This document shows, one piece after another, positions 1-64,000 of a stretch of DNA of 64,000 bases. Each line of letters begins with the position of its first letter. Position 1 is the first letter of the stretch. The position numbers and the translations under genes are program-made. The DNA is from Desulfobacterales bacterium (GTDB taxonomy: Bacteria; Desulfobacterota; Desulfobacteria; Desulfobacterales; JAAELO01): positions 1 to 64,000 of the forward strand of contig JAAELO010000399.1 in NCBI GenBank assembly GCA_024226555.1, given 5' to 3'. The notes under the pieces are model-generated. The model was given only the letters and a program-made list of their open reading frames with translations. It searched no databases and had not been told where the DNA came from.

Positions 1-1225
1 GATAACCCTTATATTGTGGGTCGAATGGATTTGCAGCACCTCTTATTTTAATATGCCTCATAATATGTATACTGCCTGCTTTAATGAGTTCGCAGGTCTT
101 CGGGATTCCCTTTTTGTTCTTTACTATCGTAGAGAATCCTCCAGATTTAGAACCTTTGGATAAATACTTTCTCTTTAACCACTTGGTACTTTTATTCCGG
201 TGCCTTCGTCTCATCCACCGCCACAGATCATTACGTATACAATTATCAACATATCCGAATGTTTTACTTGATACAACATGTTTATGGAAATTTGCCCAAC
301 CCCTTATTTTTGTGTTAAGGTCACGTATCAGAGCTTCTGCTTTAGAACCTCGATGTTTATGGATGGTTTCCCGGATGTTATGCAAAAAGGACTGAACATT
401 TTCTTTAGATGGTTTAATGATCAGTTTACTATTATATTTGCGAACATTTTGTCCGAGAAAATCAAAACCATTACTGATATGTGTTATTTTAGTTTTCTCT
501 TCAGAAAGTTTAAGACCTCTTTCATGAAGAAAACTTATAACAGCAGGTTTAACCATATTTTCGAGAATCTCTTTAGAATTAGCAGTGATTAGAAAATCAT
601 CCGCATACCTGATCACGTTAATTTTAGAACGTGTACGAACCTTATTACAAGTTGGTCTATAGGGGGCTGAAGATTTTGCTACATCTTCTAGTCCATCTAG
701 TACCATATTGGCAAGCGTTGGTGAAGCAACTCCACCTTGTGGTGTTCCTTTACCTGTTGGATATAAATTGCCATCTTCTTCAAATCCACATTTCAACCAT
801 CTTTTCAGAATGACTTTATCCATTGGGATATTGTCAAGCATCCATGAATGGCTGATTTCATCGAAACAGGCCTTTATATCAGCTTCCAGAATCCAGACAG
901 GAGAATGTCTTTTTGAAAGAGATATATAACACTGTCCTATTGCATCGGCACATCTTCTGTAATGTCTAAATCCATAGGAGTTAGGGTCAGCGTTTGTTTC
1001 TGCAACAGGTTCCAGTGCAAATTTATACAACGCCTGCATGGCTCTGTCTGTCATTGAAGGGATACTTAAGGGACGTTTCTTTCCATTTTTCTTTGGAATG
1101 TAGATTCTTCTGAGAGGTTTGGGTTTATACCCTTTACGCTTCAAAGTTATAATTGCATTGATTTTCTCTTTCGCTGTGGACCATTTAATTCCATCCACAC
1201 CTGCGGTTCGTTTACCTTTATGATG
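1..1225 (-). pseudogene. group II intron reverse transcriptase/maturase, 5'-truncated, runs off window edge
   Basis: The minus strand is open from 1225 to the window edge and translates as a group II intron-encoded protein (LtrA family). The reverse-transcriptase core is clear: KRTAGVDG near 1186-1210, GTPQGGVASP in the middle, and the catalytic YADDFLITAN at about 580-610. A maturase (domain X)-like part follows, with RGWANFHK and an Arg-rich RWMRRRHRNK segment. The C-terminus lies beyond position 1. The N-terminus is damaged: an in-frame TAA sits at 1226-1228, just before HHKGKRTAGVDG, and no convincing start or RBS precedes it. The family usually has several tens of residues before this motif, so it is probably frameshifted or truncated. 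Codons upstream in another frame read through 1228-1330 but do not form a recognisable LtrA N-terminus. It is probably an inactive intron relic; the ribozyme domains V/VI would lie left of the window. Confidence 0.85.
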
Positions 1226-1389
1226 TTAAAACAACAGAGATTTATACACATGTTATGAAGAGAGATATTGATGGTGTTAAGAGCCCACTTGATTTGCTTT
1301 GATTGTAAATTCTCTTTTAAAGACAAACCAATCCAGCTTTTTTACAAAATGTGTTTGTTAAACTTTTAAAAAGTTTAGGTTTTAATAAT

Positions 1390-1573
1390 GGGAATCTCTA
1401 AAAACTGCTTTTTATCTAAATTACTGCGTTACGAGAAAAAAAAACTGTAAACTTTATAAAACAAAATCTTTTTATAAACGAATCGGTTCGTTACATTTTT
1501 CTCAAGCCTTGTATCTTATAAAATTGAAAATTTTATAAGAGTTTCAACCAAAAATCTAGTTTTTAGAGGTTCC
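1390..1573 (+). repeat. dispersed AT-rich repeat, copy 1
   Basis: It begins GGGAATCTCTAAAAACTGC and ends TTTTTAGAGGTTCC, an imperfect inverted terminal pair. Internal blocks shared with the other copies are CTGTAAACTTTATAAA, CTTTTTATAAACGAATC and the CGTTA-ATTTTTCT block. It lies in the 1226-1611 gap between the intron relic and mntP; the rest of the gap (1229-1389, 1574-1611) shows nothing recognisable. Strand + means that the AATTCTAATTATTAGAGG-type end is on the right. Confidence 0.85.
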
Positions 1574-1611
1574 TTGCATGAGGTTCAATTAAGATGGCTT
1601 ATGCAATTTCT

Positions 1612-2181
1612 TTAAAAAACACCATTTTCATAAAGAACTTTTATTCCAATAAGAAAAAGGAAGATCCCACCAAAAATCTCTCCATATTTCTGAATCTTTG
1701 GTAGTTTACCGAGTTTCTGACCAATATTCAGACCCATGATGGTAAAAAGACAGGCAACAATTCCGATAATTAGAGAGGGAAAAAAGATAGAATCTGTAAC
1801 CATCGATAGACTAAAGCCAATTGCAAGAGCATCAATGCTGGTGGCAACAGAAAGTATTACAAGTGATAGTCCTTTTGTTGGGTCTTTCTTGTGGATTTCA
1901 GAATCATCCTCCTTGAATGATTCTTTAATCATATTGAACCCAACGCAAACAAGCAGAATAAAAGCTATCCAGTGGGTGTAGTCTTTAACAAAAAATTTAG
2001 CTGAATGACCTAAAAACCAACCAAAAATAGGCATTAAGGCCTGGAAAAGTCCAAAATGCCAGGAAAGTCTGAAGAACTGCCTTAAATTAACTTTTTTTAG
2101 GGAAATTCCAACGGAGAGAGAAACAGCAAAGGCATCTATAGCAAGTGCAACAGCAACTCCGAAAATTGTGAAAAAATCCAT
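1612..2181 (-). CDS. mntP: manganese efflux pump MntP
   Basis: A 189-residue integral membrane protein of the MntP (YebN) family, which exports Mn2+ across the inner membrane. Visible features are about six hydrophobic segments and the two family-typical acidic motifs: DAFAVSLSVG near residues 16-25 in the first helix, and its internal-duplicate partner SIDALAIGFS near residue 115. Length matches the family. A charged cytoplasmic stretch, KEDDSEIHKKDPTKG, separates the two halves. It stands alone; repeat copies 1 and 2 lie on its two sides. I looked for a yybP-ykoY manganese riboswitch in the 80 bases upstream and did not see one. The start ATG at 2181 fits the family N-terminus. Confidence 0.93.
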   Translation of the reverse strand: MDFFTIFGVAVALAIDAFAVSLSVGISLKKVNLRQFFRLSWHFGLFQALMPIFGWFLGHSAKFFVKDYTHWIAFILLVCVGFNMIKESFKEDDSEIHKKDPTKGLSLVILSVATSIDALAIGFSLSMVTDSIFFPSLIIGIVACLFTIMGLNIGQKLGKLPKIQKYGEIFGGIFLFLIGIKVLYENGVF

Positions 2182-2264
2182 TGAAAATGATCCTAAAGGA
2201 ATAGTTAGTTTATTAAATTAAAAGACAATACTATAGAAGGTCTCTCAAAAAAAATTAATTTTTA

Positions 2265-2456
2265 GGGAACCTCTAAAAACTGATCTTTGACCGAAATACT
2301 GTGTTACTCGAAATAAAAAAATGTTGTAATGTTTATAAATAAAAGCTTTTTATAAACGAATCGCCTCGTTATTTATTTCTCATGCAGAGATTTTATAAAA
2401 CTAAAGCTTTTATAAACGCTGTATTTCAATAAAATTTCTAATTTTTAGAGGCTCCC
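2265..2456 (+). repeat. dispersed AT-rich repeat, copy 2
   Basis: Near full length. The left end is GGGAACCTCTAAAAACTG and the right end TTTTTAGAGGCTCCC. It contains TTGTAATGTTTATAAATAA, AGCTTTTTATAAACGAATC, CTCGTTATTTATTTCT and GCAGAGATTTTATAAAACT, all shared with copies 5, 11 and 12. It fills most of the 2182-2578 gap; the flanks show nothing else. Confidence 0.9.
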
Positions 2457-2578
2457 TTTATTGAAAAGATCATGGATTCCTGACTCAGATTTGATCAAAA
2501 AACAAACCAAATATTCTCAGGAATGAAAACCCAATCTGACTTTTATAAAAATTGTGTTGGTATTTATAATCTTAATTT

Positions 2579-3385
2579 TTACTTTGGTAAATACTTCCTG
2601 AAAATTCTTTCGGAAACACCGTTCTTCTGGATCTTCGAAATTGCCTGATTTATCTTGGTTAACAATTCCTGAGCTCTGGAAGAGGTTTTAGCGATAGAGA
2701 TATGAAACGTCGTAGGATTAACACCGGGAAGTTTCATGCTTTTAATACTGGGGGGGAGTTTATAGGCGCCAGTCGCTATCCCTCCATATATTATTTCGAT
2801 TGAACTACCTAAAACATCACAACGACCTGCATCTATTTTTTTTAGAGCAATTGGTATATTTTTCGCCCCTTGATCAATCTTTACGCTTCTTAAGAGCCCA
2901 TATTTTTTATAATATTTCTCATAGCTATACCCAGTAACTCCACAAAACGTAAATTTATTCAAGTCCGAAAGTTTCTTGAATGGTAATCCATCAGGAAATT
3001 TTTTCTCTGAATAAAACAGTCCTTGATGCGTTGAATAGATAGGCAATGACAAATAAAAATTTTTCAATTTTTCCTTACTATAACCACCATCAATGAATAT
3101 TTCAAATTTTCGTCTTTTTCCAAAATTTTTGACTTCATAAAGGCATCGTTTCCAAGGTCGTTTGTTTACCGAATACTTCAGCCCGATAATTTTGAATATT
3201 TCCTTCAACAGATCTTGTGTAATGCCAATTTGACGGGATTTATCCGCTATCCCATTAACTCTTGGAAAATAAGTGAAAGGTGCCCAATCCTCCTCATCAC
3301 TGCAGATGTTAACCGGTTCAGCAATAGCTTGATTCATTGAACAGAAAATATAAAATAATGTGGTTATAATAATTAAAAATTTCAT
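2579..3385 (-). CDS. periplasmic solute-binding protein (ABC-type family 3-like)
   Basis: 268 residues with a clear Sec signal peptide (a hydrophobic stretch of about residues 2-15 and a cleavage-type AIAEP at 20-24). The mature part resembles the amino-acid-binding SBP_bac_3 family: an N-terminal NICSDEEDWAPFTYF, then GITQDLLKEIFKIIGLKYSVNKRPWKRCLYEV, and a hinge region with FCGVTGYSYEKYYKKYG. Proteins of this kind that lack permease genes nearby are common in anaerobic deltaproteobacteria. No permease or ATPase gene is adjacent, so the ligand and any transporter partner are unknown; it could also be a sensor-like periplasmic protein. The ATG at 3385 has CTCC/AGGAG-like bases upstream on the coding strand (AAAGGAGTATATG). 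Confidence 0.8.
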   Translation of the reverse strand: MKFLIIITTLFYIFCSMNQAIAEPVNICSDEEDWAPFTYFPRVNGIADKSRQIGITQDLLKEIFKIIGLKYSVNKRPWKRCLYEVKNFGKRRKFEIFIDGGYSKEKLKNFYLSLPIYSTHQGLFYSEKKFPDGLPFKKLSDLNKFTFCGVTGYSYEKYYKKYGLLRSVKIDQGAKNIPIALKKIDAGRCDVLGSSIEIIYGGIATGAYKLPPSIKSMKLPGVNPTTFHISIAKTSSRAQELLTKINQAISKIQKNGVSERIFRKYLPK

Positions 3386-3859
3386 ATACTCCTTTCACTA
3401 TAGTGTAAAGGGTTATGAAAAAATAAAACTGTTTTTAAGCGTTCGTGTAAGTGGTTTATTCTTATTATCCCTCTTCTCTCAGTCCATGCTGTATGTGGAC
3501 CTTCCGACCCCAGTCAACCATAAATATTTGTAATAAATGTGAAACTTATGCTTTGGATGTATTATTCGTAATTAGAAATTAATTGTTAAGTAAGAGACGT
3601 AATACTATGGATCAACACAGTCAATGTAAATATTATAATATTGGAGGATACAAGCTTTGTCAATTAATGCTTTTAAGCAGGTCACATTTTACACAAGAAA
3701 CAAAATAAATGGGAAAAAGTCGAATTCGGGTCAACCCCCTTTTTTATGGAGACTTTTTATTCGTAATATAACCCCTTAATCTTATTGTAAATATCAAATT
3801 TTTATTTTTACTATAGGAATATTGAGCTACAATAAAACAAAAAAGATTTAATTTTGTTT
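3386..3859. other. intergenic region without recognised gene
   Basis: About 470 bases between the solute-binding protein and the degenerate repeat next to tyrA. The segment 3470-3525 is less AT-rich than its surroundings and may be a relic of something larger, but no ORF with family signatures was found on either strand. A 33-codon frame at 3607-3708 (+) was judged too weak to call. Confidence 0.5.
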
Positions 3860-3990
3860 GCTTCTCGTTAATCCAACAAAAAACTGTCGTAAATTCAGCC
3901 CGTTATTTTTTTTGTAGATTTTATAAATCTAAAAGCTTTTATAAACGTTATGCCTTTTATTTCGACAAAATTCTAATTATTAGAGGTTCC
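3860..3990 (+). repeat. dispersed AT-rich repeat, copy 3, left end missing
   Basis: The right end AATTCTAATTATTAGAGGTTCC is intact and stops 5 bases before the tyrA stop codon. The interior keeps CAGCCCGTTATTTTTTTT and AAAAGCTTTTATAAACG. The left terminal repeat is not recognisable, so the left boundary is approximate. It would sit in the 3' untranslated end of the aromatic operon. Confidence 0.75.
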
Positions 3991-3995
3991 TCTAA

Positions 3996-4832
3996 TTAAA
4001 AATTGGATTGGCTAACAACCGTTTTAAGAAATTGGTTGCTCTCATTTAGTCCGTGTTCGCAAAAATCACCAAAGAAACTTTTAATATCTTCAAGATAAGC
4101 AACTCTGTTTTCATGGTCGTTACAGAGTACATCACTTGCATTTGAAAGGTTGTTTAAGAAAAGATCCAGAGTTTCTTTAAAGTATTTATTATCACCAACT
4201 AATGTGGAATATAGATGAAGATCCTGGGCAAAAAGTCTTCCTATAATATCAGTATTGATTCGAAATATTGGAGTTGATAAAGATGTAATCTTATCTGGTG
4301 TTAAACCAAGATCTTTTAGAGTTTTTCCCATGGTTATAGTTATTATGTGAGTTAAGCTTTGGGCAACAGCCATATGTTTATCGTGCTCATCTGCAGCTAT
4401 TTCAGAAACAACAGCTCCATTTTCTGTAAATAGAGATTTTAAGAAAGATAAGTGTCTATCTCCTTTGCCTTCACAGAATATAATATTATGACCTGCTATA
4501 GAGTTTGAGAAAGGTCCAAACATTGGATGAATACCAAGAACACTGGATTTACTCTTACTATTCATCATGGCTACAATATCTTCTTTCTGGGAGCATACAT
4601 CTGCAAGAAGTTGGTTTTCGTTAAGATGAGGACCAATTTCCTCGGTGATTTTAAGAGCTGCTTTAATTGGTGTACTTATTAAAACAATATCACTTTTTTT
4701 TGATAGTTCTATATTTGTAAGTTCTGTAGCAACATCAGATATCAGGACTTTAATTCCATTACTTTCAAAGAAGGTCTGAAACCATTTACCCATACTTCCC
4801 ATACCACCAATAATTCCTATAACCCTTTTCAT
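3996..4832 (-). CDS. tyrA: prephenate dehydrogenase (TyrA)
   Basis: 278 residues. It carries out NAD(P)-dependent oxidative decarboxylation of prephenate (or arogenate) on the way to tyrosine. The N-terminal Rossmann glycine motif is GIIGGMGSMGKWF (residues 6-18), followed by the catalytic-domain signature LGIHPMFGPF (about residues 98-107), in which His and the GPF segment are typical of TyrA. AADEHDKHMAVAQSLTH follows near residue 145. It is monofunctional, without a chorismate mutase or ACT domain, consistent with the mutase residing on PheA upstream. It is the last gene of the aromatic operon and its ATG overlaps the aroC stop by 4 bases (4829-4832), suggesting translational coupling. Confidence 0.92.
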   Translation of the reverse strand: MKRVIGIIGGMGSMGKWFQTFFESNGIKVLISDVATELTNIELSKKSDIVLISTPIKAALKITEEIGPHLNENQLLADVCSQKEDIVAMMNSKSKSSVLGIHPMFGPFSNSIAGHNIIFCEGKGDRHLSFLKSLFTENGAVVSEIAADEHDKHMAVAQSLTHIITITMGKTLKDLGLTPDKITSLSTPIFRINTDIIGRLFAQDLHLYSTLVGDNKYFKETLDLFLNNLSNASDVLCNDHENRVAYLEDIKSFFGDFCEHGLNESNQFLKTVVSQSNF

Positions 4833-5881
4833 GAAATAGTCCTCTGTCTTAATATATGGTCAGCAATAACTATACTAATCATAGCCTCACATACAACGTT
4901 AATTCTTGGAATTGGTGATATATCATGCCTGCCTTTTGTTGATATTTTCATTTGATTATTATCAATATCAACAGTAGCTTGCTCAATAAGAATAGATGGA
5001 ATAGGTTTTACAGCAATACGAACTATAATGTCATCTCCATTTGATATTCCTGCAAGTATTCCACCTGCATTATTAGAAGTAAAACCATCTGGTGTTATTT
5101 CGTCGTTATTCTGAGAACCTCGTAATTTAGTTGCTTCAAAACCATTTCCAATCTCAACACCTTTTACAGCACCAATGCTCATTACAGCTTTTGCAATATC
5201 AGCATCCAATTTATCAAATACTGGTTCTCCAAGGCCTGAAGGTACATTTTTAACTATAACTTCTACGACACCTCCTACAGAATCACCGGCTTTTATAGCA
5301 CTTACAACCTCTTTATCCATAAGTTTAAAAGCTTCCATATCAGGGCATAGAAAAGGATTTTTACTTATATCATTCAGATTGAATTGTACTGCCTTGATTC
5401 CAGCAAACTCTTTTGTATATGAAATAATTTCAATATTTTCACTTTTTAATATCTGCATTGCAACACTTCCTGCTGCAACTCTTCCTGCTGTCTCTCTTCC
5501 TGATGACCTTCCGCCACCTCTGTAATCACGGATTCCATATTTTTTCTGATATGTGATGTCACCATGCCCAGGTCTGAAAATATCTTTTATTTCACTGTAA
5601 TCTCTTGATTTGGCATCTTTATTTTCAATAAAGATCATTATAGGAGTGCCGGTTGTTTTACCTTCAAATACACCTGAAACAATATTTGCTTTATCTTTTT
5701 CTTTTCTTCCGGTGCTTGCTTTGGATCCACCGGGTTTTCTTCTATCCATTAATTCCTGAACAATCTCCTCTGTTAGATCAAGCATTGGTGGACATCCATC
5801 TATAGTTACACCAATACTCTTTCCATGGGATTCTCCGAAAGTAGTAATTTTAAAAATATGACCAAAAGAGTTTCCAGGCAT
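4829..5881 (-). CDS. aroC: chorismate synthase
   Basis: 350 residues. It converts 5-enolpyruvylshikimate-3-phosphate to chorismate with reduced FMN. Family motifs are plain: FGESHGKSIGVTIDG at residues 15-29, the RPGHGD near residue 103, then YRGGGRSSGRETAGRVAAG. Length is normal. The codon order in the operon is aroK-aroC-tyrA with only 13 bases to aroK and an overlap with tyrA. The start ATG at 5881 gives the standard short MPGNSFG N-terminus. A flavin reductase is needed by monofunctional enzymes; none is visible in the operon. Confidence 0.97.
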   Translation of the reverse strand: MPGNSFGHIFKITTFGESHGKSIGVTIDGCPPMLDLTEEIVQELMDRRKPGGSKASTGRKEKDKANIVSGVFEGKTTGTPIMIFIENKDAKSRDYSEIKDIFRPGHGDITYQKKYGIRDYRGGGRSSGRETAGRVAAGSVAMQILKSENIEIISYTKEFAGIKAVQFNLNDISKNPFLCPDMEAFKLMDKEVVSAIKAGDSVGGVVEVIVKNVPSGLGEPVFDKLDADIAKAVMSIGAVKGVEIGNGFEATKLRGSQNNDEITPDGFTSNNAGGILAGISNGDDIIVRIAVKPIPSILIEQATVDIDNNQMKISTKGRHDISPIPRINVVCEAMISIVIADHILRQRTIS

Positions 5882-5894
5882 AATTAAATTCCTT

Positions 5895-6425
5895 TTAAAT
5901 TTTTAAACCACGTTCTTTAATTGTATTAACTATGTTAATGGATATATCTTCCAAATTAATCTCATCTGTATTAATTGAAAAATCACAGGATTTTTCATAA
6001 AGAGGTGTTCTTTTTGAAAGTGTTTCATTAATTTCAGCTTCAAGATCAGTATCAAGTAAGCTGGGTCTTTTTGAAGCTGTGTTTACATCAGAAACCATCC
6101 TTTCAAAAATAGTCTCCTTTGACGCTGTAAGCCAAACAACAATCCCACTTCTTCTTAAATTACTAATATTTGAGCTATTCAGGATAACACCACCACCGGT
6201 TGAAACAATAGTTTTATCAAGGAAACTAATATTTCTGATAGCTTCCTTTTCTCGTTTTCTGAATTTATCCCAACCTTCCTCTTCAACCATTTCAGATATA
6301 GTTGTGTTATACTCTTTTTCTACTTCTTCATCTGAATCAACAAAAGGCCATTTAAGGTATTTACTCAAAAGTTCTCCAACAGTAGTTTTTCCGGTACATC
6401 TGTAACCTATCAAAAAAATATTCAT
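5895..6425 (-). CDS. aroK: shikimate kinase
   Basis: 176 residues. It phosphorylates shikimate at the 3-hydroxyl using ATP. The Walker A motif is GYRCTGKT (residues 7-14), the shikimate-binding DSDEEVE is near residue 31, the GGGVI motif near 77-81, and the lid region around KRPSLLD. Cytoplasmic, standard length. It is separated from the upstream aroA by repeat copy 4 and so is the first gene after a structured intra-operon spacer. It is followed after 13 bases by aroC. Confidence 0.96.
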   Translation of the reverse strand: MNIFLIGYRCTGKTTVGELLSKYLKWPFVDSDEEVEKEYNTTISEMVEEEGWDKFRKREKEAIRNISFLDKTIVSTGGGVILNSSNISNLRRSGIVVWLTASKETIFERMVSDVNTASKRPSLLDTDLEAEINETLSKRTPLYEKSCDFSINTDEINLEDISINIVNTIKERGLKI

Positions 6426-6439
6426 TTTAATTCTCTATT

Positions 6440-6568
6440 GGGAACCTCTAATAATTAGAATTTTTGATGAAATACAAGGCATAACAAAAAACAACGGGTT
6501 GATTTTACTACAGTTTTATTTTTGTTGTAACGATGTATTTCGCAAAAAGATCAGTTATTAGAGGTTCC
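6440..6568 (-). repeat. dispersed AT-rich repeat, copy 4, inside the aromatic operon
   Basis: A compact 129-bp copy with both termini: GGGAACCTCTAATAATTAG on the left and CAGTTATTAGAGGTTCC on the right. It lies directly against the aroA stop codon (6569-6571) and 14 bases upstream of the aroK ATG, so the operon transcript would carry it as a potential long hairpin. Confidence 0.92.
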
Positions 6569-7828
6569 TTATTTATAAAGTTGATCGAAAACATCCCAGT
6601 AGTTTGGGAAAGATTTTGCAACACACATCTCATCGTTAATTTTAATTCCAGGAGTAACAAGTCCTGCTAAGGAAAAGCTCATTGCCATTCTGTGATCATC
6701 ATAGGTATCTATTACTGCTTCTTTTGCCCCACCACCTGTAATAAAGAGCTTATCATCTGTACAACTTGCTTTTACACCCATTTTTTGAAGTTCTGCAACT
6801 GTACAGTTTAGTCTGTCACATTCTTTAGCTTTTAAGTGAGAAACATTATTAATTATAGTTTCACCCTCAGCAAAAGCTGCAACAACTGCTAAAGTTGGTG
6901 CAACATCCGGCATATCAGACATATCAGCATTAATAGCTTTAAGTGGTTTTCCAAGAACTGAGATTCCATCGGTTTCAACTTTAATATCACAACCCATCTC
7001 TTCAAGGAGTTTAACAAACTTAACATCACCCTGAACAGAAGATGTTGATATATTATTCACTTTGATTTTTTTACCTGTGATAGCTGCTGCACCCCAGTAG
7101 TAACTCGCATTTGAACAATCAGGTTCAACAACATACTGACCTGATTTATAAACCTGATTACCTTCAACAAAGAATTTTCTATAACCATCCTGTTCAATCT
7201 TTATACCAGCTCTTTCCATTATATCAATAGTCATATCTATATATGGTTTACTAACAGGCTCTGATGGAAGTGATATCTCAACTCCATTAATAGAGAAAGG
7301 GGATATTAGTAAAAGGGCAGAAAGATACTGGCTGCTTATGCTACAATCAACAGATATTTTACCTCCGTTAATTCTGGCTCCTTTGACAGATACAGGTGGA
7401 CAACTGTTTTTGTTAACAGAAAAAGCATTAACATCCAATTGTGAAAGTGCATCTAATAGATCACTAATTGGGCGTTCGTGCATTCTATCTGTTCCGGTAA
7501 GTAAATAGGTACCATTTCCAATTGCAGCGATACCTGTTAATAATCTTAAGGAAGTTCCTGAATTAGCAAGATATATCTCGCTGTTTTTATATGGGAAAAT
7601 TCCTGAATTTCCATATATTGTAAAAATATTATTATCTTCTTCTATATCAACGCCCATCGTTTTAAGAGCTTTAATAGTAAGAAGGGTATCTTCACTTTGA
7701 AGACAGTTTTCAACTTTAGAAATTCCATTTGAAAGTGAAGCTGCAATTAAGCTTCTGTGTGAATAGCTTTTTGAACCGGGAATAGTAACTGATGTATCTT
7801 TCAGTTCTCCGGTTTTGATCTCTTTCAT
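6569..7828 (-). CDS. aroA: 3-phosphoshikimate 1-carboxyvinyltransferase (EPSP synthase)
   Basis: 419 residues. It transfers enolpyruvate from PEP to shikimate-3-phosphate. Motifs include PGSKSYSHRSLIAASLS at residues 18-34, LANSGTSLRLLTG near 86-98 (the PEP-site LxNxGTxxR pattern), SSQYLSALLLISP, and KAKECDRLNCTVAELQKMG in the second half, with DHRMAMSFSLAGL near the end. Length is typical. The gene starts 3 bases after the aroE stop. Its stop codon is at the boundary of repeat copy 4, which separates it from aroK. Confidence 0.97.
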   Translation of the reverse strand: MKEIKTGELKDTSVTIPGSKSYSHRSLIAASLSNGISKVENCLQSEDTLLTIKALKTMGVDIEEDNNIFTIYGNSGIFPYKNSEIYLANSGTSLRLLTGIAAIGNGTYLLTGTDRMHERPISDLLDALSQLDVNAFSVNKNSCPPVSVKGARINGGKISVDCSISSQYLSALLLISPFSINGVEISLPSEPVSKPYIDMTIDIMERAGIKIEQDGYRKFFVEGNQVYKSGQYVVEPDCSNASYYWGAAAITGKKIKVNNISTSSVQGDVKFVKLLEEMGCDIKVETDGISVLGKPLKAINADMSDMPDVAPTLAVVAAFAEGETIINNVSHLKAKECDRLNCTVAELQKMGVKASCTDDKLFITGGGAKEAVIDTYDDHRMAMSFSLAGLVTPGIKINDEMCVAKSFPNYWDVFDQLYK

Positions 7829-7831
7829 CTT

Positions 7832-8653
7832 TTACCTCTTTGTTAGTTCCTCTAAAACAGCATTTTTCATCTCGATATAAGGACCTTTTAAACCTGTCCA
7901 TGCTTCAAATTGAAGAACTGCCTGATTAACAAACATTTCTATGCCATTAACAGTAATACAACCTTTTTTTTCAGCATCTTTTAACAGTTTTGTTTTCAAA
8001 GGGTTATACACAATATCCATAACAACCTGTTTACTATGCAGACTATTTAAATCAATTGGAGATGAATCGACATTTGGGTGCATTCCAAGGGAGGTGGTAT
8101 TTATTAAAATATCAAAATCAGAAACGTTGATTTTATCTAATCCTGTAAATTCACAGGACAGAAAATTTGCAAGATCAACACCTTTTTGCGTTGTTCGGTT
8201 AGTTATGGTCAAATCACCAGAGCTTTTATTAATACCATAACCTATAGCTCTTGCAGAACCTCCTGAACCAAAGATAAGGATTTTTTTATCTTTGATTTCA
8301 GTTTTGATTTTTAATGCTTTTATCGCTCCATCACAATCTGTATTTAATCCTTTAAGAACTCCATTCTCATTTATAATAGTGTTAACAGCACCAATATCTT
8401 CAGCTGTTTTATCAATATAATCCAGAGAATTCATAACTTCAAGTTTATGAGGAATAGTAATGCTCGCCCCCTTAATTCCAAGAGCACGAATTCCTTCAAT
8501 TGAAGTTTTAATATCTTCTACTTTAAAAGCAACATAAGCTCCATTAAATTTTGTCACTTTAAAAGCCAGATTATGAATTAAAGGGCTTAAGCTGTGGGCA
8601 ACCGGGTTGCCGATTACACAAAACAGAGAAGTGTTGGAATCGATATTAGTCAA
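7832..8653 (-). CDS. aroE: shikimate 5-dehydrogenase
   Basis: 273 residues. It reduces 3-dehydroshikimate to shikimate with NADPH. Substrate-binding motif GNPVAHSLSPLIHN is at residues 15-28, the catalytic Lys motif TIPHKLEVM near 66-74, and the nucleotide motif FGSGGSARAIGYG near 127-139. It is monofunctional: no dehydroquinate dehydratase domain is fused, although such AroD-AroE fusions exist elsewhere. It overlaps pheA by 8 bases (8646-8653). The dehydroquinate dehydratase needed between AroB' and AroE is not in this window. Confidence 0.96.
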   Translation of the reverse strand: MTNIDSNTSLFCVIGNPVAHSLSPLIHNLAFKVTKFNGAYVAFKVEDIKTSIEGIRALGIKGASITIPHKLEVMNSLDYIDKTAEDIGAVNTIINENGVLKGLNTDCDGAIKALKIKTEIKDKKILIFGSGGSARAIGYGINKSSGDLTITNRTTQKGVDLANFLSCEFTGLDKINVSDFDILINTTSLGMHPNVDSSPIDLNSLHSKQVVMDIVYNPLKTKLLKDAEKKGCITVNGIEMFVNQAVLQFEAWTGLKGPYIEMKNAVLEELTKR

Positions 8654-9776
8654 TTTTTTCTATTTCCTCAATTTTATGTTCAAGATTGGGATATGAACCA
8701 AGATTTTTATGAAAAAGACAGAACTCTTTCATCTTTTCCAATGCATCCTGAAGATTTTTATCCTCAATATGACCTTCAATATCCATAATAAAGAAGTAAT
8801 TCCAGTTCTGCCTTTTAGTTGGTCTTGATTCAAGTTTAACAATATTCAAACCAGCTTTGGCAACAGGTTCAAGAGCATTAAAAAGGGCTCCTGGATTGTG
8901 GGCCGTAACAAACATAATTGATGTTTTGTCATTACCTGTTTTTTTAGTTATCGCTTCTTTACTAAGGATCAGAAACCGGGTTACATTTTTTGAGTAGTCA
9001 GCAATCTGAGGTTTAATAACTTTAAGATTATACATTTGTGCGGCTTTAGTACTTGCAATAGCAGCAATTTTACTGTTTTCAGATGCTTTTTGAGCGGCTC
9101 TTGCTGTACTGCTACACTCTTCAATCTGAACCCCAGGAAGGTTTGTAGATAGCCAGTTTCTACATTGTCCACAAGGTTGAGGGTGTGAATATACAATATT
9201 AACATCTGAAATATCACCGGTTTTAGAAAGAAGAGCATGTGAAATTGGTTGATATTTCTCTGATGATATTTTCAGATCCGTTTCAAAAAGTTGATCAAGA
9301 GTTGGATTTACAGCTCCTTCAATAGAATTTTCAACAGGAACTACACCAAAATTTGAATTTCCCCTTTCAACATCAAGAAAAATATCTTTTATGTTAAATT
9401 TAGGAACAAAAGTACCGGAATGGCCGAAATAATTCATTGCTGCAATATGTGAATAAGTTGCTTCCGGTCCAAGATAGGAGATCATAAGAGGTTTTTGAAT
9501 CTCTTTTGTCGCTGTTATTATTACACTATAGATATAGTGAAGTACATTTTCAGCGAGAGGTCCTTTATTGATTGATTGTAACCTTTCAAGAATTGCTTTT
9601 TCCCTGCCTGTATCAAGGATCTGGTTGCCCTTCTCAAATTTCTGTTTTCCAATCTGTTTTCCATATAGCAATCTGTCATTGAGAAGATTTACAATAGTTT
9701 CATCTATTTTATCTATCTCTATCCTACATTCATCTATAGATTTGTTTTCAGCAATATCATCATATTTATTTTTCAT
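8646..9776 (-). CDS. pheA: bifunctional chorismate mutase/prephenate dehydratase (P-protein)
   Basis: 376 residues. It converts chorismate to prephenate and then phenylpyruvate. The N-terminal AroQ-type chorismate mutase spans about residues 10-90 (CRIEIDKIDETIVNLLNDR, GKQIGKQKF). The prephenate dehydratase spans about 97-275 (SYLGPEATYSHIAA; GVVPVENSIEGAVNPTLD; a TRFLIL segment near 265). A C-terminal ACT domain carries LESRPTKRQNWNYFF, the usual Phe-binding regulatory motif, so allosteric inhibition by phenylalanine is expected. It starts 2 bases after the DHQ synthase II stop and overlaps aroE, implying tight coupling. The chorismate mutase also supplies prephenate to TyrA. Confidence 0.97.
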   Translation of the reverse strand: MKNKYDDIAENKSIDECRIEIDKIDETIVNLLNDRLLYGKQIGKQKFEKGNQILDTGREKAILERLQSINKGPLAENVLHYIYSVIITATKEIQKPLMISYLGPEATYSHIAAMNYFGHSGTFVPKFNIKDIFLDVERGNSNFGVVPVENSIEGAVNPTLDQLFETDLKISSEKYQPISHALLSKTGDISDVNIVYSHPQPCGQCRNWLSTNLPGVQIEECSSTARAAQKASENSKIAAIASTKAAQMYNLKVIKPQIADYSKNVTRFLILSKEAITKKTGNDKTSIMFVTAHNPGALFNALEPVAKAGLNIVKLESRPTKRQNWNYFFIMDIEGHIEDKNLQDALEKMKEFCLFHKNLGSYPNLEHKIEEIEKID

Positions 9777-9778
9777 GG

Positions 9779-10771
9779 TTATTTCTCAGTAATTGTTTCA
9801 TCAATTTTATGTCCGAAATGTCTGGCGTGATCTTCAATTGCTACCAGGACTTTATCACCATTTTTTAAAGAAACCACAGAAATAGGTTCTCCATTTGGAG
9901 AGGTAAGTCTTATAGTTTCGGCATTTTGAACTATTGTTGTGATTGTTTTGTCGGATGCTTGCGCCTTAATGAGCATTAAAGGTCTTTTCTCAATCTTAAG
10001 TCTGCCAACAATAGCTACTTTTGATTTTCCATTATAATCTGTAATCATAATCTGATCGCCGGACTGCAAATCTGAAAGATATTTTGTTTTTCCTCCAGGT
10101 ACTCTGCAATAAGCATGAACTGCACCAGCATTAATTCTAAAAGGTCTTGGATTAACATATGGGTTAGAAACAGTTTCAGCATGAACAAGAAAAAGAGCTT
10201 TACTACTGTTACCGGTAAGCATTCCTTCGCCTGGTTCCATGGAAGTACAAGTGTCAACACAAACCCTGTCGCCCATTCCAAGAGGTTCAACACTAATTAT
10301 CTCAGCTTCAGTAAGATCTGTTGTTTCTGTATTTTTACGAAGCTTTGAAAGAGATGATTTAAGTTCAAGAGCATCTGTTGTGTGATAAAGTATGTGATCT
10401 ACACCTTTTTCCAATATGGTAAAAGCAGTATTTGCTTCATCATAATTTTTAACAAGTGTTATAACATCAGCACCTTTTGCAATCAGATTTTCAAGTGGAA
10501 TTATTGTCCAATCAGTACACTCAACAATTACTTTCTGATTTTGACAAAGCTTTAAAATTTCATCTTCATCTTCACCACTTGTTATTTTAAAGTTGACTAC
10601 ATCAACACCTGGTTTAAGATCACCATCTTCTGAGATAGTTTCAACAATTCCAAGTTCTTTAACTTTCTCAGAATATCCGTCGGGTACCATAATTCCATCT
10701 ACACCACCTTCAAGAGCCGTGGTAACAATGTCTTTGTCAAAAGGGTCCACTTTTACCCAAATCTTTTTCAT
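9779..10771 (-). CDS. 3-dehydroquinate synthase II (archaeal type)
   Basis: 330 residues of the DHQS II/AroB' family. It makes 3-dehydroquinate from 2-amino-3,7-dideoxy-D-threo-hept-6-ulosonate by NAD-dependent oxidative deamination and cyclisation, and is unrelated to classical AroB. Signatures include the N-terminal KKIWVKVDPFDKDIVTTAL, ISVEPLGMGDRVCVDTC in the middle, GEGMLTGNSS, and the C-terminal NAGAVHAYCRVPGGKT and GDKVLVAIEDHARHFGH. The gene follows ADTH synthase after 13 bases, the pairing expected for the two-step route. No classical aroB or DAHP synthase is present in the window. Confidence 0.95.
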   Translation of the reverse strand: MKKIWVKVDPFDKDIVTTALEGGVDGIMVPDGYSEKVKELGIVETISEDGDLKPGVDVVNFKITSGEDEDEILKLCQNQKVIVECTDWTIIPLENLIAKGADVITLVKNYDEANTAFTILEKGVDHILYHTTDALELKSSLSKLRKNTETTDLTEAEIISVEPLGMGDRVCVDTCTSMEPGEGMLTGNSSKALFLVHAETVSNPYVNPRPFRINAGAVHAYCRVPGGKTKYLSDLQSGDQIMITDYNGKSKVAIVGRLKIEKRPLMLIKAQASDKTITTIVQNAETIRLTSPNGEPISVVSLKNGDKVLVAIEDHARHFGHKIDETITEK

Positions 10772-10784
10772 ATAATCCTCTTTT

Positions 10785-11582
10785 CTACCTTAAAATTTCA
10801 AGCGCTTCTTCAACACTACAATTTTCATTGATAACTTTTGCCATCGCTTTTACCATATTTTTAGGATCTCTATGTTGAAAAACATTACGACCTATAGAAA
10901 CACCGGCTCCACCAGCTTCAATTGAACCCTTTACCATTTCGAGAATATCACGATCTGAATCCATTTTATCACCACCAGCTATAACTACTGGAACAGAACA
11001 GCCTTCAGTTACCTTTATAAAGGATTCAGGAGAACCAGTATAGGAAACTTTTACGATATCAGCACCCATTTCACATCCAACCCTTGCAGCATGTTTTATA
11101 ACTTCAACATCATATTCATTGGATATTTTTTCCCCCCTTGGGTATATCATTGCAAGAAGAGGCATACCCCATGATCTTGCCTGGTAACTAACTTCACCAA
11201 AATCTCTAAGCATCTCTTTTTCATCAGCATCACCTAAATTTACGTGAATTGATACAGCATCAGCACCTAATTTTAGAGCTTCTTCTACAGAGCAAACAAG
11301 AGTTTTGGCATTTGGAAATGGTGATAATGTTGTTGATGCAGAAAGGTGAATTATAAGCCCAATATCTGGCCCCTCTCCTCTTAATCCATCATCAACAAGG
11401 CCTTTATGCTCGACAATTGCGTTAGCCCCACCATTTGCGACTTGTTGAATGGTTTTTTTAAGATCTATAACACCATCAATAGGTCCAACAGTTGTTCCAT
11501 GATCAATAGGAACAACTATAGTTTTACCCGTGCCCCTGTTGAAGATTCTCTCCATTCTGATTCTTTTACCAATAGTAGACAT
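10785..11582 (-). CDS. 2-amino-3,7-dideoxy-D-threo-hept-6-ulosonate (ADTH) synthase
   Basis: 265 residues, class I fructose-bisphosphate aldolase-like TIM barrel. In the alternative shikimate entry (known from methanogens and some deltaproteobacteria) this enzyme joins a dihydroxyacetone-derived sugar phosphate with aspartate semialdehyde. Visible motifs: [15 protein letters not shown] near residue 25, [25 protein letters not shown], the Schiff-base Lys context [11 protein letters not shown], and VVIAGGDK. The frame stays open 90 bases upstream to 11672, but that stretch runs through the leader terminator; ATG 11582, preceded by ACAAGGAAA, is the sensible start. It is the first structural gene after the attenuator. 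Confidence 0.93.
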
Positions 11583-11628
11583 AAAATATTTCCTTGTAAG
11601 AGTTTTGATAAAAATAAACCAGGCATAA

Positions 11629-11663
11629 AAAAAGGCCGTAAGAAAATCTCTCACGGCCTTTTT
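11629..11663 (-). terminator. attenuator terminator hairpin upstream of ADTH synthase
   Basis: On the minus strand AAAAAGGCCGT (11663-11653) pairs with ACGGCCTTTTT (11639-11629), an 11-bp stem with a 13-base loop, followed by further Ts down to 11627. It has the form of an intrinsic terminator and lies between the leader peptide and the ADTH synthase start, 44 bases before the ATG. Confidence 0.9.
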
Positions 11664-11672
11664 GATTATCAA

Positions 11673-11701
11673 AAACCGCGGAGTCTGACCTTCCGCGGTT
11701 T
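11673..11701 (-). promoter_or_regulatory. upstream leader hairpin of the aromatic operon attenuator
   Basis: AAACCGCGGA (11701-11692) pairs perfectly with TCCGCGGTTT (11682-11673) across a 9-base loop. It begins 12 bases after the leader-peptide stop codon. Its 3' arm plus following bases, CGGTTTTTGAT, is complementary (with a GG bulge) to ATCAAAAAGGCCG at the 5' arm of the terminator, so a mutually exclusive antiterminator can be drawn. The actual folding switch is inference. Confidence 0.8.
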
Positions 11702-11713
11702 ATTTCGCTTCTT

Positions 11714-11803
11714 TTAAATTATGCGAACATAGCCAGGAAGACCACTACTAAAATAGTAATAGCTAAAATAAAAATAAAATTTTCCTGTCGTTGTTCTAAA
11801 CAT
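11714..11803 (-). CDS. Phe/Tyr-rich leader peptide of the aromatic operon
   Basis: A 29-codon ORF: ATG at 11803, TAA at 11716-11714. It is preceded by a good ribosome binding site, GAGGA, with 6 bases of spacing. Residues 9-18 read FYFYFSYYYF, nine aromatics in ten residues; F2 and Y25 add two more. It contains no Trp. Such a run just before tandem hairpins and an amino acid biosynthesis gene is the hallmark of ribosome-mediated attenuation, as in the pheA leader of enterobacteria. The expected logic is that shortage of charged tRNA-Phe or tRNA-Tyr stalls the ribosome and favours read-through into the operon. The peptide itself needs no function. A frame on the opposite strand across this region is a shadow. 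Confidence 0.9.
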   Translation of the reverse strand: MFRTTTGKFYFYFSYYYFSSGLPGYVRII

Positions 11804-11830
11804 ATCTTTTCCTCGTTAAATTTTTTACGG

Positions 11831-11859
11831 AATATATCTTCAAATTAATAATTTGTCAA
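11831..11859 (-). promoter_or_regulatory. sigma70-type promoter of the aromatic operon
   Basis: TTGACA (-35) at 11859-11854, a 17-base spacer, and TATATT (-10) at 11836-11831 on the minus strand. Transcription would start about 20 bases upstream of the leader-peptide ATG at 11803. Spacing and boxes are near the bacterial consensus. Confidence 0.85.
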
Positions 11860-11868
11860 GACAAATTA
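11849..11868. promoter_or_regulatory. inverted repeat over the -35 box, possible operator
   Basis: TAATTTGTC AA GACAAATTA is a 20-base dyad with perfect 9-base arms that contains the -35 hexamer of the aromatic operon promoter. A repressor binding here would block polymerase. No regulator gene is adjacent, so its ligand is unknown. Confidence 0.55.
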
Positions 11869-11878
11869 CATAAATTAT

Positions 11879-12367
11879 CTATCTTTTATTCAGTAAGTCC
11901 TTAACAATATTACCGTCTGCTAATTTCCCAAAGTGTTTCATTATCTCTTTCATTGCCTGCATAGGATTGTTTAGTTCATCAAAATTGATGTTTTCATCAA
12001 TCCATGCTGATATCTCCTCTTTAGTTTTCATTACAGGAAGATATCTTGAAAGTATTAAAAGATAATCAGATTCTTTTTCGTTTTTAATCTCAAGAACTGT
12101 TTTTTCTGATTTATGAAGGTTTCTGATAAGTTCAGTTACATCTTCATCAGTAATATCTTCAAAAGTTTTAACTTTTGTTGTCTTTTTTCCACTTTCAAGT
12201 GTGATTGGAACTGTCAGTTTTGGGTATTCACCAATAACAATTCTAATTGCATCTCTTACATCATTTTGTTTGCTACGCATGGAATTTTTCATATCTTCTT
12301 TAAGTTTATCTTTTAAACTAATTGAAAGGGAGCTGTTCCATCCATACTCTTCATAATTTGAAATCAT
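11879..12367 (-). CDS. GatB/YqeY domain protein
   Basis: 162 residues of the YqeY family, a small helical domain related to the C-terminal tRNA-binding tail of GatB and GlnRS. The motif ISLKDKLKEDMKNSMRSKQNDVRDAIRIVIGE (about residues 16-47) corresponds to the usual family N-terminus; NEKESDYLLILSRYLP and NPMQAMKEIMKHFGKLADGNIVKDLL at the end are also typical. The first 15 residues are an extension, so the real start could be further in. Its stop codon is 11 bases from the operator/promoter of the aromatic operon; no terminator was seen between them, so read-through from this gene is possible. Cellular role is poorly defined in the family. Confidence 0.88.
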   Translation of the reverse strand: MISNYEEYGWNSSLSISLKDKLKEDMKNSMRSKQNDVRDAIRIVIGEYPKLTVPITLESGKKTTKVKTFEDITDEDVTELIRNLHKSEKTVLEIKNEKESDYLLILSRYLPVMKTKEEISAWIDENINFDELNNPMQAMKEIMKHFGKLADGNIVKDLLNKR

Positions 12368-12389
12368 TTTTTTTTCCTTTAACTTTATA

Positions 12390-12579
12390 GGGAATCTCTA
12401 ATAACCGCCTTTTAACCGAACTACTTCGTTATTACGAAAAAAAAACTGTTATAAGTTTATAAAGTTAAAGCTTTTTTATAAACGAATCCGCTCGTTATTT
12501 TTTCTAATGCAGAGATTTTATAAAACTAAAGCTTTTATAATCTGTATTTCGATCAAAATTCAAATTATTAGAGATTCCC
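12390..12579 (+). repeat. dispersed AT-rich repeat, copy 5
   Basis: Full length, ends GGGAATCTCTAATAACC and AATTATTAGAGATTCCC. It is flanked on both sides by TTTATA (12384-12389 and 12580-12585), which could be a target-site duplication. It lies in the 12368-12787 gap upstream of yqeY; the remaining 12586-12787 is very AT-rich with no recognised element. Confidence 0.92.
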
Positions 12580-12787
12580 TTTATATATTTAAAATGCCAC
12601 GGTAACTTATTCAATCTTTTTATTAATAATTAAAATATCTGGTTCAATTATATAAATTTTAATATGAATTCAAGTAATTAAATACTATAATATAATAAAT
12701 AATACAAATTAGTCATAAATTTAAGCTGGATTAATATAGCTTTACAAGGTATTAAAAAATAAATCTAAATTAACAGGATAAACAAAG

Positions 12788-13144
12788 ATGAACGAAAATG
12801 ATAATAAAAGAAAAGGTCCGGATATATGGATAAAGATTCGTCGAATATCAGGAGTTGTTGTTTGGTTTGTTATGCTGGTTGCATTGTATCTTTTAGATTC
12901 AGCTAAACCAGAAAATGTTACTTTTTTTGATAGATTAAACAATATAAAAAGAAGAACTACCTGGAATACCGACTACAATCAGATGATTTTTTATGTGATG
13001 ATTTTAGGTTTGATTATATCAGTTTCTGGTCTTTATATTAATTCAAAAAGAAATAGAAGAAAGAGTGATAAGTATCCTCTCTCTCTTTTGATAATGATGA
13101 CGATTTCAATAATTGGGATATTAATGCATCTTTTTTTCTTTTAA
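12788..13144 (+). CDS. small membrane protein, unknown function
   Basis: 118 residues, not assigned to a family. Three hydrophobic segments are visible, about residues 20-37, 63-82 and 99-118, separated by basic/polar loops rich in Lys, Arg and Asn (FFDRLNNIKRRTTWNTDYNQ; NSKRNRRKSDKYP). The third segment ends the protein. An AGGA stretch lies about a dozen bases before the ATG. It is convergent with rsgA, whose stop is only 9 bases away. The shape recalls small uncharacterised membrane proteins of deltaproteobacteria, but no function can be given. Confidence 0.65.
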   Translation: MNENDNKRKGPDIWIKIRRISGVVVWFVMLVALYLLDSAKPENVTFFDRLNNIKRRTTWNTDYNQMIFYVMILGLIISVSGLYINSKRNRRKSDKYPLSLLIMMTISIIGILMHLFFF

Positions 13145-13153
13145 TATATGAGA

Positions 13154-14035
13154 TTAAATAGAAGATTTTTTTATATCTGAAAGTAATGACAGGTAGGTTT
13201 CATATCTTGATTCTGAAAGTTCATTACTTTCAAGACATGATTTCACATGACAGTCTGGTTCATTTACATGAAGACAGTTTCTGAATTTGCAATATCCTTC
13301 CTTTAAATTATCAAAACCACAATAATATTCTGAAAGCTCGTCCACTAAAATATTGGCAACTCCAAAATCCCGAAAGCCTGGTGTATCTATAAGTTCTCCA
13401 CCAGTATCAAGCTCATGTAGTGTAGAAGTAGTGGTTGTGTGTCTGCCTTTTTCATTCCTATAGCTCAGTTCACCTGTTACGAGTTCAATATCTTTACACA
13501 TACTGTTTAAAATTGAACTTTTTCCTACACCTGAAACTCCTACAAAAGCACCTCTTAAGCCAGCTGAAAAGTAGTTTTTAATACTGTCGATTCCATTGTT
13601 ATCAATTGTATTTGCAAGAAAAACAGGAATTGATGACTCATAAACAGGTTTAATTTCATTATATAGAGTTACAGATGATTCAAGATCTGATTTATTAACA
13701 ACAATAAATGGATTAACAGATGAGGAGCGTGCTGCCACAATGGTTCTGTCTATAAAACCTTTTGGTGAGACGGGTGTTGAAGAAACCACAATACCAAGAA
13801 CATCAAGGTTGGATGCAACAACATGGGTTGACCCACCCTGTGACCTTCTGTGAACAATGGTGTTACGTTCCATTCTTTTTAGAAAGTTTCCATCCATATA
13901 AATATAATCACCAACAACATGACCTGATTTTCTTTTTACACGAATGCTCTCTATTAAGCCATCGTCGAACTTAACATCAACAGCAACTCCATAATGGCCA
14001 ACTATAATACCTTTTCTTTTATCTTCATTTGTCAT
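13154..14035 (-). CDS. rsgA: ribosome small subunit-dependent GTPase RsgA
   Basis: 293 residues. A circularly permuted GTPase that checks late 30S subunit maturation. Domain order seen: N-terminal OB-fold (about 1-65), then G4 VVNKSDL before G1 GVSGVGKSS and G3 DTPGFRDFG, the diagnostic permuted order, and a C-terminal zinc motif CGFDNLKEGYCKFRNCLHVNEPDC with the expected Cys/His ligands. Length is typical. It is monocistronic, divergent from dapF and convergent with the small membrane protein. Confidence 0.96.
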   Translation of the reverse strand: MTNEDKRKGIIVGHYGVAVDVKFDDGLIESIRVKRKSGHVVGDYIYMDGNFLKRMERNTIVHRRSQGGSTHVVASNLDVLGIVVSSTPVSPKGFIDRTIVAARSSSVNPFIVVNKSDLESSVTLYNEIKPVYESSIPVFLANTIDNNGIDSIKNYFSAGLRGAFVGVSGVGKSSILNSMCKDIELVTGELSYRNEKGRHTTTTSTLHELDTGGELIDTPGFRDFGVANILVDELSEYYCGFDNLKEGYCKFRNCLHVNEPDCHVKSCLESNELSESRYETYLSLLSDIKKSSI

Positions 14036-14149
14036 ATAAATTGCACTTTTTTCTATAAATTGTTAAAAAATTAATTTGAGGTTCTTTAGAAACTTTATAT
14101 TTCATATAAATTAAAATGTATAGATAAAAAGCTGTAATTAAGAGGTTTT

Positions 14150-14989
14150 ATGAAAATTGAATTCACAAAGATGGAAGGGCTTGGTAACGATTTTATAATC
14201 ATTGATAACAGAACAAATCATATTAAAGAAGAAGATTATAGCAGTTTAGCAGAGAAGCTATGTGACAGACGATTTGGTATTGGAGCCGATGGTATCATTT
14301 TAGCACTTCAATCATCTGAGTATGATATAAAGTTCAGAATTTTCAATAACGATGGTAGTGAAGCTGAGATGTGTGGAAATGGAATTAGATGTTTTGCAAA
14401 ATTTATTTATGAAAAAGAGATCGTTAAAAAAAATAAATTTTATGTGGAAACACTTGCTGGAATAATAATACCTGAATTTATTTTTGATGAAGAAAATATC
14501 ATAGCTGTGAGAGTTGATATGGGTGAACCTGTTTTAGATAATGTAAAAATACCTTTTATTTCAGAAGAAGAAAGATCATTGTCAGAATCTATTAAAATAG
14601 ATGGTGATACATATAATATTACAACTGTTTCTATGGGTAACCCCCATGCAGTTATTTATGTGGATTCACTTGATATGGATATAGAAAAAACAGGAAAAAA
14701 AATAGAGAACCACGAAAGGTTTCCACAAAAGACTAATGTTGAATTTGTTAAAGTTGAAAGCAGGTCAAAGCTAAAAATGAGAGTTTGGGAACGCGGGGTT
14801 GGAGAAACACTTGCTTGTGGTACTGGAGCTTGTGCTGTTTTAGTTAGTAGTCATCTTAATGAATTAAGTGATAGAACAGCAATTGTACAATTATCAGGAG
14901 GAGACCTTAGTATTGAGTGGGGGATGGATAATCACATTTACAAAACAGGTCCTGCTTTAAAGGTTTTTGAAGGTTATATTAGAATATAG
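14150..14989 (+). CDS. dapF: diaminopimelate epimerase
   Basis: 279 residues. It epimerises LL- to meso-diaminopimelate for lysine and peptidoglycan. The catalytic pair is present: Cys in EMCGNGIRCFAKF (about residue 75) and Cys in ACGTGACAV (about 222). The N-terminal FTKMEGLGNDFI is standard. The RBS AAGAGGT precedes ATG 14150. It stands alone; repeat copy 6 lies in its 3' region. Confidence 0.96.
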   Translation: MKIEFTKMEGLGNDFIIIDNRTNHIKEEDYSSLAEKLCDRRFGIGADGIILALQSSEYDIKFRIFNNDGSEAEMCGNGIRCFAKFIYEKEIVKKNKFYVETLAGIIIPEFIFDEENIIAVRVDMGEPVLDNVKIPFISEEERSLSESIKIDGDTYNITTVSMGNPHAVIYVDSLDMDIEKTGKKIENHERFPQKTNVEFVKVESRSKLKMRVWERGVGETLACGTGACAVLVSSHLNELSDRTAIVQLSGGDLSIEWGMDNHIYKTGPALKVFEGYIRI

Positions 14990-15025
14990 GTAACCTTCTA
15001 ATACTTTGTATTTCTATTGATATGA

Positions 15026-15177
15026 GCGAATCTCTAATATCTGATCTTTTTGCGAAACACAGATATAGCAAAAATAAAACTGTAAACTTTATAAGTAAAG
15101 CTTTTTATAAACGAATCAACCGTTATTTTTTGTTATACCTTGTTTTTTATCAAAAATTCTAATTATTAGAGGTTCCC
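15026..15177 (+). repeat. dispersed AT-rich repeat, copy 6
   Basis: Ends are GCGAATCTCTAATATCTG and AATTATTAGAGGTTCCC. It contains CTTTTTGCGAAACACAG, AAACTGTAAACTTTATAA and GCTTTTTATAAACGAATCA. It occupies the gap between dapF and the minus-strand HPt gene (14990-15284); nothing else was recognised there. Confidence 0.9.
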
Positions 15178-15284
15178 ATAAAGTGCTTATAAAAAGCTTT
15201 CAGTTTTATAAAATCTATCATTCCAATTTTTAAGTATTGGGATGATTTTATTTTTAATTGCGAAATGTTAAAAAATGCGAAAAC

Positions 15285-15623
15285 TTAATATTTATCAATA
15301 TAGCTTTCAAGATCTTTACAGGCTTCTTCTAATTTAGCATAAAAATTCAGTGCATTATCTATATCAATCGAACCCTCTGTTCCCATCTTTTCGAGTTCCA
15401 ATGCAATATCAGCGGCAATATCAGCAGCTAAATATTTAAGGCTACCTTTAAAAGCATGTGAACTTTTTTGAAGATTTAATGGATTATTTTCATCTATTGA
15501 TTGTTTAATAAGTCCAAGGGAATTAACATAATCACTTTTGTAATCTGCAAAACACTCTCTTATAAGTTCATCATCATTATCCATAATCTCATTTAACATT
15601 TCTAAATTAACGGTTTCTTTCAT
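15285..15623 (-). CDS. HPt domain phosphotransfer protein
   Basis: 112 residues forming a single histidine phosphotransfer domain. The phospho-accepting His is His56 in SSHAFKGSLKYLAA. The helical context before it (DDELIRECFADYKSDYVNSLGLIKQSIDENN) fits a four-helix HPt bundle. A strong RBS (GGAGGG) lies just upstream of ATG 15623. It is divergent from the CheA cluster and probably shuttles phosphate between a hybrid kinase, such as the one at 21444-23828, and a response regulator. The exact partner is unknown. Confidence 0.9.
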   Translation of the reverse strand: MKETVNLEMLNEIMDNDDELIRECFADYKSDYVNSLGLIKQSIDENNPLNLQKSSHAFKGSLKYLAADIAADIALELEKMGTEGSIDIDNALNFYAKLEEACKDLESYIDKY

Positions 15624-15907
15624 TTTCCCTCCAGCTGATGAGAATTTGGTGAAAAATAGGTTTGTAAATTTATTATATAGAATAGTTTTATTATGTCAAA
15701 ACTATATTTTGAATTTTCAAAAATAAGATATAGGCTAAAAAAGAGCCTTATGCTTATTGGGCAATGGAAGATAATTTATCTGTATTTGCTATTGTATTGA
15801 CATAAAGGTAACTGTCTAAAAAAATAGTTGAGATCAATAGAATAGTGTTAAATATCTTAACATTTTTAAGTACATATGATATTTTAATGAATAAATCTAA
15901 TCAATAA

Positions 15908-16086
15908 GAAACATCTAATAATTATATATTTTTGATGAAATACAGATTATAAAAGCTTTTAGTTTTATAACCTCTGCATAAAAAAAATAACAAGCTGATT
16001 CGTTTTTAAACGCATTAATTTATAAACATCACTACAGTTATTTGTATATAACAAAATTACAATAAAAGCAGTTATTAGAGGTTCCC
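15908..16086 (-). repeat. dispersed AT-rich repeat, copy 7
   Basis: The left end GAAACATCTAATAATTA is degenerate; the right end GCAGTTATTAGAGGTTCCC is intact. It contains AAAAGCTTTTAGTTTTATAA and CTCTGCAT in the orientation of copy 11. It lies in the 15624-16134 gap 48 bases upstream of the cheA ATG, inside the likely 5' untranslated region. The remaining 15624-15907 is AT-rich without recognised elements. Confidence 0.88.
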
Positions 16087-16134
16087 ATAATAAATTTGTT
16101 AACCAAATTTTACTATCCCTTGAGAGATTAGAAA

Positions 16135-18723
16135 ATGTTAAATGAACCTAAAATTCATGATGAAGATGTTCAAATGTATCTTTCTGAGAGTCGTGAGATG
16201 ATTGAAGAGGTTGAGCCTTCTTTAATTCAAATGGGGAAAGATGAAAACAATCCCGAGAATCATGAGATGATTAACATGATTTTCAGAACATTTCATACAA
16301 TAAAGGGTAGTTCAAGCTTTTTTGACTACAATTATATAGTTTCTCTTACTCATCAGGCTGAAACGTTACTTGATAAGATAAGAGCTGGTTCTATAGATTT
16401 TAAATCGACCCATTCAGATGTTTTGTGCAGAGCCTGTGATGTCTTGAATATATTATTTAATCAGATTGAGAAAACGGGAAATGATCAGGATTTTGAAAAC
16501 CAGGTTGAACAGATAATTGTAGAACTTGAATATTTAGCAGATATAAAACCAATAAGAAAAGAAACCAAAAAAGTTAATATTTTATCTCTTGATAGAAACT
16601 ATACAATTTTTTTTGATGTTGTTAAGCAGTTGATTAAAGAAAATACAGATGATTGCAGATCAGTTATTGAAAAAATAAAAGATGAAATTGATTATAACTA
16701 CATTAAAAAAGCTAATAAAGATGTAAAAGCTTTAAAGGAATCTGCAGGTTTATTGCAAATATATAAAGTAAAAGAGATAGCAAAACTTTTAGAAGAGTTT
16801 ATATCTATTCTTTATGATCATCTTGAAGTATCAAAAGATGAACTAAATGTGTTGATGCAGTCATTTGAAATGATCACAATAATTATTGAAGAATTAGAAA
16901 ATGAAGGCACATATGATAGAATTGAATATATAGTTGAAAAATATCTAGACAATTTATCTGATATAGTAAGAGCTGTAAAAAACCAGATTTCACAGTCAGG
17001 TGAAATTTCACTTAAAGAAAATTTTGATCATGAAGTAATTAGTATTAGCACTGATATGGCTCAGCTCTTTGTACAAGAAGCCCTGGATCAGTTGGACTCT
17101 ATTGAAGAAAACTTAATAGACTATCTTGATAATCAGGAAATTGAAAGTGTTAAAGAAATTTTTAGATTATTCCATAGCTTCAAAGGTGCTTGTGGATTTA
17201 TGAATTACGAGGATCCTGAAATTATAAGCCATGGTGTTGAAACCTATTTGGAAAATATTATTGATAAAAAAGATAGAATAAAGGAGAGTCATCAGTCATT
17301 TTTACTGGAGATTGTTAATTTAATTCGAAGTGTTGTTAAGGTTATTGCAGTAAAAGGTGACTCTAAAATAGAAAATAGAAATAGCTACCTTAATAAAATT
17401 GAGGAGATGTCCCGATTTGAAGAAATTAAGCCTCAGGAAATAATAAAAACAGTAGAAAAGGAAAAAGTTGTTGAAGGCATAAAAACTAAAACTAAAAAGA
17501 AGGTAGATCATAGAAAAAAAAGACAGGTTTTAAAACGAGATATTAGAGTTAATATTTCCAAACTTGATGAACTTGTAGATTTGATAGGTGAGTTAGTTAT
17601 TGCAGAAGCCATGGTTATTAATAATCCAGACATAGAAGGTTTTGAACTGGAAAATTTTGAAAGATCTGCAACCCATTTGAATAAAATAGTAAGAGATCTT
17701 CAGGATGTGGCTCTATCTGTTAGAATGATCCCCATATCCGGCATTTTCAGAAAGATGATAAGACTTGTTCACGATATGTCTAAAAAGTCTTCAAAGAAGA
17801 TAAATTTAAAACTATTAGGTGAAGATACAGAGATAGACAAAACAGTCGCTGAATTGATTGCAGATCCCTTGGTACATTTGGTTAGGAATGCTATAGATCA
17901 TGGAATTGAAGGAAGTGATGAAAGAAAACGTGACGGGAAAAATGAAGCAGGTGAGTTGATACTTGAAGCAAAACATGAGGGAAATGAAGTATGGATAGTG
18001 GTTAGAGATGATGGCGGTGGTTTAAATAAAGAAAAAATAAAGAGTAAGGGGATAGAAAAAGGTATTATTCAACATGATGTTGAATTGGATGATAATGAAT
18101 TATATGAGTTAATTTTTGCTCCTGGGATATCTACTTCAGATCAGGTTACGGAAATATCTGGTAGGGGGGTAGGGATGGATGTTGTTAAGAAAAACATAGA
18201 GAATATTAATGGAAATATTGATGTTTTCAGCTATGAAAAAAAGGGAACAATGTTTGTTATAAGGATACCTTTAACCCTTGCTATTATTGAAGGTATGCTT
18301 GTTCGTGTTGGATCTTCAATTTATACGATACCTCTTTTATCAATACGGGAATCAATTCAGATTGAAAATGATGAAGTTACTGAAACGATTGATGGAAATG
18401 AAATGATAAGGGTCAGAGATGAGTTGATACCGATAATTAGATTGCACGAATTGTACTCCATTACTCCAGATTTTTATGATCTTAAAAAAGGCCTTCTGGT
18501 AATTGTAGAATATCATAAGAATTCATTTTGTCTTTTTATAGATGAAATATTAGGAGAGCAACAAACAGTAATTAAGGGAATGTCTAAATATATTGACCAG
18601 GTTAAAGGAATTTCCGGATGTACTATTTTAGGGGATGGGGAGATAAGTCTTATATTGGATATTGGAGGATTACTAAAAAGATCTCAGAAAATGGGTACGA
18701 ATCTTAAAATATCATATAACTAA
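16135..18723 (+). CDS. cheA: chemotaxis-type histidine kinase CheA with duplicated HPt domains
   Basis: 862 residues. Cytoplasmic kinase that autophosphorylates and feeds CheB/CheY-type receivers. Order: HPt1 with His54 in RTFHTIKGSSSFF; a second helical block at about 150-280 that looks like an HPt without the His (ANKDVKALKESAGLLQI); HPt2 with His347 in RLFHSFKGACGFM; a Lys-rich linker (about 440-470); dimerisation domain (RDIRVNISKLDELVDLIGELVIAEAM); catalytic domain with N box LVHLVRNAIDHG at about 579-590 and GRGVGMDVV; and a C-terminal CheW-like domain. Two active HPts plus a degenerate one is more than the single HPt of enteric CheA. Neighbours downstream are cheW, cheR and cheB. No receptor or stand-alone CheY is in the window. 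Confidence 0.96.
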   Translation: MLNEPKIHDEDVQMYLSESREMIEEVEPSLIQMGKDENNPENHEMINMIFRTFHTIKGSSSFFDYNYIVSLTHQAETLLDKIRAGSIDFKSTHSDVLCRACDVLNILFNQIEKTGNDQDFENQVEQIIVELEYLADIKPIRKETKKVNILSLDRNYTIFFDVVKQLIKENTDDCRSVIEKIKDEIDYNYIKKANKDVKALKESAGLLQIYKVKEIAKLLEEFISILYDHLEVSKDELNVLMQSFEMITIIIEELENEGTYDRIEYIVEKYLDNLSDIVRAVKNQISQSGEISLKENFDHEVISISTDMAQLFVQEALDQLDSIEENLIDYLDNQEIESVKEIFRLFHSFKGACGFMNYEDPEIISHGVETYLENIIDKKDRIKESHQSFLLEIVNLIRSVVKVIAVKGDSKIENRNSYLNKIEEMSRFEEIKPQEIIKTVEKEKVVEGIKTKTKKKVDHRKKRQVLKRDIRVNISKLDELVDLIGELVIAEAMVINNPDIEGFELENFERSATHLNKIVRDLQDVALSVRMIPISGIFRKMIRLVHDMSKKSSKKINLKLLGEDTEIDKTVAELIADPLVHLVRNAIDHGIEGSDERKRDGKNEAGELILEAKHEGNEVWIVVRDDGGGLNKEKIKSKGIEKGIIQHDVELDDNELYELIFAPGISTSDQVTEISGRGVGMDVVKKNIENINGNIDVFSYEKKGTMFVIRIPLTLAIIEGMLVRVGSSIYTIPLLSIRESIQIENDEVTETIDGNEMIRVRDELIPIIRLHELYSITPDFYDLKKGLLVIVEYHKNSFCLFIDEILGEQQTVIKGMSKYIDQVKGISGCTILGDGEISLILDIGGLLKRSQKMGTNLKISYN

Positions 18724-18892
18724 GGGGGAACTCTCTAAAAACAAGAGTTTTGATTGAAATTAAACGTTTATAAAAGCTTTTGGATTTTATAAAATCCCTG
18801 CTTGAGAAATAGATAAGGAGCCGATTTTACAGTTCAATCAAAAAAACTAAAACTAAAACCTTTTGTTTTATAGGCAGTTATTAGAGATTCCC
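18724..18892 (-). repeat. dispersed AT-rich repeat, copy 8
   Basis: It starts immediately after the cheA stop codon (18721-18723) with GGGGGAACTCTCTAAAAAC and ends GGCAGTTATTAGAGATTCCC, 32 bases before the cheW ATG. TAAG flanks both ends. More diverged in its interior than copies 2, 5 and 11. Confidence 0.85.
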
Positions 18893-18924
18893 TAAGAATA
18901 TAAATTTCTAAAAAAGGTGGGTAG

Positions 18925-19431
18925 ATGATTGATGATAATGACATGCTTGATGATGTTTTTTTTTCAGATGATGATGAAGATACTCAAAAGGATAAATATC
19001 TTACCTTTCGAATTAGAAAAGAGGAGTATGGCGTTGAAATACAGTGTGTCGTTGAAGTAATAGGTATAATGAAAATTACAGTTGTGCCTGATATGCCGGA
19101 ATTTATAAAAGGAGTAGTAAATTTAAGAGGTAAAGTGATACCGGTAGTAGATGTGAGAACAAGGTTCAAGGTAGAATTCAAAGAGTATGATGACCGAACA
19201 TGTGTATTGGTTGTGAATATAAATAATTCTGATATTGGGCTTGTAGTTGATACTGTCAGCGATGTTGTTGATATTCCGGAAGATTCTGTTGTACCACCTC
19301 CAAACATTAAGAAATCAGCAAGCAGCCGATTTATTAAAGGTATGGGTAAACTGGAAGAGAAAGTTATAATAATATTAGATGTAAATAAATTGTTATATGA
19401 CGATGAGTTGGAACAACTCTCTAATAAATAA
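18925..19431 (+). CDS. cheW: CheW adaptor protein
   Basis: 168 residues, one CheW domain coupling receptors to CheA. It has an acidic N-terminal tail of about 25 residues (DDNDMLDDVFFSDDDEDT) before the domain. Family motifs include YGVEIQCVVEVIGIM, VPDMPEFIKGVVNLRGKVIPVVDVRTRF and IGLVVDTVSDVVDI. An RBS-like AAGGTGGG precedes the ATG. It lies between cheA and cheR, separated from cheA by repeat copy 8. A possible fragment of the same repeat, with TTAGAGATTTCC near 19456-19467, follows the stop codon. Confidence 0.95.
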   Translation: MIDDNDMLDDVFFSDDDEDTQKDKYLTFRIRKEEYGVEIQCVVEVIGIMKITVVPDMPEFIKGVVNLRGKVIPVVDVRTRFKVEFKEYDDRTCVLVVNINNSDIGLVVDTVSDVVDIPEDSVVPPPNIKKSASSRFIKGMGKLEEKVIIILDVNKLLYDDELEQLSNK

Positions 19432-19553
19432 AATTTCTATTGAAATAAAATACTTAGAGATTTCCTAGTAATAGAATACATTGATAAATTAAAGCCAAAG
19501 TAGTTAATAAAAAACATTAATCAGAGTTACTCTGAAAACTAAAAAAAACATTT

Positions 19554-20384
19554 ATGGATTATAATTTAAATTCTATAGAAGAATATGAGTACAACAGTCT
19601 TAAAGAAATTGTTGATACAAATTTTGGTATTAATTTAAACAGAGAAAAAAAGTCTCTTATTGTTTCAAGATTAAAAGAATATCTTAAAAACAGAGAATTT
19701 AATAACTTTAAAGACTATGTGAAAGTACTAAGAGATGATAAAACAGGAATTGAAATAAGTGAACTTATTAATCGTATTACAACTAACCATACTTTTTTTT
19801 TTAGAGAAAAGGAGCATTATAATTTCTTCAAAGATGTTGTTATTGCCAATTTTGAAGAGAAGCTTACAGATGAAAAAGATTTCCGAATGTGGTGTGCTGG
19901 TTGTTCCTATGGGGATGAACCATACTCATTTCAAATACTACTATTTGAACATTTTAAAAATAGATATAAAAAATGGAAAGCAGGACTTTTAGCCACTGAT
20001 ATTTCGGAAAAAGCTCTAAATTATGCGAAAAAAGGAAGTTTTTCTGAACAGAGATTACGGAATATACCAAATGATTTAAAATTAAAGTATTTTATTAAAA
20101 AAGAAGATTATTGGGAGATAATAGATAAAGTTAAAAAAGAAGTTGTTTTCAGAAGGTTTAACTTAATGAATGAGAATTTCCCATACAAAAAAAAATTTCA
20201 TGTTATTTCATGCCGAAATGTAATGATATACTTTAATGAAGACAAAAGAACAAAGTTACTTTATAAATTATATGATTTTATTGAAGATGGAGGTCTCCTA
20301 TTCATTGGACATTCTGAATATATAAACAGACAAATATCAAAATTTAAATATATTATGCCTGGAATTTATCAGAAAGGGATATAA
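19554..20384 (+). CDS. cheR: chemotaxis protein methyltransferase CheR
   Basis: 276 residues. It methylates receptor glutamates using S-adenosylmethionine. The N-terminal helical domain carries LKEYLKNREFNNFKDYVKVL, followed by ELINRITTNHTFFFREKEHYNFF with the expected T-N-x-T-x-F-x-R-x pattern. The SAM motif is FRMWCAGCSYGDEPYSFQILL and the catalytic-domain signature is HVISCRNVMIYFNEDKRTKL. The usual Gly of the SxGEE motif is replaced by a SYGDEP variant. It ends 2 bases before cheB, so the two are surely co-transcribed. Confidence 0.95.
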   Translation: MDYNLNSIEEYEYNSLKEIVDTNFGINLNREKKSLIVSRLKEYLKNREFNNFKDYVKVLRDDKTGIEISELINRITTNHTFFFREKEHYNFFKDVVIANFEEKLTDEKDFRMWCAGCSYGDEPYSFQILLFEHFKNRYKKWKAGLLATDISEKALNYAKKGSFSEQRLRNIPNDLKLKYFIKKEDYWEIIDKVKKEVVFRRFNLMNENFPYKKKFHVISCRNVMIYFNEDKRTKLLYKLYDFIEDGGLLFIGHSEYINRQISKFKYIMPGIYQKGI

Positions 20385-20386
20385 TT

Positions 20387-21427
20387 ATGAATAATGAAAT
20401 CAGAGTTCTTGTTGTTGATGATTCTACACTTGCAAGAGAAATGATAAGCCACGGACTTAATAAAGATCCTGATATTGTTGTCGTTGCTACTGCTGAAGAT
20501 CCTTATGAAGCCAGGGATTTAATTATTACTAAAAAACCTGATGTTTTAACTCTTGATGTTGAAATGCCCAAAATGAATGGTGTAGAATTTTTAAAAAGGT
20601 TTATGCCTCAATATCCACTACCTGTGGTAATGGTATCTGCTTATACTGAGAAAGGAGCTGAAATTACACTGGAAGCTCTTGATTCAGGAGCAGTAGATTT
20701 TGTTACAAAACCAAAATCAGGATCTACTGGCGTAGATAGAATGATTAATGAATTGAAAACTAAAATAAAGATAGCCTCAACAGCTAATGTTTCTCACTGG
20801 AGAAAGAAAAAAAATATAAAAAGAAAGTTTGAAAGTTCTATATCAAATTACAATAAAGAAAATTGCATAATAGCAATAGGAGCATCAACAGGTGGAACTG
20901 AAGCAGTAAGTAATCTTTTGGCTGAATTTCCTGATGATATGCCAGGGATCATAATTGTTCAACATATGCCCGGTGGATTTACTAAAACATATGCAGATAG
21001 ATTAAATGATCTGTCAAATTTAAATGTAAAAGAAGCTGAAAACGGAGATATCGTCGAACAAGGTAAAGCGTATGTAGCAAAAGGTGGATTTCAAATTAAA
21101 TTAAAGAAGATTAATGATAAAAATATAATTGTAATTGAGGAAAGCGAGCCTCAACGTCTTCATAATCCATCAATTGATGTTTTATTCAATTCTCTAGCTG
21201 AAGTTGTTAACAAGGATAGTATAGGGATTATATTAACAGGAATGGGAAGTGATGGTGCTGAAGGTTTGTTAAATATGAAAAGAAGCGGTGCAAGAACATA
21301 TGCTCAGGATGAAGAATCCAGTGTTATTTATGGTATGCCAAAGGTAGCATATGAAATTGGAGCTGCTAATAAAAGATTGCACCTCAATGAAATTCCAGAT
21401 GAGATATTCAAAATACTTAATAAATAA
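20387..21427 (+). CDS. cheB: chemotaxis methylesterase CheB
   Basis: 346 residues. The receiver domain has phospho-acceptor Asp57 (PDVLTLDVEMPKMNG), a conserved Ser/Lys switch and KPK. The C-terminal methylesterase/deamidase domain holds the catalytic triad: Ser167 (IGASTGGTEAV), His193 (VQHMPGGFTKTYADRL) and Asp289 (TGMGSDGAEGL). Full length for the family. With CheR it forms the adaptation module of the pathway driven by the upstream CheA. Confidence 0.96.
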   Translation: MNNEIRVLVVDDSTLAREMISHGLNKDPDIVVVATAEDPYEARDLIITKKPDVLTLDVEMPKMNGVEFLKRFMPQYPLPVVMVSAYTEKGAEITLEALDSGAVDFVTKPKSGSTGVDRMINELKTKIKIASTANVSHWRKKKNIKRKFESSISNYNKENCIIAIGASTGGTEAVSNLLAEFPDDMPGIIIVQHMPGGFTKTYADRLNDLSNLNVKEAENGDIVEQGKAYVAKGGFQIKLKKINDKNIIVIEESEPQRLHNPSIDVLFNSLAEVVNKDSIGIILTGMGSDGAEGLLNMKRSGARTYAQDEESSVIYGMPKVAYEIGAANKRLHLNEIPDEIFKILNK

Positions 21428-21443
21428 TAAATGCGGATAGATT

Positions 21444-23828
21444 ATGAATGTAAAGCTTATAAGTAATAATTTTATTGTTAATAAAATTATAGAAGAAGAG
21501 ATGAAAAAAATCTCTTGTGACTTCCATATTCAAAAGAGAGTTGAAAGTGTAGATGATTCTGATGTTATAATTATTTTTGATAAGGATGCTCTTGATATAG
21601 TCAAGGATGTTAGAAGTAAAGAGATTGATAACAGCCTTGATAGGTGTGCTTTAATTTGTATTTCTGAAGAACTTAATGAAAAAAATAAAACTGAAATACT
21701 TGCAGCTGGTGTTGATGAGATAATTGAAGCACCTCTTCAGGAGGGAAAAGTTGTTTCAATTATTCAGAATAAAGTTATAACAAAACAGAAACTTAAAGGT
21801 TTGAATATTCTTGTTGTAGACGATTCAGAACCTATAACAAGAATTATATCAAATACTTTGAAAGAGTTTGACCTGGAAATAGCAACTGCATCAAATGGTT
21901 TGGAAGCATGGGAAATTCTGGATTGTGAAGAAGAAAACTTTGATATGATTATTACTGATCTAAATATGCCTGTTATGAGTGGTGAGGAGTTTTGTAGAAA
22001 AGTTAGAAATGATGAAAGATTTAGGACCCTTCCTGTATTATTTCTAACATCTCAGTCAAACAGAGAAACTGAAATAAGAATATTTAAAGCAGGTGCTTCA
22101 GATTTTATTATGAAACCTTTTTTTAAAGAGGTTTTCTTATCGAGAATAGTTGTACATCTTGAAAGCCATATACTAAATAAACAACTTAATGAAATTGTAG
22201 ATAATAGAACAAAGGCTCTTATAAAAGCTAAAAATGATGCTGAAAAAGCAAACATAGCAAAAAGTGAATTTCTTGCTAATATGAGTCATGAGATAAGAAC
22301 TCCTATGAATGGCGTCATTGGAATGACAACACTTTTACTTGATACTAAAATGACAAATGAACAAAGAGAATTTGCCAATACGGTAAAGTACAGTGCAAAT
22401 TCTCTGCTATCAATAATAAATGATATATTGGATTTTTCTAAAATTGATGCCGGAAAACTGGAAATTGAAATATATGAGTTCAATATTTTAGAACTTACGG
22501 AGGAAACTGTATCTGTCTTTTCTGTAAAACAGAATATTGATTTGGAATTTGTTTATGAAATGAAAAATGATGTGCCTGTACTTTTATATGGGGACCCGGG
22601 AAGAATCAGACAAATTCTTATAAATTTTATTGGAAATGCGGTTAAGTTTACAATGAAGGGTGAGATTTTTATAAGTGTTTCAGTTGAAAAAGAGGATAAA
22701 AATGAAGTAAAAATTAAATTTTCTGTAAAAGACACAGGTATTGGTATTCCTGAGGCTAAAAAAACCAAATTGTTTAAATCATTTTCCCAGGTCGATAGTT
22801 CAACAACCAGACAATATGGAGGCACCGGACTTGGTCTGATAATATCAAAGAAACTATCTGAATTAATGGGAGGTGAATGTGGTGTTGAAAGTGATGAAGG
22901 AGAAGGTTCAACGTTCTGGTTCACTGCTGTATTGAAAAAGCAGAATAAAAAAATAAAAGATAAAATACTATCTGATGCAAAGTATAAAAGAATTCTGGTG
23001 GTTGATGATAACAAAACTAATCTTAGAGTTATGAGTGGATATATTAAATCTTGGGGATTCCAATACAAAGTTGTAGAATCTGCAGATAAAGCTATGGAAG
23101 CTTTAGAAGATTCACTATCAGAAAAAAACAAATTTGATATGGTAATTTCAGATCATATGATGCCTGAAAAAGATGGTATGGATCTTGGACGTATGATTAA
23201 AAGTGATGAGAACTATAAAGATATACCTTTAATTATGCTGAGTTCATTTGGTTTGAAAGTAGATGATGATATGTTGAAGCAAGCAGGTTATGATCTCTTT
23301 CTTTCAAAACCTGTAAAAAGATCTATGCTTTTTAATACCATTGTTAATTATTTTGATGATGAAGATGATGAAGATGAAGAAGATAAGGTCAGGAAAAAAG
23401 CTGGAAAAAAGAAAACTATAAAGAAGAAGGTTGCTAAGAAAAAAACTAAAAAGAAAGGGAATATAGAAATTTTACTGACTGAAGATAATCCTGTTAATCA
23501 GAAACTTGCAGTAAAATTACTCCAAAAAGAGGGTTACAATGTTGATGTTGCAAATAATGGAGAAGAGGCTATAAATGCAATTCGATTAAAAAAATATGAT
23601 ATTGTTCTTATGGATGTTCAAATGCCTGTTAAAGATGGTCTAACAGCTACTAAAGAGATAAGAGATAGTATAGGTGATAAATTTGATCCAAATATTGTTA
23701 TTATTGGTTTAACAGCGAATGCTATGAAAGGTGACAGAGAAAAATGTATAAGCGCAGGTATGAATGACTATGTAACTAAACCTATTAAAAAAGAGAAGCT
23801 TTATGAAGCTATTGAAAAAAATTACTAA
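21444..23828 (+). CDS. hybrid sensor histidine kinase (REC-HisKA-HATPase-REC-REC)
   Basis: 794 residues, cytoplasmic, with no membrane segment. Order: a receiver-like but degenerate N-terminus (1-110, no clear acidic pocket); a true receiver with Asp172 ([15 protein letters not shown]); a coiled stretch; HisKA with His282 ([18 protein letters not shown]); HATPase ([39 protein letters not shown]); receiver ([28 protein letters not shown]); a very acidic then Lys-rich linker (about residues 640-675); and a last receiver ([24 protein letters not shown]). The terminal receivers need an HPt partner, which the HPt proteins at 15285-15623 and 24547-24861 could supply. It follows cheB by 16 bases. 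Confidence 0.94.
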
Positions 23829-23858
23829 GATATCCTTTTAAAAAAAAGATATCTTAGT
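23824..23858. terminator. bidirectional terminator after the che/hybrid-kinase genes
   Basis: ACTAAGATATC (23824-23834) pairs with GATATCTTAGT (23848-23858), an 11-bp stem followed on the plus strand by TTCATTTTTT. It includes the stop codon of the hybrid kinase and lies 9 bases from the stop of the convergent STAS gene, so it probably serves both. Confidence 0.8.
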
Positions 23859-23866
23859 TTCATTTT

Positions 23867-24175
23867 TTATGCAGATTTTTCAACAGTAAAGTGGCGATCC
23901 AGCCTCATAGTACTAAAAAGACCATATATATCATCAGCAATATTGGTGACAACAAGTTTCCCACCTTTTTGATCCAAAGAGTTATGTGTTGCTATAATGA
24001 CACCGATACCGACAGAATCAACCATCTCTACACCCTTTAAATCGATAACAAGTTGTTCAGGAGACTCTCCAATAAGTGTATTGAGTTCTGCTCTGAAATC
24101 ATTGGCCATTGAAGCAACAATATCCTTTCCAGGAGTAACTGTTATTTTTGAACCGTCTTTTGCTATTTCACTCAT
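23867..24175 (-). CDS. STAS domain protein (anti-sigma factor antagonist type)
   Basis: 102 residues, one STAS domain of the SpoIIAA/RsbV type. The phosphorylatable Ser is Ser54 in MVDSVGIGVIIATHNSL, within the family pattern DxSxxGL. GGKLVVTNIADDIYGLFSTMRLDRHFTV completes the domain. Such proteins are switched by a kinase and by PP2C phosphatases; the REC-PP2C protein at 24876-25997 is the obvious candidate phosphatase. No cognate RsbW-type kinase is visible in the window. It is encoded opposite to its neighbours. Confidence 0.93.
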   Translation of the reverse strand: MSEIAKDGSKITVTPGKDIVASMANDFRAELNTLIGESPEQLVIDLKGVEMVDSVGIGVIIATHNSLDQKGGKLVVTNIADDIYGLFSTMRLDRHFTVEKSA

Positions 24176-24546
24176 TTGTTCACCTCAATATTTGTGATTA
24201 ATTTACAAATAAACTTAATTTGATTTAGATTTTTAATAAGATTACAATTTATCATTGATAAGATCGTTTGTTTAAGTATTAGATTTGTTTTATTCTTAGA
24301 AAATATTACCATATTATATTAAAAGATACAATTTTAAATTAAAATTCAATAATATTCCAATATACTTTATTATAAAAAATAATTTGAAATCATTTTTTAT
24401 ACATCATCTCAAAATTTCTTGCCTAAATGTATGAAAATAATATATTATATTATAACACATCAATTGAAAACTATACCCAGAATATAAGAAATTGCCTAAA
24501 ATTAAAATGAATAAACTATTTTTTTATATATATCTTGGAGGTACTT
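24176..24546. other. AT-rich intergenic region, nothing recognised
   Basis: About 370 bases between the divergent STAS and HPt genes. Very AT-rich, with no dispersed repeat copy and no hairpin of note. It should contain promoters for both directions, but no box pair with convincing spacing stood out. Confidence 0.5.
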
Positions 24547-24861
24547 ATGGACTTTAAGTCGTTAGGTGAAAATTTAGGTCTTGAGGAGGATGAGTTCATT
24601 GAAATTGTTGAACTTTTTATTGATACAGCTCATAAAGATTTTGAGAGAATACAAGCAGCAGTTAATAATAATAATCCACAGGAACTTGTTGAATCTTCAC
24701 ACTCATTAAAAGGAGCCGCTGGAAATCTTGGTTTTAGTGAGATATCTAAATGCGCCGAGTTTATAGAAAAAAAAGGAAGAAATGGTGAAATAGATGGATT
24801 TGATTTACAATTATCTGATATAAAAAAAAGACTTGAAGAGATAAAAATTAAAATAGTTTAA
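24547..24861 (+). CDS. HPt domain phosphotransfer protein
   Basis: 104 residues, a single HPt domain. The phospho-His is His52 in SSHSLKGAAGNLGF. The start is ATG 24547 because GGAGGT lies 6 bases upstream; the frame extends 12 bases further to a TTG that overlaps this RBS and is unlikely. It is followed by the REC-PP2C gene after 14 bases, so the pair is probably co-transcribed and may form a relay with the hybrid kinase 700 bases upstream. Confidence 0.92.
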   Translation: MDFKSLGENLGLEEDEFIEIVELFIDTAHKDFERIQAAVNNNNPQELVESSHSLKGAAGNLGFSEISKCAEFIEKKGRNGEIDGFDLQLSDIKKRLEEIKIKIV

Positions 24862-24875
24862 ACTGGAATACAATA

Positions 24876-25997
24876 ATGAACAATGAAAAAAAACTATCTA
24901 TATTAATAGTCGATGATAATCCAACAAATGTAATGATTATTAAGACAACTCTTACTAAGGAGGGTTATCAGATTTACACCGCCCTTAATGGACCTGATGC
25001 CAGGAAAATAGCTAACGATAAGAAACCAGACCTGATATTATTAGATATTAAAATGCCTGGAGAAGATGGTTTTGAAGTAATCAAGAAACTTAAAAATGAT
25101 GGTGCAACCTCATCGATCACTGTAATTTTTTTAACGGGTGTTAGTGAAATAGATTCGAAGTTAGAAGGTTTTGAATTAGGTGCTGTAGATTATATAACCA
25201 AACCGTTTCACCCTTTAGAGGTACTTGCACGAGTAAGGCTGCATCTTAAATTATCAATTGCAACAAACTCTTTGATTGCAAATCAAGCTTCAAAGCTTAA
25301 GCAGATAACTGATGCTCAGACATCTCTACTAATAAAACCCGAGGAGATTCCTGATGCTGTTTTTGGTGTTTATTATCATGCACTAAATGAAGCAGGAGGT
25401 GATTTTTATGAAGTAATGACCATATCAGAAGATATTCATGGTTATTTTGTAGCCGATTTTTCTGGTCATGATATAAGTACAAGCTATTTAACATCATCAG
25501 TTAAAGCCCTTTTAAAACAAAACTGTTCATTAATCTATAAACCAGAAGAAAGTATAAAAATGGTTAATGATGTTCTGCATGAAATACTGCCAGCTGGAAA
25601 ATATTTAACAGCTTGTTACGTTAGATTAAACAGAAAATCAAAATCTATGACAATTATAAACTCGGGGCATCCACCTGTCTGCTATATACCTGTGAATGGA
25701 GAAGCTCGTGTGATTGAGCAGGAAGGTGATGTTGTAGGTATATTTAAAGATGTTGTTTTTGGTAAGGAAACCATTAAAGTTGAAAAGGGTGATAGGTTTT
25801 TTATGTATACAGATGGACTTATAGAATCTTCAAAAGATAAGATTGTTTGGACTGAAGGTGCTAAAATGATGCTTGATGCATGTGTAAAGTTAAATGATGT
25901 TGATATTGATAAAGCTCCAAAAGAGATCTCAAGGTATTTGACAAATGAATTTCAGGATCTTGATGATGATATTGTTGTTATTGGTATAGAAATATAA
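24876..25997 (+). CDS. response regulator with PP2C-type serine phosphatase output (RsbU/SpoIIE-like)
   Basis: 373 residues. Receiver domain at about 1-125 with Asp57 (PDLILLDIKMPGEDG) and the conserved switch Lys in DYITKPFHPLEVLAR; a short helical linker (IATNSLIANQASKLKQI); and a SpoIIE/PP2C phosphatase domain from about residue 150. The metal-binding motifs are NEAGGDFYEV, VADFSGHDISTSY, SGHPPV, FMYTDGLIES and DLDDDIVVIGIEI. It is expected to dephosphorylate a STAS protein when phosphorylated, and a STAS gene lies nearby. This makes the cluster a plausible partner-switching output of the phosphorelay. Confidence 0.94.
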   Translation: MNNEKKLSILIVDDNPTNVMIIKTTLTKEGYQIYTALNGPDARKIANDKKPDLILLDIKMPGEDGFEVIKKLKNDGATSSITVIFLTGVSEIDSKLEGFELGAVDYITKPFHPLEVLARVRLHLKLSIATNSLIANQASKLKQITDAQTSLLIKPEEIPDAVFGVYYHALNEAGGDFYEVMTISEDIHGYFVADFSGHDISTSYLTSSVKALLKQNCSLIYKPEESIKMVNDVLHEILPAGKYLTACYVRLNRKSKSMTIINSGHPPVCYIPVNGEARVIEQEGDVVGIFKDVVFGKETIKVEKGDRFFMYTDGLIESSKDKIVWTEGAKMMLDACVKLNDVDIDKAPKEISRYLTNEFQDLDDDIVVIGIEI

Positions 25998-26058
25998 GTT
26001 AAATTGAATTCTATAGAATTAAAATCCTATCAATTTGAATAAATTCAAAAATATCATA

Positions 26059-26154
26059 GAGAACCTCTAATAACTCCCTTTTTATCAACGAATCAGCCCG
26101 TTATTTTTTTTCTAACGATGTGTTTCGCAAAAAGATCAGTTATTAGAGGTTCCC
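26059..26154. repeat. dispersed AT-rich repeat, copy 9, short form
   Basis: Only 96 bp, with near-perfect ends GAGAACCTCTAATAACT and AGTTATTAGAGGTTCCC. The interior CAACGAATCAGCCCGTTATTTTTTTTCT is in plus orientation, while the right end CGCAAAAAGATCAGTTATTAG is the type normally found on the other end, so the copy looks chimeric or internally deleted. It lies 62 bases downstream of the REC-PP2C gene. Confidence 0.88.
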
Positions 26155-26287
26155 TATAACCAAAAATATTATTATATATTTTTCACATAAATTGTGAAAA
26201 ATATTACTTTTCATAATAAATTCTGTATAATCCTTTTTGAGACAAAATGCTGTAATAAAAAATTATTCCCTTAATCAGGATATACTT

Positions 26288-28216
26288 ATGAAACATAAAA
26301 TTCTATTTGAACCATTTAATATTGAAGTTGAAGTGCCTGTTGGAAGCAATTTACTAAGATCCGCTATTGAACAAGGCATTCATATTAATGCCTCATGTGG
26401 TGGAGAGGGCGTTTGTGGAAAGTGCAGAGTTATTATAGAAAATGGTAGAGTTGAAGGAGGCCTTTCTTCTTTACTTAGTGATGAAGATGTTGAGAAAGGT
26501 TATCGTCTGGCATGTTTATCAGAGGTTACTGAAGATATAACTGTTAGAATACCTACAGAGTCATCCCTTGATGCTAAATCATTAAATAAAGTTACTAAAC
26601 GTTTTACAGCTAAAATTAGAGAATTTGATCTTAATGAGTTAAAAGATCATGGTCTTTTCATACCACCCATTGAAAAAAAATACCTTGAACTTCCTGAACC
26701 ATCAATTACTGATAACCTTTCTGATGTTTCAAGACTGGTAAGTTATTTAAAGTTAACACATGGTGAGGATAAAATTCAGTTATCTTATCCTGTTATTCAA
26801 AAGATACCAGATGTAATTAGAGAAGATAACTTTAAAATTACAGCAACAATGGAACGTCCTCTAAATGAAAATAATAAATCAAGAATAGTTAATATAGAGC
26901 CGGGTGACACTACTGATAAGAATTATGCTCTTGCTATAGATGTAGGTACAACAACAGTATATGGGCAATTAGTAGATCTGACTACAGGAAATATAGTTGC
27001 AGAAAAAGGTGATTTTAATAGTCAGATTAGTTACGGTGAGGATGTAATTAACAGAATTGTTTTTGCTGAAAAAGGTGATGGACTTGAAGTACTCCAAAAA
27101 GCTATTGTTAAGACCTTAAATGGAATTCTTAAATATATAATAAAAAAAGGTAAGGTTGAAGCTGACTGGATATCTACTATAACAATAGCTGGAAATACAA
27201 CGATGACTCAGCTATTGATGAAAATAAATCCAAGATTTATCAGAAGATCACCATATGTTCCAGCAGCAACTATATATCCACCATTAAGAGCTATGGATAT
27301 AGGTTTTGAACTTCCAGAGCATGTCACCGCTTTACTATATCCTCAAATATCAAGTTATGTTGGAGGAGATATTGTAGCTGGTGTTATGGGTTCTGGGATG
27401 TATCGAACTGATGAAGTAACTCTTTTTCTTGATATAGGAACCAATGCCGAAATAGTTATTGGAAATAAAGACTGGATGGCTTGTGCTGCATGTTCTGCGG
27501 GGCCAGCGTTTGAAGGTGGCGGTGTGAAAATGGGTATGAGGGCAACTGAAGGTGCAATAGAGGATTTCTCAATAGATCCGATAACATTTGAACCAATGAA
27601 TATTACTGTTGGAAATATCAGGCCTAAGGGTATATGTGGTTCTGGTTTGATAACAATTGTAGCTAAAATGTTTGAAAATGGTGTTATTGATAGTGCCGGT
27701 AAATTCAAACAGGAAGTTCAAACTAACAGAATAAGGATTGATAGTGACAATATATGTGAATATGTTATTGCCTGGGAAAAAGACAGTAGCATTGATAGAG
27801 ATATAGTTATAAATGAAATCGATATAGAAAATCTTATACGAGCAAAGGGTGCTGTTTATAGTGGTTGTGTGACTTTAATTGAAGAAGTTGGATTAACCAT
27901 TGAAAACATAGAAAGAGTAATATTGGCAGGTGGTTTTGGGAGCTATATAGACCTTGAAAAAGCTATGACAATTGGTTTAATTCCGGAAACTGATCCGGAA
28001 AAAGTAACATTTATAGGGAATGGATCTTTAATGGGTGCTAAAATGAGTTCATTAACAAATAGAATCAGAAAAGATGTTGCAAATGTTACAAAAATGATGA
28101 CCAGCTTTGAACTATCTGAAACTCCATCTTATATGGATCATTATATGGCATCTTTATTTCTGCCCCATACAGATATTGAAAAATTTCCAAAACTAAAAGA
28201 AAGATTAGAACTATAA
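26288..28216 (+). CDS. ferredoxin-ASKHA ATPase, corrinoid-protein reductive activator family
   Basis: 642 residues (RACo/RamA-like, DUF4445-type C-terminus). The N-terminal 2Fe-2S domain has Cys37, Cys43, Cys46 and Cys76 (ASCGGEGVCGKC then RLACLSE). A linker of about 120 residues follows. The C-terminal ASKHA-fold ATPase starts with ALAIDVGTTTVYGQLVDL near residue 215, then TLFLDIGTNAEIVIG, ACSAGPAFEGGGVKMGMRA and VILAGGFGSYIDL. Such proteins use ATP to reduce inactive Co(II) corrinoid proteins to Co(I) for methyl transfer. No corrinoid protein or methyltransferase is adjacent, so the target is open. The frame extends 51 bases upstream, but ATG 26288 after CAGGATATA gives the canonical ferredoxin start. 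Confidence 0.9.
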   Translation: MKHKILFEPFNIEVEVPVGSNLLRSAIEQGIHINASCGGEGVCGKCRVIIENGRVEGGLSSLLSDEDVEKGYRLACLSEVTEDITVRIPTESSLDAKSLNKVTKRFTAKIREFDLNELKDHGLFIPPIEKKYLELPEPSITDNLSDVSRLVSYLKLTHGEDKIQLSYPVIQKIPDVIREDNFKITATMERPLNENNKSRIVNIEPGDTTDKNYALAIDVGTTTVYGQLVDLTTGNIVAEKGDFNSQISYGEDVINRIVFAEKGDGLEVLQKAIVKTLNGILKYIIKKGKVEADWISTITIAGNTTMTQLLMKINPRFIRRSPYVPAATIYPPLRAMDIGFELPEHVTALLYPQISSYVGGDIVAGVMGSGMYRTDEVTLFLDIGTNAEIVIGNKDWMACAACSAGPAFEGGGVKMGMRATEGAIEDFSIDPITFEPMNITVGNIRPKGICGSGLITIVAKMFENGVIDSAGKFKQEVQTNRIRIDSDNICEYVIAWEKDSSIDRDIVINEIDIENLIRAKGAVYSGCVTLIEEVGLTIENIERVILAGGFGSYIDLEKAMTIGLIPETDPEKVTFIGNGSLMGAKMSSLTNRIRKDVANVTKMMTSFELSETPSYMDHYMASLFLPHTDIEKFPKLKERLEL

Positions 28217-28289
28217 CTTGATTGAATGAATATGAATTAGGTTCTTATTATGTGACTGTTTGAGATAATGGTTTAAAGGAAATAAAAAA

Positions 28290-28313
28290 AAGGCGGGTTA
28301 AAAAACCCGCCTT
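28290..28313. terminator. intrinsic terminator, strong for acs
   Basis: AAGGCGGGTT (28290-28299) and AACCCGCCTT (28304-28313) form a perfect 10-bp stem. On the minus strand it is followed by eight Ts, so it terminates acs; on the plus strand (CTTATTAT) it is weaker but may also end the ferredoxin-ASKHA transcript. Confidence 0.93.
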
Positions 28314-28334
28314 ATTATAAAAATAACTTAAATG

Positions 28335-30377
28335 TTATTTCTTACTATTATCATATTGTTGCTTTATTTCTTTAACAATATCAGGATTAACCAATGTTGT
28401 TACATCTCCAACATCTTTTTCATTTGAAATTGATGCCAGAACACGCCTCATAATTTTACCAGATCTTGTTTTTGGCATATCTGCAACAAGCCATACTTTT
28501 CTTGGTCTTGCTATCTTACCAATTTCATCACAAACAGTATCTGATATTTTTTTTGCAACTGCATCTGTTATATCAATTCCAGGTTTTAACGAAATGTAAA
28601 GATCTGGTACATGACCTTTAATATCATCTTTAACCGGAACCACAGCAGCTTCAGCAACTTCGGTTGCACAAAGTGATGCAGATTCAATCTCTTTTGTACC
28701 TAATCTGTGCCCAGAAACATTGATAACATCATCAATTCTACCCAGAACTCTGAAATATCCATCTTCTGCCTGTACAGCAGCATCACCAGTAAGGTATGGC
28801 CAATCTCTCCAATCTTTACTATCTGGTTTTGTGTTATATCTGGCAAAATAGGTATCCACGAATCTATCTCTATCACCCCAAATTGTTTGGAAAATACCAG
28901 GCCATGGATTTTGTATACAAATATTTCCTGCTTTTCCAGCTCCCTGGCCAAGTTCTTTACCATTTTCATCAAAAATAATCGGATGAATTCCAGGAACACC
29001 TGGTCCACAGCTTCCCGGTTTCATAGGTTTTAATCCAGGAAGTGTACTGCAAAGGAATCCTCCTGTTTCAGTCTGCCAATAGGTATCAACGATAGCAGCT
29101 TTTCCTTTACCAACCTCTTTCTGATACCATTTCCAAACTTCAGGCTCTATTGGTTCACCAACAGTAGTCATATGTTTAAATTCGAAATCATACTTTTTAG
29201 GCTCATCCGGTCCGACTTTTCTTAGAGCACGTATTGCAGTTGGAGATGTGTGGAAAATATTTACTCCAAGATCCTGGGATATTTTCCAGCATCTTCCAGC
29301 ATCCGGATATGTAGGAATACCTTCATAAATTACTGTCGATGCTCCTAATGAAAGTGGTCCATAAACAATATAAGAATGACCTGTAATCCAACCAATGTCT
29401 GCAGCGCACCAGTATACATCTTCAGGTTGAATATCCTGAACATACTTTGAAGTACCTGTTACATAAGATAGATATCCACCAGTTCCATGCTGACAACCCT
29501 TAGGCTTACCTGTTGTTCCACTGGTATACATTAAGAAAAGAGGTTCTTCAGCCTTCATTCTTTCTGGTTCAATTATTTTCCCATAATAATCTTTGAGTAT
29601 TGTGTTAACGGAGTAATCACGACCGTCAACCATAGGTGTTTTGCTAGAATATTTACCTGGATATCTTTCCCAGACAAGAACCTTGTCAACTTTTTGTCCT
29701 GCTTCTTCTGCAAGTTCACATGATATATCAGCATTTGCTTTGTGATCTAAAAGTTTTCCACCTCTGTAATATGAATCCATTGTAATTAAAACACGACTGT
29801 TGGAGTCTTCAATTCTATCAGCACAGGCTTTTCCACTGAATCCACCAAAAACAACTGAGTGGATAACTCCAAGTCTTGCACATGCAAGCATTGTTATTGG
29901 GAGCTCAGCACTCATTGGCATATGAATTGTTACTCTGTCACCTCTCTTTAAACCTGCAAAATCGCGTAGAAGAGCAGCAAATTCATTAACTCTTACATAT
30001 AGCTCCTGATAAGTTATATGTTCTGTCTTTTCTTCAAGTAATTCTGGGACAAAATGGATTGCTGTTTTATTTCTGTTTTTTTCAAGGTGTCTGTCTATAC
30101 AGTTATAACTAACATTAAGCTCTCCACCAACAAACCATTTCCAGCATGGAGCATCACTGGTATCTAAAGTTGTATCCCAATATTTATACCAGTCAAGCAT
30201 ATCTGCATATTCTTTAAAGCATTCAGGAAAGTTATCTAAACTGAATCTATCGTAAATTGTTTCATCTGTCATGTTCGCTTGAGCAATGAATTTAGTGCTA
30301 GGATAGAAAAGTCCTTCCTCCTGCCAGTGAACAGCAATCTCATTTTCAGTGGTTTCAACAACTTTTTTTTCTGCCAT
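28335..30377 (-). CDS. acs: acetyl-CoA synthetase (AMP-forming)
   Basis: 680 residues. It activates acetate with ATP and CoA. ANL-superfamily motifs: LFLMYTSGTTGKPKGCQH (A3), DTYWQTETGG (A5), YLTGDAA (A7), and the A10 motif PKTRSGKIMRR with the catalytic, acetylation-controlled Lys at about 641. Length is slightly above the 650 of typical Acs. It follows the MFS transporter gene by 45 bases on the same strand, suggesting an uptake-and-activation operon for acetate or a similar short acid. Related propionyl-CoA synthetases cannot be fully excluded by eye. Confidence 0.94.
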   Translation of the reverse strand: MAEKKVVETTENEIAVHWQEEGLFYPSTKFIAQANMTDETIYDRFSLDNFPECFKEYADMLDWYKYWDTTLDTSDAPCWKWFVGGELNVSYNCIDRHLEKNRNKTAIHFVPELLEEKTEHITYQELYVRVNEFAALLRDFAGLKRGDRVTIHMPMSAELPITMLACARLGVIHSVVFGGFSGKACADRIEDSNSRVLITMDSYYRGGKLLDHKANADISCELAEEAGQKVDKVLVWERYPGKYSSKTPMVDGRDYSVNTILKDYYGKIIEPERMKAEEPLFLMYTSGTTGKPKGCQHGTGGYLSYVTGTSKYVQDIQPEDVYWCAADIGWITGHSYIVYGPLSLGASTVIYEGIPTYPDAGRCWKISQDLGVNIFHTSPTAIRALRKVGPDEPKKYDFEFKHMTTVGEPIEPEVWKWYQKEVGKGKAAIVDTYWQTETGGFLCSTLPGLKPMKPGSCGPGVPGIHPIIFDENGKELGQGAGKAGNICIQNPWPGIFQTIWGDRDRFVDTYFARYNTKPDSKDWRDWPYLTGDAAVQAEDGYFRVLGRIDDVINVSGHRLGTKEIESASLCATEVAEAAVVPVKDDIKGHVPDLYISLKPGIDITDAVAKKISDTVCDEIGKIARPRKVWLVADMPKTRSGKIMRRVLASISNEKDVGDVTTLVNPDIVKEIKQQYDNSKK

Positions 30378-30422
30378 TTACGATCTCCTTATAAATATAA
30401 TCTATTAAATAGTTAAAATAGT

Positions 30423-31718
30423 TTATGCTTTGTTAATAGTTTTCTCATAGTCAGGTCTCTTTGTTACACGGGCCAGAATGATTCCAGCTATAAGAAGTGC
30501 TCCTGATAGATAAAAAGCGTAATTTAAGCTTCCGGTAATATCTTCAATAGTACCAGCAAGTCTTGGTACGAATGCACCAAAGCCCCAGCCTAAAAATACA
30601 AGACCATAGTTAAAACCTAAATTTTTAGGTCCATAAAAATCAGCTGTAAAAGATGGTAGTAGTGATAATCCACCACCATACTGCCAGTAAGCAATACCAA
30701 CTGCCAAGAAAAGTAATATTACACTTTTTGCAGCAAGGATCATTGGTAAACAGAACAGACAAATTGCAGATACTCCTAAATTAAGACAGTATGCATTAAG
30801 TCTTCCTATTTTGTCAGAATACATTCCAGTTCCAATTCTTCCGGAAGCATTTATAAGACCACCAAATGAAACAAGTATCCAGGCATTAGCTGCAAGGAAA
30901 GGAATATCTTTACCAACGCTAAATAGCATTCCTTTTGCATTTCCAATGATTAAAAGACCAGATTGTGTAGTCATCATAAACATGCATATAAGAGCAGGTA
31001 GTTGCCAAGTTTTCATTACTTCAGAAGGTTCCCAGTTAGTTGTCGCCTGGGATGTTTGATTATTGGAAGATTGCTCTTTCATCGGTGGTACATAACCCTC
31101 TGGAGGAGTATGTAGAAGTTGACCGGCAACACAGACAACAATAGCAAATAGTAGACCTAATCCAACAAAGCTTCCGGTAATTCCATAATTGTTAATGAGG
31201 TATTGACCAAGTGGAGCAACATAAAGAGCAGCACCACCATAACCAGAAACAACAAGTCCTGCGATCAAGCCTCTTTTATGAGGTCCAAACCATTTTAAAG
31301 CAGCTGGAGTAGGGGCTGCGTAACCGATACCCATACCAATACCACCAAAAATACCAAATCCTACTACAAGACCGGTATAGCTTTTCATTAATCCGGCAAT
31401 TATACATCCAACTGCAAGAAAAAGTCCGCCTACAATAGCACCAGTTTTAGGGCCATATTTATCCTGGATTCTTCCTCCAGGAATCATTAAAAGTGCAAAT
31501 ATAATAATGCATAGTGTATAAGGAGTCGCAGCCTGAGCATTTGTTATATATGTCCAACCAGCATTTGTTCCTGTCATAACGGTACCAGCAAGTTCAGTGT
31601 TAACTAAAGCTGATTTCCAAATACTCCAGGCATAAAGTATACCTAAACAAAGGTTAACTGATGTTCCTGCAAAAACAGTGATCCATGCTTTTGTGGGCTC
31701 TTTTGAAACGTCTGCCAT
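30423..31718 (-). CDS. MFS transporter, oxalate/formate antiporter (OFA) family
   Basis: 431 residues with about 12 hydrophobic segments. The N-terminus (KAWITVFAGTSVNLCLGILYAWSIW) and GGRIQDKYGPKTGAIVGGLFLAVGCI (loop 2-3, GRxxDxxG pattern) are typical of the OFA family, as is GIGMGIGYAAPTPAALKWF. Members carry oxalate, formate, lactate or other monocarboxylates. Co-directional with acs, 45 bases upstream of it, which suggests acetate or another monocarboxylate substrate (inference). The RBS ACAGGAGA lies just upstream of the ATG at 31718. An unusually long 725-base region precedes it. Confidence 0.9.
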   Translation of the reverse strand: MADVSKEPTKAWITVFAGTSVNLCLGILYAWSIWKSALVNTELAGTVMTGTNAGWTYITNAQAATPYTLCIIIFALLMIPGGRIQDKYGPKTGAIVGGLFLAVGCIIAGLMKSYTGLVVGFGIFGGIGMGIGYAAPTPAALKWFGPHKRGLIAGLVVSGYGGAALYVAPLGQYLINNYGITGSFVGLGLLFAIVVCVAGQLLHTPPEGYVPPMKEQSSNNQTSQATTNWEPSEVMKTWQLPALICMFMMTTQSGLLIIGNAKGMLFSVGKDIPFLAANAWILVSFGGLINASGRIGTGMYSDKIGRLNAYCLNLGVSAICLFCLPMILAAKSVILLFLAVGIAYWQYGGGLSLLPSFTADFYGPKNLGFNYGLVFLGWGFGAFVPRLAGTIEDITGSLNYAFYLSGALLIAGIILARVTKRPDYEKTINKA

Positions 31719-31753
31719 ATTTAAATCTCCTGTTGATTTAGAATAATGTTTTT

Positions 31754-31770
31754 TCTGACATCGCGTCAGA
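31754..31770. promoter_or_regulatory. inverted repeat in the leader of the MFS transporter gene
   Basis: TCTGAC ATCGC GTCAGA, perfect 6-base arms, 36 bases upstream of the MFS start codon. It has a locally higher G+C than the surrounding sequence. It lacks a T-run on the side needed for termination in either direction, so an operator or a 5' leader hairpin is more likely. Confidence 0.4.
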
Positions 31771-32099
31771 CCATGCCAATACTCCTTATTAAAATTCTTA
31801 AACCTCCTTTCTTTAAAATGTTAAAACATTAATTAAGTAAAGATTCTAACAATCTTTAAAACGTCAAAAATTATCAGTGAAACGAAGTAAAATGAAACTG
31901 AAGAAAAATTGATACAAAAGCAAATCAGATTGTACTGTATTTATATTTAAAAGAGATAAATTCTCTTTATTTCAAAATTTACAGATCTAAAGCTTTTTAA
32001 GTTGATATGTTTTATGTGGAATTTTTTAAAACATATCTTAAAATATAAAACATAAAAATTTGAATTTGAGCTAAATAACTATTGTATGTGTATATATTG

Positions 32100-32129
32100 T
32101 TTAATAAATGAACGTATTCATTTATTAAA
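32100..32129. promoter_or_regulatory. 30-base perfect dyad, candidate operator
   Basis: TTTAATAAATGAA CGTA TTCATTTATTAAA has perfect 13-base arms around 4 bases. It is placed in the middle of the divergent region controlling acs/MFS and the CoA-transferase-GNAT gene. No U-run follows it and it is far from both start codons, so a regulator binding site is the better reading. Confidence 0.5.
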
Positions 32130-32444
32130 TATCTTTATCATCCAAATAGAACCATGTGTCAAGTGTTTTTATATTAAAAAGTTACTAGCAAAAAAGAATA
32201 AAAAAATATTAGAAATAAAAAAAACATATAATTAATAATAATGTAAATAACTTAAATAGTGTAAATAATGAAATGTATTGAAGGTGTTAAAGAGAAATAT
32301 TAATAAAATACAATATTATAAAATTACAGGTTTTGAAATTAAAAGAATATTAATATTGATGAAATCTTCAATTTATTTTAATTTTTATATATAGTCAAAC
32401 TAACAAAACAATGAAGCTGATGTGCGGCAAAAGGTAAATTATAT

Positions 32445-34307
32445 ATGGTAGAATCTGAGTATTGGGCAGACAGGTATGTTGAGATAAAAAGTAATGCTGA
32501 AAAAGCAATCAGTAAAATAAAATCGGGACAGAGAATTTTTATCGGTTCTTCATGTGGAGAGCCACAGCATCTTGTCAAAACCTTATCTGATTCCTCTTTA
32601 AAATTCACAGATCTTGAAATTGTTCGGTTACTAAGTCTTGAGAGCTCACCACTTACGATGATAGCAAGTAAATCCAAATGCCAGAATTTTAATATTAGAT
32701 CATTTTATCTTGGATCAGCAAAATCAAAAAGCCTTGCTGATAATAGCAGGTTTATAACACCTATAAATTTATCAGCAATACCAAGGCTTTTTAAAAGCAG
32801 ACTTTTACCTATTCATGTTGCTTTAATACAGGTTTCCCCTCCCGATGATTTTGGTTGGTTAAGCCTTGGTATATCTGTTGATATCACATATGCTGCGGCA
32901 CAATCAGCTGATCTTGTTATAGCTCAGGTAAATACAAAAATGCCAAGAGTGCTGGGTCGGAGTTTTATTCACGTTAATGATGTTGATATTATTGTTGAAA
33001 AGGATGAAGAACTCCTTGCAATGGGTGAACAACCAGATCTTGATAGTGCAAATGAAATTTCGAAATATGTAAAAAAGCTTATTGAAGATGGATCAACATT
33101 GCAAACATGTCTCGGATCTACGCCAAATGCTAATTTATTGGCACTATCAGATAAAAATGATCTTGGTATTCACACACAGCATCTAACAGATGGTATAATG
33201 AGGCTTGTTTCGATGGGTGTTGTAACTAATAAGAAAAAGGGATTTAATGATGGAAAGATAGTTGCAAGTACAGCAATCGGTACAAATAACTTCTATGAAT
33301 TTATACATGACAATCCAGCTATAGAGTTTCATCCTTCAGACTATGTAAATAATCCAGGTATCATATCAAGACATAATAAGATGGTTTCCATGAATACAGC
33401 TATGGCAATGGATCTTACGGGACAGGTTGCTTCAGATGCTCTTCCATATAACAATTTCACAGGTGTGACAGGCATTTTAGACTTTGTTAGAGGTGCTTCA
33501 ATGTCAGAAAATGGAAAGTCTATTCTTATGTTAACTTCAACTTCATCAAATGGAACAAAAAGCAGAATTGTACCAACTTTAAAGGACACGGCTGTTGTTA
33601 TTCCAAGAGGTGATGTGCAATATGTAGTAACTGAGTATGGATTTGTGAATCTTTTTGGTAAAACTATTCAGGAAAGGGCTATGGCAATGATTAGTATATC
33701 CCATCCTGATTTCAGAGAAGAACTTTTTTGTGAAGCTAAAGATATTGGACTGCTGGGACCAGAGAGAACTTTGGATGAATCAATGTATGGTGTATATCCA
33801 ATACAACTGGAGGAGGAGATCGAAAGAGACGGTGAAAGCATAGCTATAAGGCCTGTAAAAAGAGTTGATGAAAGAAGGATGCAGGAACATTATTACAACA
33901 TGAGCAAAAAAGATATTGTTTCAAGATTCTTCCATGAAAAGACAAGTTTTGTTCATGATGATATAGATTATACATTTGAGATCGATTATAAAACAAATTT
34001 AACTATAGTTGCAGTATATGGTGAACTTGGCTTTGGGAAAGTTATTGCTGTTGGTGAATATATGTTAAACCAGTCTAACAATATGGCTGAAATTGCTTTT
34101 TCAACTCTGAATGAATGGCAGGGTAAAGGAATATCAAAGATTATTATGATGAAGTTAGCAGAAGCTGCAAGGGAAAATGGGATAAAAGGTTTTGTTGCCT
34201 ATACCTCCCCTGGGAATAAAGGAATGATTTCTCTTTTTAATACTCTGGCTTACAAGGTTGAAACAAGTTTTGATGAGGATATGTTATGTTTAAGTTGTAA
34301 TTTTTAA
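32445..34307 (+). CDS. acetyl-CoA hydrolase/CoA-transferase fused to a GNAT acetyltransferase domain
   Basis: 620 residues. The N-terminal approximately 440 residues are of the Cat1/4-hydroxybutyrate CoA-transferase family, with the opening RIFIGSSCGEPQHL, the middle VSPPDDFGWLSLGISVDI and GVTGILDFVRGASMSENGKS, and PRGDVQYVVTEYGFVNLFGKTIQERAMAMI. The last approximately 160 residues form a GNAT domain with the acetyl-CoA loop EWQGKGISKIIM and AYTSPGNKGMISLFN. The first part moves CoA between acyl groups; the second resembles Lys acetyltransferase domains. The gene is divergent from MFS-acs, so the GNAT part might acetylate the catalytic Lys of Acs (inference). This fused architecture is known in deltaproteobacteria. 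Confidence 0.9.
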   Translation: MVESEYWADRYVEIKSNAEKAISKIKSGQRIFIGSSCGEPQHLVKTLSDSSLKFTDLEIVRLLSLESSPLTMIASKSKCQNFNIRSFYLGSAKSKSLADNSRFITPINLSAIPRLFKSRLLPIHVALIQVSPPDDFGWLSLGISVDITYAAAQSADLVIAQVNTKMPRVLGRSFIHVNDVDIIVEKDEELLAMGEQPDLDSANEISKYVKKLIEDGSTLQTCLGSTPNANLLALSDKNDLGIHTQHLTDGIMRLVSMGVVTNKKKGFNDGKIVASTAIGTNNFYEFIHDNPAIEFHPSDYVNNPGIISRHNKMVSMNTAMAMDLTGQVASDALPYNNFTGVTGILDFVRGASMSENGKSILMLTSTSSNGTKSRIVPTLKDTAVVIPRGDVQYVVTEYGFVNLFGKTIQERAMAMISISHPDFREELFCEAKDIGLLGPERTLDESMYGVYPIQLEEEIERDGESIAIRPVKRVDERRMQEHYYNMSKKDIVSRFFHEKTSFVHDDIDYTFEIDYKTNLTIVAVYGELGFGKVIAVGEYMLNQSNNMAEIAFSTLNEWQGKGISKIIMMKLAEAARENGIKGFVAYTSPGNKGMISLFNTLAYKVETSFDEDMLCLSCNF

Positions 34308-34387
34308 ACTAATTAAAAAGCTATGATTTGATTTTAACGAGCCCCTTATTTACAAGAGGCGCATTAGTTCGTGTCCCTCAAAAAAAT

Positions 34388-37300
34388 CTAATTCTTAAAC
34401 TTTCCATAAGTTTTTCTCTTTGTTTCAATTTTCACAGGTGTACAATTTGCTTCTACTGTTTGAACTCCTGAAATATTAATAAGTTCATTTTTTAATGATT
34501 TATTATATAAGACCTTAAAAATATCTGAGTTTTCAATGAGAACATCATACTTTGTATTTGAAATTTTAAAAAAAGTTTTACTTGCTCCCGGGTGTTTAGA
34601 AAAAACTTCTCTAACTTTCATAAAATTTTCACTTTTAATTGTATCAGAATCTATTGAGACAAAAATACTTGATGACCAGATCTCTTCAGCTTTTTCCATA
34701 GGTATAATAGTATCTGCTATAATTTTTACACTACTTTCATCTTTCTGTATTTCTCCCTGTACAATTAAGGGTTTATCCTCTATCAGGATATCGCATGTTT
34801 TTTCAAAAACATTGGAAAAGACTACAACCTCAATAGAAGAAAATAGATCTTCCATTAAAGCAAAAGACATCATATCTCCTCTCCTTGTCCTGATAACCTT
34901 ATTGCTTCTCAATGTTCCGCCAAATCGGACAGCTTGCTTGTCAGAAGATTCATGTATATTTGTTCCATTAATACTCGTAAACTCTTTTAAAATATCAGTA
35001 AATTGGTCGAGGGGATGTCCTGTTATGTAAAATCCTAAACTCTCTTTTTCAAGATCCAGAAGAGTTGTCGCATCCCATTCTTCAAGATCAACTAATTCTG
35101 GTGGATTAATATCGATTGATGTCCCATCTGACTCTTCAAAAAGACTCATCTGAGGATCATCTTTCTCTTTCTGAATTATCTGAGAATGATCTATTATATC
35201 TTCAAGAGAGGCCATAAGTTGAGATCTTTTAGCTCCTGTTGAATCGAAAGCCCCACATTTTATTAGAGCTTCGATAACTCTTTTATTAACTTTTCTCAGA
35301 TTTACCCTCTCGCAGAAATCAAAAACTGAGCTGTAATCTCCATCAGTTCTTGTTTCAATTATTGATTCAATAGCTCCTTCACCGACATTTTTAATAGCTG
35401 CCAGACCAAATCTAATTTTTTTGTTTATTACATTGAACTCTTTATTACTTTCATTAATATCCGGAGGTAATATTGGTATATCATGTGATTTACATTCTGC
35501 TATAAATTTTACAACACCATCTGCATTACCCATCTCTCCTGTTAAAAGAGCAGCAATAAATTCAACAGGGTAATGTGCTTTAAGGTAAGCAGTCTGATAA
35601 CATATAAGGGCGTAGGCAGCACTATGGGATTTATTGAATCCATAACCACCAAATTTTTCCATGAGATCAAAAATCTGTGTAGCTTTATCCACAGGAATGT
35701 TATTGGCTTTTGAACCAGTAAGAAAAAGATCACGGTGTTTTGCCATCATTTCAGGTATCTTTTTACCCATAGCTTTTCTTAAGCCATCGGCATCAGCCAT
35801 GGAGTAACTTGCTAAAGAACCTGCAATTTTCATAACCTGTTCCTGATATAAAATTACCCCATAGGTCTCATCGGTAAGTTCTTCAAGCTCAGGTACTATG
35901 TATTCAACAGGTTCTCTCCCATGTTTTCTTTCAACGTAGGAATCAACCATTCCACTATCAAGGGGACCAGGTCTGTAGAGTGCAACAAGTGCAATAATAT
36001 CACTGAATGCTTCTGGTTTTAATCTAACCAGAAGATCTTTCATACCAGAACTCTCTAACTGGAAAACTCCTGTTGTATCTCCTTCACATAGTAGATCGAA
36101 GGTTTTTTTATCTTCAAAATCGATCTCGAGGAGATCAGGGGCTTCTAATCCCTGGCCTTTAAGTAGTTGCAGGCAGCTTTCTATGATAGTGAGGTTTCGT
36201 AATCCAAGAAAGTCGAACTTAACGAGTCCGATTTTCTCAACATATGTCATGTCAAACTGGGTTACAACTTCACCATTTCTACCTTTAAAAATAGGAAGGT
36301 ATTCGTAAAGAGGTTTGTCAGAGATTACAACTCCAGCTGCATGGGTTGATGCATGCCTTGGGAGTCCTTCTAATCTTTTACAAACAGAAAGAAGTTCGGC
36401 GATCTCAGGTTTTTCCTCAGCCAGTTCGTTAAATTTAGGTTCCTGTTTTAGTGCTTCATCAAGGCTTATTCCCAAAACATCAGGAACTAATTTTGCAATG
36501 GTGTCAACTTCACTAAGTGGTATATCGAGTGCTCTACCAACATCTCTAATCACAGCTTTGGTTTTTAATTTTCCAAAAGTGATAATCTGTGATACATAGT
36601 CACCCCCGCCATATCTGTCTATAACATATTTAAATACTTTTTCACGTCCGTTTATACAAAAATCAACATCAATATCAGGCATACTTAAACGGGCTGGATT
36701 TAGAAATCTTTCAAAAATCAGTCCAAACTCAATTGGGTCAAGATCTGTAATATTCATGGAATATGCAACGATACTACCAGCTGCCGATCCTCTACCTGGT
36801 CCAACAGGAATGTTATTATCTTTTGCATATTTAATGAAATCGGCAACAATAAGAAAGTAATCGGGGAATCCCATTTTATTGATGATGCCTATTTCATAAT
36901 CAAGTCGATCATTATAGACTTTTTCATCCACATCGGGGTTTTTCTTCCGAATTACTTCCATTCTTTTTTCAAAACCAATCCTTGCTTCATTTGCAAAGAG
37001 CTCATCAGTTCCCAAATCTGAGGTATTGAAAACAGGAAAATGGTATTCATCAAAATTAAATTCGATTTTATTACATCTGTCTGCAATTTTTCGTGTGTTT
37101 GCTATGGCATCAGGATAGTCCTTAAACGCACTTATCATCTCGTCAGGAGACTTATAGTAAAGCTCGTCTGTACCGAACTTGAAGCGTTTCTCATCGTTAA
37201 TAGTTGATCCGGTTTGTACACATAAAAGAAGTTCGTGTGCTCTAACATCATCACGTGTTAGATAATGGCAGTCGTTTGTAGCTACTAATGGAATAGAGAG

Positions 37301-37888
37301 TCGCTTACTCATAGAAAGCAACTCTTCATTAACCTTATCCTGAATAGGGATTCCATTACTTTGAACTTCAAGGTAGAAATTATTTTCACCAAAAATTTCA
37401 AGGTATTTTAATGCAGCTTCATCAGCGGCTTTAATGTTTCCTGATTCGATTAATCTTGGAATTTCTCCTGCGAGGCAGGCTGAAAGTCCGATTAGGCCTT
37501 TGCTATTTTCAGCAAGCAGTTCAATGTCAATGCGTGGTTTGTAATAGAATCCTTCCATTTGAGCAATCGAAGCCAATTTACAAAGGTTAACATAACCCTC
37601 CATATTTTCTGCTAAAAGAACAAGGTGAAATGATCTTTTATCCTGGGGAGTTTTATCGGTATGTTTTCTCGGTGCGACATAGCATTCACAACCTATAATA
37701 GGTTTAATATCATATGTTTTTGCCATCTGATGGAACTCAATACAATTAAACATTGTACCATGGTCTGTTATTGCTACAGAATCCATATTTAAAGATTTTG
37801 TTTGCTCAAAAAGATCTTTAAATCTAATAGAACCATCTAAAAGACTATATTGTGTGTGGACATGTAGATGTACGAATTCAGAAGTCAT
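34388..37888 (-). CDS. dnaE: DNA polymerase III alpha subunit
   Basis: 1166 residues, replicative polymerase catalytic subunit. The PHP domain begins FVHLHVHTQYSLLDGS. The catalytic aspartates are in MPDIDVDFCINGR. The helix-hairpin-helix region carries GFNKSHSAAYALICYQTAYLKAHYP, and the C-terminal OB domain is around residues 985-1080. Length is standard. It starts at ATG 37888 and is separated from the upstream guaB by a terminator. It is convergent with the CoA-transferase-GNAT gene. Confidence 0.98.
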   Translation of the reverse strand: MTSEFVHLHVHTQYSLLDGSIRFKDLFEQTKSLNMDSVAITDHGTMFNCIEFHQMAKTYDIKPIIGCECYVAPRKHTDKTPQDKRSFHLVLLAENMEGYVNLCKLASIAQMEGFYYKPRIDIELLAENSKGLIGLSACLAGEIPRLIESGNIKAADEAALKYLEIFGENNFYLEVQSNGIPIQDKVNEELLSMSKRLSIPLVATNDCHYLTRDDVRAHELLLCVQTGSTINDEKRFKFGTDELYYKSPDEMISAFKDYPDAIANTRKIADRCNKIEFNFDEYHFPVFNTSDLGTDELFANEARIGFEKRMEVIRKKNPDVDEKVYNDRLDYEIGIINKMGFPDYFLIVADFIKYAKDNNIPVGPGRGSAAGSIVAYSMNITDLDPIEFGLIFERFLNPARLSMPDIDVDFCINGREKVFKYVIDRYGGGDYVSQIITFGKLKTKAVIRDVGRALDIPLSEVDTIAKLVPDVLGISLDEALKQEPKFNELAEEKPEIAELLSVCKRLEGLPRHASTHAAGVVISDKPLYEYLPIFKGRNGEVVTQFDMTYVEKIGLVKFDFLGLRNLTIIESCLQLLKGQGLEAPDLLEIDFEDKKTFDLLCEGDTTGVFQLESSGMKDLLVRLKPEAFSDIIALVALYRPGPLDSGMVDSYVERKHGREPVEYIVPELEELTDETYGVILYQEQVMKIAGSLASYSMADADGLRKAMGKKIPEMMAKHRDLFLTGSKANNIPVDKATQIFDLMEKFGGYGFNKSHSAAYALICYQTAYLKAHYPVEFIAALLTGEMGNADGVVKFIAECKSHDIPILPPDINESNKEFNVINKKIRFGLAAIKNVGEGAIESIIETRTDGDYSSVFDFCERVNLRKVNKRVIEALIKCGAFDSTGAKRSQLMASLEDIIDHSQIIQKEKDDPQMSLFEESDGTSIDINPPELVDLEEWDATTLLDLEKESLGFYITGHPLDQFTDILKEFTSINGTNIHESSDKQAVRFGGTLRSNKVIRTRRGDMMSFALMEDLFSSIEVVVFSNVFEKTCDILIEDKPLIVQGEIQKDESSVKIIADTIIPMEKAEEIWSSSIFVSIDSDTIKSENFMKVREVFSKHPGASKTFFKISNTKYDVLIENSDIFKVLYNKSLKNELINISGVQTVEANCTPVKIETKRKTYGKFKN

Positions 37889-37981
37889 ATAAATCTCAAT
37901 AAATTTAGAATTTAATTATTTAAGGTCTTTTTTTTTAGTACAGTCAATAGAGTAAATTTTCAAGGAATATTAAAAAATAAA

Positions 37982-38012
37982 AAAACCTGTAAAATAATTT
38001 TTTACAGGTTTT
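37982..38012 (-). terminator. intrinsic terminator of guaB
   Basis: AAAACCTGTAAAA (37982-37994) pairs with TTTTACAGGTTTT (38000-38012); read on the minus strand the stem is followed by a run of Ts. It lies between the guaB stop (38071) and the dnaE start (37888). Confidence 0.9.
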
Positions 38013-38070
38013 AATATGATTTTAATATTTAAAATAAATAAAGTAGTTCAAGAAATTTTACAACTCAAAA

Positions 38071-39528
38071 TTAATCCAGTCTATAGTTAGGAGCTTCTTT
38101 TGTAATTATTACATCATGAACATGGCTTTCTCTAAGCCCAGAGGCTGAGATTTTTACAAACCTTGCTTTTTCTCTTAGTCCTTCAATGGAATTACTTCCA
38201 ACATATCCCATTCCAGCCTTAAGTCCACCAATCAACTGGAATATATTTTCACTTAAACTTCCTTTAAATGGAACACGACCAACAATTCCTTCGGGAACAA
38301 GTTTTTTATCCTCTTCCTCTTCACCAAGATAGTATCTGTCTTTACTTCCAGATTGCATAGCTTCAACAGAACCCATCCCCCTGTAAACTTTATAGCTTCG
38401 TCCCTGATAAATTATTGTTTCTCCAGGGCTTTCTTCAGTTCCTGCAAAAAGACCACCAATCATTACAGAATGTGCTCCTGCACCAATTGCTTTAGAGACA
38501 TCACCTGAAAATTTGATACCGCCATCTGCAATAAGTGGAACACCTGTTTTATCTGAGATAGCTTTACAGTTCATTATTGCTGAAAGTTGTGGAACCCCAA
38601 CTCCTGCAACTATCCTTGTTGTGCATATAGAACCTGGACCAATCCCAATTTTTACAGCATCAACACCGGCATCAATCAGTGCTTTTGCCCCCTCTTCAGT
38701 GGCCACATTTCCAGCTATAAGATCAAAATCTTTAAATGTCGATTTTAGTAGTTTAACAGATTCTATTACATTCTTTGAATGTCCATGGGATGTATCGATA
38801 ACAAGAGCATCAGCTCCTTTCTTAAGTAGTGCTTCAGCTCTTTCCATCATATCTGGACCAACACCAATAGCTGCGCCACATCTTAATCTACCCATTTTAT
38901 CTTTACAGGCATTAGGATATTTTTTAATTTTTTCAATATCCTTAATTGTTATCATACCTTTTAATTTACCAATGTCATCAACAACCAATAATTTTTCAAT
39001 TCTATGTTCATGGAGTGTTTTCTTGGATTCTTCAAGGGAGATACCTTCAGCAACAGTAACAAGGTTCTCTTTGGTCATAATATCAGAGACTTTTTTATCA
39101 AGCTGGGTTTCAAATCTTAAATCTCTGTTAGTTACAATACCGAGAAGTTCATCATTTTTAGTAACTGGTACACCTGAAATTCTGTATTTTGACATTAATT
39201 TTAGAACTTCTGATACCGGGAGATTTGGTTCAATTGTTATGGGGTCAACAATCATACCACTTTCAGACTTTTTTACGCGATCAACTTCAATAACCTGATC
39301 TTCAATAGTTAAATTACGGTGTATAAAACCAAGTCCACCTTCACGAGCCATACTGATCGCTGCTCTTGATTCAGTTACTGTATCCATAGCAGCACTTACA
39401 AGGGGGATATTAAGTTCAATATTTCGTGATAGACGCGTTTTCGTATTTACATCTCCAGGCAGTACATCGGAGTAATTTGGTGATAATAACACATCATCGA
39501 AAGAAAATGCATCTGTGAGTTTGTTCAT
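38071..39528 (-). CDS. guaB: inosine-5'-monophosphate dehydrogenase
   Basis: 485 residues. NAD-dependent oxidation of IMP to XMP for guanine nucleotides. It starts [22 protein letters not shown]. Two CBS domains occupy about residues 90-205. The active-site loop is [18 protein letters not shown], and the flap contains [24 protein letters not shown]. The frame opens 15 bases earlier (39543), but those codons are the RBS (GGGGGAA), so ATG 39528 is the start. Monocistronic judging by the terminator after it. Confidence 0.97.
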
Positions 39529-39869
39529 TATAAGTTCCCCCATATCTAATAGAATAAATTAAAAATAACGAATTACATTACAAAATAAATGAAAAGAAGC
39601 AAAATTCTTGGATTTATTTAACCGGGATGTATACAGGATAGAATTGTATTTTGCAATATATATTTTGCGATCTTGACAAAGTGACAGTGACATTATAGTT
39701 TGTTAAACCTTTATAACCCAATTATTGCCGTGATTTATGTAAGTTGTGAAAAAAAAGAAGAATTAATATTTTTTATAATACAATATTTTTTCTAAAAGAT
39801 GAAGGTGTTTCGGTAATATATGATAGTATAATTAATTAATAGAGTTTTTTATAATAGACAAACTATAGG
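39529..39869. other. divergent intergenic region between guaB and the Sua5-type gene
   Basis: 340 bases without a coding frame. On the plus strand TTGACA at 39673-39678 is followed after 15 bases by TATAGT, a possible promoter with short spacing for the downstream gene. Otherwise nothing stands out and there is no repeat copy. Confidence 0.4.
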
Positions 39870-39875
39870 ATGATA

Positions 39876-40481
39876 ATGATACTTAAAATTAATGAAGAAA
39901 ATCCCCAGGAACGTTTAGTTGATAAGGTAACTGATATACTAAAAAAAGGTGGTGTGATAGTCTATCCAACTGACACCTGTTATGGAATAGGGTGTGATAT
40001 TATGAATAAAAAGGCTATAGAAAAAGTATATAAACTTAAAGGGCAGGATAAAAAGAAACCTTTTAGTTTTATATGTTCAGATCTTAAAAATATAAGCCAC
40101 TATGCTGATGTTTCTAATTATGCATACAGAGTTATGAAAAAACTTCTTCCTGGTACATATACATTTATATTAGATGCCTCAAGAGAAGTTCCAAAGATGA
40201 TGTTAACAAAAAGAAAAACAGCCGGAATCAGAATTCCGAACAATAATATATGTATAAAAATAGTTGAATCACTTGGAAATCCGATTATATCCACAACAGC
40301 ATCGGATAATACAGGTGAAATTTTTAATGACCCTTCGTTGATAGATGATTTTTTTGGAAACAGGTTGGATGCAGTTATAGATGGAGGGATTTCACACGGT
40401 GAACAATCCAGCATTGTCTCACTGATTGGTGATGAACCTGAAATTATAAGAGAAGGTATTGGTGATGTAAGTGTATTTTAA
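39876..40481 (+). CDS. threonylcarbamoyl-AMP synthase (Sua5/YrdC/TsaC family)
   Basis: 201 residues from ATG 39876. It makes L-threonylcarbamoyladenylate from Thr, bicarbonate and ATP for the t6A37 tRNA modification. Motifs: GGVIVYPTDTCYGIGCDIMNKKAIEKVYKLKGQDKKKPFSFICS (about 26-69) with the KxR/SxN site, then GTYTFIL, AGIRIPNN and GNPIISTTASD with SIVSL near the end. Start choice: an AGGA at 39867-39870 fits ATG 39876 better than the ATG two codons earlier. It is followed by repeat copy 10 and converges on rpsA. Confidence 0.93.
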   Translation: MILKINEENPQERLVDKVTDILKKGGVIVYPTDTCYGIGCDIMNKKAIEKVYKLKGQDKKKPFSFICSDLKNISHYADVSNYAYRVMKKLLPGTYTFILDASREVPKMMLTKRKTAGIRIPNNNICIKIVESLGNPIISTTASDNTGEIFNDPSLIDDFFGNRLDAVIDGGISHGEQSSIVSLIGDEPEIIREGIGDVSVF

Positions 40482-40498
40482 GTATTCAAAAGTTTGCA

Positions 40499-40628
40499 GG
40501 GAACTCTAATAAATGGCTTTTGTGACAGGACTATTGCGTTATTACGAAAAAAAACTGTTGTAATGTTTATAAATTAAAGCTTTTATAAATGTTGGGTTTC
40601 AATCATAATTCTAATTATTGGAGCTTCC
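40499..40628 (+). repeat. dispersed AT-rich repeat, copy 10
   Basis: 130 bp: left end GGGAACTCTAATAAATGG, right end TTCTAATTATTGGAGCTTCC. It keeps GTTATTACGAAAAAAAACTG, TTGTAATGTTTATAAATTA and AAGCTTTTATAAA, but lacks the ACGAATC-CTCGTTA block. It sits 17 bases after the stop codon of the Sua5-type gene. Confidence 0.88.
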
Positions 40629-40640
40629 TTATAAATAAAA

Positions 40641-40671
40641 AAAGCGGACTAAATTAAATTTAGTCCGCTTT
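40641..40671. terminator. terminator of rpsA (and probably of the Sua5-type gene)
   Basis: AAAGCGGACTAAA / TTTAGTCCGCTTT, a stem of at least 13 bp with a 5-base loop. On the minus strand seven Ts follow, marking the end of the rpsA transcript; on the plus strand TTTAATTTT follows. Confidence 0.93.
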
Positions 40672-40694
40672 AATTTTATAATACAAAGGATACT

Positions 40695-42491
40695 TTATTC
40701 AGATTCTTCTGTTTCAGTAGGAGTTTCCTCTGGTTTATCCTGATCTAACTGACCCTGAAGGGTTTCTCTAAGGCTCTCACCAAAAGATGATGTAGCTGGC
40801 CCTATATTATTAACATATTCGCTTAGAAGTTCTTTGTCATTTTCCTCTCCAATGCGTTTAATGGAAAGTCCAATTCTTCTTTCTTCGCTGTTAATATTCA
40901 TAACCTTTGAAGCTAATTCATCACCAATTGCGTATTCACCAACAGGAGTTTTGATCTTCTCTTTACTAATTTCAGACACGTGAACAAGGCCTTCAATTCC
41001 TTCTTCAAGCTCAACAAAAACACCAAAATCAGTAATGTTTGTAACGATTCCTGTAATCTCTTTTCCTACAGTATATCGTTCTTCAACACTTTTCCATGGG
41101 TCTGGTTGTGTTTGCTTGATACCTAAAGAGAATCGCTCACTCTTTTTATCAATATCAAGAACTACAGCCTGAACTAAATCACCCTTCTTGTAAACTTCTG
41201 ATGGATGTTTAATTCTCTTAGTCCATGAAATATCAGAGATATGTACAAGACCATCAATCTCATCATCGATACCGATGAAAAGACCAAAGTCAGTAATATT
41301 CTTAATTTTTCCTTCAATAACTGTTCCAACAGGATATTTGTCACTGATGATTTCCCATGGATTTTCAGCAACCTGCTTCATTCCAAGAGAGATTCTTCTG
41401 TTTTCTGGTTTGATATCCAGAACTACAGCTTCAACAACTTCACCTACTGAAACAACTTTGGAAGGGTGTCTTATCTTTCTTGTCCATGACATTTCTGAAA
41501 CATGGATAAGTCCTTCAATACCTTCTTCCAATTCAACAAAAGCACCATAATCAGTAAGGCTGACAATTTTACCTTCAACTTTACTTCCTATTGGGTACTG
41601 TTCTGTTGCAACAGTCCATGGATCTGGAGATAGTTGTTTCATACCAAGAGATACTCTTTCTTTCTCCATGTCGTATGAAAGAATTTTAACATTGATGGCA
41701 TCACCAATAGAAAATAGTTCTGATGGGTGTTTTACTCTTCCCCATGAGATATCTGTGATGTGAAGCAGGCCATCAACTCCACCAAGATCAGCAAAAACAC
41801 CATATTCAGTAATGTTTTTAACAATACCTTCCATGACTTTACCTTCATGGATAGATGCAAGTGTTTCAGATCTTGCATTTTCACGGGCTTGCTCAAGAAT
41901 TGCTCTTCTTGAAAGAACGATGTTACTTCTTTTTCTGTTGTACTTAAGAACCTTGAATGTAAATGTTTGTCCTACCATTTCATCAAGATTTCTTATTGGG
42001 CGTAGATCTGCCTGGGAACCAGGTAAGAAAGCCTGTAGTCCAACATCAACAGAGAAACCACCTTTAACACGACTTGTGATAACACCGTCGATTGTTTCGT
42101 CAGCATCATGAATCTCTTTGATGCCTTCCCAAATTTTGATTTTGGCGGCTTTGTCTTTAGATAGGACAACTCTTTCCTGCTCTTCATCCCAAACTTCAAC
42201 CATTACTTCAACTTCATCATAAAGTTCAACGTTGACATTACCCTCTTCGTCTTTGAACTCATTGATCGCAATGCGACCTTCTGATTTGTAACCAACGTCA
42301 ACAAGAACGTGGTCTTTGTCTACAGCAATGATTTTACCTGTAACAAGTTCTCCCTCAGCGAATCTTTTGAAACTTTCTTCGTACAAGTCCATTAACTCAC
42401 TCATACTTTCTTCACCATCAAGAACTTCTGCCACATCTTCCTCTTCATTTCCGAAAAGTTCAGATGCTGCTTCTTTAAACGATTTTTTCAT
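40695..42491 (-). CDS. rpsA: 30S ribosomal protein S1
   Basis: 598 residues with six S1/OB repeats starting at about residues 50, 135, 220, 305, 395 and 480, the later ones showing the standard G-x-V-x-N-ITDFG-FV-EL--GIEGLVHVSEIS pattern. It binds mRNA at the ribosome and helps initiation. Long acidic N- and C-terminal tails (NEEEDVAEVLDGEESMSELMD; DKPEETPTETEESE). A strong RBS, AAGGAGA, precedes the ATG. cmk lies upstream on the same strand (the classical cmk-rpsA order), with a 199-base leader between them. Confidence 0.97.
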   Translation of the reverse strand: MKKSFKEAASELFGNEEEDVAEVLDGEESMSELMDLYEESFKRFAEGELVTGKIIAVDKDHVLVDVGYKSEGRIAINEFKDEEGNVNVELYDEVEVMVEVWDEEQERVVLSKDKAAKIKIWEGIKEIHDADETIDGVITSRVKGGFSVDVGLQAFLPGSQADLRPIRNLDEMVGQTFTFKVLKYNRKRSNIVLSRRAILEQARENARSETLASIHEGKVMEGIVKNITEYGVFADLGGVDGLLHITDISWGRVKHPSELFSIGDAINVKILSYDMEKERVSLGMKQLSPDPWTVATEQYPIGSKVEGKIVSLTDYGAFVELEEGIEGLIHVSEMSWTRKIRHPSKVVSVGEVVEAVVLDIKPENRRISLGMKQVAENPWEIISDKYPVGTVIEGKIKNITDFGLFIGIDDEIDGLVHISDISWTKRIKHPSEVYKKGDLVQAVVLDIDKKSERFSLGIKQTQPDPWKSVEERYTVGKEITGIVTNITDFGVFVELEEGIEGLVHVSEISKEKIKTPVGEYAIGDELASKVMNINSEERRIGLSIKRIGEENDKELLSEYVNNIGPATSSFGESLRETLQGQLDQDKPEETPTETEESE

Positions 42492-42540
42492 TAATTATTC
42501 TCCTTGAACTGTATGAAATATGATTTCATACAAATTACCC

Positions 42541-42577
42541 TGCGGATGTGTTCGGTTTTCCGCACGATAGTTCCGCA
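42541..42577 (-). promoter_or_regulatory. alternative hairpins in the rpsA leader
   Basis: On the plus strand TGCGGA (42541-42546) can pair with either of two TCCGCA copies (42559-42564 or 42572-42577), so the minus-strand rpsA leader has two mutually exclusive stems that share one arm. The segment is much more G+C-rich than its surroundings. S1 is autoregulated through its leader in Escherichia coli; a similar role here is only inference. Confidence 0.4.
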
Positions 42578-42690
42578 TGCCAATTAGATTTTGCGAAACG
42601 GCAACGAATGATATCAATTATATTAGATTAAAGCAAGTGATATGTTTAATAATTTGTAATTTTAGGGGATTTAATGATTCAAATAACAAA

Positions 42691-43356
42691 TTATGAGGAA
42701 ATATTAGAAACAATACCAACCATTTTATTAACAACTTCATCGACATTCATGTGAGTCGCATCAATAAAATGTGCATCTTCGGCTTGTTTCAAAGGTGAAA
42801 TTTTTCTGCTTTTATCATTGTTATCACGATCTATAATATCTTGCTCCACATCTTCTAAAGTTTGATTAGAATCAGTTAACTCTTTAAATCTTCTAAGAGC
42901 TCTTTCTTTAGTTGAGGAATCAAGATAGAACTTCACATCTGCATTTGGGAAAACCGTAGTTCCCATGTCCCGACCTTCAAATACCGCATTTTTTTCAACA
43001 CCTAATTTATGTTGTAGATCAAGAAGATACGACCTTACTAATTCGATTGATGCGACTTTAGATGCTTGCATAGAAATTTCAGGAGTTCTGATTTTTGATG
43101 ATATATCAGATCCATTTAAAAATAGTTTAAGATCTCCATCAATATTTTTAAACCTGAGATCCATCTTATCTAATTGAATTTTAAGATTATTTGTGTCTGT
43201 GTAATCAATATTATTTAATATAGTATAATATGCGACACCTCTGTAAAGAGCGCCTGTATCAACATATATATAATTTAGAGAGATAGCTAAATTTTTACTT
43301 ACAGTACTTTTACCAGCACCAGCGGGACCATCAATAGTTACTAAATATTTTGTCAT
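42691..43356 (-). CDS. cmk: cytidylate kinase
   Basis: 221 residues from ATG 43356. It phosphorylates CMP and dCMP. P-loop TIDGPAGAGKSTVSKNLA (residues 7-24), DTGALYRGVAYY, EGRDMGTTVFPNADVKFYLD and the lid/Arg region DRDNNDKSRKISPLKQAEDAHFIDAT. The frame runs 36 bases further upstream, but those residues (QIILTLKKRFI) are not part of the family. Located just upstream of rpsA, as in many bacteria. Confidence 0.96.
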   Translation of the reverse strand: MTKYLVTIDGPAGAGKSTVSKNLAISLNYIYVDTGALYRGVAYYTILNNIDYTDTNNLKIQLDKMDLRFKNIDGDLKLFLNGSDISSKIRTPEISMQASKVASIELVRSYLLDLQHKLGVEKNAVFEGRDMGTTVFPNADVKFYLDSSTKERALRRFKELTDSNQTLEDVEQDIIDRDNNDKSRKISPLKQAEDAHFIDATHMNVDEVVNKMVGIVSNISS

Positions 43357-43484
43357 AATAAATCTTTTTTTTAGTGTTAAAATGATTTGCAAAGTTAGTG
43401 TTAAAAAAAATATTTGTCAATAAACTTGTGTGAAACCGTTTCCAATGATAATTCATTAGGAAATGACTTAATAAATGAGGAATT

Positions 43485-44654
43485 ATGATGAATATTGTAA
43501 AAACAGGTCTTGAGGTAATAATTAACAAAGAAAGAGAAGATCTTAAAAATAAGAATATTGCACTTCTTTGTAATCCAGCATCTGTTACAAATTCATATGA
43601 GCATGGACGAATAGCTATAGAAAATAAATATCCCGGGGTTATAAAAGCCCTTTTTTCACCTCAACATGGTTTTTTTGCTGAAAAGCAGGACAATATGATC
43701 GAGTCTGTAAATATTACAGATAGTGTTTTAAATGTACCTGTTTACAGTTTATATGGTGAAACAAGAAAGCCATTTGATGAGATGTTTGATGGAATAGATA
43801 TACTTTTAATAGATATACAGGATGTTGGAACACGTGTTTATACTTTTATATACACTATTTCATATTGTATGGAGGTCGCAAGGAAGCTAAATAAAAAGGT
43901 TATAGTCCTCGATAGACCTAACCCAATAAATGGGATAGATATAGAAGGAAATCTCATAGAGCCTGAATATAAGTCTTTTGTTGGGAGATTCCCAATTCCA
44001 ATGCGGCATGGCCTTACAGTTGGTGAATTAGCAGTTCTTTTTAATGAGGAGTTTAAAATAGGCTGTGACCTTGAAATTATTAGGATGGAGAATTGGACTC
44101 GTGAAATGTATTTTAAAGATACAGGTATAAATTGGGTCATACCATCACCAAATATGCCAACTCCCGATACTGCAATTGTTTATCCCGGGCAGGTAATTTG
44201 GGAAGGAACTAATATTTCAGAGGGAAGAGGCACAACGCAACCATTTGAAATAGTTGGAGCTCCTTTTCTTGATGTTGATAAGATACTTGATCAACTAAAT
44301 GATACGAAGGGTGTAATATTTAGAAAAATTGCTTTTGAGCCAACTTCAAATAAATGGGCTAATGAAAGGTGTCATGGCTTTCAATTGCATATAACTGATC
44401 TGAAATCTTATAATTCTTTTCAAACATCTATAAAAATATTAAGGGCTATTATTAATAACCACAGGGATGAATTCAGATGGAAAGAACCACCATATGAATA
44501 TGAGTATAAGAAGAAACCTATTGATCTAATACTTGGAAGCAGGAAAATTAGAATAGATATTGAAGGAACAAGAAATTTAAATGATATATTTTCTGAATAT
44601 ACAGAATATCTAAATATATTTAATGAGGTAAAGAAAAAATATCATTTATACTGA
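43485..44654 (+). CDS. NamZ-type exo-beta-N-acetylmuramidase (DUF1343 family)
   Basis: 389 residues. The DUF1343 hallmark LLIDIQDVGTRVYTFIYTI is at about residues 107-125, followed by VLDRPNPINGIDIEGN, and SPQHGFFAEKQDN, SLYGETRKP and WVIPSPNMPTPDTAIVYPG. Characterised family members (NamZ) release MurNAc from the non-reducing end of peptidoglycan fragments. No obvious signal peptide is visible, so this copy may act in the cytoplasm or be exported otherwise. It has a good RBS (GAGGAA). The MurU-AmgK-like fusion 3 kb downstream would use the released MurNAc, supporting a recycling role. Confidence 0.88.
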   Translation: MMNIVKTGLEVIINKEREDLKNKNIALLCNPASVTNSYEHGRIAIENKYPGVIKALFSPQHGFFAEKQDNMIESVNITDSVLNVPVYSLYGETRKPFDEMFDGIDILLIDIQDVGTRVYTFIYTISYCMEVARKLNKKVIVLDRPNPINGIDIEGNLIEPEYKSFVGRFPIPMRHGLTVGELAVLFNEEFKIGCDLEIIRMENWTREMYFKDTGINWVIPSPNMPTPDTAIVYPGQVIWEGTNISEGRGTTQPFEIVGAPFLDVDKILDQLNDTKGVIFRKIAFEPTSNKWANERCHGFQLHITDLKSYNSFQTSIKILRAIINNHRDEFRWKEPPYEYEYKKKPIDLILGSRKIRIDIEGTRNLNDIFSEYTEYLNIFNEVKKKYHLY

Positions 44655-44657
44655 AGG

Positions 44658-44843
44658 CTAATCATTATCTCCATTCCAAGTGTCCTTTAGCTCGTCATAG
44701 CCTATATATAGAGCAATACAACCACCAATTAAAAGAGCAGGTGGAAAAATTCCTTTTAGTATATTTAAAAGAGAGTCAAACCAAAAAACCATAGTAATTA
44801 GCCCAAGTACTGAAGCTATTGCACCACCAACCAATGTTCTCAT
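44658..44843 (-). CDS. small two-helix membrane protein, unknown function
   Basis: 61 residues. Hydrophobic segments at about residues 3-22 and 34-50 with Gly-rich faces (GGAIASVLGLITMVFWF; ALLIGGCIALYIGY) and an acidic C-terminal tail (DELKDTWNGDND). The RBS is excellent, AAAAGGAGGAATTCA before the ATG, which makes it a real gene despite its size. It converges with the NamZ gene (3 bases apart) and diverges from plsB. Family not recognised. Confidence 0.75.
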   Translation of the reverse strand: MRTLVGGAIASVLGLITMVFWFDSLLNILKGIFPPALLIGGCIALYIGYDELKDTWNGDND

Positions 44844-45099
44844 TGAATTCCTCCTTTTTAATTGATACTATGATATTTTTATTGTTAGATCAATACGAAA
44901 ATAATGACTTTCTTTTTATTATAGGGAATCTTATTATTAATAAGAAATTTAGTAACATTTCAATATCTATGAAAATATAAAAATTATTATTAAATTTAAT
45001 CATAAAAGTTTTTTCTTGTTAAAAATTCTGATTGGAGTATTTTATATACTCTAAATAAGATTTATTTTATAATGATAATTTTTAATTAAGGAAAACAGG

Positions 45100-47736
45100 G
45101 TGTATTCAGGAATTTTAAATATGAAAAATAAATTAAGTATAAAGAATTTATTTAATAAAATATATGGTTTTACATTTGATGGAACCCTCGAACACTACGG
45201 ATGTTATCTACCTGAAAAAAAAGGCTTTTTTTCAAATTTTATTTTAAACCAATTTTTTAAAAGAATTACAATAGATGAAAAACAGGTTGAGAACCTGAAT
45301 GAGTTGAGTAAGGACGGAATTATAGTATTTGCATCAAAATATAAAAGTAATTTCAATTATATTTTCATGAATACAAGATTCAGGAACGAAAAACTTCCAT
45401 TTCCTGAAATTGGTATGGAACATAAAATATTTTTATTTCAACCATTTAGAAGAAAGTTAAAAATAGTTTTTTCAAAACTACTTTATCTGATTTTTAAATT
45501 CAAACTTCCAAACCCATATAAAAGTAACTATATAAACAATGAACTATTAAGTGGGAAAAATGGGTTTATTTCTCTGATATGCAAAGACTCATTTTATGGG
45601 AGATATGTTAAAACAGAAATTGATCCTATACAAAACCTGATTGAACTCCAGCAAAGAACTGAGAAAACAATATATATTGTACCTAAGATGATGGTATATA
45701 GCTTAAATCCAAGACGATCCAAACCTTCTATAATTGATGTTTTATTTGGAAGGCAGGAAAACCCGGGTGCAATAAGACGATTTGCTGGAATTCTAAAAAG
45801 TAAAAAAAATGTATTTGTAGAGATAGCTAAACCTTTTTCTATTAAAGAGTACCTTGCATCTGATGATGTTAAGTTAATGGATAATAATCAATTAGCTGTC
45901 AAACTTAGAACTCATCTAATTAAAGATATTAATAAGCACAGGCAGATAGTGATAGGACCGGTTTTAAAAACCAGGGATGAGTTAAAGCAGTCTATTCTAA
46001 CGGATGAAAACCTTGAAAAATTCATGCTTGAGCATGGAAAAGAGAATAATTTACCAATAAAAAAGGTACATAAAAAAGCTGATGGTTATATAGATGAAAT
46101 TGCATCAAACTACAGTAAAAAATGGATTGATGCTTACTATTTTGTTCTGACATGGATGTTTAAGAATATCTTTGATGGCATCAACATTGACTATGAAGGT
46201 TTAAAAAAACTTAGAGAAGCTAGTAAAGACACACCACTTTTAATAATGCCATGTCATAAAAGTCATCTTGATTATCTTATAATTTCATATGTTATGTTTG
46301 CGAATAATATGGCTTGTCCACAGATCGCAGCTGGAAAAAATCTTTCATTTTGGCCTCTTGGTACAATTTTCAGAGGGGGTGGAGCCTTTTTTATAAGAAG
46401 AACTTTTAAAGGAGTGCCTTTGTATGCAAAAGTTTTTAAAGCATATGTGGAGAAGCTAATATATGAAGGTTTTAATATAGAATTTTTTATAGAGGGTGGT
46501 AGGAGCAGGTCAGGAAAATTACTGTCTCCAAAAATAGGGCTTCTTTCAATAGTTCTTGAAGCATTTTTAGAAGGTAAATGTGAAGACCTTAATATTGTGC
46601 CAATTTTCATAGGATATGACAGAGTTTTAGAGGAAGGTGCATATTTAAATGAGATAGAGGGCGGTAAGAAAGAGGATGAGAGTGTTAGTCAGATTTTTAA
46701 AGCCAGAAAATTCTTAAAGAAAAGATATGGTAAAGTTTATGTTAAATTCAGTGATCCTCTTAAAGTAAGTGATTTAACAAAAAATCTTGATGTAAAAAAT
46801 TTTAGTGAAGATGAGAAAAAAGAATTTTTTAAGGATATTGGATATACTGTAATAAATGCAATTAACAATGAAGCTGTTGTAACAGCTTTTGGAATTGTTG
46901 CAGGGGCATTTCTTAACAGTCAAAGGTCATCAGTAACCCCTGAGCAACTTATGTTTAATGTAACAACATATTATAAGTATCTTAAAAACTATGGGGTCAA
47001 TTTTGCAGATACACTTGAAAATGATTTTGATGGGTCAATAAAACAAGCTATCGAAACATATGAAAGAAGAGGTTTTATAAGTATCGCAAAAGAAGGACCC
47101 CGAGATTCTGAAAAAGAGGTTGTAAATTACAAAATTATTGAACAGAAAAGACCTATTCTGGATTACTATAAAAATAACTGTTTAAATCATTTTATTCCTG
47201 GGGTTTATACAGCAATTGGTATAATAAAGAACGACAGTTTTAGTTTTAAAACTTCGGATTTAACTGAAACCTATTGTTTTCTACAGAACTTTTTCATTGA
47301 CGAATTCTCTTTTGATAAGACAATAGATCCGAATATATTAATCAGAAAGAGTATAAAATTTTACATTGATGAAGGTTTTATCCTGCCCCATGAAAAAGAG
47401 CCTGATACTTATGAAATTACTGCTGAAGGATTTAGAAAACTCCATTTATACGCAAGATTCATAAAGCCATATCTTGAGTCTTACAAAATAGTATTAAAAT
47501 ATCTTAATAAATCTAAAGGAAAAGACAGCAGTAAGAACAAATTGAAAAAAATACATTCATCTGGAAATAAAATGATTAAAAGTGGTGAAATTGAAAGAGT
47601 TGAATCTGTTTCAAGAATTAACTTCAGAAATGGTCTGACAAGTTTCGAAAGAGTTGGTATATTAGATAGAAACAGTATGGATCTTATAAATGAGTATAAA
47701 ATCATATTAAACAGTTATATAAAAATAATTAACTAA
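45100..47736 (+). CDS. plsB: glycerol-3-phosphate 1-O-acyltransferase (PlsB type)
   Basis: 878 residues, membrane-associated acyltransferase for the first step of phospholipid synthesis. The catalytic HX4D is H386-D391 (PCHKSHLDYL); other blocks are FRGGGAFFIRR (425-434) and the glycerol-3-phosphate-binding FIEGGRSRSGKLLSPKIG (463-480), then VPIFIGYDRVLEE. Length is typical of proteobacterial PlsB. The start is taken as GTG 45100, 6 bases after AAGGA; ATG 45121 is an alternative. The stop overlaps the ATG of the next gene by one base (47736), so the two are translationally coupled even though the next protein looks like a sugar-recycling enzyme. Confidence 0.93.
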   Translation: MYSGILNMKNKLSIKNLFNKIYGFTFDGTLEHYGCYLPEKKGFFSNFILNQFFKRITIDEKQVENLNELSKDGIIVFASKYKSNFNYIFMNTRFRNEKLPFPEIGMEHKIFLFQPFRRKLKIVFSKLLYLIFKFKLPNPYKSNYINNELLSGKNGFISLICKDSFYGRYVKTEIDPIQNLIELQQRTEKTIYIVPKMMVYSLNPRRSKPSIIDVLFGRQENPGAIRRFAGILKSKKNVFVEIAKPFSIKEYLASDDVKLMDNNQLAVKLRTHLIKDINKHRQIVIGPVLKTRDELKQSILTDENLEKFMLEHGKENNLPIKKVHKKADGYIDEIASNYSKKWIDAYYFVLTWMFKNIFDGINIDYEGLKKLREASKDTPLLIMPCHKSHLDYLIISYVMFANNMACPQIAAGKNLSFWPLGTIFRGGGAFFIRRTFKGVPLYAKVFKAYVEKLIYEGFNIEFFIEGGRSRSGKLLSPKIGLLSIVLEAFLEGKCEDLNIVPIFIGYDRVLEEGAYLNEIEGGKKEDESVSQIFKARKFLKKRYGKVYVKFSDPLKVSDLTKNLDVKNFSEDEKKEFFKDIGYTVINAINNEAVVTAFGIVAGAFLNSQRSSVTPEQLMFNVTTYYKYLKNYGVNFADTLENDFDGSIKQAIETYERRGFISIAKEGPRDSEKEVVNYKIIEQKRPILDYYKNNCLNHFIPGVYTAIGIIKNDSFSFKTSDLTETYCFLQNFFIDEFSFDKTIDPNILIRKSIKFYIDEGFILPHEKEPDTYEITAEGFRKLHLYARFIKPYLESYKIVLKYLNKSKGKDSSKNKLKKIHSSGNKMIKSGEIERVESVSRINFRNGLTSFERVGILDRNSMDLINEYKIILNSYIKIIN

Positions 47737-49376
47737 TGAAAGCTCTAATATTAGCAGCAGGCTTTGGAACAAGGTTAAATCCATTTACTGACCATGTACC
47801 AAAGCCTATGTTCACAATTGAAAATATACCAATTTTAGATATTACGATTGAAAAGCTAATTAGTTGCGGTTGTAATGATATTCAAATAAATACTCACCAT
47901 TTAAACCAGGTAATTGAAAACCACATTCAAAAAAATGTTTATAAAGTACCCGTAAAAACAACTTATGAAGAAAACATACTTGAAACCGGAGGAGCAATTA
48001 GAAATGCTCTTACAGATTCGCCTCTATTGGTAATTAATGGGGATATTATTTTTGATTTCGATCTTAAAATACTTGTTCATGAGCATAGAAAGAATCAAAA
48101 TTATGCAACACTTTTGATGCATGATTATAATGAGTTTAATAATGTGGAAATTACAGAAAATAGAGTAACTGAATTTAGATCTGAAAAAGATGATACCCTT
48201 GCTTTTACTGGAATTCATGTAATATCTCCTCTGGTTAAAAAGTTTATTCCGGATAGAGAATTCATTAGCATCATAGATGTTTATAAAGATCTTATATCAA
48301 AGGGATTAGAGATAAATGTAATAGTTGATGATCTCTACTGGAAAGATATAGGAACACCTGAAAACTACAAAAACGCAGTGATTGATCACCTTGTTTCAGA
48401 TGATAAAATAAAAAGATCAGGCTATGCGGAGTTAAAGGGTGATGGTTCGGATAGAAGATGGTATAGAACACAAAATAATGAGATGAACTATATCATTGCA
48501 GATCATGGTATCAATACAGATACAGATGTAAGAGAAGTTGAGTCATTTGTAAAAATAGGGACCCATCTGAATAAAAAAAGAGTAAAAGTACCTGAAATAA
48601 GGAGATATGATTATTTGTCAGGTATTGTTGTTGTTCAGGATCTGGGTAATCAACATCTGGTAGATTTTATAGTTGGAAAAAATGAAGATGAAGTTATTGA
48701 TATCTATAGCAAAGTTATAAATGAGCTTATAAAGCTTTCATTTGATGGAATTGAAGGTTTTGATGATAGTTGGTGCTGGCAAACAAAATGCTATGATAAA
48801 GACCTTATCATGGAAAAAGAGTGTAAATATTTTTATGAAGAGTTTCTTGTAAACTATTGCGGCTTAAATATATCTTTTGATGAACTAAAAAATGAATTTA
48901 AAGATATTTCTGAAAAGGCTTTAGGCGGATTGAAAATTGGCTTTATGCATAGAGATATGCAATCAAAGAATATTATGATTAAAGGTGATGATATTTTTTT
49001 CATTGATTTTCAAGGTGGTAGAAATGGTCCAATTGAGTACGATATGGCATCGTTGATTATAGATCCTTATGTAGATTTGTCTAAAAGGATGCGGAAGAGA
49101 TTAGAAGATGATTTTTATGATCAGCTAAATAAAAAATCTAATACAGACCCTGTTTTATCTGAGAAAAGGTTGATGTATTGTAAGATAACCAGAAACTTAC
49201 AAATGCTTGGAGCTTTTTCTTTTTTGGGTATGAAAAAAAATAAGAGTAAATTTTTAAAATACATACCAGTTGCCTTAAATAATCTTAATTATCATATTAA
49301 TAATTGTAATTCTGAACTTTCAGTACTAAAAAGAGTTGTTGGTGAATGCATGGAAATTATTAAAAGGAACCTCTAA
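47736..49376 (+). CDS. fused nucleotidyltransferase-sugar kinase, MurU-AmgK-like
   Basis: 546 residues. Residues 1-225 form a sugar-1-phosphate nucleotidyltransferase (MKALILAAGFGTRLNPFTDHVPKPM, ETGGAIRNAL, VINGDIIFDFD). Residues about 226-546 form an aminoglycoside-phosphotransferase-type kinase: GDGSDRRWYR (235-244), MHRDMQSKNIMI with H405/D407, and FIDFQGGRNGPIEYDMASLI. The DFQ-GP-YD pattern is that of AmgK, the MurNAc/GlcNAc 1-kinase; MurU then makes UDP-MurNAc. In pseudomonads these are two proteins; here they are fused in the order MurU-AmgK. The stop codon (49374-49376) lies inside repeat copy 11, so the last residues (RNL) are encoded by the repeat. Other sugar substrates are possible. 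Confidence 0.82.
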   Translation: MKALILAAGFGTRLNPFTDHVPKPMFTIENIPILDITIEKLISCGCNDIQINTHHLNQVIENHIQKNVYKVPVKTTYEENILETGGAIRNALTDSPLLVINGDIIFDFDLKILVHEHRKNQNYATLLMHDYNEFNNVEITENRVTEFRSEKDDTLAFTGIHVISPLVKKFIPDREFISIIDVYKDLISKGLEINVIVDDLYWKDIGTPENYKNAVIDHLVSDDKIKRSGYAELKGDGSDRRWYRTQNNEMNYIIADHGINTDTDVREVESFVKIGTHLNKKRVKVPEIRRYDYLSGIVVVQDLGNQHLVDFIVGKNEDEVIDIYSKVINELIKLSFDGIEGFDDSWCWQTKCYDKDLIMEKECKYFYEEFLVNYCGLNISFDELKNEFKDISEKALGGLKIGFMHRDMQSKNIMIKGDDIFFIDFQGGRNGPIEYDMASLIIDPYVDLSKRMRKRLEDDFYDQLNKKSNTDPVLSEKRLMYCKITRNLQMLGAFSFLGMKKNKSKFLKYIPVALNNLNYHINNCNSELSVLKRVVGECMEIIKRNL

Positions 49377-49549
49377 TAATTAGAATTTTGATGAAATACG
49401 ACGTTAATAAAAGCTTTTTAGTTTTATAAAATCTCTGCATGACCAAAAATAACGAACCGGTTTGTTTATAAAAAGGTTTTATTTTATAAAGTTTACAGTT
49501 TTTTGGTTTTAACGAAGTCTTTCGCAAAAAGAGCAGTTATTAGATTCCC
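49366..49549 (-). repeat. dispersed AT-rich repeat, copy 11
   Basis: Near full length. The left end GGAACCTCTAATAATTAG contains the stop codon of the upstream gene; the right end GAGCAGTTATTAGATTCCC has lost two bases relative to the consensus. It contains AAAAGCTTTTTAGTTTTATAA, TCTCTGCAT, AATAACGAACCGGTTTGTTT and CGAAGTCTTTCGCAAAAAG. It separates the MurU-AmgK fusion from the dapB-like gene. Confidence 0.93.
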
Positions 49550-49577
49550 TAAAGAAAAAAAATAAAGGTTTGAATAG

Positions 49578-50402
49578 ATGTCGAAAATTAAGGTTATGGT
49601 TAATGGGATTCCCGGAAACGTTGCTGTAAATGTAGCCACACATATTATCAATGAACCTGAAATGGAACTAGTTCCATGGTCACTGACCGGTCCTGAAATA
49701 ACTGATGAAAAATACACAATTGATGGAATCGATATACAACTAATCAAGTTGGAAAATCGAGATGAATTAATTAAACAGGTTAAAGATAATTACGATTATT
49801 TTATTACCGTAGACTATACACATCCTACCGCTGTTAATATAAATGGAGATTTTTATATTAAAAACAACCTTCCTTTTGTAATGGGAACTACAGGTGGTGA
49901 TAGGGAACTTCTTAAAGAAAATGTCAGGAATTCTGAAATATCAGCCATTATTGCTCCAAATATGGCAAAACAGATTACTGGTTTTCAGGCTATCATGGAA
50001 TATGCAGCAAAAACTTTCCCAGGTCTTTTTGATGGATATGACTTGACTGTTGTTGAAAGCCATCAAAAGGGAAAAGCTGATACCAGTGGTACTGCAAAAG
50101 CTGTAATTCGAGAATTCAAAAAACTTGGAACCAATTTTAAAGATGAAGATCTTAAGATGGAAAGAAACCCTGAAATTCAGAAAAAAGAATGGAATATCCC
50201 TGAGGAACATTTAGGTGGTCATGGATGGCATACATATACACTTGATTCAAACAAAAAAGATGTGAGATTTGCCTTTACACATAACATCAATGGGCGTGAT
50301 ATCTATTCAAAAGGCACAATAGATGGAGTTAAGTATCTTTATAATAAAAAAGATATTAGAGGACATGTATTTACAATGATAGATGTTCTTAAAAAGAATT
50401 AG
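49578..50402 (+). CDS. dapB: 4-hydroxy-tetrahydrodipicolinate reductase, plant-type DapB
   Basis: 274 residues. Reduces the dipicolinate intermediate in the lysine/diaminopimelate pathway. The substrate/catalytic region VVESHQKGKADTSGTAKA is diagnostic. The nucleotide-binding start is KVMVNGIPGNVAVNVATHI, lacking the third Gly of the usual GxxGxxG, and the segments ELVPWSLTGPEI and FVMGTTGGDRELL resemble the plant-type DapB branch rather than the enteric one. The dapF gene for the same pathway is 35 kb away. It ends close to the CDF transporter, whose likely start lies 8 bases after this stop. Confidence 0.85.
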   Translation: MSKIKVMVNGIPGNVAVNVATHIINEPEMELVPWSLTGPEITDEKYTIDGIDIQLIKLENRDELIKQVKDNYDYFITVDYTHPTAVNINGDFYIKNNLPFVMGTTGGDRELLKENVRNSEISAIIAPNMAKQITGFQAIMEYAAKTFPGLFDGYDLTVVESHQKGKADTSGTAKAVIREFKKLGTNFKDEDLKMERNPEIQKKEWNIPEEHLGGHGWHTYTLDSNKKDVRFAFTHNINGRDIYSKGTIDGVKYLYNKKDIRGHVFTMIDVLKKN

Positions 50403-50409
50403 TATTCAA

Positions 50410-51585
50410 ATGAAAAATCTCTCAACAAAAATTGCATCATTATTTATTAAAAACCATGAGGATTATAAAAATAGTGATGTCAGGACTAAATATGGATTGC
50501 TTGAGGGTTGGATAAGTGTTTCCGGAAATATTATTCTTTTTGTTATAAAAATCACACTTGGCATATCAGTTAACAGTACATCATTGATTGCAGATGCTAT
50601 TCACACATTATCAGATTCCATATCATCCGGAATCATAATTATCGGTTTTTATTTTGCTGGAAAACCACCTGACAAAAATCATCCATTCGGGCATGAACGT
50701 CTTGAGTTCGTTTTAGCGTTGATTGTATCAATTCTGCTTATTGTTACAGGAATAGAGATGGCAAAAACATCTTTTCTATTGATTCTAAATCCTGTTGAAT
50801 TTACAGGAAGTAATCTTGTGATTGGAATTATTTCTATAACATTAATTTTAAAAGAACTAATGGCACGTTTCTCATATGATCTCGCTGAAATGATAGATTC
50901 AGATGCTCTAAAAGCTGATGCTTTTCATCATAGAAGTGATGTTTTTGCAACAGCATGCGTAATTGTTGCATTGATATCATCCCGATTCGATTTCTACTAT
51001 TTAGACGGAATAATGGGAGTTATTGTTTCTATTGTAATTCTTTATTCAGGGTATGAAATCGCAAAAGGAGCCGTTAATAAGATTATTGGAGAAGCACCAT
51101 CTTTAAAGATGCTTAAAGATATTGAGCAATCAGCAAAATCAGTTGATGGGGTTTTTGATGTTCACGATATTATAGTAAACAGTTATGGAACACAAAAGGT
51201 AATATCCCTGCATGTCGAAATAAAAGATAATGAGTGCGTTCAGGCAATGCATAAAATAGCTGATGATGTTGAAAACATATTGGAAAATGAGATCAATGGA
51301 AAAGTTGTTGTACATATTGACCCGGTATTTGTAGATTCATTATATAAAGATATCTCAGATAAAATTAATATTTTAATTAGTAAAAGTGAAAACTTCAGAT
51401 CTTTTCACGATTTAAGGGTTAATAAAGTAAATCAAAAAACTATTAAATTTGAAGTTGTAGCTATTGAAAATTTAAATGAAAATTCAAAAGATGAACTCGA
51501 ATCGATAAACAAAGAATTAGAAACAACTTTTGATGAATTTAAAGTAACTTCAATTATTGACCCTCATTTTATTTATAATCCTTAA
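50410..51585 (+). CDS. cation diffusion facilitator (CDF) family efflux protein
   Basis: 391 residues from ATG 50410. It exports divalent metals such as Zn2+, Fe2+ or Mn2+ in exchange for protons. Six hydrophobic segments; metal-site motifs SLIADAIHTLSDSISS in helix 2 and DALKADAFHHRSDVFAT in helix 5, with HPFGHERLEFVLAL between. The cytoplasmic C-terminal domain (from about residue 210) has VFDVHDIIVNSYGTQKVISLHVEI and a second repeat of that fold at the end, so it is longer than the minimal family. The frame extends 27 bases upstream into dapB; the shorter start is preferred but its RBS is weak. Confidence 0.9.
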   Translation: MKNLSTKIASLFIKNHEDYKNSDVRTKYGLLEGWISVSGNIILFVIKITLGISVNSTSLIADAIHTLSDSISSGIIIIGFYFAGKPPDKNHPFGHERLEFVLALIVSILLIVTGIEMAKTSFLLILNPVEFTGSNLVIGIISITLILKELMARFSYDLAEMIDSDALKADAFHHRSDVFATACVIVALISSRFDFYYLDGIMGVIVSIVILYSGYEIAKGAVNKIIGEAPSLKMLKDIEQSAKSVDGVFDVHDIIVNSYGTQKVISLHVEIKDNECVQAMHKIADDVENILENEINGKVVVHIDPVFVDSLYKDISDKINILISKSENFRSFHDLRVNKVNQKTIKFEVVAIENLNENSKDELESINKELETTFDEFKVTSIIDPHFIYNP

Positions 51586-51670
51586 AAATAAAATCTTGCT
51601 ATCCTTAAGAGAAAAAACTATATTCTTTTATTTTTCAGTAATTTAATAACAAATAAAGAACAGATTTATT

Positions 51671-52912
51671 ATGAAAGATAAGCTTAATATTGGTCTCATA
51701 AGTTACAGAAGTAACCCCTATTGTGGTGGTCAAGGGGTATATATCAGAAACCTTAGCCGTGAACTATCGAATTTAGGGCATAATGTAGAGGTAATTGCTG
51801 GTCCCCCGGACCCATTATTGAATAATGGTGTTAAGCTCACAATGCTTGAATGCCTGGATCTATATAACCCGGAAGCTCTTTTTCGGACTCCTTCTATTAA
51901 AGAGTTGATGGATCCAATAAATTTATATGAATGGTTAAGTGTCTCAACAATGGGGTACCCAGAACCATTTACATTTGGTTTAAGGGCTTACAGATATTTA
52001 AGAAAACGTAAGGATAAATTCGATATCATCCATGATAATCAGTGCCTGTCCTATGGAATGCTTGCAATCAAAAAACATTTTCCAACAATTGCAACTATTC
52101 ATCATCCAATATCAATAGATCGCCAAATAGCTCTCGATAGTGTTAGATCATGGTGGAAAAAACTTAAACATAGAAGATGGTATTCATTTATTGGAATGCA
52201 GAAAAAGGTATCAAGAAAACTTGATAAGATAATAACTGTATCAGAGTCATCAAAAAATGATATTTGTAACGATTTTCAAACAGGTAGTGATAACTTTGAA
52301 GTTGTTCCAAATGGAATTGATACAGATATTTTCTATCCAAAGAACGATATCGAAAAAGATCCCGACAGAATAATTGTTACAAATAGTGCAGATACAGCTT
52401 TAAAAGGATTGTATTATCTTTTAAAAGCTCTAAAAATAATAGAACAAAAGAGAAAGATAAAATTAACAGTTATTGGTACACCAAAAAAGAATGGTGGCAT
52501 TGAGAAACTTGTTAAAGAGTTAAATATAGGTCACTTAATCGATTTTACTGGTAGAATTGATGATGAGAGATTTGTAAATGAATATGCAAAAGCCTCAATT
52601 GCCGTAGTCCCTTCAGTTTATGAGGGTTTTGGTCTTCCTGTTGGTGAAGCTATGGCATGTGGTATTCCAGTAATAACAACTGATGGAGGAGCTTTGGCAG
52701 AAGTAGCTGGTGATGCTGCTGTTGTTGTACCAACAAAAAGTCCTGAGAAATTATCAGAAGCAATAATTAAGCTTCTTGATGATAAAGAAGAGATGGAAAG
52801 ATTAGGAAAGGCAGGTTATGAAAGGGTAATGGAAAACTTTACCTGGAAAAAGGCTGCTGAACGAACTGTTGAAGTATATAGGAAAGTAATAGATGATTAC
52901 AGTAGATTATAA
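51671..52912 (+). CDS. glycosyltransferase family 4 protein
   Basis: 413 residues, GT-B fold, retaining glycosyltransferase. The N-terminal domain opens KLNIGLISYRSNPYCGGQGVYIRNLSREL with the donor/acceptor Gly loop. The C-terminal domain carries VVPNGIDTDIFYP, TVIGTPKKNGG, and the GT4 signature VPSVYEGFGLPVGEAMACGIPVITTDGGALAEVAG with E-x7-E. The sugar and acceptor cannot be read from the sequence. The next gene, a SAM methyltransferase, overlaps it by 20 bases, so the two probably act on the same surface glycan or lipid. Confidence 0.93.
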   Translation: MKDKLNIGLISYRSNPYCGGQGVYIRNLSRELSNLGHNVEVIAGPPDPLLNNGVKLTMLECLDLYNPEALFRTPSIKELMDPINLYEWLSVSTMGYPEPFTFGLRAYRYLRKRKDKFDIIHDNQCLSYGMLAIKKHFPTIATIHHPISIDRQIALDSVRSWWKKLKHRRWYSFIGMQKKVSRKLDKIITVSESSKNDICNDFQTGSDNFEVVPNGIDTDIFYPKNDIEKDPDRIIVTNSADTALKGLYYLLKALKIIEQKRKIKLTVIGTPKKNGGIEKLVKELNIGHLIDFTGRIDDERFVNEYAKASIAVVPSVYEGFGLPVGEAMACGIPVITTDGGALAEVAGDAAVVVPTKSPEKLSEAIIKLLDDKEEMERLGKAGYERVMENFTWKKAAERTVEVYRKVIDDYSRL

Positions 52913-53600
52913 GATAGTTGAGATAGAAGATGGTTATAAGATTCTTGATATTGGATGTGGATCAGGAAGGCATACCGCGAGTTTATACGATTATAAAAAA
53001 GTTGATGTAACAGGTGCAGATTTAAGGCACAAAGATCTAATGGAAGCAAAAGGCAGACTTGAGTACCATGATGAATTAGAAGCCCATAAGAATGGATCAT
53101 GGGCTCTTTCTGTCTCTGATATAACAAACCTTCCATTTAAAAACCAAACCTTCGATCTTGTTATATGTTCCGAAGTTATGGAGCATGTCCCTGATGAGGG
53201 AAAGGCGATAAATGAACTTATTCGTGTTCTAAAGAATGGGAAAAACCTGGTAGTTTCTGTCCCAAGGTTCTGGCCGGAAAAAATATGCTGGGTTTTGGCC
53301 AAAGATTATAATAGTGCAAATGATGGCCATATTAGAATATACAAAAAAAATGATATTATAAAAAAGTTTGAAAAAGGTGGTGTTAAGAAATGGAAGCATC
53401 ACCATGCCCACAGTATACATTCACCATACTGGTGGTTAAAATGCCTTGTTGGACCAAATAATGATAAATCGATACCTGTGAGGATCTATCACAAATTTCT
53501 TACATGGGATATTATGAAAAAGCCTTTTCTTTCAAGGGCAATTGATAAAATTTTCAATCCAATTATGGGTAAGAGTTTAGTTCTATATTTTAAGAAGTAA
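52893..53600 (+). CDS. class I SAM-dependent methyltransferase
   Basis: 235 residues. Methyltransf_11-type fold: SAM motif I YKILDIGCGSGRHTAS (residues 17-32), motif II VTGADLRHKDLMEAKGRLE, and the post-motif block NQTFDLVICSEVMEHVPDEGKAINELIRVLKNG. The substrate is unknown. The ATG at 52893 lies inside the end of the glycosyltransferase gene, indicating translational coupling. The start is supported because the SAM motif begins soon after it, as usual. Confidence 0.9.
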   Translation: MITVDYKIVEIEDGYKILDIGCGSGRHTASLYDYKKVDVTGADLRHKDLMEAKGRLEYHDELEAHKNGSWALSVSDITNLPFKNQTFDLVICSEVMEHVPDEGKAINELIRVLKNGKNLVVSVPRFWPEKICWVLAKDYNSANDGHIRIYKKNDIIKKFEKGGVKKWKHHHAHSIHSPYWWLKCLVGPNNDKSIPVRIYHKFLTWDIMKKPFLSRAIDKIFNPIMGKSLVLYFKK

Positions 53601-53775
53601 TTTAGTGAGTTTGTGATAAATCACAATTTACTGTGTTAAAACTTGTTTCAGATCGTAATAAATACAACTACTTTCTGAAAAAAGTTTATGCCTTGTAAAT
53701 GAAATTTTTAACATCGCTATTAAATCTAATGTTTACTACATAGAACAAGATCTGTAAAAAAATTATATGAAGTAT

Positions 53776-54396
53776 TTAAGAAGTGATTTTCTTCTTTAAA
53801 ACGCCTAAAGTTTTTGTCATATCAAGAACTTCAAAAGCGCCGGTTTCAATTGCATGTTTATAAAGTTCATGGGGGGCTTGACCGCCCTCTTCAGGATTTT
53901 TGAAAATATCATGAATCAGCAGATATCCACCTTCAATTATAAAATCAGACCAGCAATTAAAATCATTAAAAGCTGATTCAAAAGTATGGCTACCGTCAAT
54001 AAAAAGAAGTGATAAAGGCGTTTTCCAGCACTTGGAAACTATTTCTGATTTACTGACAATAGGAACCACAGATGTTTCAAGTTTAAAATCATCAATTGTT
54101 TTTCTTAAGAAACTAAAGGTATCTATGCGCTCATTTTCTTCATCAAAAATTTCAGGATCAAAATATTCCTCACCCTTCTGTTGTTCTTCATTACCCCTAT
54201 GATGATCTATTGTATATAAAATTCCATCTCCATCTTTACATCCTGATCCAAGATAGACTGCAGATTTACCACAATAACTTCCTATTTCGAGACAAGCGCC
54301 TGCTTTTGAAGCTTCTTTTGCAAGTTCATATAGTCTTAAACCTTCAGTATGGTCTAAGAAACCCTTTACTAATTCAATTGATTCAAATTTATTCAT
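53776..54396 (-). CDS. class I SAM-dependent methyltransferase (Methyltransf_24-like)
   Basis: 206 residues. SAM motif ACLEIGSYCGKSAVYLG at about residues 34-50, then GILYTIDHHRGNEEQ, and the acidic motif SLLFIDGSHTFESAFNDFNCWSDFIIEGGYLLIHDIF typical of the Methyltransf_24 group, which often modifies sugars or natural products. It starts 6 bases after the RNase J stop and is probably read through from it. It converges on the glycosyltransferase-methyltransferase pair. Substrate unknown. Confidence 0.87.
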   Translation of the reverse strand: MNKFESIELVKGFLDHTEGLRLYELAKEASKAGACLEIGSYCGKSAVYLGSGCKDGDGILYTIDHHRGNEEQQKGEEYFDPEIFDEENERIDTFSFLRKTIDDFKLETSVVPIVSKSEIVSKCWKTPLSLLFIDGSHTFESAFNDFNCWSDFIIEGGYLLIHDIFKNPEEGGQAPHELYKHAIETGAFEVLDMTKTLGVLKKKITS

Positions 54397-54402
54397 ATTT
54401 TT

Positions 54403-56073
54403 TTATAGCTCAAGGATAATTGGTACAATTACTGGTCTTCTTCTAATTGTATAATTAAAATATTGAGTCAAAGCCTTTTGAATTTTTGATCTTATAATTT
54501 CAGTTCTGTTTTTAGTTTCAGCATGTACATCTTCGATTATTTCGAGAATTACACATTGTGCATCATCAACCAGATGGCCGGTTTGTGTCCAGAAAACAAA
54601 TCCTCTTGATATTATTTCAGGACCATGGATAACAATACCGGTTTCCTCATCAAATACAATGGTTACAATGACAAGCCCATCTTCAGAAAGCATTCTTCTT
54701 TCTTTAAGAACACTTCTTCCAACATCACCAATTCCTTTTCCATCTACAAGAACTCTACCTGTAGTAACGCTTTCATTTATTTCAAAATTGTTCCCATTAT
54801 ATTCTATGACATTACCGTTTTCTGCCAGTATTATGTTTTCTTTTGAAAGTCCAACAGATTCTGCTAACTTAGCATGATGGAAAAGATGACGATACTCACC
54901 ATGTATTGGTATAAAGAACGTTGGTTTTGTGAGATTTATCATCATTTTAAGTTCTTCCTGAAATGCATGTCCTGAAACATGGATATCGGAAATTTTTTCA
55001 TAGATGACATCTGCACCACGTTTATAGATTGTATTGATGATATTCGTGATCGCTTTTTCGTTACCAGGAATAAATTTTGATGACAATATAACAATATCAT
55101 CAGTTTTTATTTTAATTTGCTTATGAACACCAGTTGCCATTCTCGCAAGCGATGACATGGGTTCACCCTGACTGCCTGTTGTTATGATGATGAGGTTTTC
55201 ATCGGGGTAGTTATTAGCATCTTTTATATCAATCTCATTATCGGGATTAAAATTAATGCGTCCCAGTTCCTTTGCAATAGAAACTGACGTCTCAACAGAT
55301 CTGCCGTTGAAAACAATTTTTCTGTTAAGATTCTCAGCAATTTTAATAACCTGTTTAATTCTACCGATATTCGAAGCAAAAAGAGCAACAATCACTCTTC
55401 CACTTGAATTTGATATAATATTTCTTAAAGTGTCACCAATTTTTGAAGCATCTACTGTATATCCTTCTTTTTCGACATTGGTTGAATCTGACATCAAAGC
55501 AAGAACATTTTTATTACCATACTGTGCGAATTTATTTATATCTGTTTTGTATTCACTTGCTATTGAGTAGCTTATTTTAAAATCACCAGTATGAATTATT
55601 ATTCCGACAGGTGTATTAATCGCTATTCCTACTCCATCGATTGTGCTGTGGTTTACCCTAATAAAATCTAGCTCAAATTCACCGAGCTTAACTTTATTTT
55701 TTGGATTTACTTCATGATATACAACAGAAGATCCAGGAATATTAAATTCTTCAATTTTTCTTTTGATTATACCAATTGTAAATGGAGTTCCATAAACAGG
55801 AATATTTACATCTTTAAGAAGATAAGGAAGTGCTCCAATATGATCTTCATGGGCATGAGTTAAAAAAATCCCAAGAATAGTGTCACTGTTTTTTCTGACA
55901 TAATCCATTACAGGAATTACAATATCTACACCAAGCATATAGTCTTCAGGAAACATTAAACCTGCATCAATGATAATAGCTGAATCACCATACTCTATTA
56001 CCATCATATTTAGTCCAATTTCACCAAGGCCGCCAAGTGGAATAATTCGAAGGGATTTTTTTTTAATGCTCAT
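54403..56073 (-). CDS. rnj: ribonuclease J
   Basis: 556 residues, metallo-beta-lactamase/beta-CASP nuclease with 5'-3' exonuclease and endonuclease activity in mRNA decay and rRNA maturation. Motifs: LGGLGEIGLNMMVIEYG, FLTHAHEDHIGALPYLL (HxHxDH), HTGDF and the beta-CASP STGSQGEP-like TTGSQGEPMSSL with HVSGHAFQEELKMM and FIPIHGEYRHL. The C-terminal domain is present. The gene starts 2 bases after the 110-residue hypothetical gene upstream. Confidence 0.96.
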   Translation of the reverse strand: MSIKKKSLRIIPLGGLGEIGLNMMVIEYGDSAIIIDAGLMFPEDYMLGVDIVIPVMDYVRKNSDTILGIFLTHAHEDHIGALPYLLKDVNIPVYGTPFTIGIIKRKIEEFNIPGSSVVYHEVNPKNKVKLGEFELDFIRVNHSTIDGVGIAINTPVGIIIHTGDFKISYSIASEYKTDINKFAQYGNKNVLALMSDSTNVEKEGYTVDASKIGDTLRNIISNSSGRVIVALFASNIGRIKQVIKIAENLNRKIVFNGRSVETSVSIAKELGRINFNPDNEIDIKDANNYPDENLIIITTGSQGEPMSSLARMATGVHKQIKIKTDDIVILSSKFIPGNEKAITNIINTIYKRGADVIYEKISDIHVSGHAFQEELKMMINLTKPTFFIPIHGEYRHLFHHAKLAESVGLSKENIILAENGNVIEYNGNNFEINESVTTGRVLVDGKGIGDVGRSVLKERRMLSEDGLVIVTIVFDEETGIVIHGPEIISRGFVFWTQTGHLVDDAQCVILEIIEDVHAETKNRTEIIRSKIQKALTQYFNYTIRRRPVIVPIILEL

Positions 56074-56075
56074 TA

Positions 56076-56408
56076 TTAATATATTATACTCAATTTATTA
56101 AAAATTGAATCTATATGTTCAAGAATCCAATCTCTTTGGTTATTATCAGCATAAGAGATGCATTCGCACCTCATACTTTTTCTTGTTCTGATTAAAAGTT
56201 CAATTGAAATAAATGTTTCTTCAAGGTCAACAGCTACATAAAAAGGCATACAATCTGTATGATCTTTCTGAATTGAGTTAAGAATTTCATTTGGCAACTC
56301 TATCCAAAAAATATCATCAAAACCTGATTCCTTACTGTTTTTTTTGAAATAATCTCTTAATTTATCTTGATCTTCGACTCTAAGCTCATCAATTAAATAT
56401 TGTCTCAT
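56076..56408 (-). CDS. hypothetical protein upstream of RNase J
   Basis: 110 residues, family not recognised. It is soluble, mixed alpha/beta by eye, and acidic (MRQYLIDELRVEDQDKL; EILNSIQKDHTDCMPFY). The middle, YVAVDLEETFISIELLIRTRKSMRCECISYA, could form a beta-sheet core. It is coupled to RNase J by a 2-base gap, which suggests a connected role, but nothing in the sequence names it. Confidence 0.7.
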   Translation of the reverse strand: MRQYLIDELRVEDQDKLRDYFKKNSKESGFDDIFWIELPNEILNSIQKDHTDCMPFYVAVDLEETFISIELLIRTRKSMRCECISYADNNQRDWILEHIDSIFNKLSIIY

Positions 56409-56506
56409 AATAAATACGGTTTAACACAGTATCAGTTTGTGCGCAAGATGTATTGAATGAGGGAAAATATGGAATTTTGAATGGGTTTTCTTAAGTGGAG
56501 TATAAT

Positions 56507-56542
56507 AAAAATAAATCCCTGAATTAACAGGGATTTATTTTA
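56507..56542. terminator. terminator after the ferredoxin gene
   Basis: AAATAAATCCCTG / CAGGGATTTATTT, a stem of about 13 bp with a 6-base loop, starting 8 bases beyond the ferredoxin stop and flanked by T-rich sequence on the minus strand. Confidence 0.88.
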
Positions 56543-56549
56543 TTATGGT

Positions 56550-56738
56550 CTAGTTTTCTTCAACTGTAATTGCATCTTCAGGACATGTTTCTACACAGCT
56601 CTCACATCCAAGGCATTCATCAGCATTCTCAGGAGTTGATTTATCATCAACCATTTCAAAAACTTCAACTGGACAGATATCAACACATTCTTCGCAGCCA
56701 GTACATTTCTCTGCATTTACTTTTACATCAAAACCCAT
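56550..56738 (-). CDS. 2[4Fe-4S] ferredoxin
   Basis: 62 residues, two cluster motifs: CTGCEECVDICPVEV and CLGCESCVETCPEDA, each C-x2-C-x2-C-x3-C-P. The acidic composition (many Glu/Asp) is typical of low-potential clostridial-type ferredoxins used by anaerobes. A strong RBS, AAGGAGATG, precedes ATG 56738 and a terminator follows, so it is monocistronic. Partners cannot be assigned from context. Confidence 0.97.
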   Translation of the reverse strand: MGFDVKVNAEKCTGCEECVDICPVEVFEMVDDKSTPENADECLGCESCVETCPEDAITVEEN

Positions 56739-56919
56739 TTTACATCTCCTTGTTATAAATTTATTAATTTAATACCTTCCGACCAGAAAGATATTATAAG
56801 ATTAAAATTAAAGAACAATATCTCTTATATAGATATTTTTTTACCTGTCAACAAGCATTGTGGTTTTTATTAAAAAAAAACGTAAAAATTTGTTTTAATA
56901 AAAGCTCCACAGGATTACT

Positions 56920-57762
56920 TTATCTGCTTATCACTCCAATAATGGTGAAATCTGAAATGTTTGAAGCAGTGTCAGGTAATTTAGATATAAAACTTTCAAA
57001 AAGTTTATCAGGACCTTTTTTAATTTTATATAAAGTTAAATAATTATTAGGAATATCAGAATATTTTACTTCAATAGGATTCAAATTCTTAATAATTTCG
57101 ATATCTATATTTTTGTTAATTTGAGCTATATCTTCTGATAAAATAGTATCAAAATCATGATCTTCAACTATAATTCTAAAAATTTCATCATCTGAAGTGA
57201 TAAATATATTTGATTGGAAGTCGAAATTTAGTAGTGTAATCCAGGCCTGAAGCCTCTTCTCAAGTTTAGAATATGATTTTTGACTTGAAAAAAAAATATT
57301 ATTTTCATCCACATTCTTAAGTTTTTTTAGCATTTCATCTTCGTTTCTTGATATTGAATCGAGTTTATCAACAATATTATTGTTTGAAAGATCAAATTCA
57401 TATGAAAGTTGTAGAAAAATTGCAGAATTCAGTTTTGGATCTTTCTTAACATCTTTTTTGTTCTTTTTAATCTCCGAGCGTATAGAGGATTGAGAAATAT
57501 CATTTTTATAATAGATATTATCTCGCATGTACTTAAGGTTTTCCAGAGGAATTCCGGGATTTAGATTTGATATCTGTCTATAACCTTCTATAAATGAGAC
57601 TATCTCATCTTTATAGATGTCTAAATAATCTAAATAATTTACACCATTTGCTTTTAAATCGCTGTCTAAAGGTTGAAAAGCGATGTAACTACCAAATATA
57701 TTAATTAAAGTGTTGTGCATATCATCAGATATGAACAAATGGGGGAAAAAATAAGGCTTCAT
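56920..57762 (-). CDS. unknown protein downstream of the CysK-CysS fusion
   Basis: 280 residues from ATG 57762 (a GTG 9 bases upstream at 57771 is an alternative). The family was not recognised. It opens MKPYFFPHLFISDDMHNTLINIFG, contains a Lys-rich stretch KKNKKDVKKDPKL near residue 105, and is otherwise Asn/Asp/Ile-rich and soluble. No catalytic motif, signal peptide or membrane segment is visible. It lies immediately after the fusion gene, so it is the third gene of a tmk-cysKS operon. Confidence 0.7.
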   Translation of the reverse strand: MKPYFFPHLFISDDMHNTLINIFGSYIAFQPLDSDLKANGVNYLDYLDIYKDEIVSFIEGYRQISNLNPGIPLENLKYMRDNIYYKNDISQSSIRSEIKKNKKDVKKDPKLNSAIFLQLSYEFDLSNNNIVDKLDSISRNEDEMLKKLKNVDENNIFFSSQKSYSKLEKRLQAWITLLNFDFQSNIFITSDDEIFRIIVEDHDFDTILSEDIAQINKNIDIEIIKNLNPIEVKYSDIPNNYLTLYKIKKGPDKLFESFISKLPDTASNISDFTIIGVISR

Positions 57763-57773
57763 AATACTCACTT

Positions 57774-60050
57774 TTAGCTTTTTTTATCTCTAATGTGGAT
57801 GCCATAATCTTCAAGTTGTTTTCGAATTTTATCAGATTTATTCCAGTTCATTTCATCCCTGGCTTTTTTTCTTTCTTCTAAAAGATACTGAACAGCAGGA
57901 TCTGAATATTTGCTCTCAAAGTCAAAAATATTTAATACTGAATCTATTGACCTGAATGCATCTATGGTTTTTTCGGCACCAAATTTATCAATTTTTTTCT
58001 TGGAAAGAAAAACATTGAGTTTTTTAATTGTTTTCAGAATTGAAGCTATGGCTACAGAGATATTAAGATCATCATCCATCGCAGCATTGAAATCATCTTC
58101 AAGCTCTTTTATTATAATGTTTACATCATCAGATTGCTTTCCGTCTGTGATATTCATAAGACTATGGATACAATGATCTATTTTCTGTAAAAATCTCTGG
58201 GATTCTTGAAGTCTCTCTTCAGAGTATGTTAATGGTTTTCTATAATGTGCAGATAAAAACCAGAATCTAATATCACGCCATGAGTAACCAAGATTAGTAA
58301 GATCATCAATAGTTATTCGATTATCTTTCTCATCAATTTTCTTTCCATCAACTAAAACCCTGTCACAGTGGACCCAATATTTTGAAAAATTACTGTTAGT
58401 TGCTGATTTGGCAATTGCAATTTCATTTTCGTGGTGAGGAAATGTTAACTCTCTACTGCTGGTATGAATATCAAAATTTTGCCCAAGATATTTCATTGAG
58501 ATTGCTGCACATTGAAGATGAAGAGAAGGTCTTACATTACCCCATTTGGTTTTTGTAAAAATACCTCTTTTTAGCTCTGAAAGTCGAGTCTTTTTTAGAA
58601 GGGTAAAATCCCTGGGGTTATCTTTTTCATAATCATCTAAGTCAACAGTGGCTCCTATTTTGATTTTTCTGATGTCCACACCTGAGAGTTTCCCGTAGTC
58701 TTTGAAAGATGAAACTTTAAAATAAACTGACCTGTGTTTTTCATAGGCATAACCTTTGTCAACCAGGTTTTCTGTTAATAAAACCATTTCATCTATATGC
58801 TCACTTACCTTTGGATAACTTGAGGCTGGTTTAATTCTGAGAAAAGATAGGTCATCCTTAAAAAACTGTATGTTTTCTTTGGTAAATGATTCTAAATCGG
58901 AACCAATTCTTTCGGATTCTTCAATTGTTTTGTCATCTAAATCGGTTATATTTATAACATGAGTTACTGAATAATTTTTATATTCAAAGTATCTGCATAA
59001 AAGGTCTGAAAATATAAATCTTCTGCATTCACCAATATGCATTCTTTTATGAACAGTTGGTCCACATGAATAGATTGAGACATTATCAGGGATAATTGGT
59101 GAAAACGTCTCTTTTTTTCTGGCCAATGTATTAAACAGTTTTAAATCATTTTTTTTTTGTGATGCAAAAAGAGTTGTGCTTAAATACCTTTCACCAGAGT
59201 CAGCAAAAATAGTAACAATTACTCCACTGTCCATATTTTCGGCTTCTTTTAAAGCTGCCACCATAGCAGCGCCACTACTCATTCCTACAAATAAACCCTC
59301 TTTTTTTGAAAGCATTCTTGCCATTTCAAAGGCTTCTTCATCTTCAATATTTATTTTTTTGTCAATACATTGTTTATCGAAAATCTCTGGTTTATAGGCT
59401 TCTTTAAGATTTTTCAGGCCCTGTATTTTATGTCCAAGAAAAGGTTCAACAGCAACAATTTCTATATCATCATTTAGATCTTTTAACCCTTTTGATGTAC
59501 CAATAACAGTTCCTGTAGTACCAAGAGTTGCAACAAATTTTGTAACAGTACCTTCAGTTTGATTCCAAATCTCTTTTGCTGTTGTATCGTAGTGGGATTT
59601 CCAGTTAGCACTGTTATTGTATTGATCTGTCATGAAGTATTTCTCAGGATTTTCACGATAGATCTTATAAACCTCTTCAATAGCACCATCGGTTCCTAAG
59701 TTAGATGGTGTAAGAATTATTTCAGCACCACGGGCTTTTAAAATTTTTTGTCTCTCAAGGCTAACAGCTTCGCTCATTGCAAGTATTAATTTGTAACCTT
59801 TAACAGCACAAATCATAGCAATACCTATTCCTGTATTTCCACTGGTGGCTTCAATTACAATTTTATCTTTGGTTAGTTTTCCCGATTTTTCACCATCTTC
59901 AATCATTGATAAAGCAATTCTGTCTTTTATGGAGCCACCAGGATTAAAATATTCAAGTTTTGCAAAAATCTTAACGTTTTTATTTGGGTTAAGATGATTA
60001 ATCTCTATTAAAGGTGTGTTACCAATATAATCAAGGATAGTATTTTTCAT
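57774..60050 (-). CDS. cysK-cysS: cysteine synthase-cysteinyl-tRNA synthetase fusion
   Basis: 758 residues. Residues 1-300 are O-acetylserine sulfhydrylase: PLP Lys42 in NPGGSIKDRIAL, EATSGNTGIGIAM, GTTGTVIG and VGMSSGAAM. From about 303 it is class I cysteinyl-tRNA synthetase: SCGPTVHKRMHIGE (HIGH-like HIGE, zinc Cys329), HLQCAAISMKYLG (Cys514), and FPHHENEIA (537-545), keeping the zinc set that selects Cys. The KMSKS loop is strongly divergent: GKKIDEKDN (569-577) replaces the usual KMSKS. The fusion could channel Cys from synthesis to charging. Its start overlaps the tmk stop (ATGA). Whether another cysS exists in the genome is unknown. Confidence 0.94.
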   Translation of the reverse strand: MKNTILDYIGNTPLIEINHLNPNKNVKIFAKLEYFNPGGSIKDRIALSMIEDGEKSGKLTKDKIVIEATSGNTGIGIAMICAVKGYKLILAMSEAVSLERQKILKARGAEIILTPSNLGTDGAIEEVYKIYRENPEKYFMTDQYNNSANWKSHYDTTAKEIWNQTEGTVTKFVATLGTTGTVIGTSKGLKDLNDDIEIVAVEPFLGHKIQGLKNLKEAYKPEIFDKQCIDKKINIEDEEAFEMARMLSKKEGLFVGMSSGAAMVAALKEAENMDSGVIVTIFADSGERYLSTTLFASQKKNDLKLFNTLARKKETFSPIIPDNVSIYSCGPTVHKRMHIGECRRFIFSDLLCRYFEYKNYSVTHVINITDLDDKTIEESERIGSDLESFTKENIQFFKDDLSFLRIKPASSYPKVSEHIDEMVLLTENLVDKGYAYEKHRSVYFKVSSFKDYGKLSGVDIRKIKIGATVDLDDYEKDNPRDFTLLKKTRLSELKRGIFTKTKWGNVRPSLHLQCAAISMKYLGQNFDIHTSSRELTFPHHENEIAIAKSATNSNFSKYWVHCDRVLVDGKKIDEKDNRITIDDLTNLGYSWRDIRFWFLSAHYRKPLTYSEERLQESQRFLQKIDHCIHSLMNITDGKQSDDVNIIIKELEDDFNAAMDDDLNISVAIASILKTIKKLNVFLSKKKIDKFGAEKTIDAFRSIDSVLNIFDFESKYSDPAVQYLLEERKKARDEMNWNKSDKIRKQLEDYGIHIRDKKS

Positions 60051-60681
60051 TTTATCTTAATTCTTTTTGTTAAATGGTGTAAAATTTGTTCAGTTACAGA
60101 ATCGATATCCATTTTTGCATCAATGATTTTAATTCTTTCAGGTTCAGAGTTTGCTAAATTTAAATAACCTTCTCTGATAATTTGATGGAACTCAATTTTC
60201 TCATTTTCAAAACGCATCTGATCGTTTGATCTGACACCCTTTTTTAAATCATCGAAAACGCGATTTAAACCTGTTTTTGGATCTAAATCAAGTAAAAATG
60301 TAAGATCCGGTTTTAAATTTAATGATACTATACTATTAATTATTTTAATATGTTCTATATCAACCTGTCTTCCAAAACCTTGATATACAAGGGTTGAGTC
60401 GATGAATCTATCACAAATAACTGTAATATTATCTTTTAGAGCAGGTTGAATAATATTTTTAATATGTTCTACCCTGTCAGCAGAATAGAGGAGTAGTTCT
60501 GTCAAGGGGTCTAAATTCTTTGAACTACCAAGTAAGATAGATCTAATATCTGTTCCAATCTCTGAATCACCGGGTTCAAAAGTTTTGATATTCTCAATAT
60601 TATTTTTTTTAAAATATCAGAAAGTATCGGTATTTGTGAAGATTTACCAGAACCTTCTATCCCTTCAAGTGTTATAAACAT
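60047..60681 (-). CDS. tmk: thymidylate kinase, one-base frameshift at an A8 run
   Basis: The intact reading would be about 211 residues; dTMP to dTDP. The N-terminal part from ATG 60681 reads MFITLEGIEGSGKSSQ (P-loop), LSDILKK, and then goes out of frame at a run of eight As (minus strand, plus-strand 60603-60610). One extra A restores ENIKTFEPGDSEIGTDIRSILLGSS and then TELLLYSADRVEHI, DRFIDSTLVYQGFGRQ and the C-terminus. The length, 635 bases, is one short of a codon multiple. The downstream part alone is open from 60505. Possible explanations are a sequencing homopolymer error, a recent mutation, or transcriptional slippage at the run. The gene overlaps cysK-cysS by 4 bases. Confidence 0.88.
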
Positions 60682-60823
60682 ATTAATTTCCTATTATTTA
60701 ATCCTATCATTTTTAAATTTATAAAGAGTAAGCTAAAATATTACAAGAGATGATTTTTTAGATACTTTTTATTGTTAAAAAAAAACATGTATAAATTAAA
60801 AATTGTAAGTGGTTTAATATTGT

Positions 60824-60980
60824 TGGAAATCTCTAATAACAGCTTTTAACCGAACTACTGCGTTTTCAAAAAAAAGAACTGTAGTAATGTTAATAAAATA
60901 AAAGCTTTTTTATAAACGAATCTGCTCGTTATTTTTTTTTCACTATTGTATTTCAATCAAAAAAGTTATTAGAGGTTCCC
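60824..60980 (+). repeat. dispersed AT-rich repeat, copy 12
   Basis: Left end TGGAAATCTCTAATAACAG, right end AAGTTATTAGAGGTTCCC. It contains CCGAACTACTGCGTT, AAAGCTTTTTTATAAACGAA and CTGCTCGTTATTTTTTTTT. It lies in the 60682-61103 divergent gap between tmk and lptD, the only copy in a region that should hold promoters for both sides. The flanks show nothing else recognisable. Confidence 0.9.
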
Positions 60981-61103
60981 TTTTGTTATTTGAGTGTTTA
61001 TGGGAAAAAAACTAAATAAATGGTATTTGTAGCTTGCAAATAAAACTATGAAATAATAAAAAAGATTCTGGCTTTGTTTATCAATTATTAATGACTAAAA
61101 AAT

Positions 61104-63245
61104 ATGATTATGAAAATATTATATAAACATTTAATTATCTTAACTATATTATTGATTTCCAGTAAATATGTTTATGGAAGCAGTTTTAATAACAAAAAAT
61201 GGCATATAAAAGCAGATGAAGTAATCTCCCAGGATATTAGCGGTGGTGAATATGTTCTTGATGGTAATATAATTATTTCAGATGGAGAAGTAACAATTAA
61301 GGCTGATTTTGTACGCTTTAATAGTGTTACTCAGAAGATATTCGCACGGGGAAATATCTCATTAGAAACAAAGGGTAAAGATAAAATTGAAGGAACAAGT
61401 ATCGATTATGATATGAAAAAGAAAATCGGTACCATTTATAATGGAATGTTATTTATAAAAAATAAACATTTTTATATACGTGGAAAAAAAATACAAAAAA
61501 TAGATGAAGACACATATGAAATTGATGATGTTAGTGTTACTTCATGTGATGATGAGGTTCCTGACTGGAAAATTACAGCAAGAAAACTTTCAGTAACAAT
61601 TGAAGGTTATGGATATCTAACACATTCAATGTTCTGGGTAAAAAAAGTGCCTGTGATCTATTTTCCTGGAGTTGTTTTTCCTGCTAAACTTAAAAGGCAA
61701 TCAGGCCTGCTTTTCCCATATATAGAATCATCTGAATCAAACGGATTTACATATAACCAGCCCTTATTTTTAACATTGGGAAGAAGTTCTGATCTAACAT
61801 ATTATAACAACTATATGGATAAAAAAGGGTTAATGCCTGGAGTGCAGGCAAGATATGTTGTTGATACAAATTCAAAAGGAACATTTTTTTATAACTATTT
61901 GAAAGACAAGAATATTAATAGTTCTTATACCAATGTTGAAGAGGAAAGATACTGGTTCAGGATGAAACAGAAGCAGGAACTTCCTTATGGAATTAATATC
62001 TATACTGATATTGATGTGGTAAGTGACCAATATTATCTTACAGATTTTAAAAATGACAAACTAACAGGTTATGATGATACCAATGAATATTTTGAAAAAA
62101 ATTTTGGTACTTCATTGGATAATTATAATGATTCAGAAAGACAGAACAGTTTAAGTATAAAAAAAAACTGGACAAAATATAGTCTTGATATGAAATTTAA
62201 CTGGCTTGATAATGTTGCTGTTAAAAACACAGATGATAGCAATAATTCTCTTCACCAACTTCCCTATTTAAACTTAAAAGCATTAAAACAAAGCTTATGG
62301 AAAACACCATTATATTTTTCACTGAATACAAGATATGATAATTTTTACAGAGAAGATACTGATGCGGATAATAGAAAAGGTCATAGGGGGGATCTTTATT
62401 TTGATCTCTCTTATCCTGGGAGTTTTGGTTTTTTAAATATTGAACCTTCTGTTGGTATTAGATACACATCCTGGAACACAAATTATGAAGATAGCGATTA
62501 TGAAAGTGAAGAAAGATCTATAATTTATACAGGAATATCTACTTCATCTGAAATTTATAAAGTTTTCAAATGGTGGGATACAGACTTTAAGCATTCAATT
62601 AAACCTGATGTGACAATAAGCTGTATATCAAATGGAAATGAATCAATAAGCACATCATTTGATTCAATTGACACAATTTCCGATCAAAAAAAAGTTACTT
62701 ATTCAATTACAAATACATTTATTTCAAAAAATAAAACAAGTTTAGATCAATTCAGTTATAATCAATTTCTTTGGTTTAAATTATCACAGAGCTATGATTA
62801 TGAAATAGAGGATAATGAAGGTGAAGAACCTTTTTCTGATATTTCATTTGAACTAAAAATAAATCCTGAAAAATATCTAACACTCTCTTATGATACAACA
62901 TATTCTGTATATAGTGACCAATTTAATACCAGTAATTCAGCAATAACTGTTAAAGATAGTGATTTATTTTCAATAAATCTTGAATATAGGTTTACAAGAA
63001 GTACAAGTGAATTGTTAATAGCTGGTATTACTGCAAAAATAAGTGATTCAGTAAGTCTTTTTTATAATTATGAGAAGGATTTATATAATGATGATACAAA
63101 TGAGCTTGAATTTGGAGGTGTTTATAAGTCTCAGTGCTGGGAATTTACATTAAAATATCTTGAAGAGAGCGATGATACAAAATATATGTTCTATATACAA
63201 TTAAACGGATTGGGAACAATCGATCATAAAGAGAAAGTTGAGTAA
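61104..63245 (+). CDS. lptD: LPS-assembly outer membrane protein LptD
   Basis: 713 residues. Signal peptide at about residues 1-25 (MKILYKHLIILTILLISSKYVYGS; the true start may be ATG 61110). The OstA/LptA-like N-terminal domain covers about 30-130 (WHIKADEVISQDISGGEYVLDGNIIISDGE, VRFNSVTQKIFARGN). The periplasmic-to-barrel transition has VPVIYFPGVVFPAKLKRQSGLLFPY, the conserved LptD segment, and the remainder is an aromatic-rich beta-barrel ending QLNGLG, the usual LptD end. It implies a diderm with LPS. The NusG paralogue overlaps its end. Confidence 0.93.
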   Translation: MIMKILYKHLIILTILLISSKYVYGSSFNNKKWHIKADEVISQDISGGEYVLDGNIIISDGEVTIKADFVRFNSVTQKIFARGNISLETKGKDKIEGTSIDYDMKKKIGTIYNGMLFIKNKHFYIRGKKIQKIDEDTYEIDDVSVTSCDDEVPDWKITARKLSVTIEGYGYLTHSMFWVKKVPVIYFPGVVFPAKLKRQSGLLFPYIESSESNGFTYNQPLFLTLGRSSDLTYYNNYMDKKGLMPGVQARYVVDTNSKGTFFYNYLKDKNINSSYTNVEEERYWFRMKQKQELPYGINIYTDIDVVSDQYYLTDFKNDKLTGYDDTNEYFEKNFGTSLDNYNDSERQNSLSIKKNWTKYSLDMKFNWLDNVAVKNTDDSNNSLHQLPYLNLKALKQSLWKTPLYFSLNTRYDNFYREDTDADNRKGHRGDLYFDLSYPGSFGFLNIEPSVGIRYTSWNTNYEDSDYESEERSIIYTGISTSSEIYKVFKWWDTDFKHSIKPDVTISCISNGNESISTSFDSIDTISDQKKVTYSITNTFISKNKTSLDQFSYNQFLWFKLSQSYDYEIEDNEGEEPFSDISFELKINPEKYLTLSYDTTYSVYSDQFNTSNSAITVKDSDLFSINLEYRFTRSTSELLIAGITAKISDSVSLFYNYEKDLYNDDTNELEFGGVYKSQCWEFTLKYLEESDDTKYMFYIQLNGLGTIDHKEKVE

Positions 63246-63249
63246 CAAG

Positions 63250-63759
63250 ATGAATTTAAAACAGGATTGGTACGTAGTTTATACAAAAAGTAAGTTCGAA
63301 AATGTTGTTTTCGACGGATTCTCAAAAAAAAATTTTGAAGCTTTTTTACCTAAAATGCGAGTTCTCAGCAAAAGACGTGATAGAAAGAAAATTCTCGATT
63401 CACCAATTTTCCCAGGTTACGTTTTTGTTAGATCTGATATGAATGCAAATGAACATATTGAAATATTGAAAACTGTAGGTGTTGTAAATTTAATTAAAAA
63501 TCAAAAGGGACCAGTACCTGTTGATGAAGAATCTATAAACTCATTAAAAATAATGATTTCAGAAGATTCTGAGAATATCCTCACTGGAAGCAGCTATACT
63601 AAAGGCGATAAAGTCAGGGTAATGTATGGCCCATTTACAGGTGTTGTAGGGATTTTCAATAAGATGAAAGGAAAAGAAAGAGTTATTGTTAATTTTGAGA
63701 CATTAGGACAGTTTGTTTCTGTGGATGTCAATAAAGAGGATGTTGAAATTATAAAATAA
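63250..63759 (+). CDS. NusG-family transcription elongation/antitermination protein (paralogue)
   Basis: 169 residues from ATG 63250 (frame opens at TTG 63238). The NGN domain starts QDWYVVYTKSKFENVVFDGF, with PIFPGYVFVRSDM in the middle, and a C-terminal KOW domain has KGDKVRVMYGPFTGVVGIFNKMKGKERVIVNFETLG. Length and gene context (after lptD, not beside secE/rplK) point to a specialised paralogue of the RfaH/UpxY/LoaP kind rather than the housekeeping NusG. Such proteins antiterminate long surface-polysaccharide or secondary-metabolite operons; the target operon is likely beyond the window. Confidence 0.88.
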   Translation: MNLKQDWYVVYTKSKFENVVFDGFSKKNFEAFLPKMRVLSKRRDRKKILDSPIFPGYVFVRSDMNANEHIEILKTVGVVNLIKNQKGPVPVDEESINSLKIMISEDSENILTGSSYTKGDKVRVMYGPFTGVVGIFNKMKGKERVIVNFETLGQFVSVDVNKEDVEIIK

Positions 63760-63858
63760 CATAATTGCCTGATTAACCTCAACTTTAGTCTTTATTTAAA
63801 AATAGTAAAGTGATATGTGGTTGTTTGTAATTTCAATTAAAAAGTAGGGTGACTAAAT

Positions 63859-64000
63859 ATGAACAAAATGGAACTTATTACAGAACTTAGTAATCAAAGC
63901 GATTTAACAAAATCTGATGCATCTGATGTTGTTCAGATCTTTATTTCATCAATGGAAGATGCTCTTGCTGAAGGAGAAAGAGTAGAAATAAGAGGTTTGT
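63859..64000 (+). CDS. HU/IHF-type DNA-binding protein, partial
   Basis: The first 47 codons are visible: MNKMELITELSNQSDLTKSDA then DVVQIFISSMEDALAEGERVEIRGL, the start of the HU/IHF fold. The ending EIRGL (before F) resembles IHF-beta-like members. AGGGTGAC precedes the ATG. It continues past the window edge. Confidence 0.92.
   Translation, partial: MNKMELITELSNQSDLTKSDASDVVQIFISSMEDALAEGERVEIRGL

Follow-up and report, generated by a model that had tools for sequence, protein, structure and literature searches.

In the leaders of the E. coli pheA and trp operons, the control codons are placed in segment 1 of the transcript, and the alternative pairings 1:2, 2:3 and 3:4 govern a terminator followed by a U-tract. 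The enterobacterial his operon leader (RF00514) has a longer chain, in which six segments form the stem-loops AB, CD and EF, with DE as the alternative (PMC10989985). In that leader, an intermediate hairpin lies between the control codons and the terminator, and it depends on the alternative chain whether the terminator arm is free or held (PMC10989985, PMC1183508); the additional hairpin has been suggested to lower the basal leak (PMC1183508). Closer in gene content and lifestyle, a putative attenuator before aroA′-aroB′-pheA-aroF-tyrA-trp of the sulfate reducer Desulfovibrio vulgaris appears in a table published in 2005 (PMC1173090, Table 7, Merino database), and this entry is a listing, which as tabulated gives no leader peptide, mechanism, control codons, segments or distribution.

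The leader reported here begins with the pairing logic of pheA and trp, whose leaders nevertheless have only four segments, one terminator, a single amino acid as signal and no second relay step. It shares with the his leader the six segments and the intermediate hairpin, but differs from it in codons, genes, phylum and sequence, and in most of its members a U-tract follows both 3:4 and 5:6, whereas in the his leader only EF is followed by one. That only the last hairpin terminates, as in his, was observed neither in the locus studied nor in most relatives, and was restricted to leaders such as L004, L010 and L015. It shares with the D. vulgaris entry the first two genes and the prediction of attenuation; since that entry exists, attenuation before these genes is not wholly new, and the original prediction that no such leader had been described has to be toned down; the tabulated listing includes neither the leader peptide nor the mechanism.

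The locus lies on the minus strand of the window, by which is meant the whole 64,000-nucleotide stretch of DNA that was analysed. The host is a sulfate-reducer-type bacterium, and the leader precedes an eight-gene operon for the synthesis of phenylalanine and tyrosine, composed as follows.

10785-11582, minus: ADTH synthase (2-amino-3,7-dideoxy-D-threo-hept-6-ulosonate synthase, aroA′; TIGR01949, 363.8 bits, cut-off 299.45)
9779-10771, minus: 3-dehydroquinate synthase II (aroB′; NF002627, 492.4 bits, cut-off 392)
8646-9776, minus: chorismate mutase/prephenate dehydratase (pheA; NCBIfam)
7832-8653, minus: shikimate dehydrogenase (aroE; NCBIfam)
6569-7828, minus: EPSP synthase (aroA; NCBIfam)
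5895-6425, minus: shikimate kinase-like (aroK; NCBIfam, best match below cut-off)
4829-5881, minus: chorismate synthase (aroC; NCBIfam)
3996-4832, minus: prephenate dehydrogenase-like (tyrA; NCBIfam, matches below cut-off)

No gene for 3-dehydroquinate dehydratase was recognised within the operon (3996-11582), so that, if the pathway is complete, this gene must lie elsewhere. Upstream of ADTH synthase, a promoter-like site, a GAGGA, a leader ORF and two hairpins with U-tracts follow one another in this order.

11831-11859, minus: sigma-70-like promoter, TTGACA-17-TATATT (consensus scan, 11/12)
11810-11814, minus: Shine-Dalgarno GAGGA of the leader ORF (sequence)
11714-11803, minus: leader ORF MFRTTTGKFYFYFSYYYFSSGLPGYVRII, 29 codons, ATG at 11803, stop ending at 11714 (sequence; an aromatic ORF of the same kind at 90 distinct loci)
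11750-11779, minus: control codons F Y F Y F S Y Y Y F, nine of ten Phe or Tyr (sequence; position conserved in relatives)
11782-11787, minus: segment 1, outer arm CAGGAA, pairing with TTCCTG at 11734-11739 (folding; the equivalent helix covaries)
11754-11763, minus: segment 1, inner arm GCTATTACTA, containing Tyr codons, pairing with TAGTAGTGGT at 11741-11750 (folding)
11733-11750, minus: segment 2, TAGTAGTGGTCTTCCTGG, pairing with 1 or with 3 (UGGUCUUCC with GGAAGGUCA) (duplex and covariation)
11686-11701, minus: segment 3, AAACCGCGGAAGGTCA, pairing with 2 (antiterminator) or with 4 (terminator T1) (duplex and covariation)
11669-11683, minus: segment 4, CTCCGCGGTTTTTGA, the 3′ arm and U-tract of T1, with 5 as alternative partner (duplex and covariation)
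11648-11665, minus: segment 5, TCAAAAAGGCCGTGAGAG, pairing with 4 or 6 (duplex and covariation)
11626-11646, minus: segment 6, TTTTCTTACGGCCTTTTTTTA, the 3′ arm and U-tract of terminator T2 (duplex and covariation)

The promoter, ribosome-binding site, 29-codon ORF with its nine aromatic codons in ten, two hairpins and ADTH synthase were thus all found where the original prediction had placed them. The promoter match is weak evidence, since its conservation in relatives showed no enrichment over shuffles when this was sought. The run of aromatic codons by itself is not rare in this A+T-rich genome either, in which a genome-wide search returned 24 exact matches of the pattern versus 36 of its reversal; the case that the leader exceeds chance comes therefore from its position and conservation, and not from the run. 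The folding of the leader region was more stable than that of all of 200 shuffles (z = −5.18). A short ORF that looks translated, with control codons matching the product of the operon, is what characterises a ribosome-mediated attenuator, as is an intrinsic terminator between this ORF and the first gene, which is present here twice. After hairpin 1 (11701-11673) the sequence reads TTTTTGA, and after hairpin 2 (11665-11632) it reads TTTTTTTA, so that, judging from their sequence, both look like intrinsic terminators, where only the second had been taken for one. Both also carry the common core GCCGTGG/CCACGGC, and a plus-strand model match at 11535-11709 was rejected as a second element, being the mirror image of these palindromic hairpins.

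The conservation of the leader was evaluated with relatives of ADTH synthase gathered from GTDB genomes and related genomes, in which distinct loci of at least 68% identity with 500 bases available upstream were counted, and those truncated at the end of a contig were excluded. A short aromatic-rich ORF was found upstream of the orthologous gene in 90 of the 92 distinct loci, the exceptions being L025 and L053; relatives lacking the aromatic codons and the terminator, named beforehand as a refutation, were thus looked for, and the refutation did not follow. An ORF with at least seven aromatic residues in ten was present in 85 of 90 upstream regions, versus 36 of 2000 control windows; the latter were drawn from the same loci, and copies of the leader are probably included in some of them. 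The consensus peptide is approximately M...SGRFYFYYWYYFSTGLPGVR, with a mean content of 3.7 Phe, 4.8 Tyr and 0.8 Trp in the leaders. The leader in the window has no Trp codon, in line with the Phe and Tyr signal first proposed, but 73% of the relatives' leaders add Trp, and the signal of the group is better written as Phe and Tyr, with Trp in most members.

In these relatives, segment 1 (TCAGGCAGA) pairs with segment 2 (GGTCTGCCTG) and encloses the control codons; segment 2 pairs alternatively with GGGCAGACC inside segment 3; segments 3 and 4 (GCCGTGGG..CCCACGGC) form a hairpin followed by a U-tract; segment 4 may also pair with segment 5 (CCACGGCUUUU with AAAGGCCGUGG); and segment 5 pairs with segment 6, before a second U-tract. 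The peptide is conserved at its two ends, SGR and GLPGVR, which fall on RNA segments 1 and 2, and the pairing of these segments explains this conservation. In the window, the stretch GGTCTTCC of segment 2, whose partner is segment 3, reads as GLP in the peptide; it is kept for RNA reasons, and GLP is its reading. The corresponding duplex energies are −14.9 (1:2), −12.8 (2:3), −17.2 (3:4), −15.5 (4:5) and −23.6 kcal/mol (5:6). The 2:3 pairing of UGGUCUUCC with GGAAGGUCA comprises nine pairs, including two G-U, and is by itself unexceptional against shuffles (657/5000). An additional pairing between GTCTTCC and GGAAG had already been suspected, and it corresponds to this antiterminator, which is longer than was claimed. 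It had also been objected that a ribosome stalled on the aromatic codons would be too far from the first hairpin. This objection falls, because the control codons sit in the 1:2 hairpin, which had been overlooked, and a stalled ribosome would mask segment 1 and not the terminator.

From the codons, the conserved position and the covariation of 1:2, 2:3 and 3:4, the leader very probably acts by ribosome-mediated attenuation through Phe and Tyr codons, as originally predicted. We further propose, with a probability of about 0.75, that it is a six-segment relay with two terminators that reads the supply of Phe and Tyr (and of Trp in most relatives) for the whole aromatic operon. With charged tRNAs in good supply, the ribosome would run to the stop codon and cover or engage segment 2, so that 3:4 would form as T1, and any polymerase leaking past T1 would meet 5:6 as T2. 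When Phe- or Tyr-tRNA is short, the ribosome would stall within segment 1, at the control codons, leaving segment 2 free to pair with segment 3 as soon as it emerges. Segment 4, unusable by T1, would then pair with the emerging segment 5, and segment 5, held by 4, would be unavailable to 6, allowing the polymerase to pass both terminators. Without translation, 1:2 would form, and both terminators with it. The 4:5 pairing suggests a relay, through which the freed segment 4 would also disarm T2.

The five helices were evaluated by a swap test, in which cognate partners were compared with permuted ones in 55 leaders less than 75% identical. All successive pairings proved partner-specific, with z of −6.1 for 1:2, −7.1 for 2:3, −10.8 for 3:4, −7.5 for 4:5 and −11.5 for 5:6, and no partner preference was detected in the same leaders for the controls 3:6, 2:5, 1:4, 1:3, 2:4 and 4:6 (z −0.8 to +0.6). 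The chain of five alternative pairings A-F that is typical of his is hence present, and covariation was found for each of them in the 55 leaders; as in known attenuators, terminator and antiterminator are mutually exclusive, with 1:2, 2:3 and 3:4 covarying. In co-transcriptional snapshots, 2:3 was formed before segment 4 emerged in 55/55 leaders, and 4:5 was formed in 55/55 when segment 3 was occupied. At equilibrium, the terminators won in the stalled state of the window (P(3:4) = 1.0), and the E. coli trp and his leaders, when freed downstream of their control codons, likewise folded to terminators in the same calculation. The stalled-ribosome folding that had been suggested as a check thus did not discriminate; it favours the terminators even when the ribosome is stalled, and therefore the switch must be kinetic, operating during transcription.

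The alternative that survives best, although we consider it unlikely, is an ordinary four-segment attenuator (1:2, 2:3, 3:4) accompanied by an independent back-up or constitutive partial terminator, in which case 4:5 would be functionless. Segments 1 to 4 suffice in the relatives L020, L031, L055, L065 and L101, which miss hairpin 2 and have T1 only. Moreover, the genome of the window contains a second ADTH synthase-like gene, 62% identical (L002, G000:C885, about 9207-9410, minus strand), with its own aromatic leader (..EYFFSFYFFFGFILACDS) and a complete four-segment, single-terminator attenuator, whose pairing energies are −13.1, −20.6 and −23.0 kcal/mol. L002 was for this reason discarded as a negative control; for L003, the other ADTH synthase paralogue, no aromatic attenuator was found. 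A functionless 4:5 is, however, at odds with its partner specificity and its covariation, which 3:6 does not share. Two-sided changes in 4:5 amounted to 22 cells versus 7.5 after shuffling (reached in 0/500 shuffles), compared with 7 versus 4.9 expected for 3:6. When independent evolution of the columns was simulated on the ADTH synthase tree, the 22 cells stood against 5.7 (0/400) and the 3:6 control was unremarkable (110/400), with the excess of paired 4:5 cells alone being only marginal (29/400). The signal was replicated in 14 leaders of the order that precede genes other than ADTH synthase (p = 0.008; 3:6, p = 0.51); in trp-type leaders, 4:5 specificity did not go beyond p = 0.08. Besides, hairpin 1 has lost its U-tract in L004, L006-L008, L010, L012, L015, L039, L090, L096 and L097, and consequently only hairpin 2 can terminate there; under the four-segment alternative these leaders would be unregulated, yet, in those tested (e.g., L004, L010, L015, L039, L096, L097), 4:5 is kept at −10.7 to −18.0 kcal/mol. 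A strong, unregulated T2 would also block the operon under starvation.

It is less probable still that segments 3-4 and 5-6 derive from a tandem duplication with gene conversion, and that the complementarity of 4 and 5 is a by-product of copying. The common core of both hairpins fits such an origin, and so does the preference of 3:6 for cognate partners outside the order, which is significant in leaders from other orders and confounds the 4:5 test there. However, copying predicts a 3:6 coupling equal to that of 4:5, and in the 55 leaders the values were z −0.6 versus −7.5; simple hairpin duplication is disfavoured because this coupling is absent. In L018, L094 and L112, moreover, segment 5 has changed along with 4, whereas its own partner 6, or else segment 3, has diverged. 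Finally, the idea that the operon is separated from the gene upstream by two plain terminators, with an aromatic ORF present by chance, can draw on the abundance of such codon runs in this genome but is practically dismissed by the conservation of the ORF, its position, the complementarity of segments 1, 2 and 3 and the gene context across the order and beyond.

The distribution of the leader was followed with a covariance model (R1), matches being counted at E 0.01. Within the order, 133 of 146 genomes gave matches. So did 228 of 241 genomes sampled from the class, all of those listed belonging to this same order, and 148 of 297 genomes sampled from the phylum, where many of the matches were weak. 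Inspection of the gene context of 60 further matches located the aromatic leader upstream of aroE and of pheA as well; in genomes that yielded no ADTH synthase, it often stood upstream of DAHP synthase (L131-L136, L138-L143, L147-L149, L166, L167 and L170). In other orders, it preceded DAHP synthase, ADTH synthase and an aminotransferase. In L181, L184 and L186, aromatic tandem-hairpin leaders were observed before a PLP aminotransferase (NF005305 for L181), which may serve these organisms as their aromatic aminotransferase.

The weaker matches corresponded to related tandem-hairpin leaders with other codons. Several of those located before trpE or trpD contained Trp runs (WWW) (L151, L153-L157, L159, L161-L165 and L169). 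Phe-rich versions (e.g., FFYFCFFRFFSGFYF) preceded a phenylacetate-CoA ligase or an ABC-type binding protein (L152, L158, L160 and L168), which suggests Phe supply as the signal controlling arylacetate salvage. A Val-rich leader (GVLVVVV) with tandem hairpins was present before an acetolactate synthase gene in L174, from another order of the phylum.

In the window, no Rfam family reached its gathering threshold, amino-acid operon leaders included, and the best local score of the His_leader model (RF00514) was 15.9 bits, against a gathering threshold of 49. No description of the leader peptide, the relay or the spread was found in the openly accessible papers searched. The six-segment chain is already known from the his leader and its principle is textbook; the second terminator, the Phe and Tyr (and Trp) codons and the phylum-wide spread appear to be new, and neither the double-terminator relay nor the exchange of enzymes behind a fixed switch is textbook. 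A broader reading, for which we see even chances, is that this constitutes a distinct double-lock architecture, in which one stalled ribosome would act through a five-helix chain on two successive terminators. It would be the standard control of aromatic synthesis in the order of the window and in much of the phylum, and, with other control codons, it would have been put to further use before trpE/trpD (runs of Trp), before phenylacetate-CoA ligase clusters (runs of Phe), before an acetolactate synthase (rich in Val) and before an aminotransferase. The switch would have been kept while the first enzyme, ADTH synthase or DAHP synthase, was exchanged.

For a large group of anaerobes, these findings provide a concrete, testable regulator of aromatic amino acid synthesis. 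Few transcription factors of the aromatic pathway have been reconstructed in these organisms, and orthologues of only five of the regulators studied were reported for deltaproteobacteria (PMC5343134). The covariance model is ready for use with a family that is absent from Rfam. As a natural double-terminator relay, the leader predicts a very low basal leak, which is also the function suggested for the additional hairpin of his (PMC1183508), and it represents a regulator that has persisted while one first enzyme of the pathway was exchanged for another, non-homologous one.
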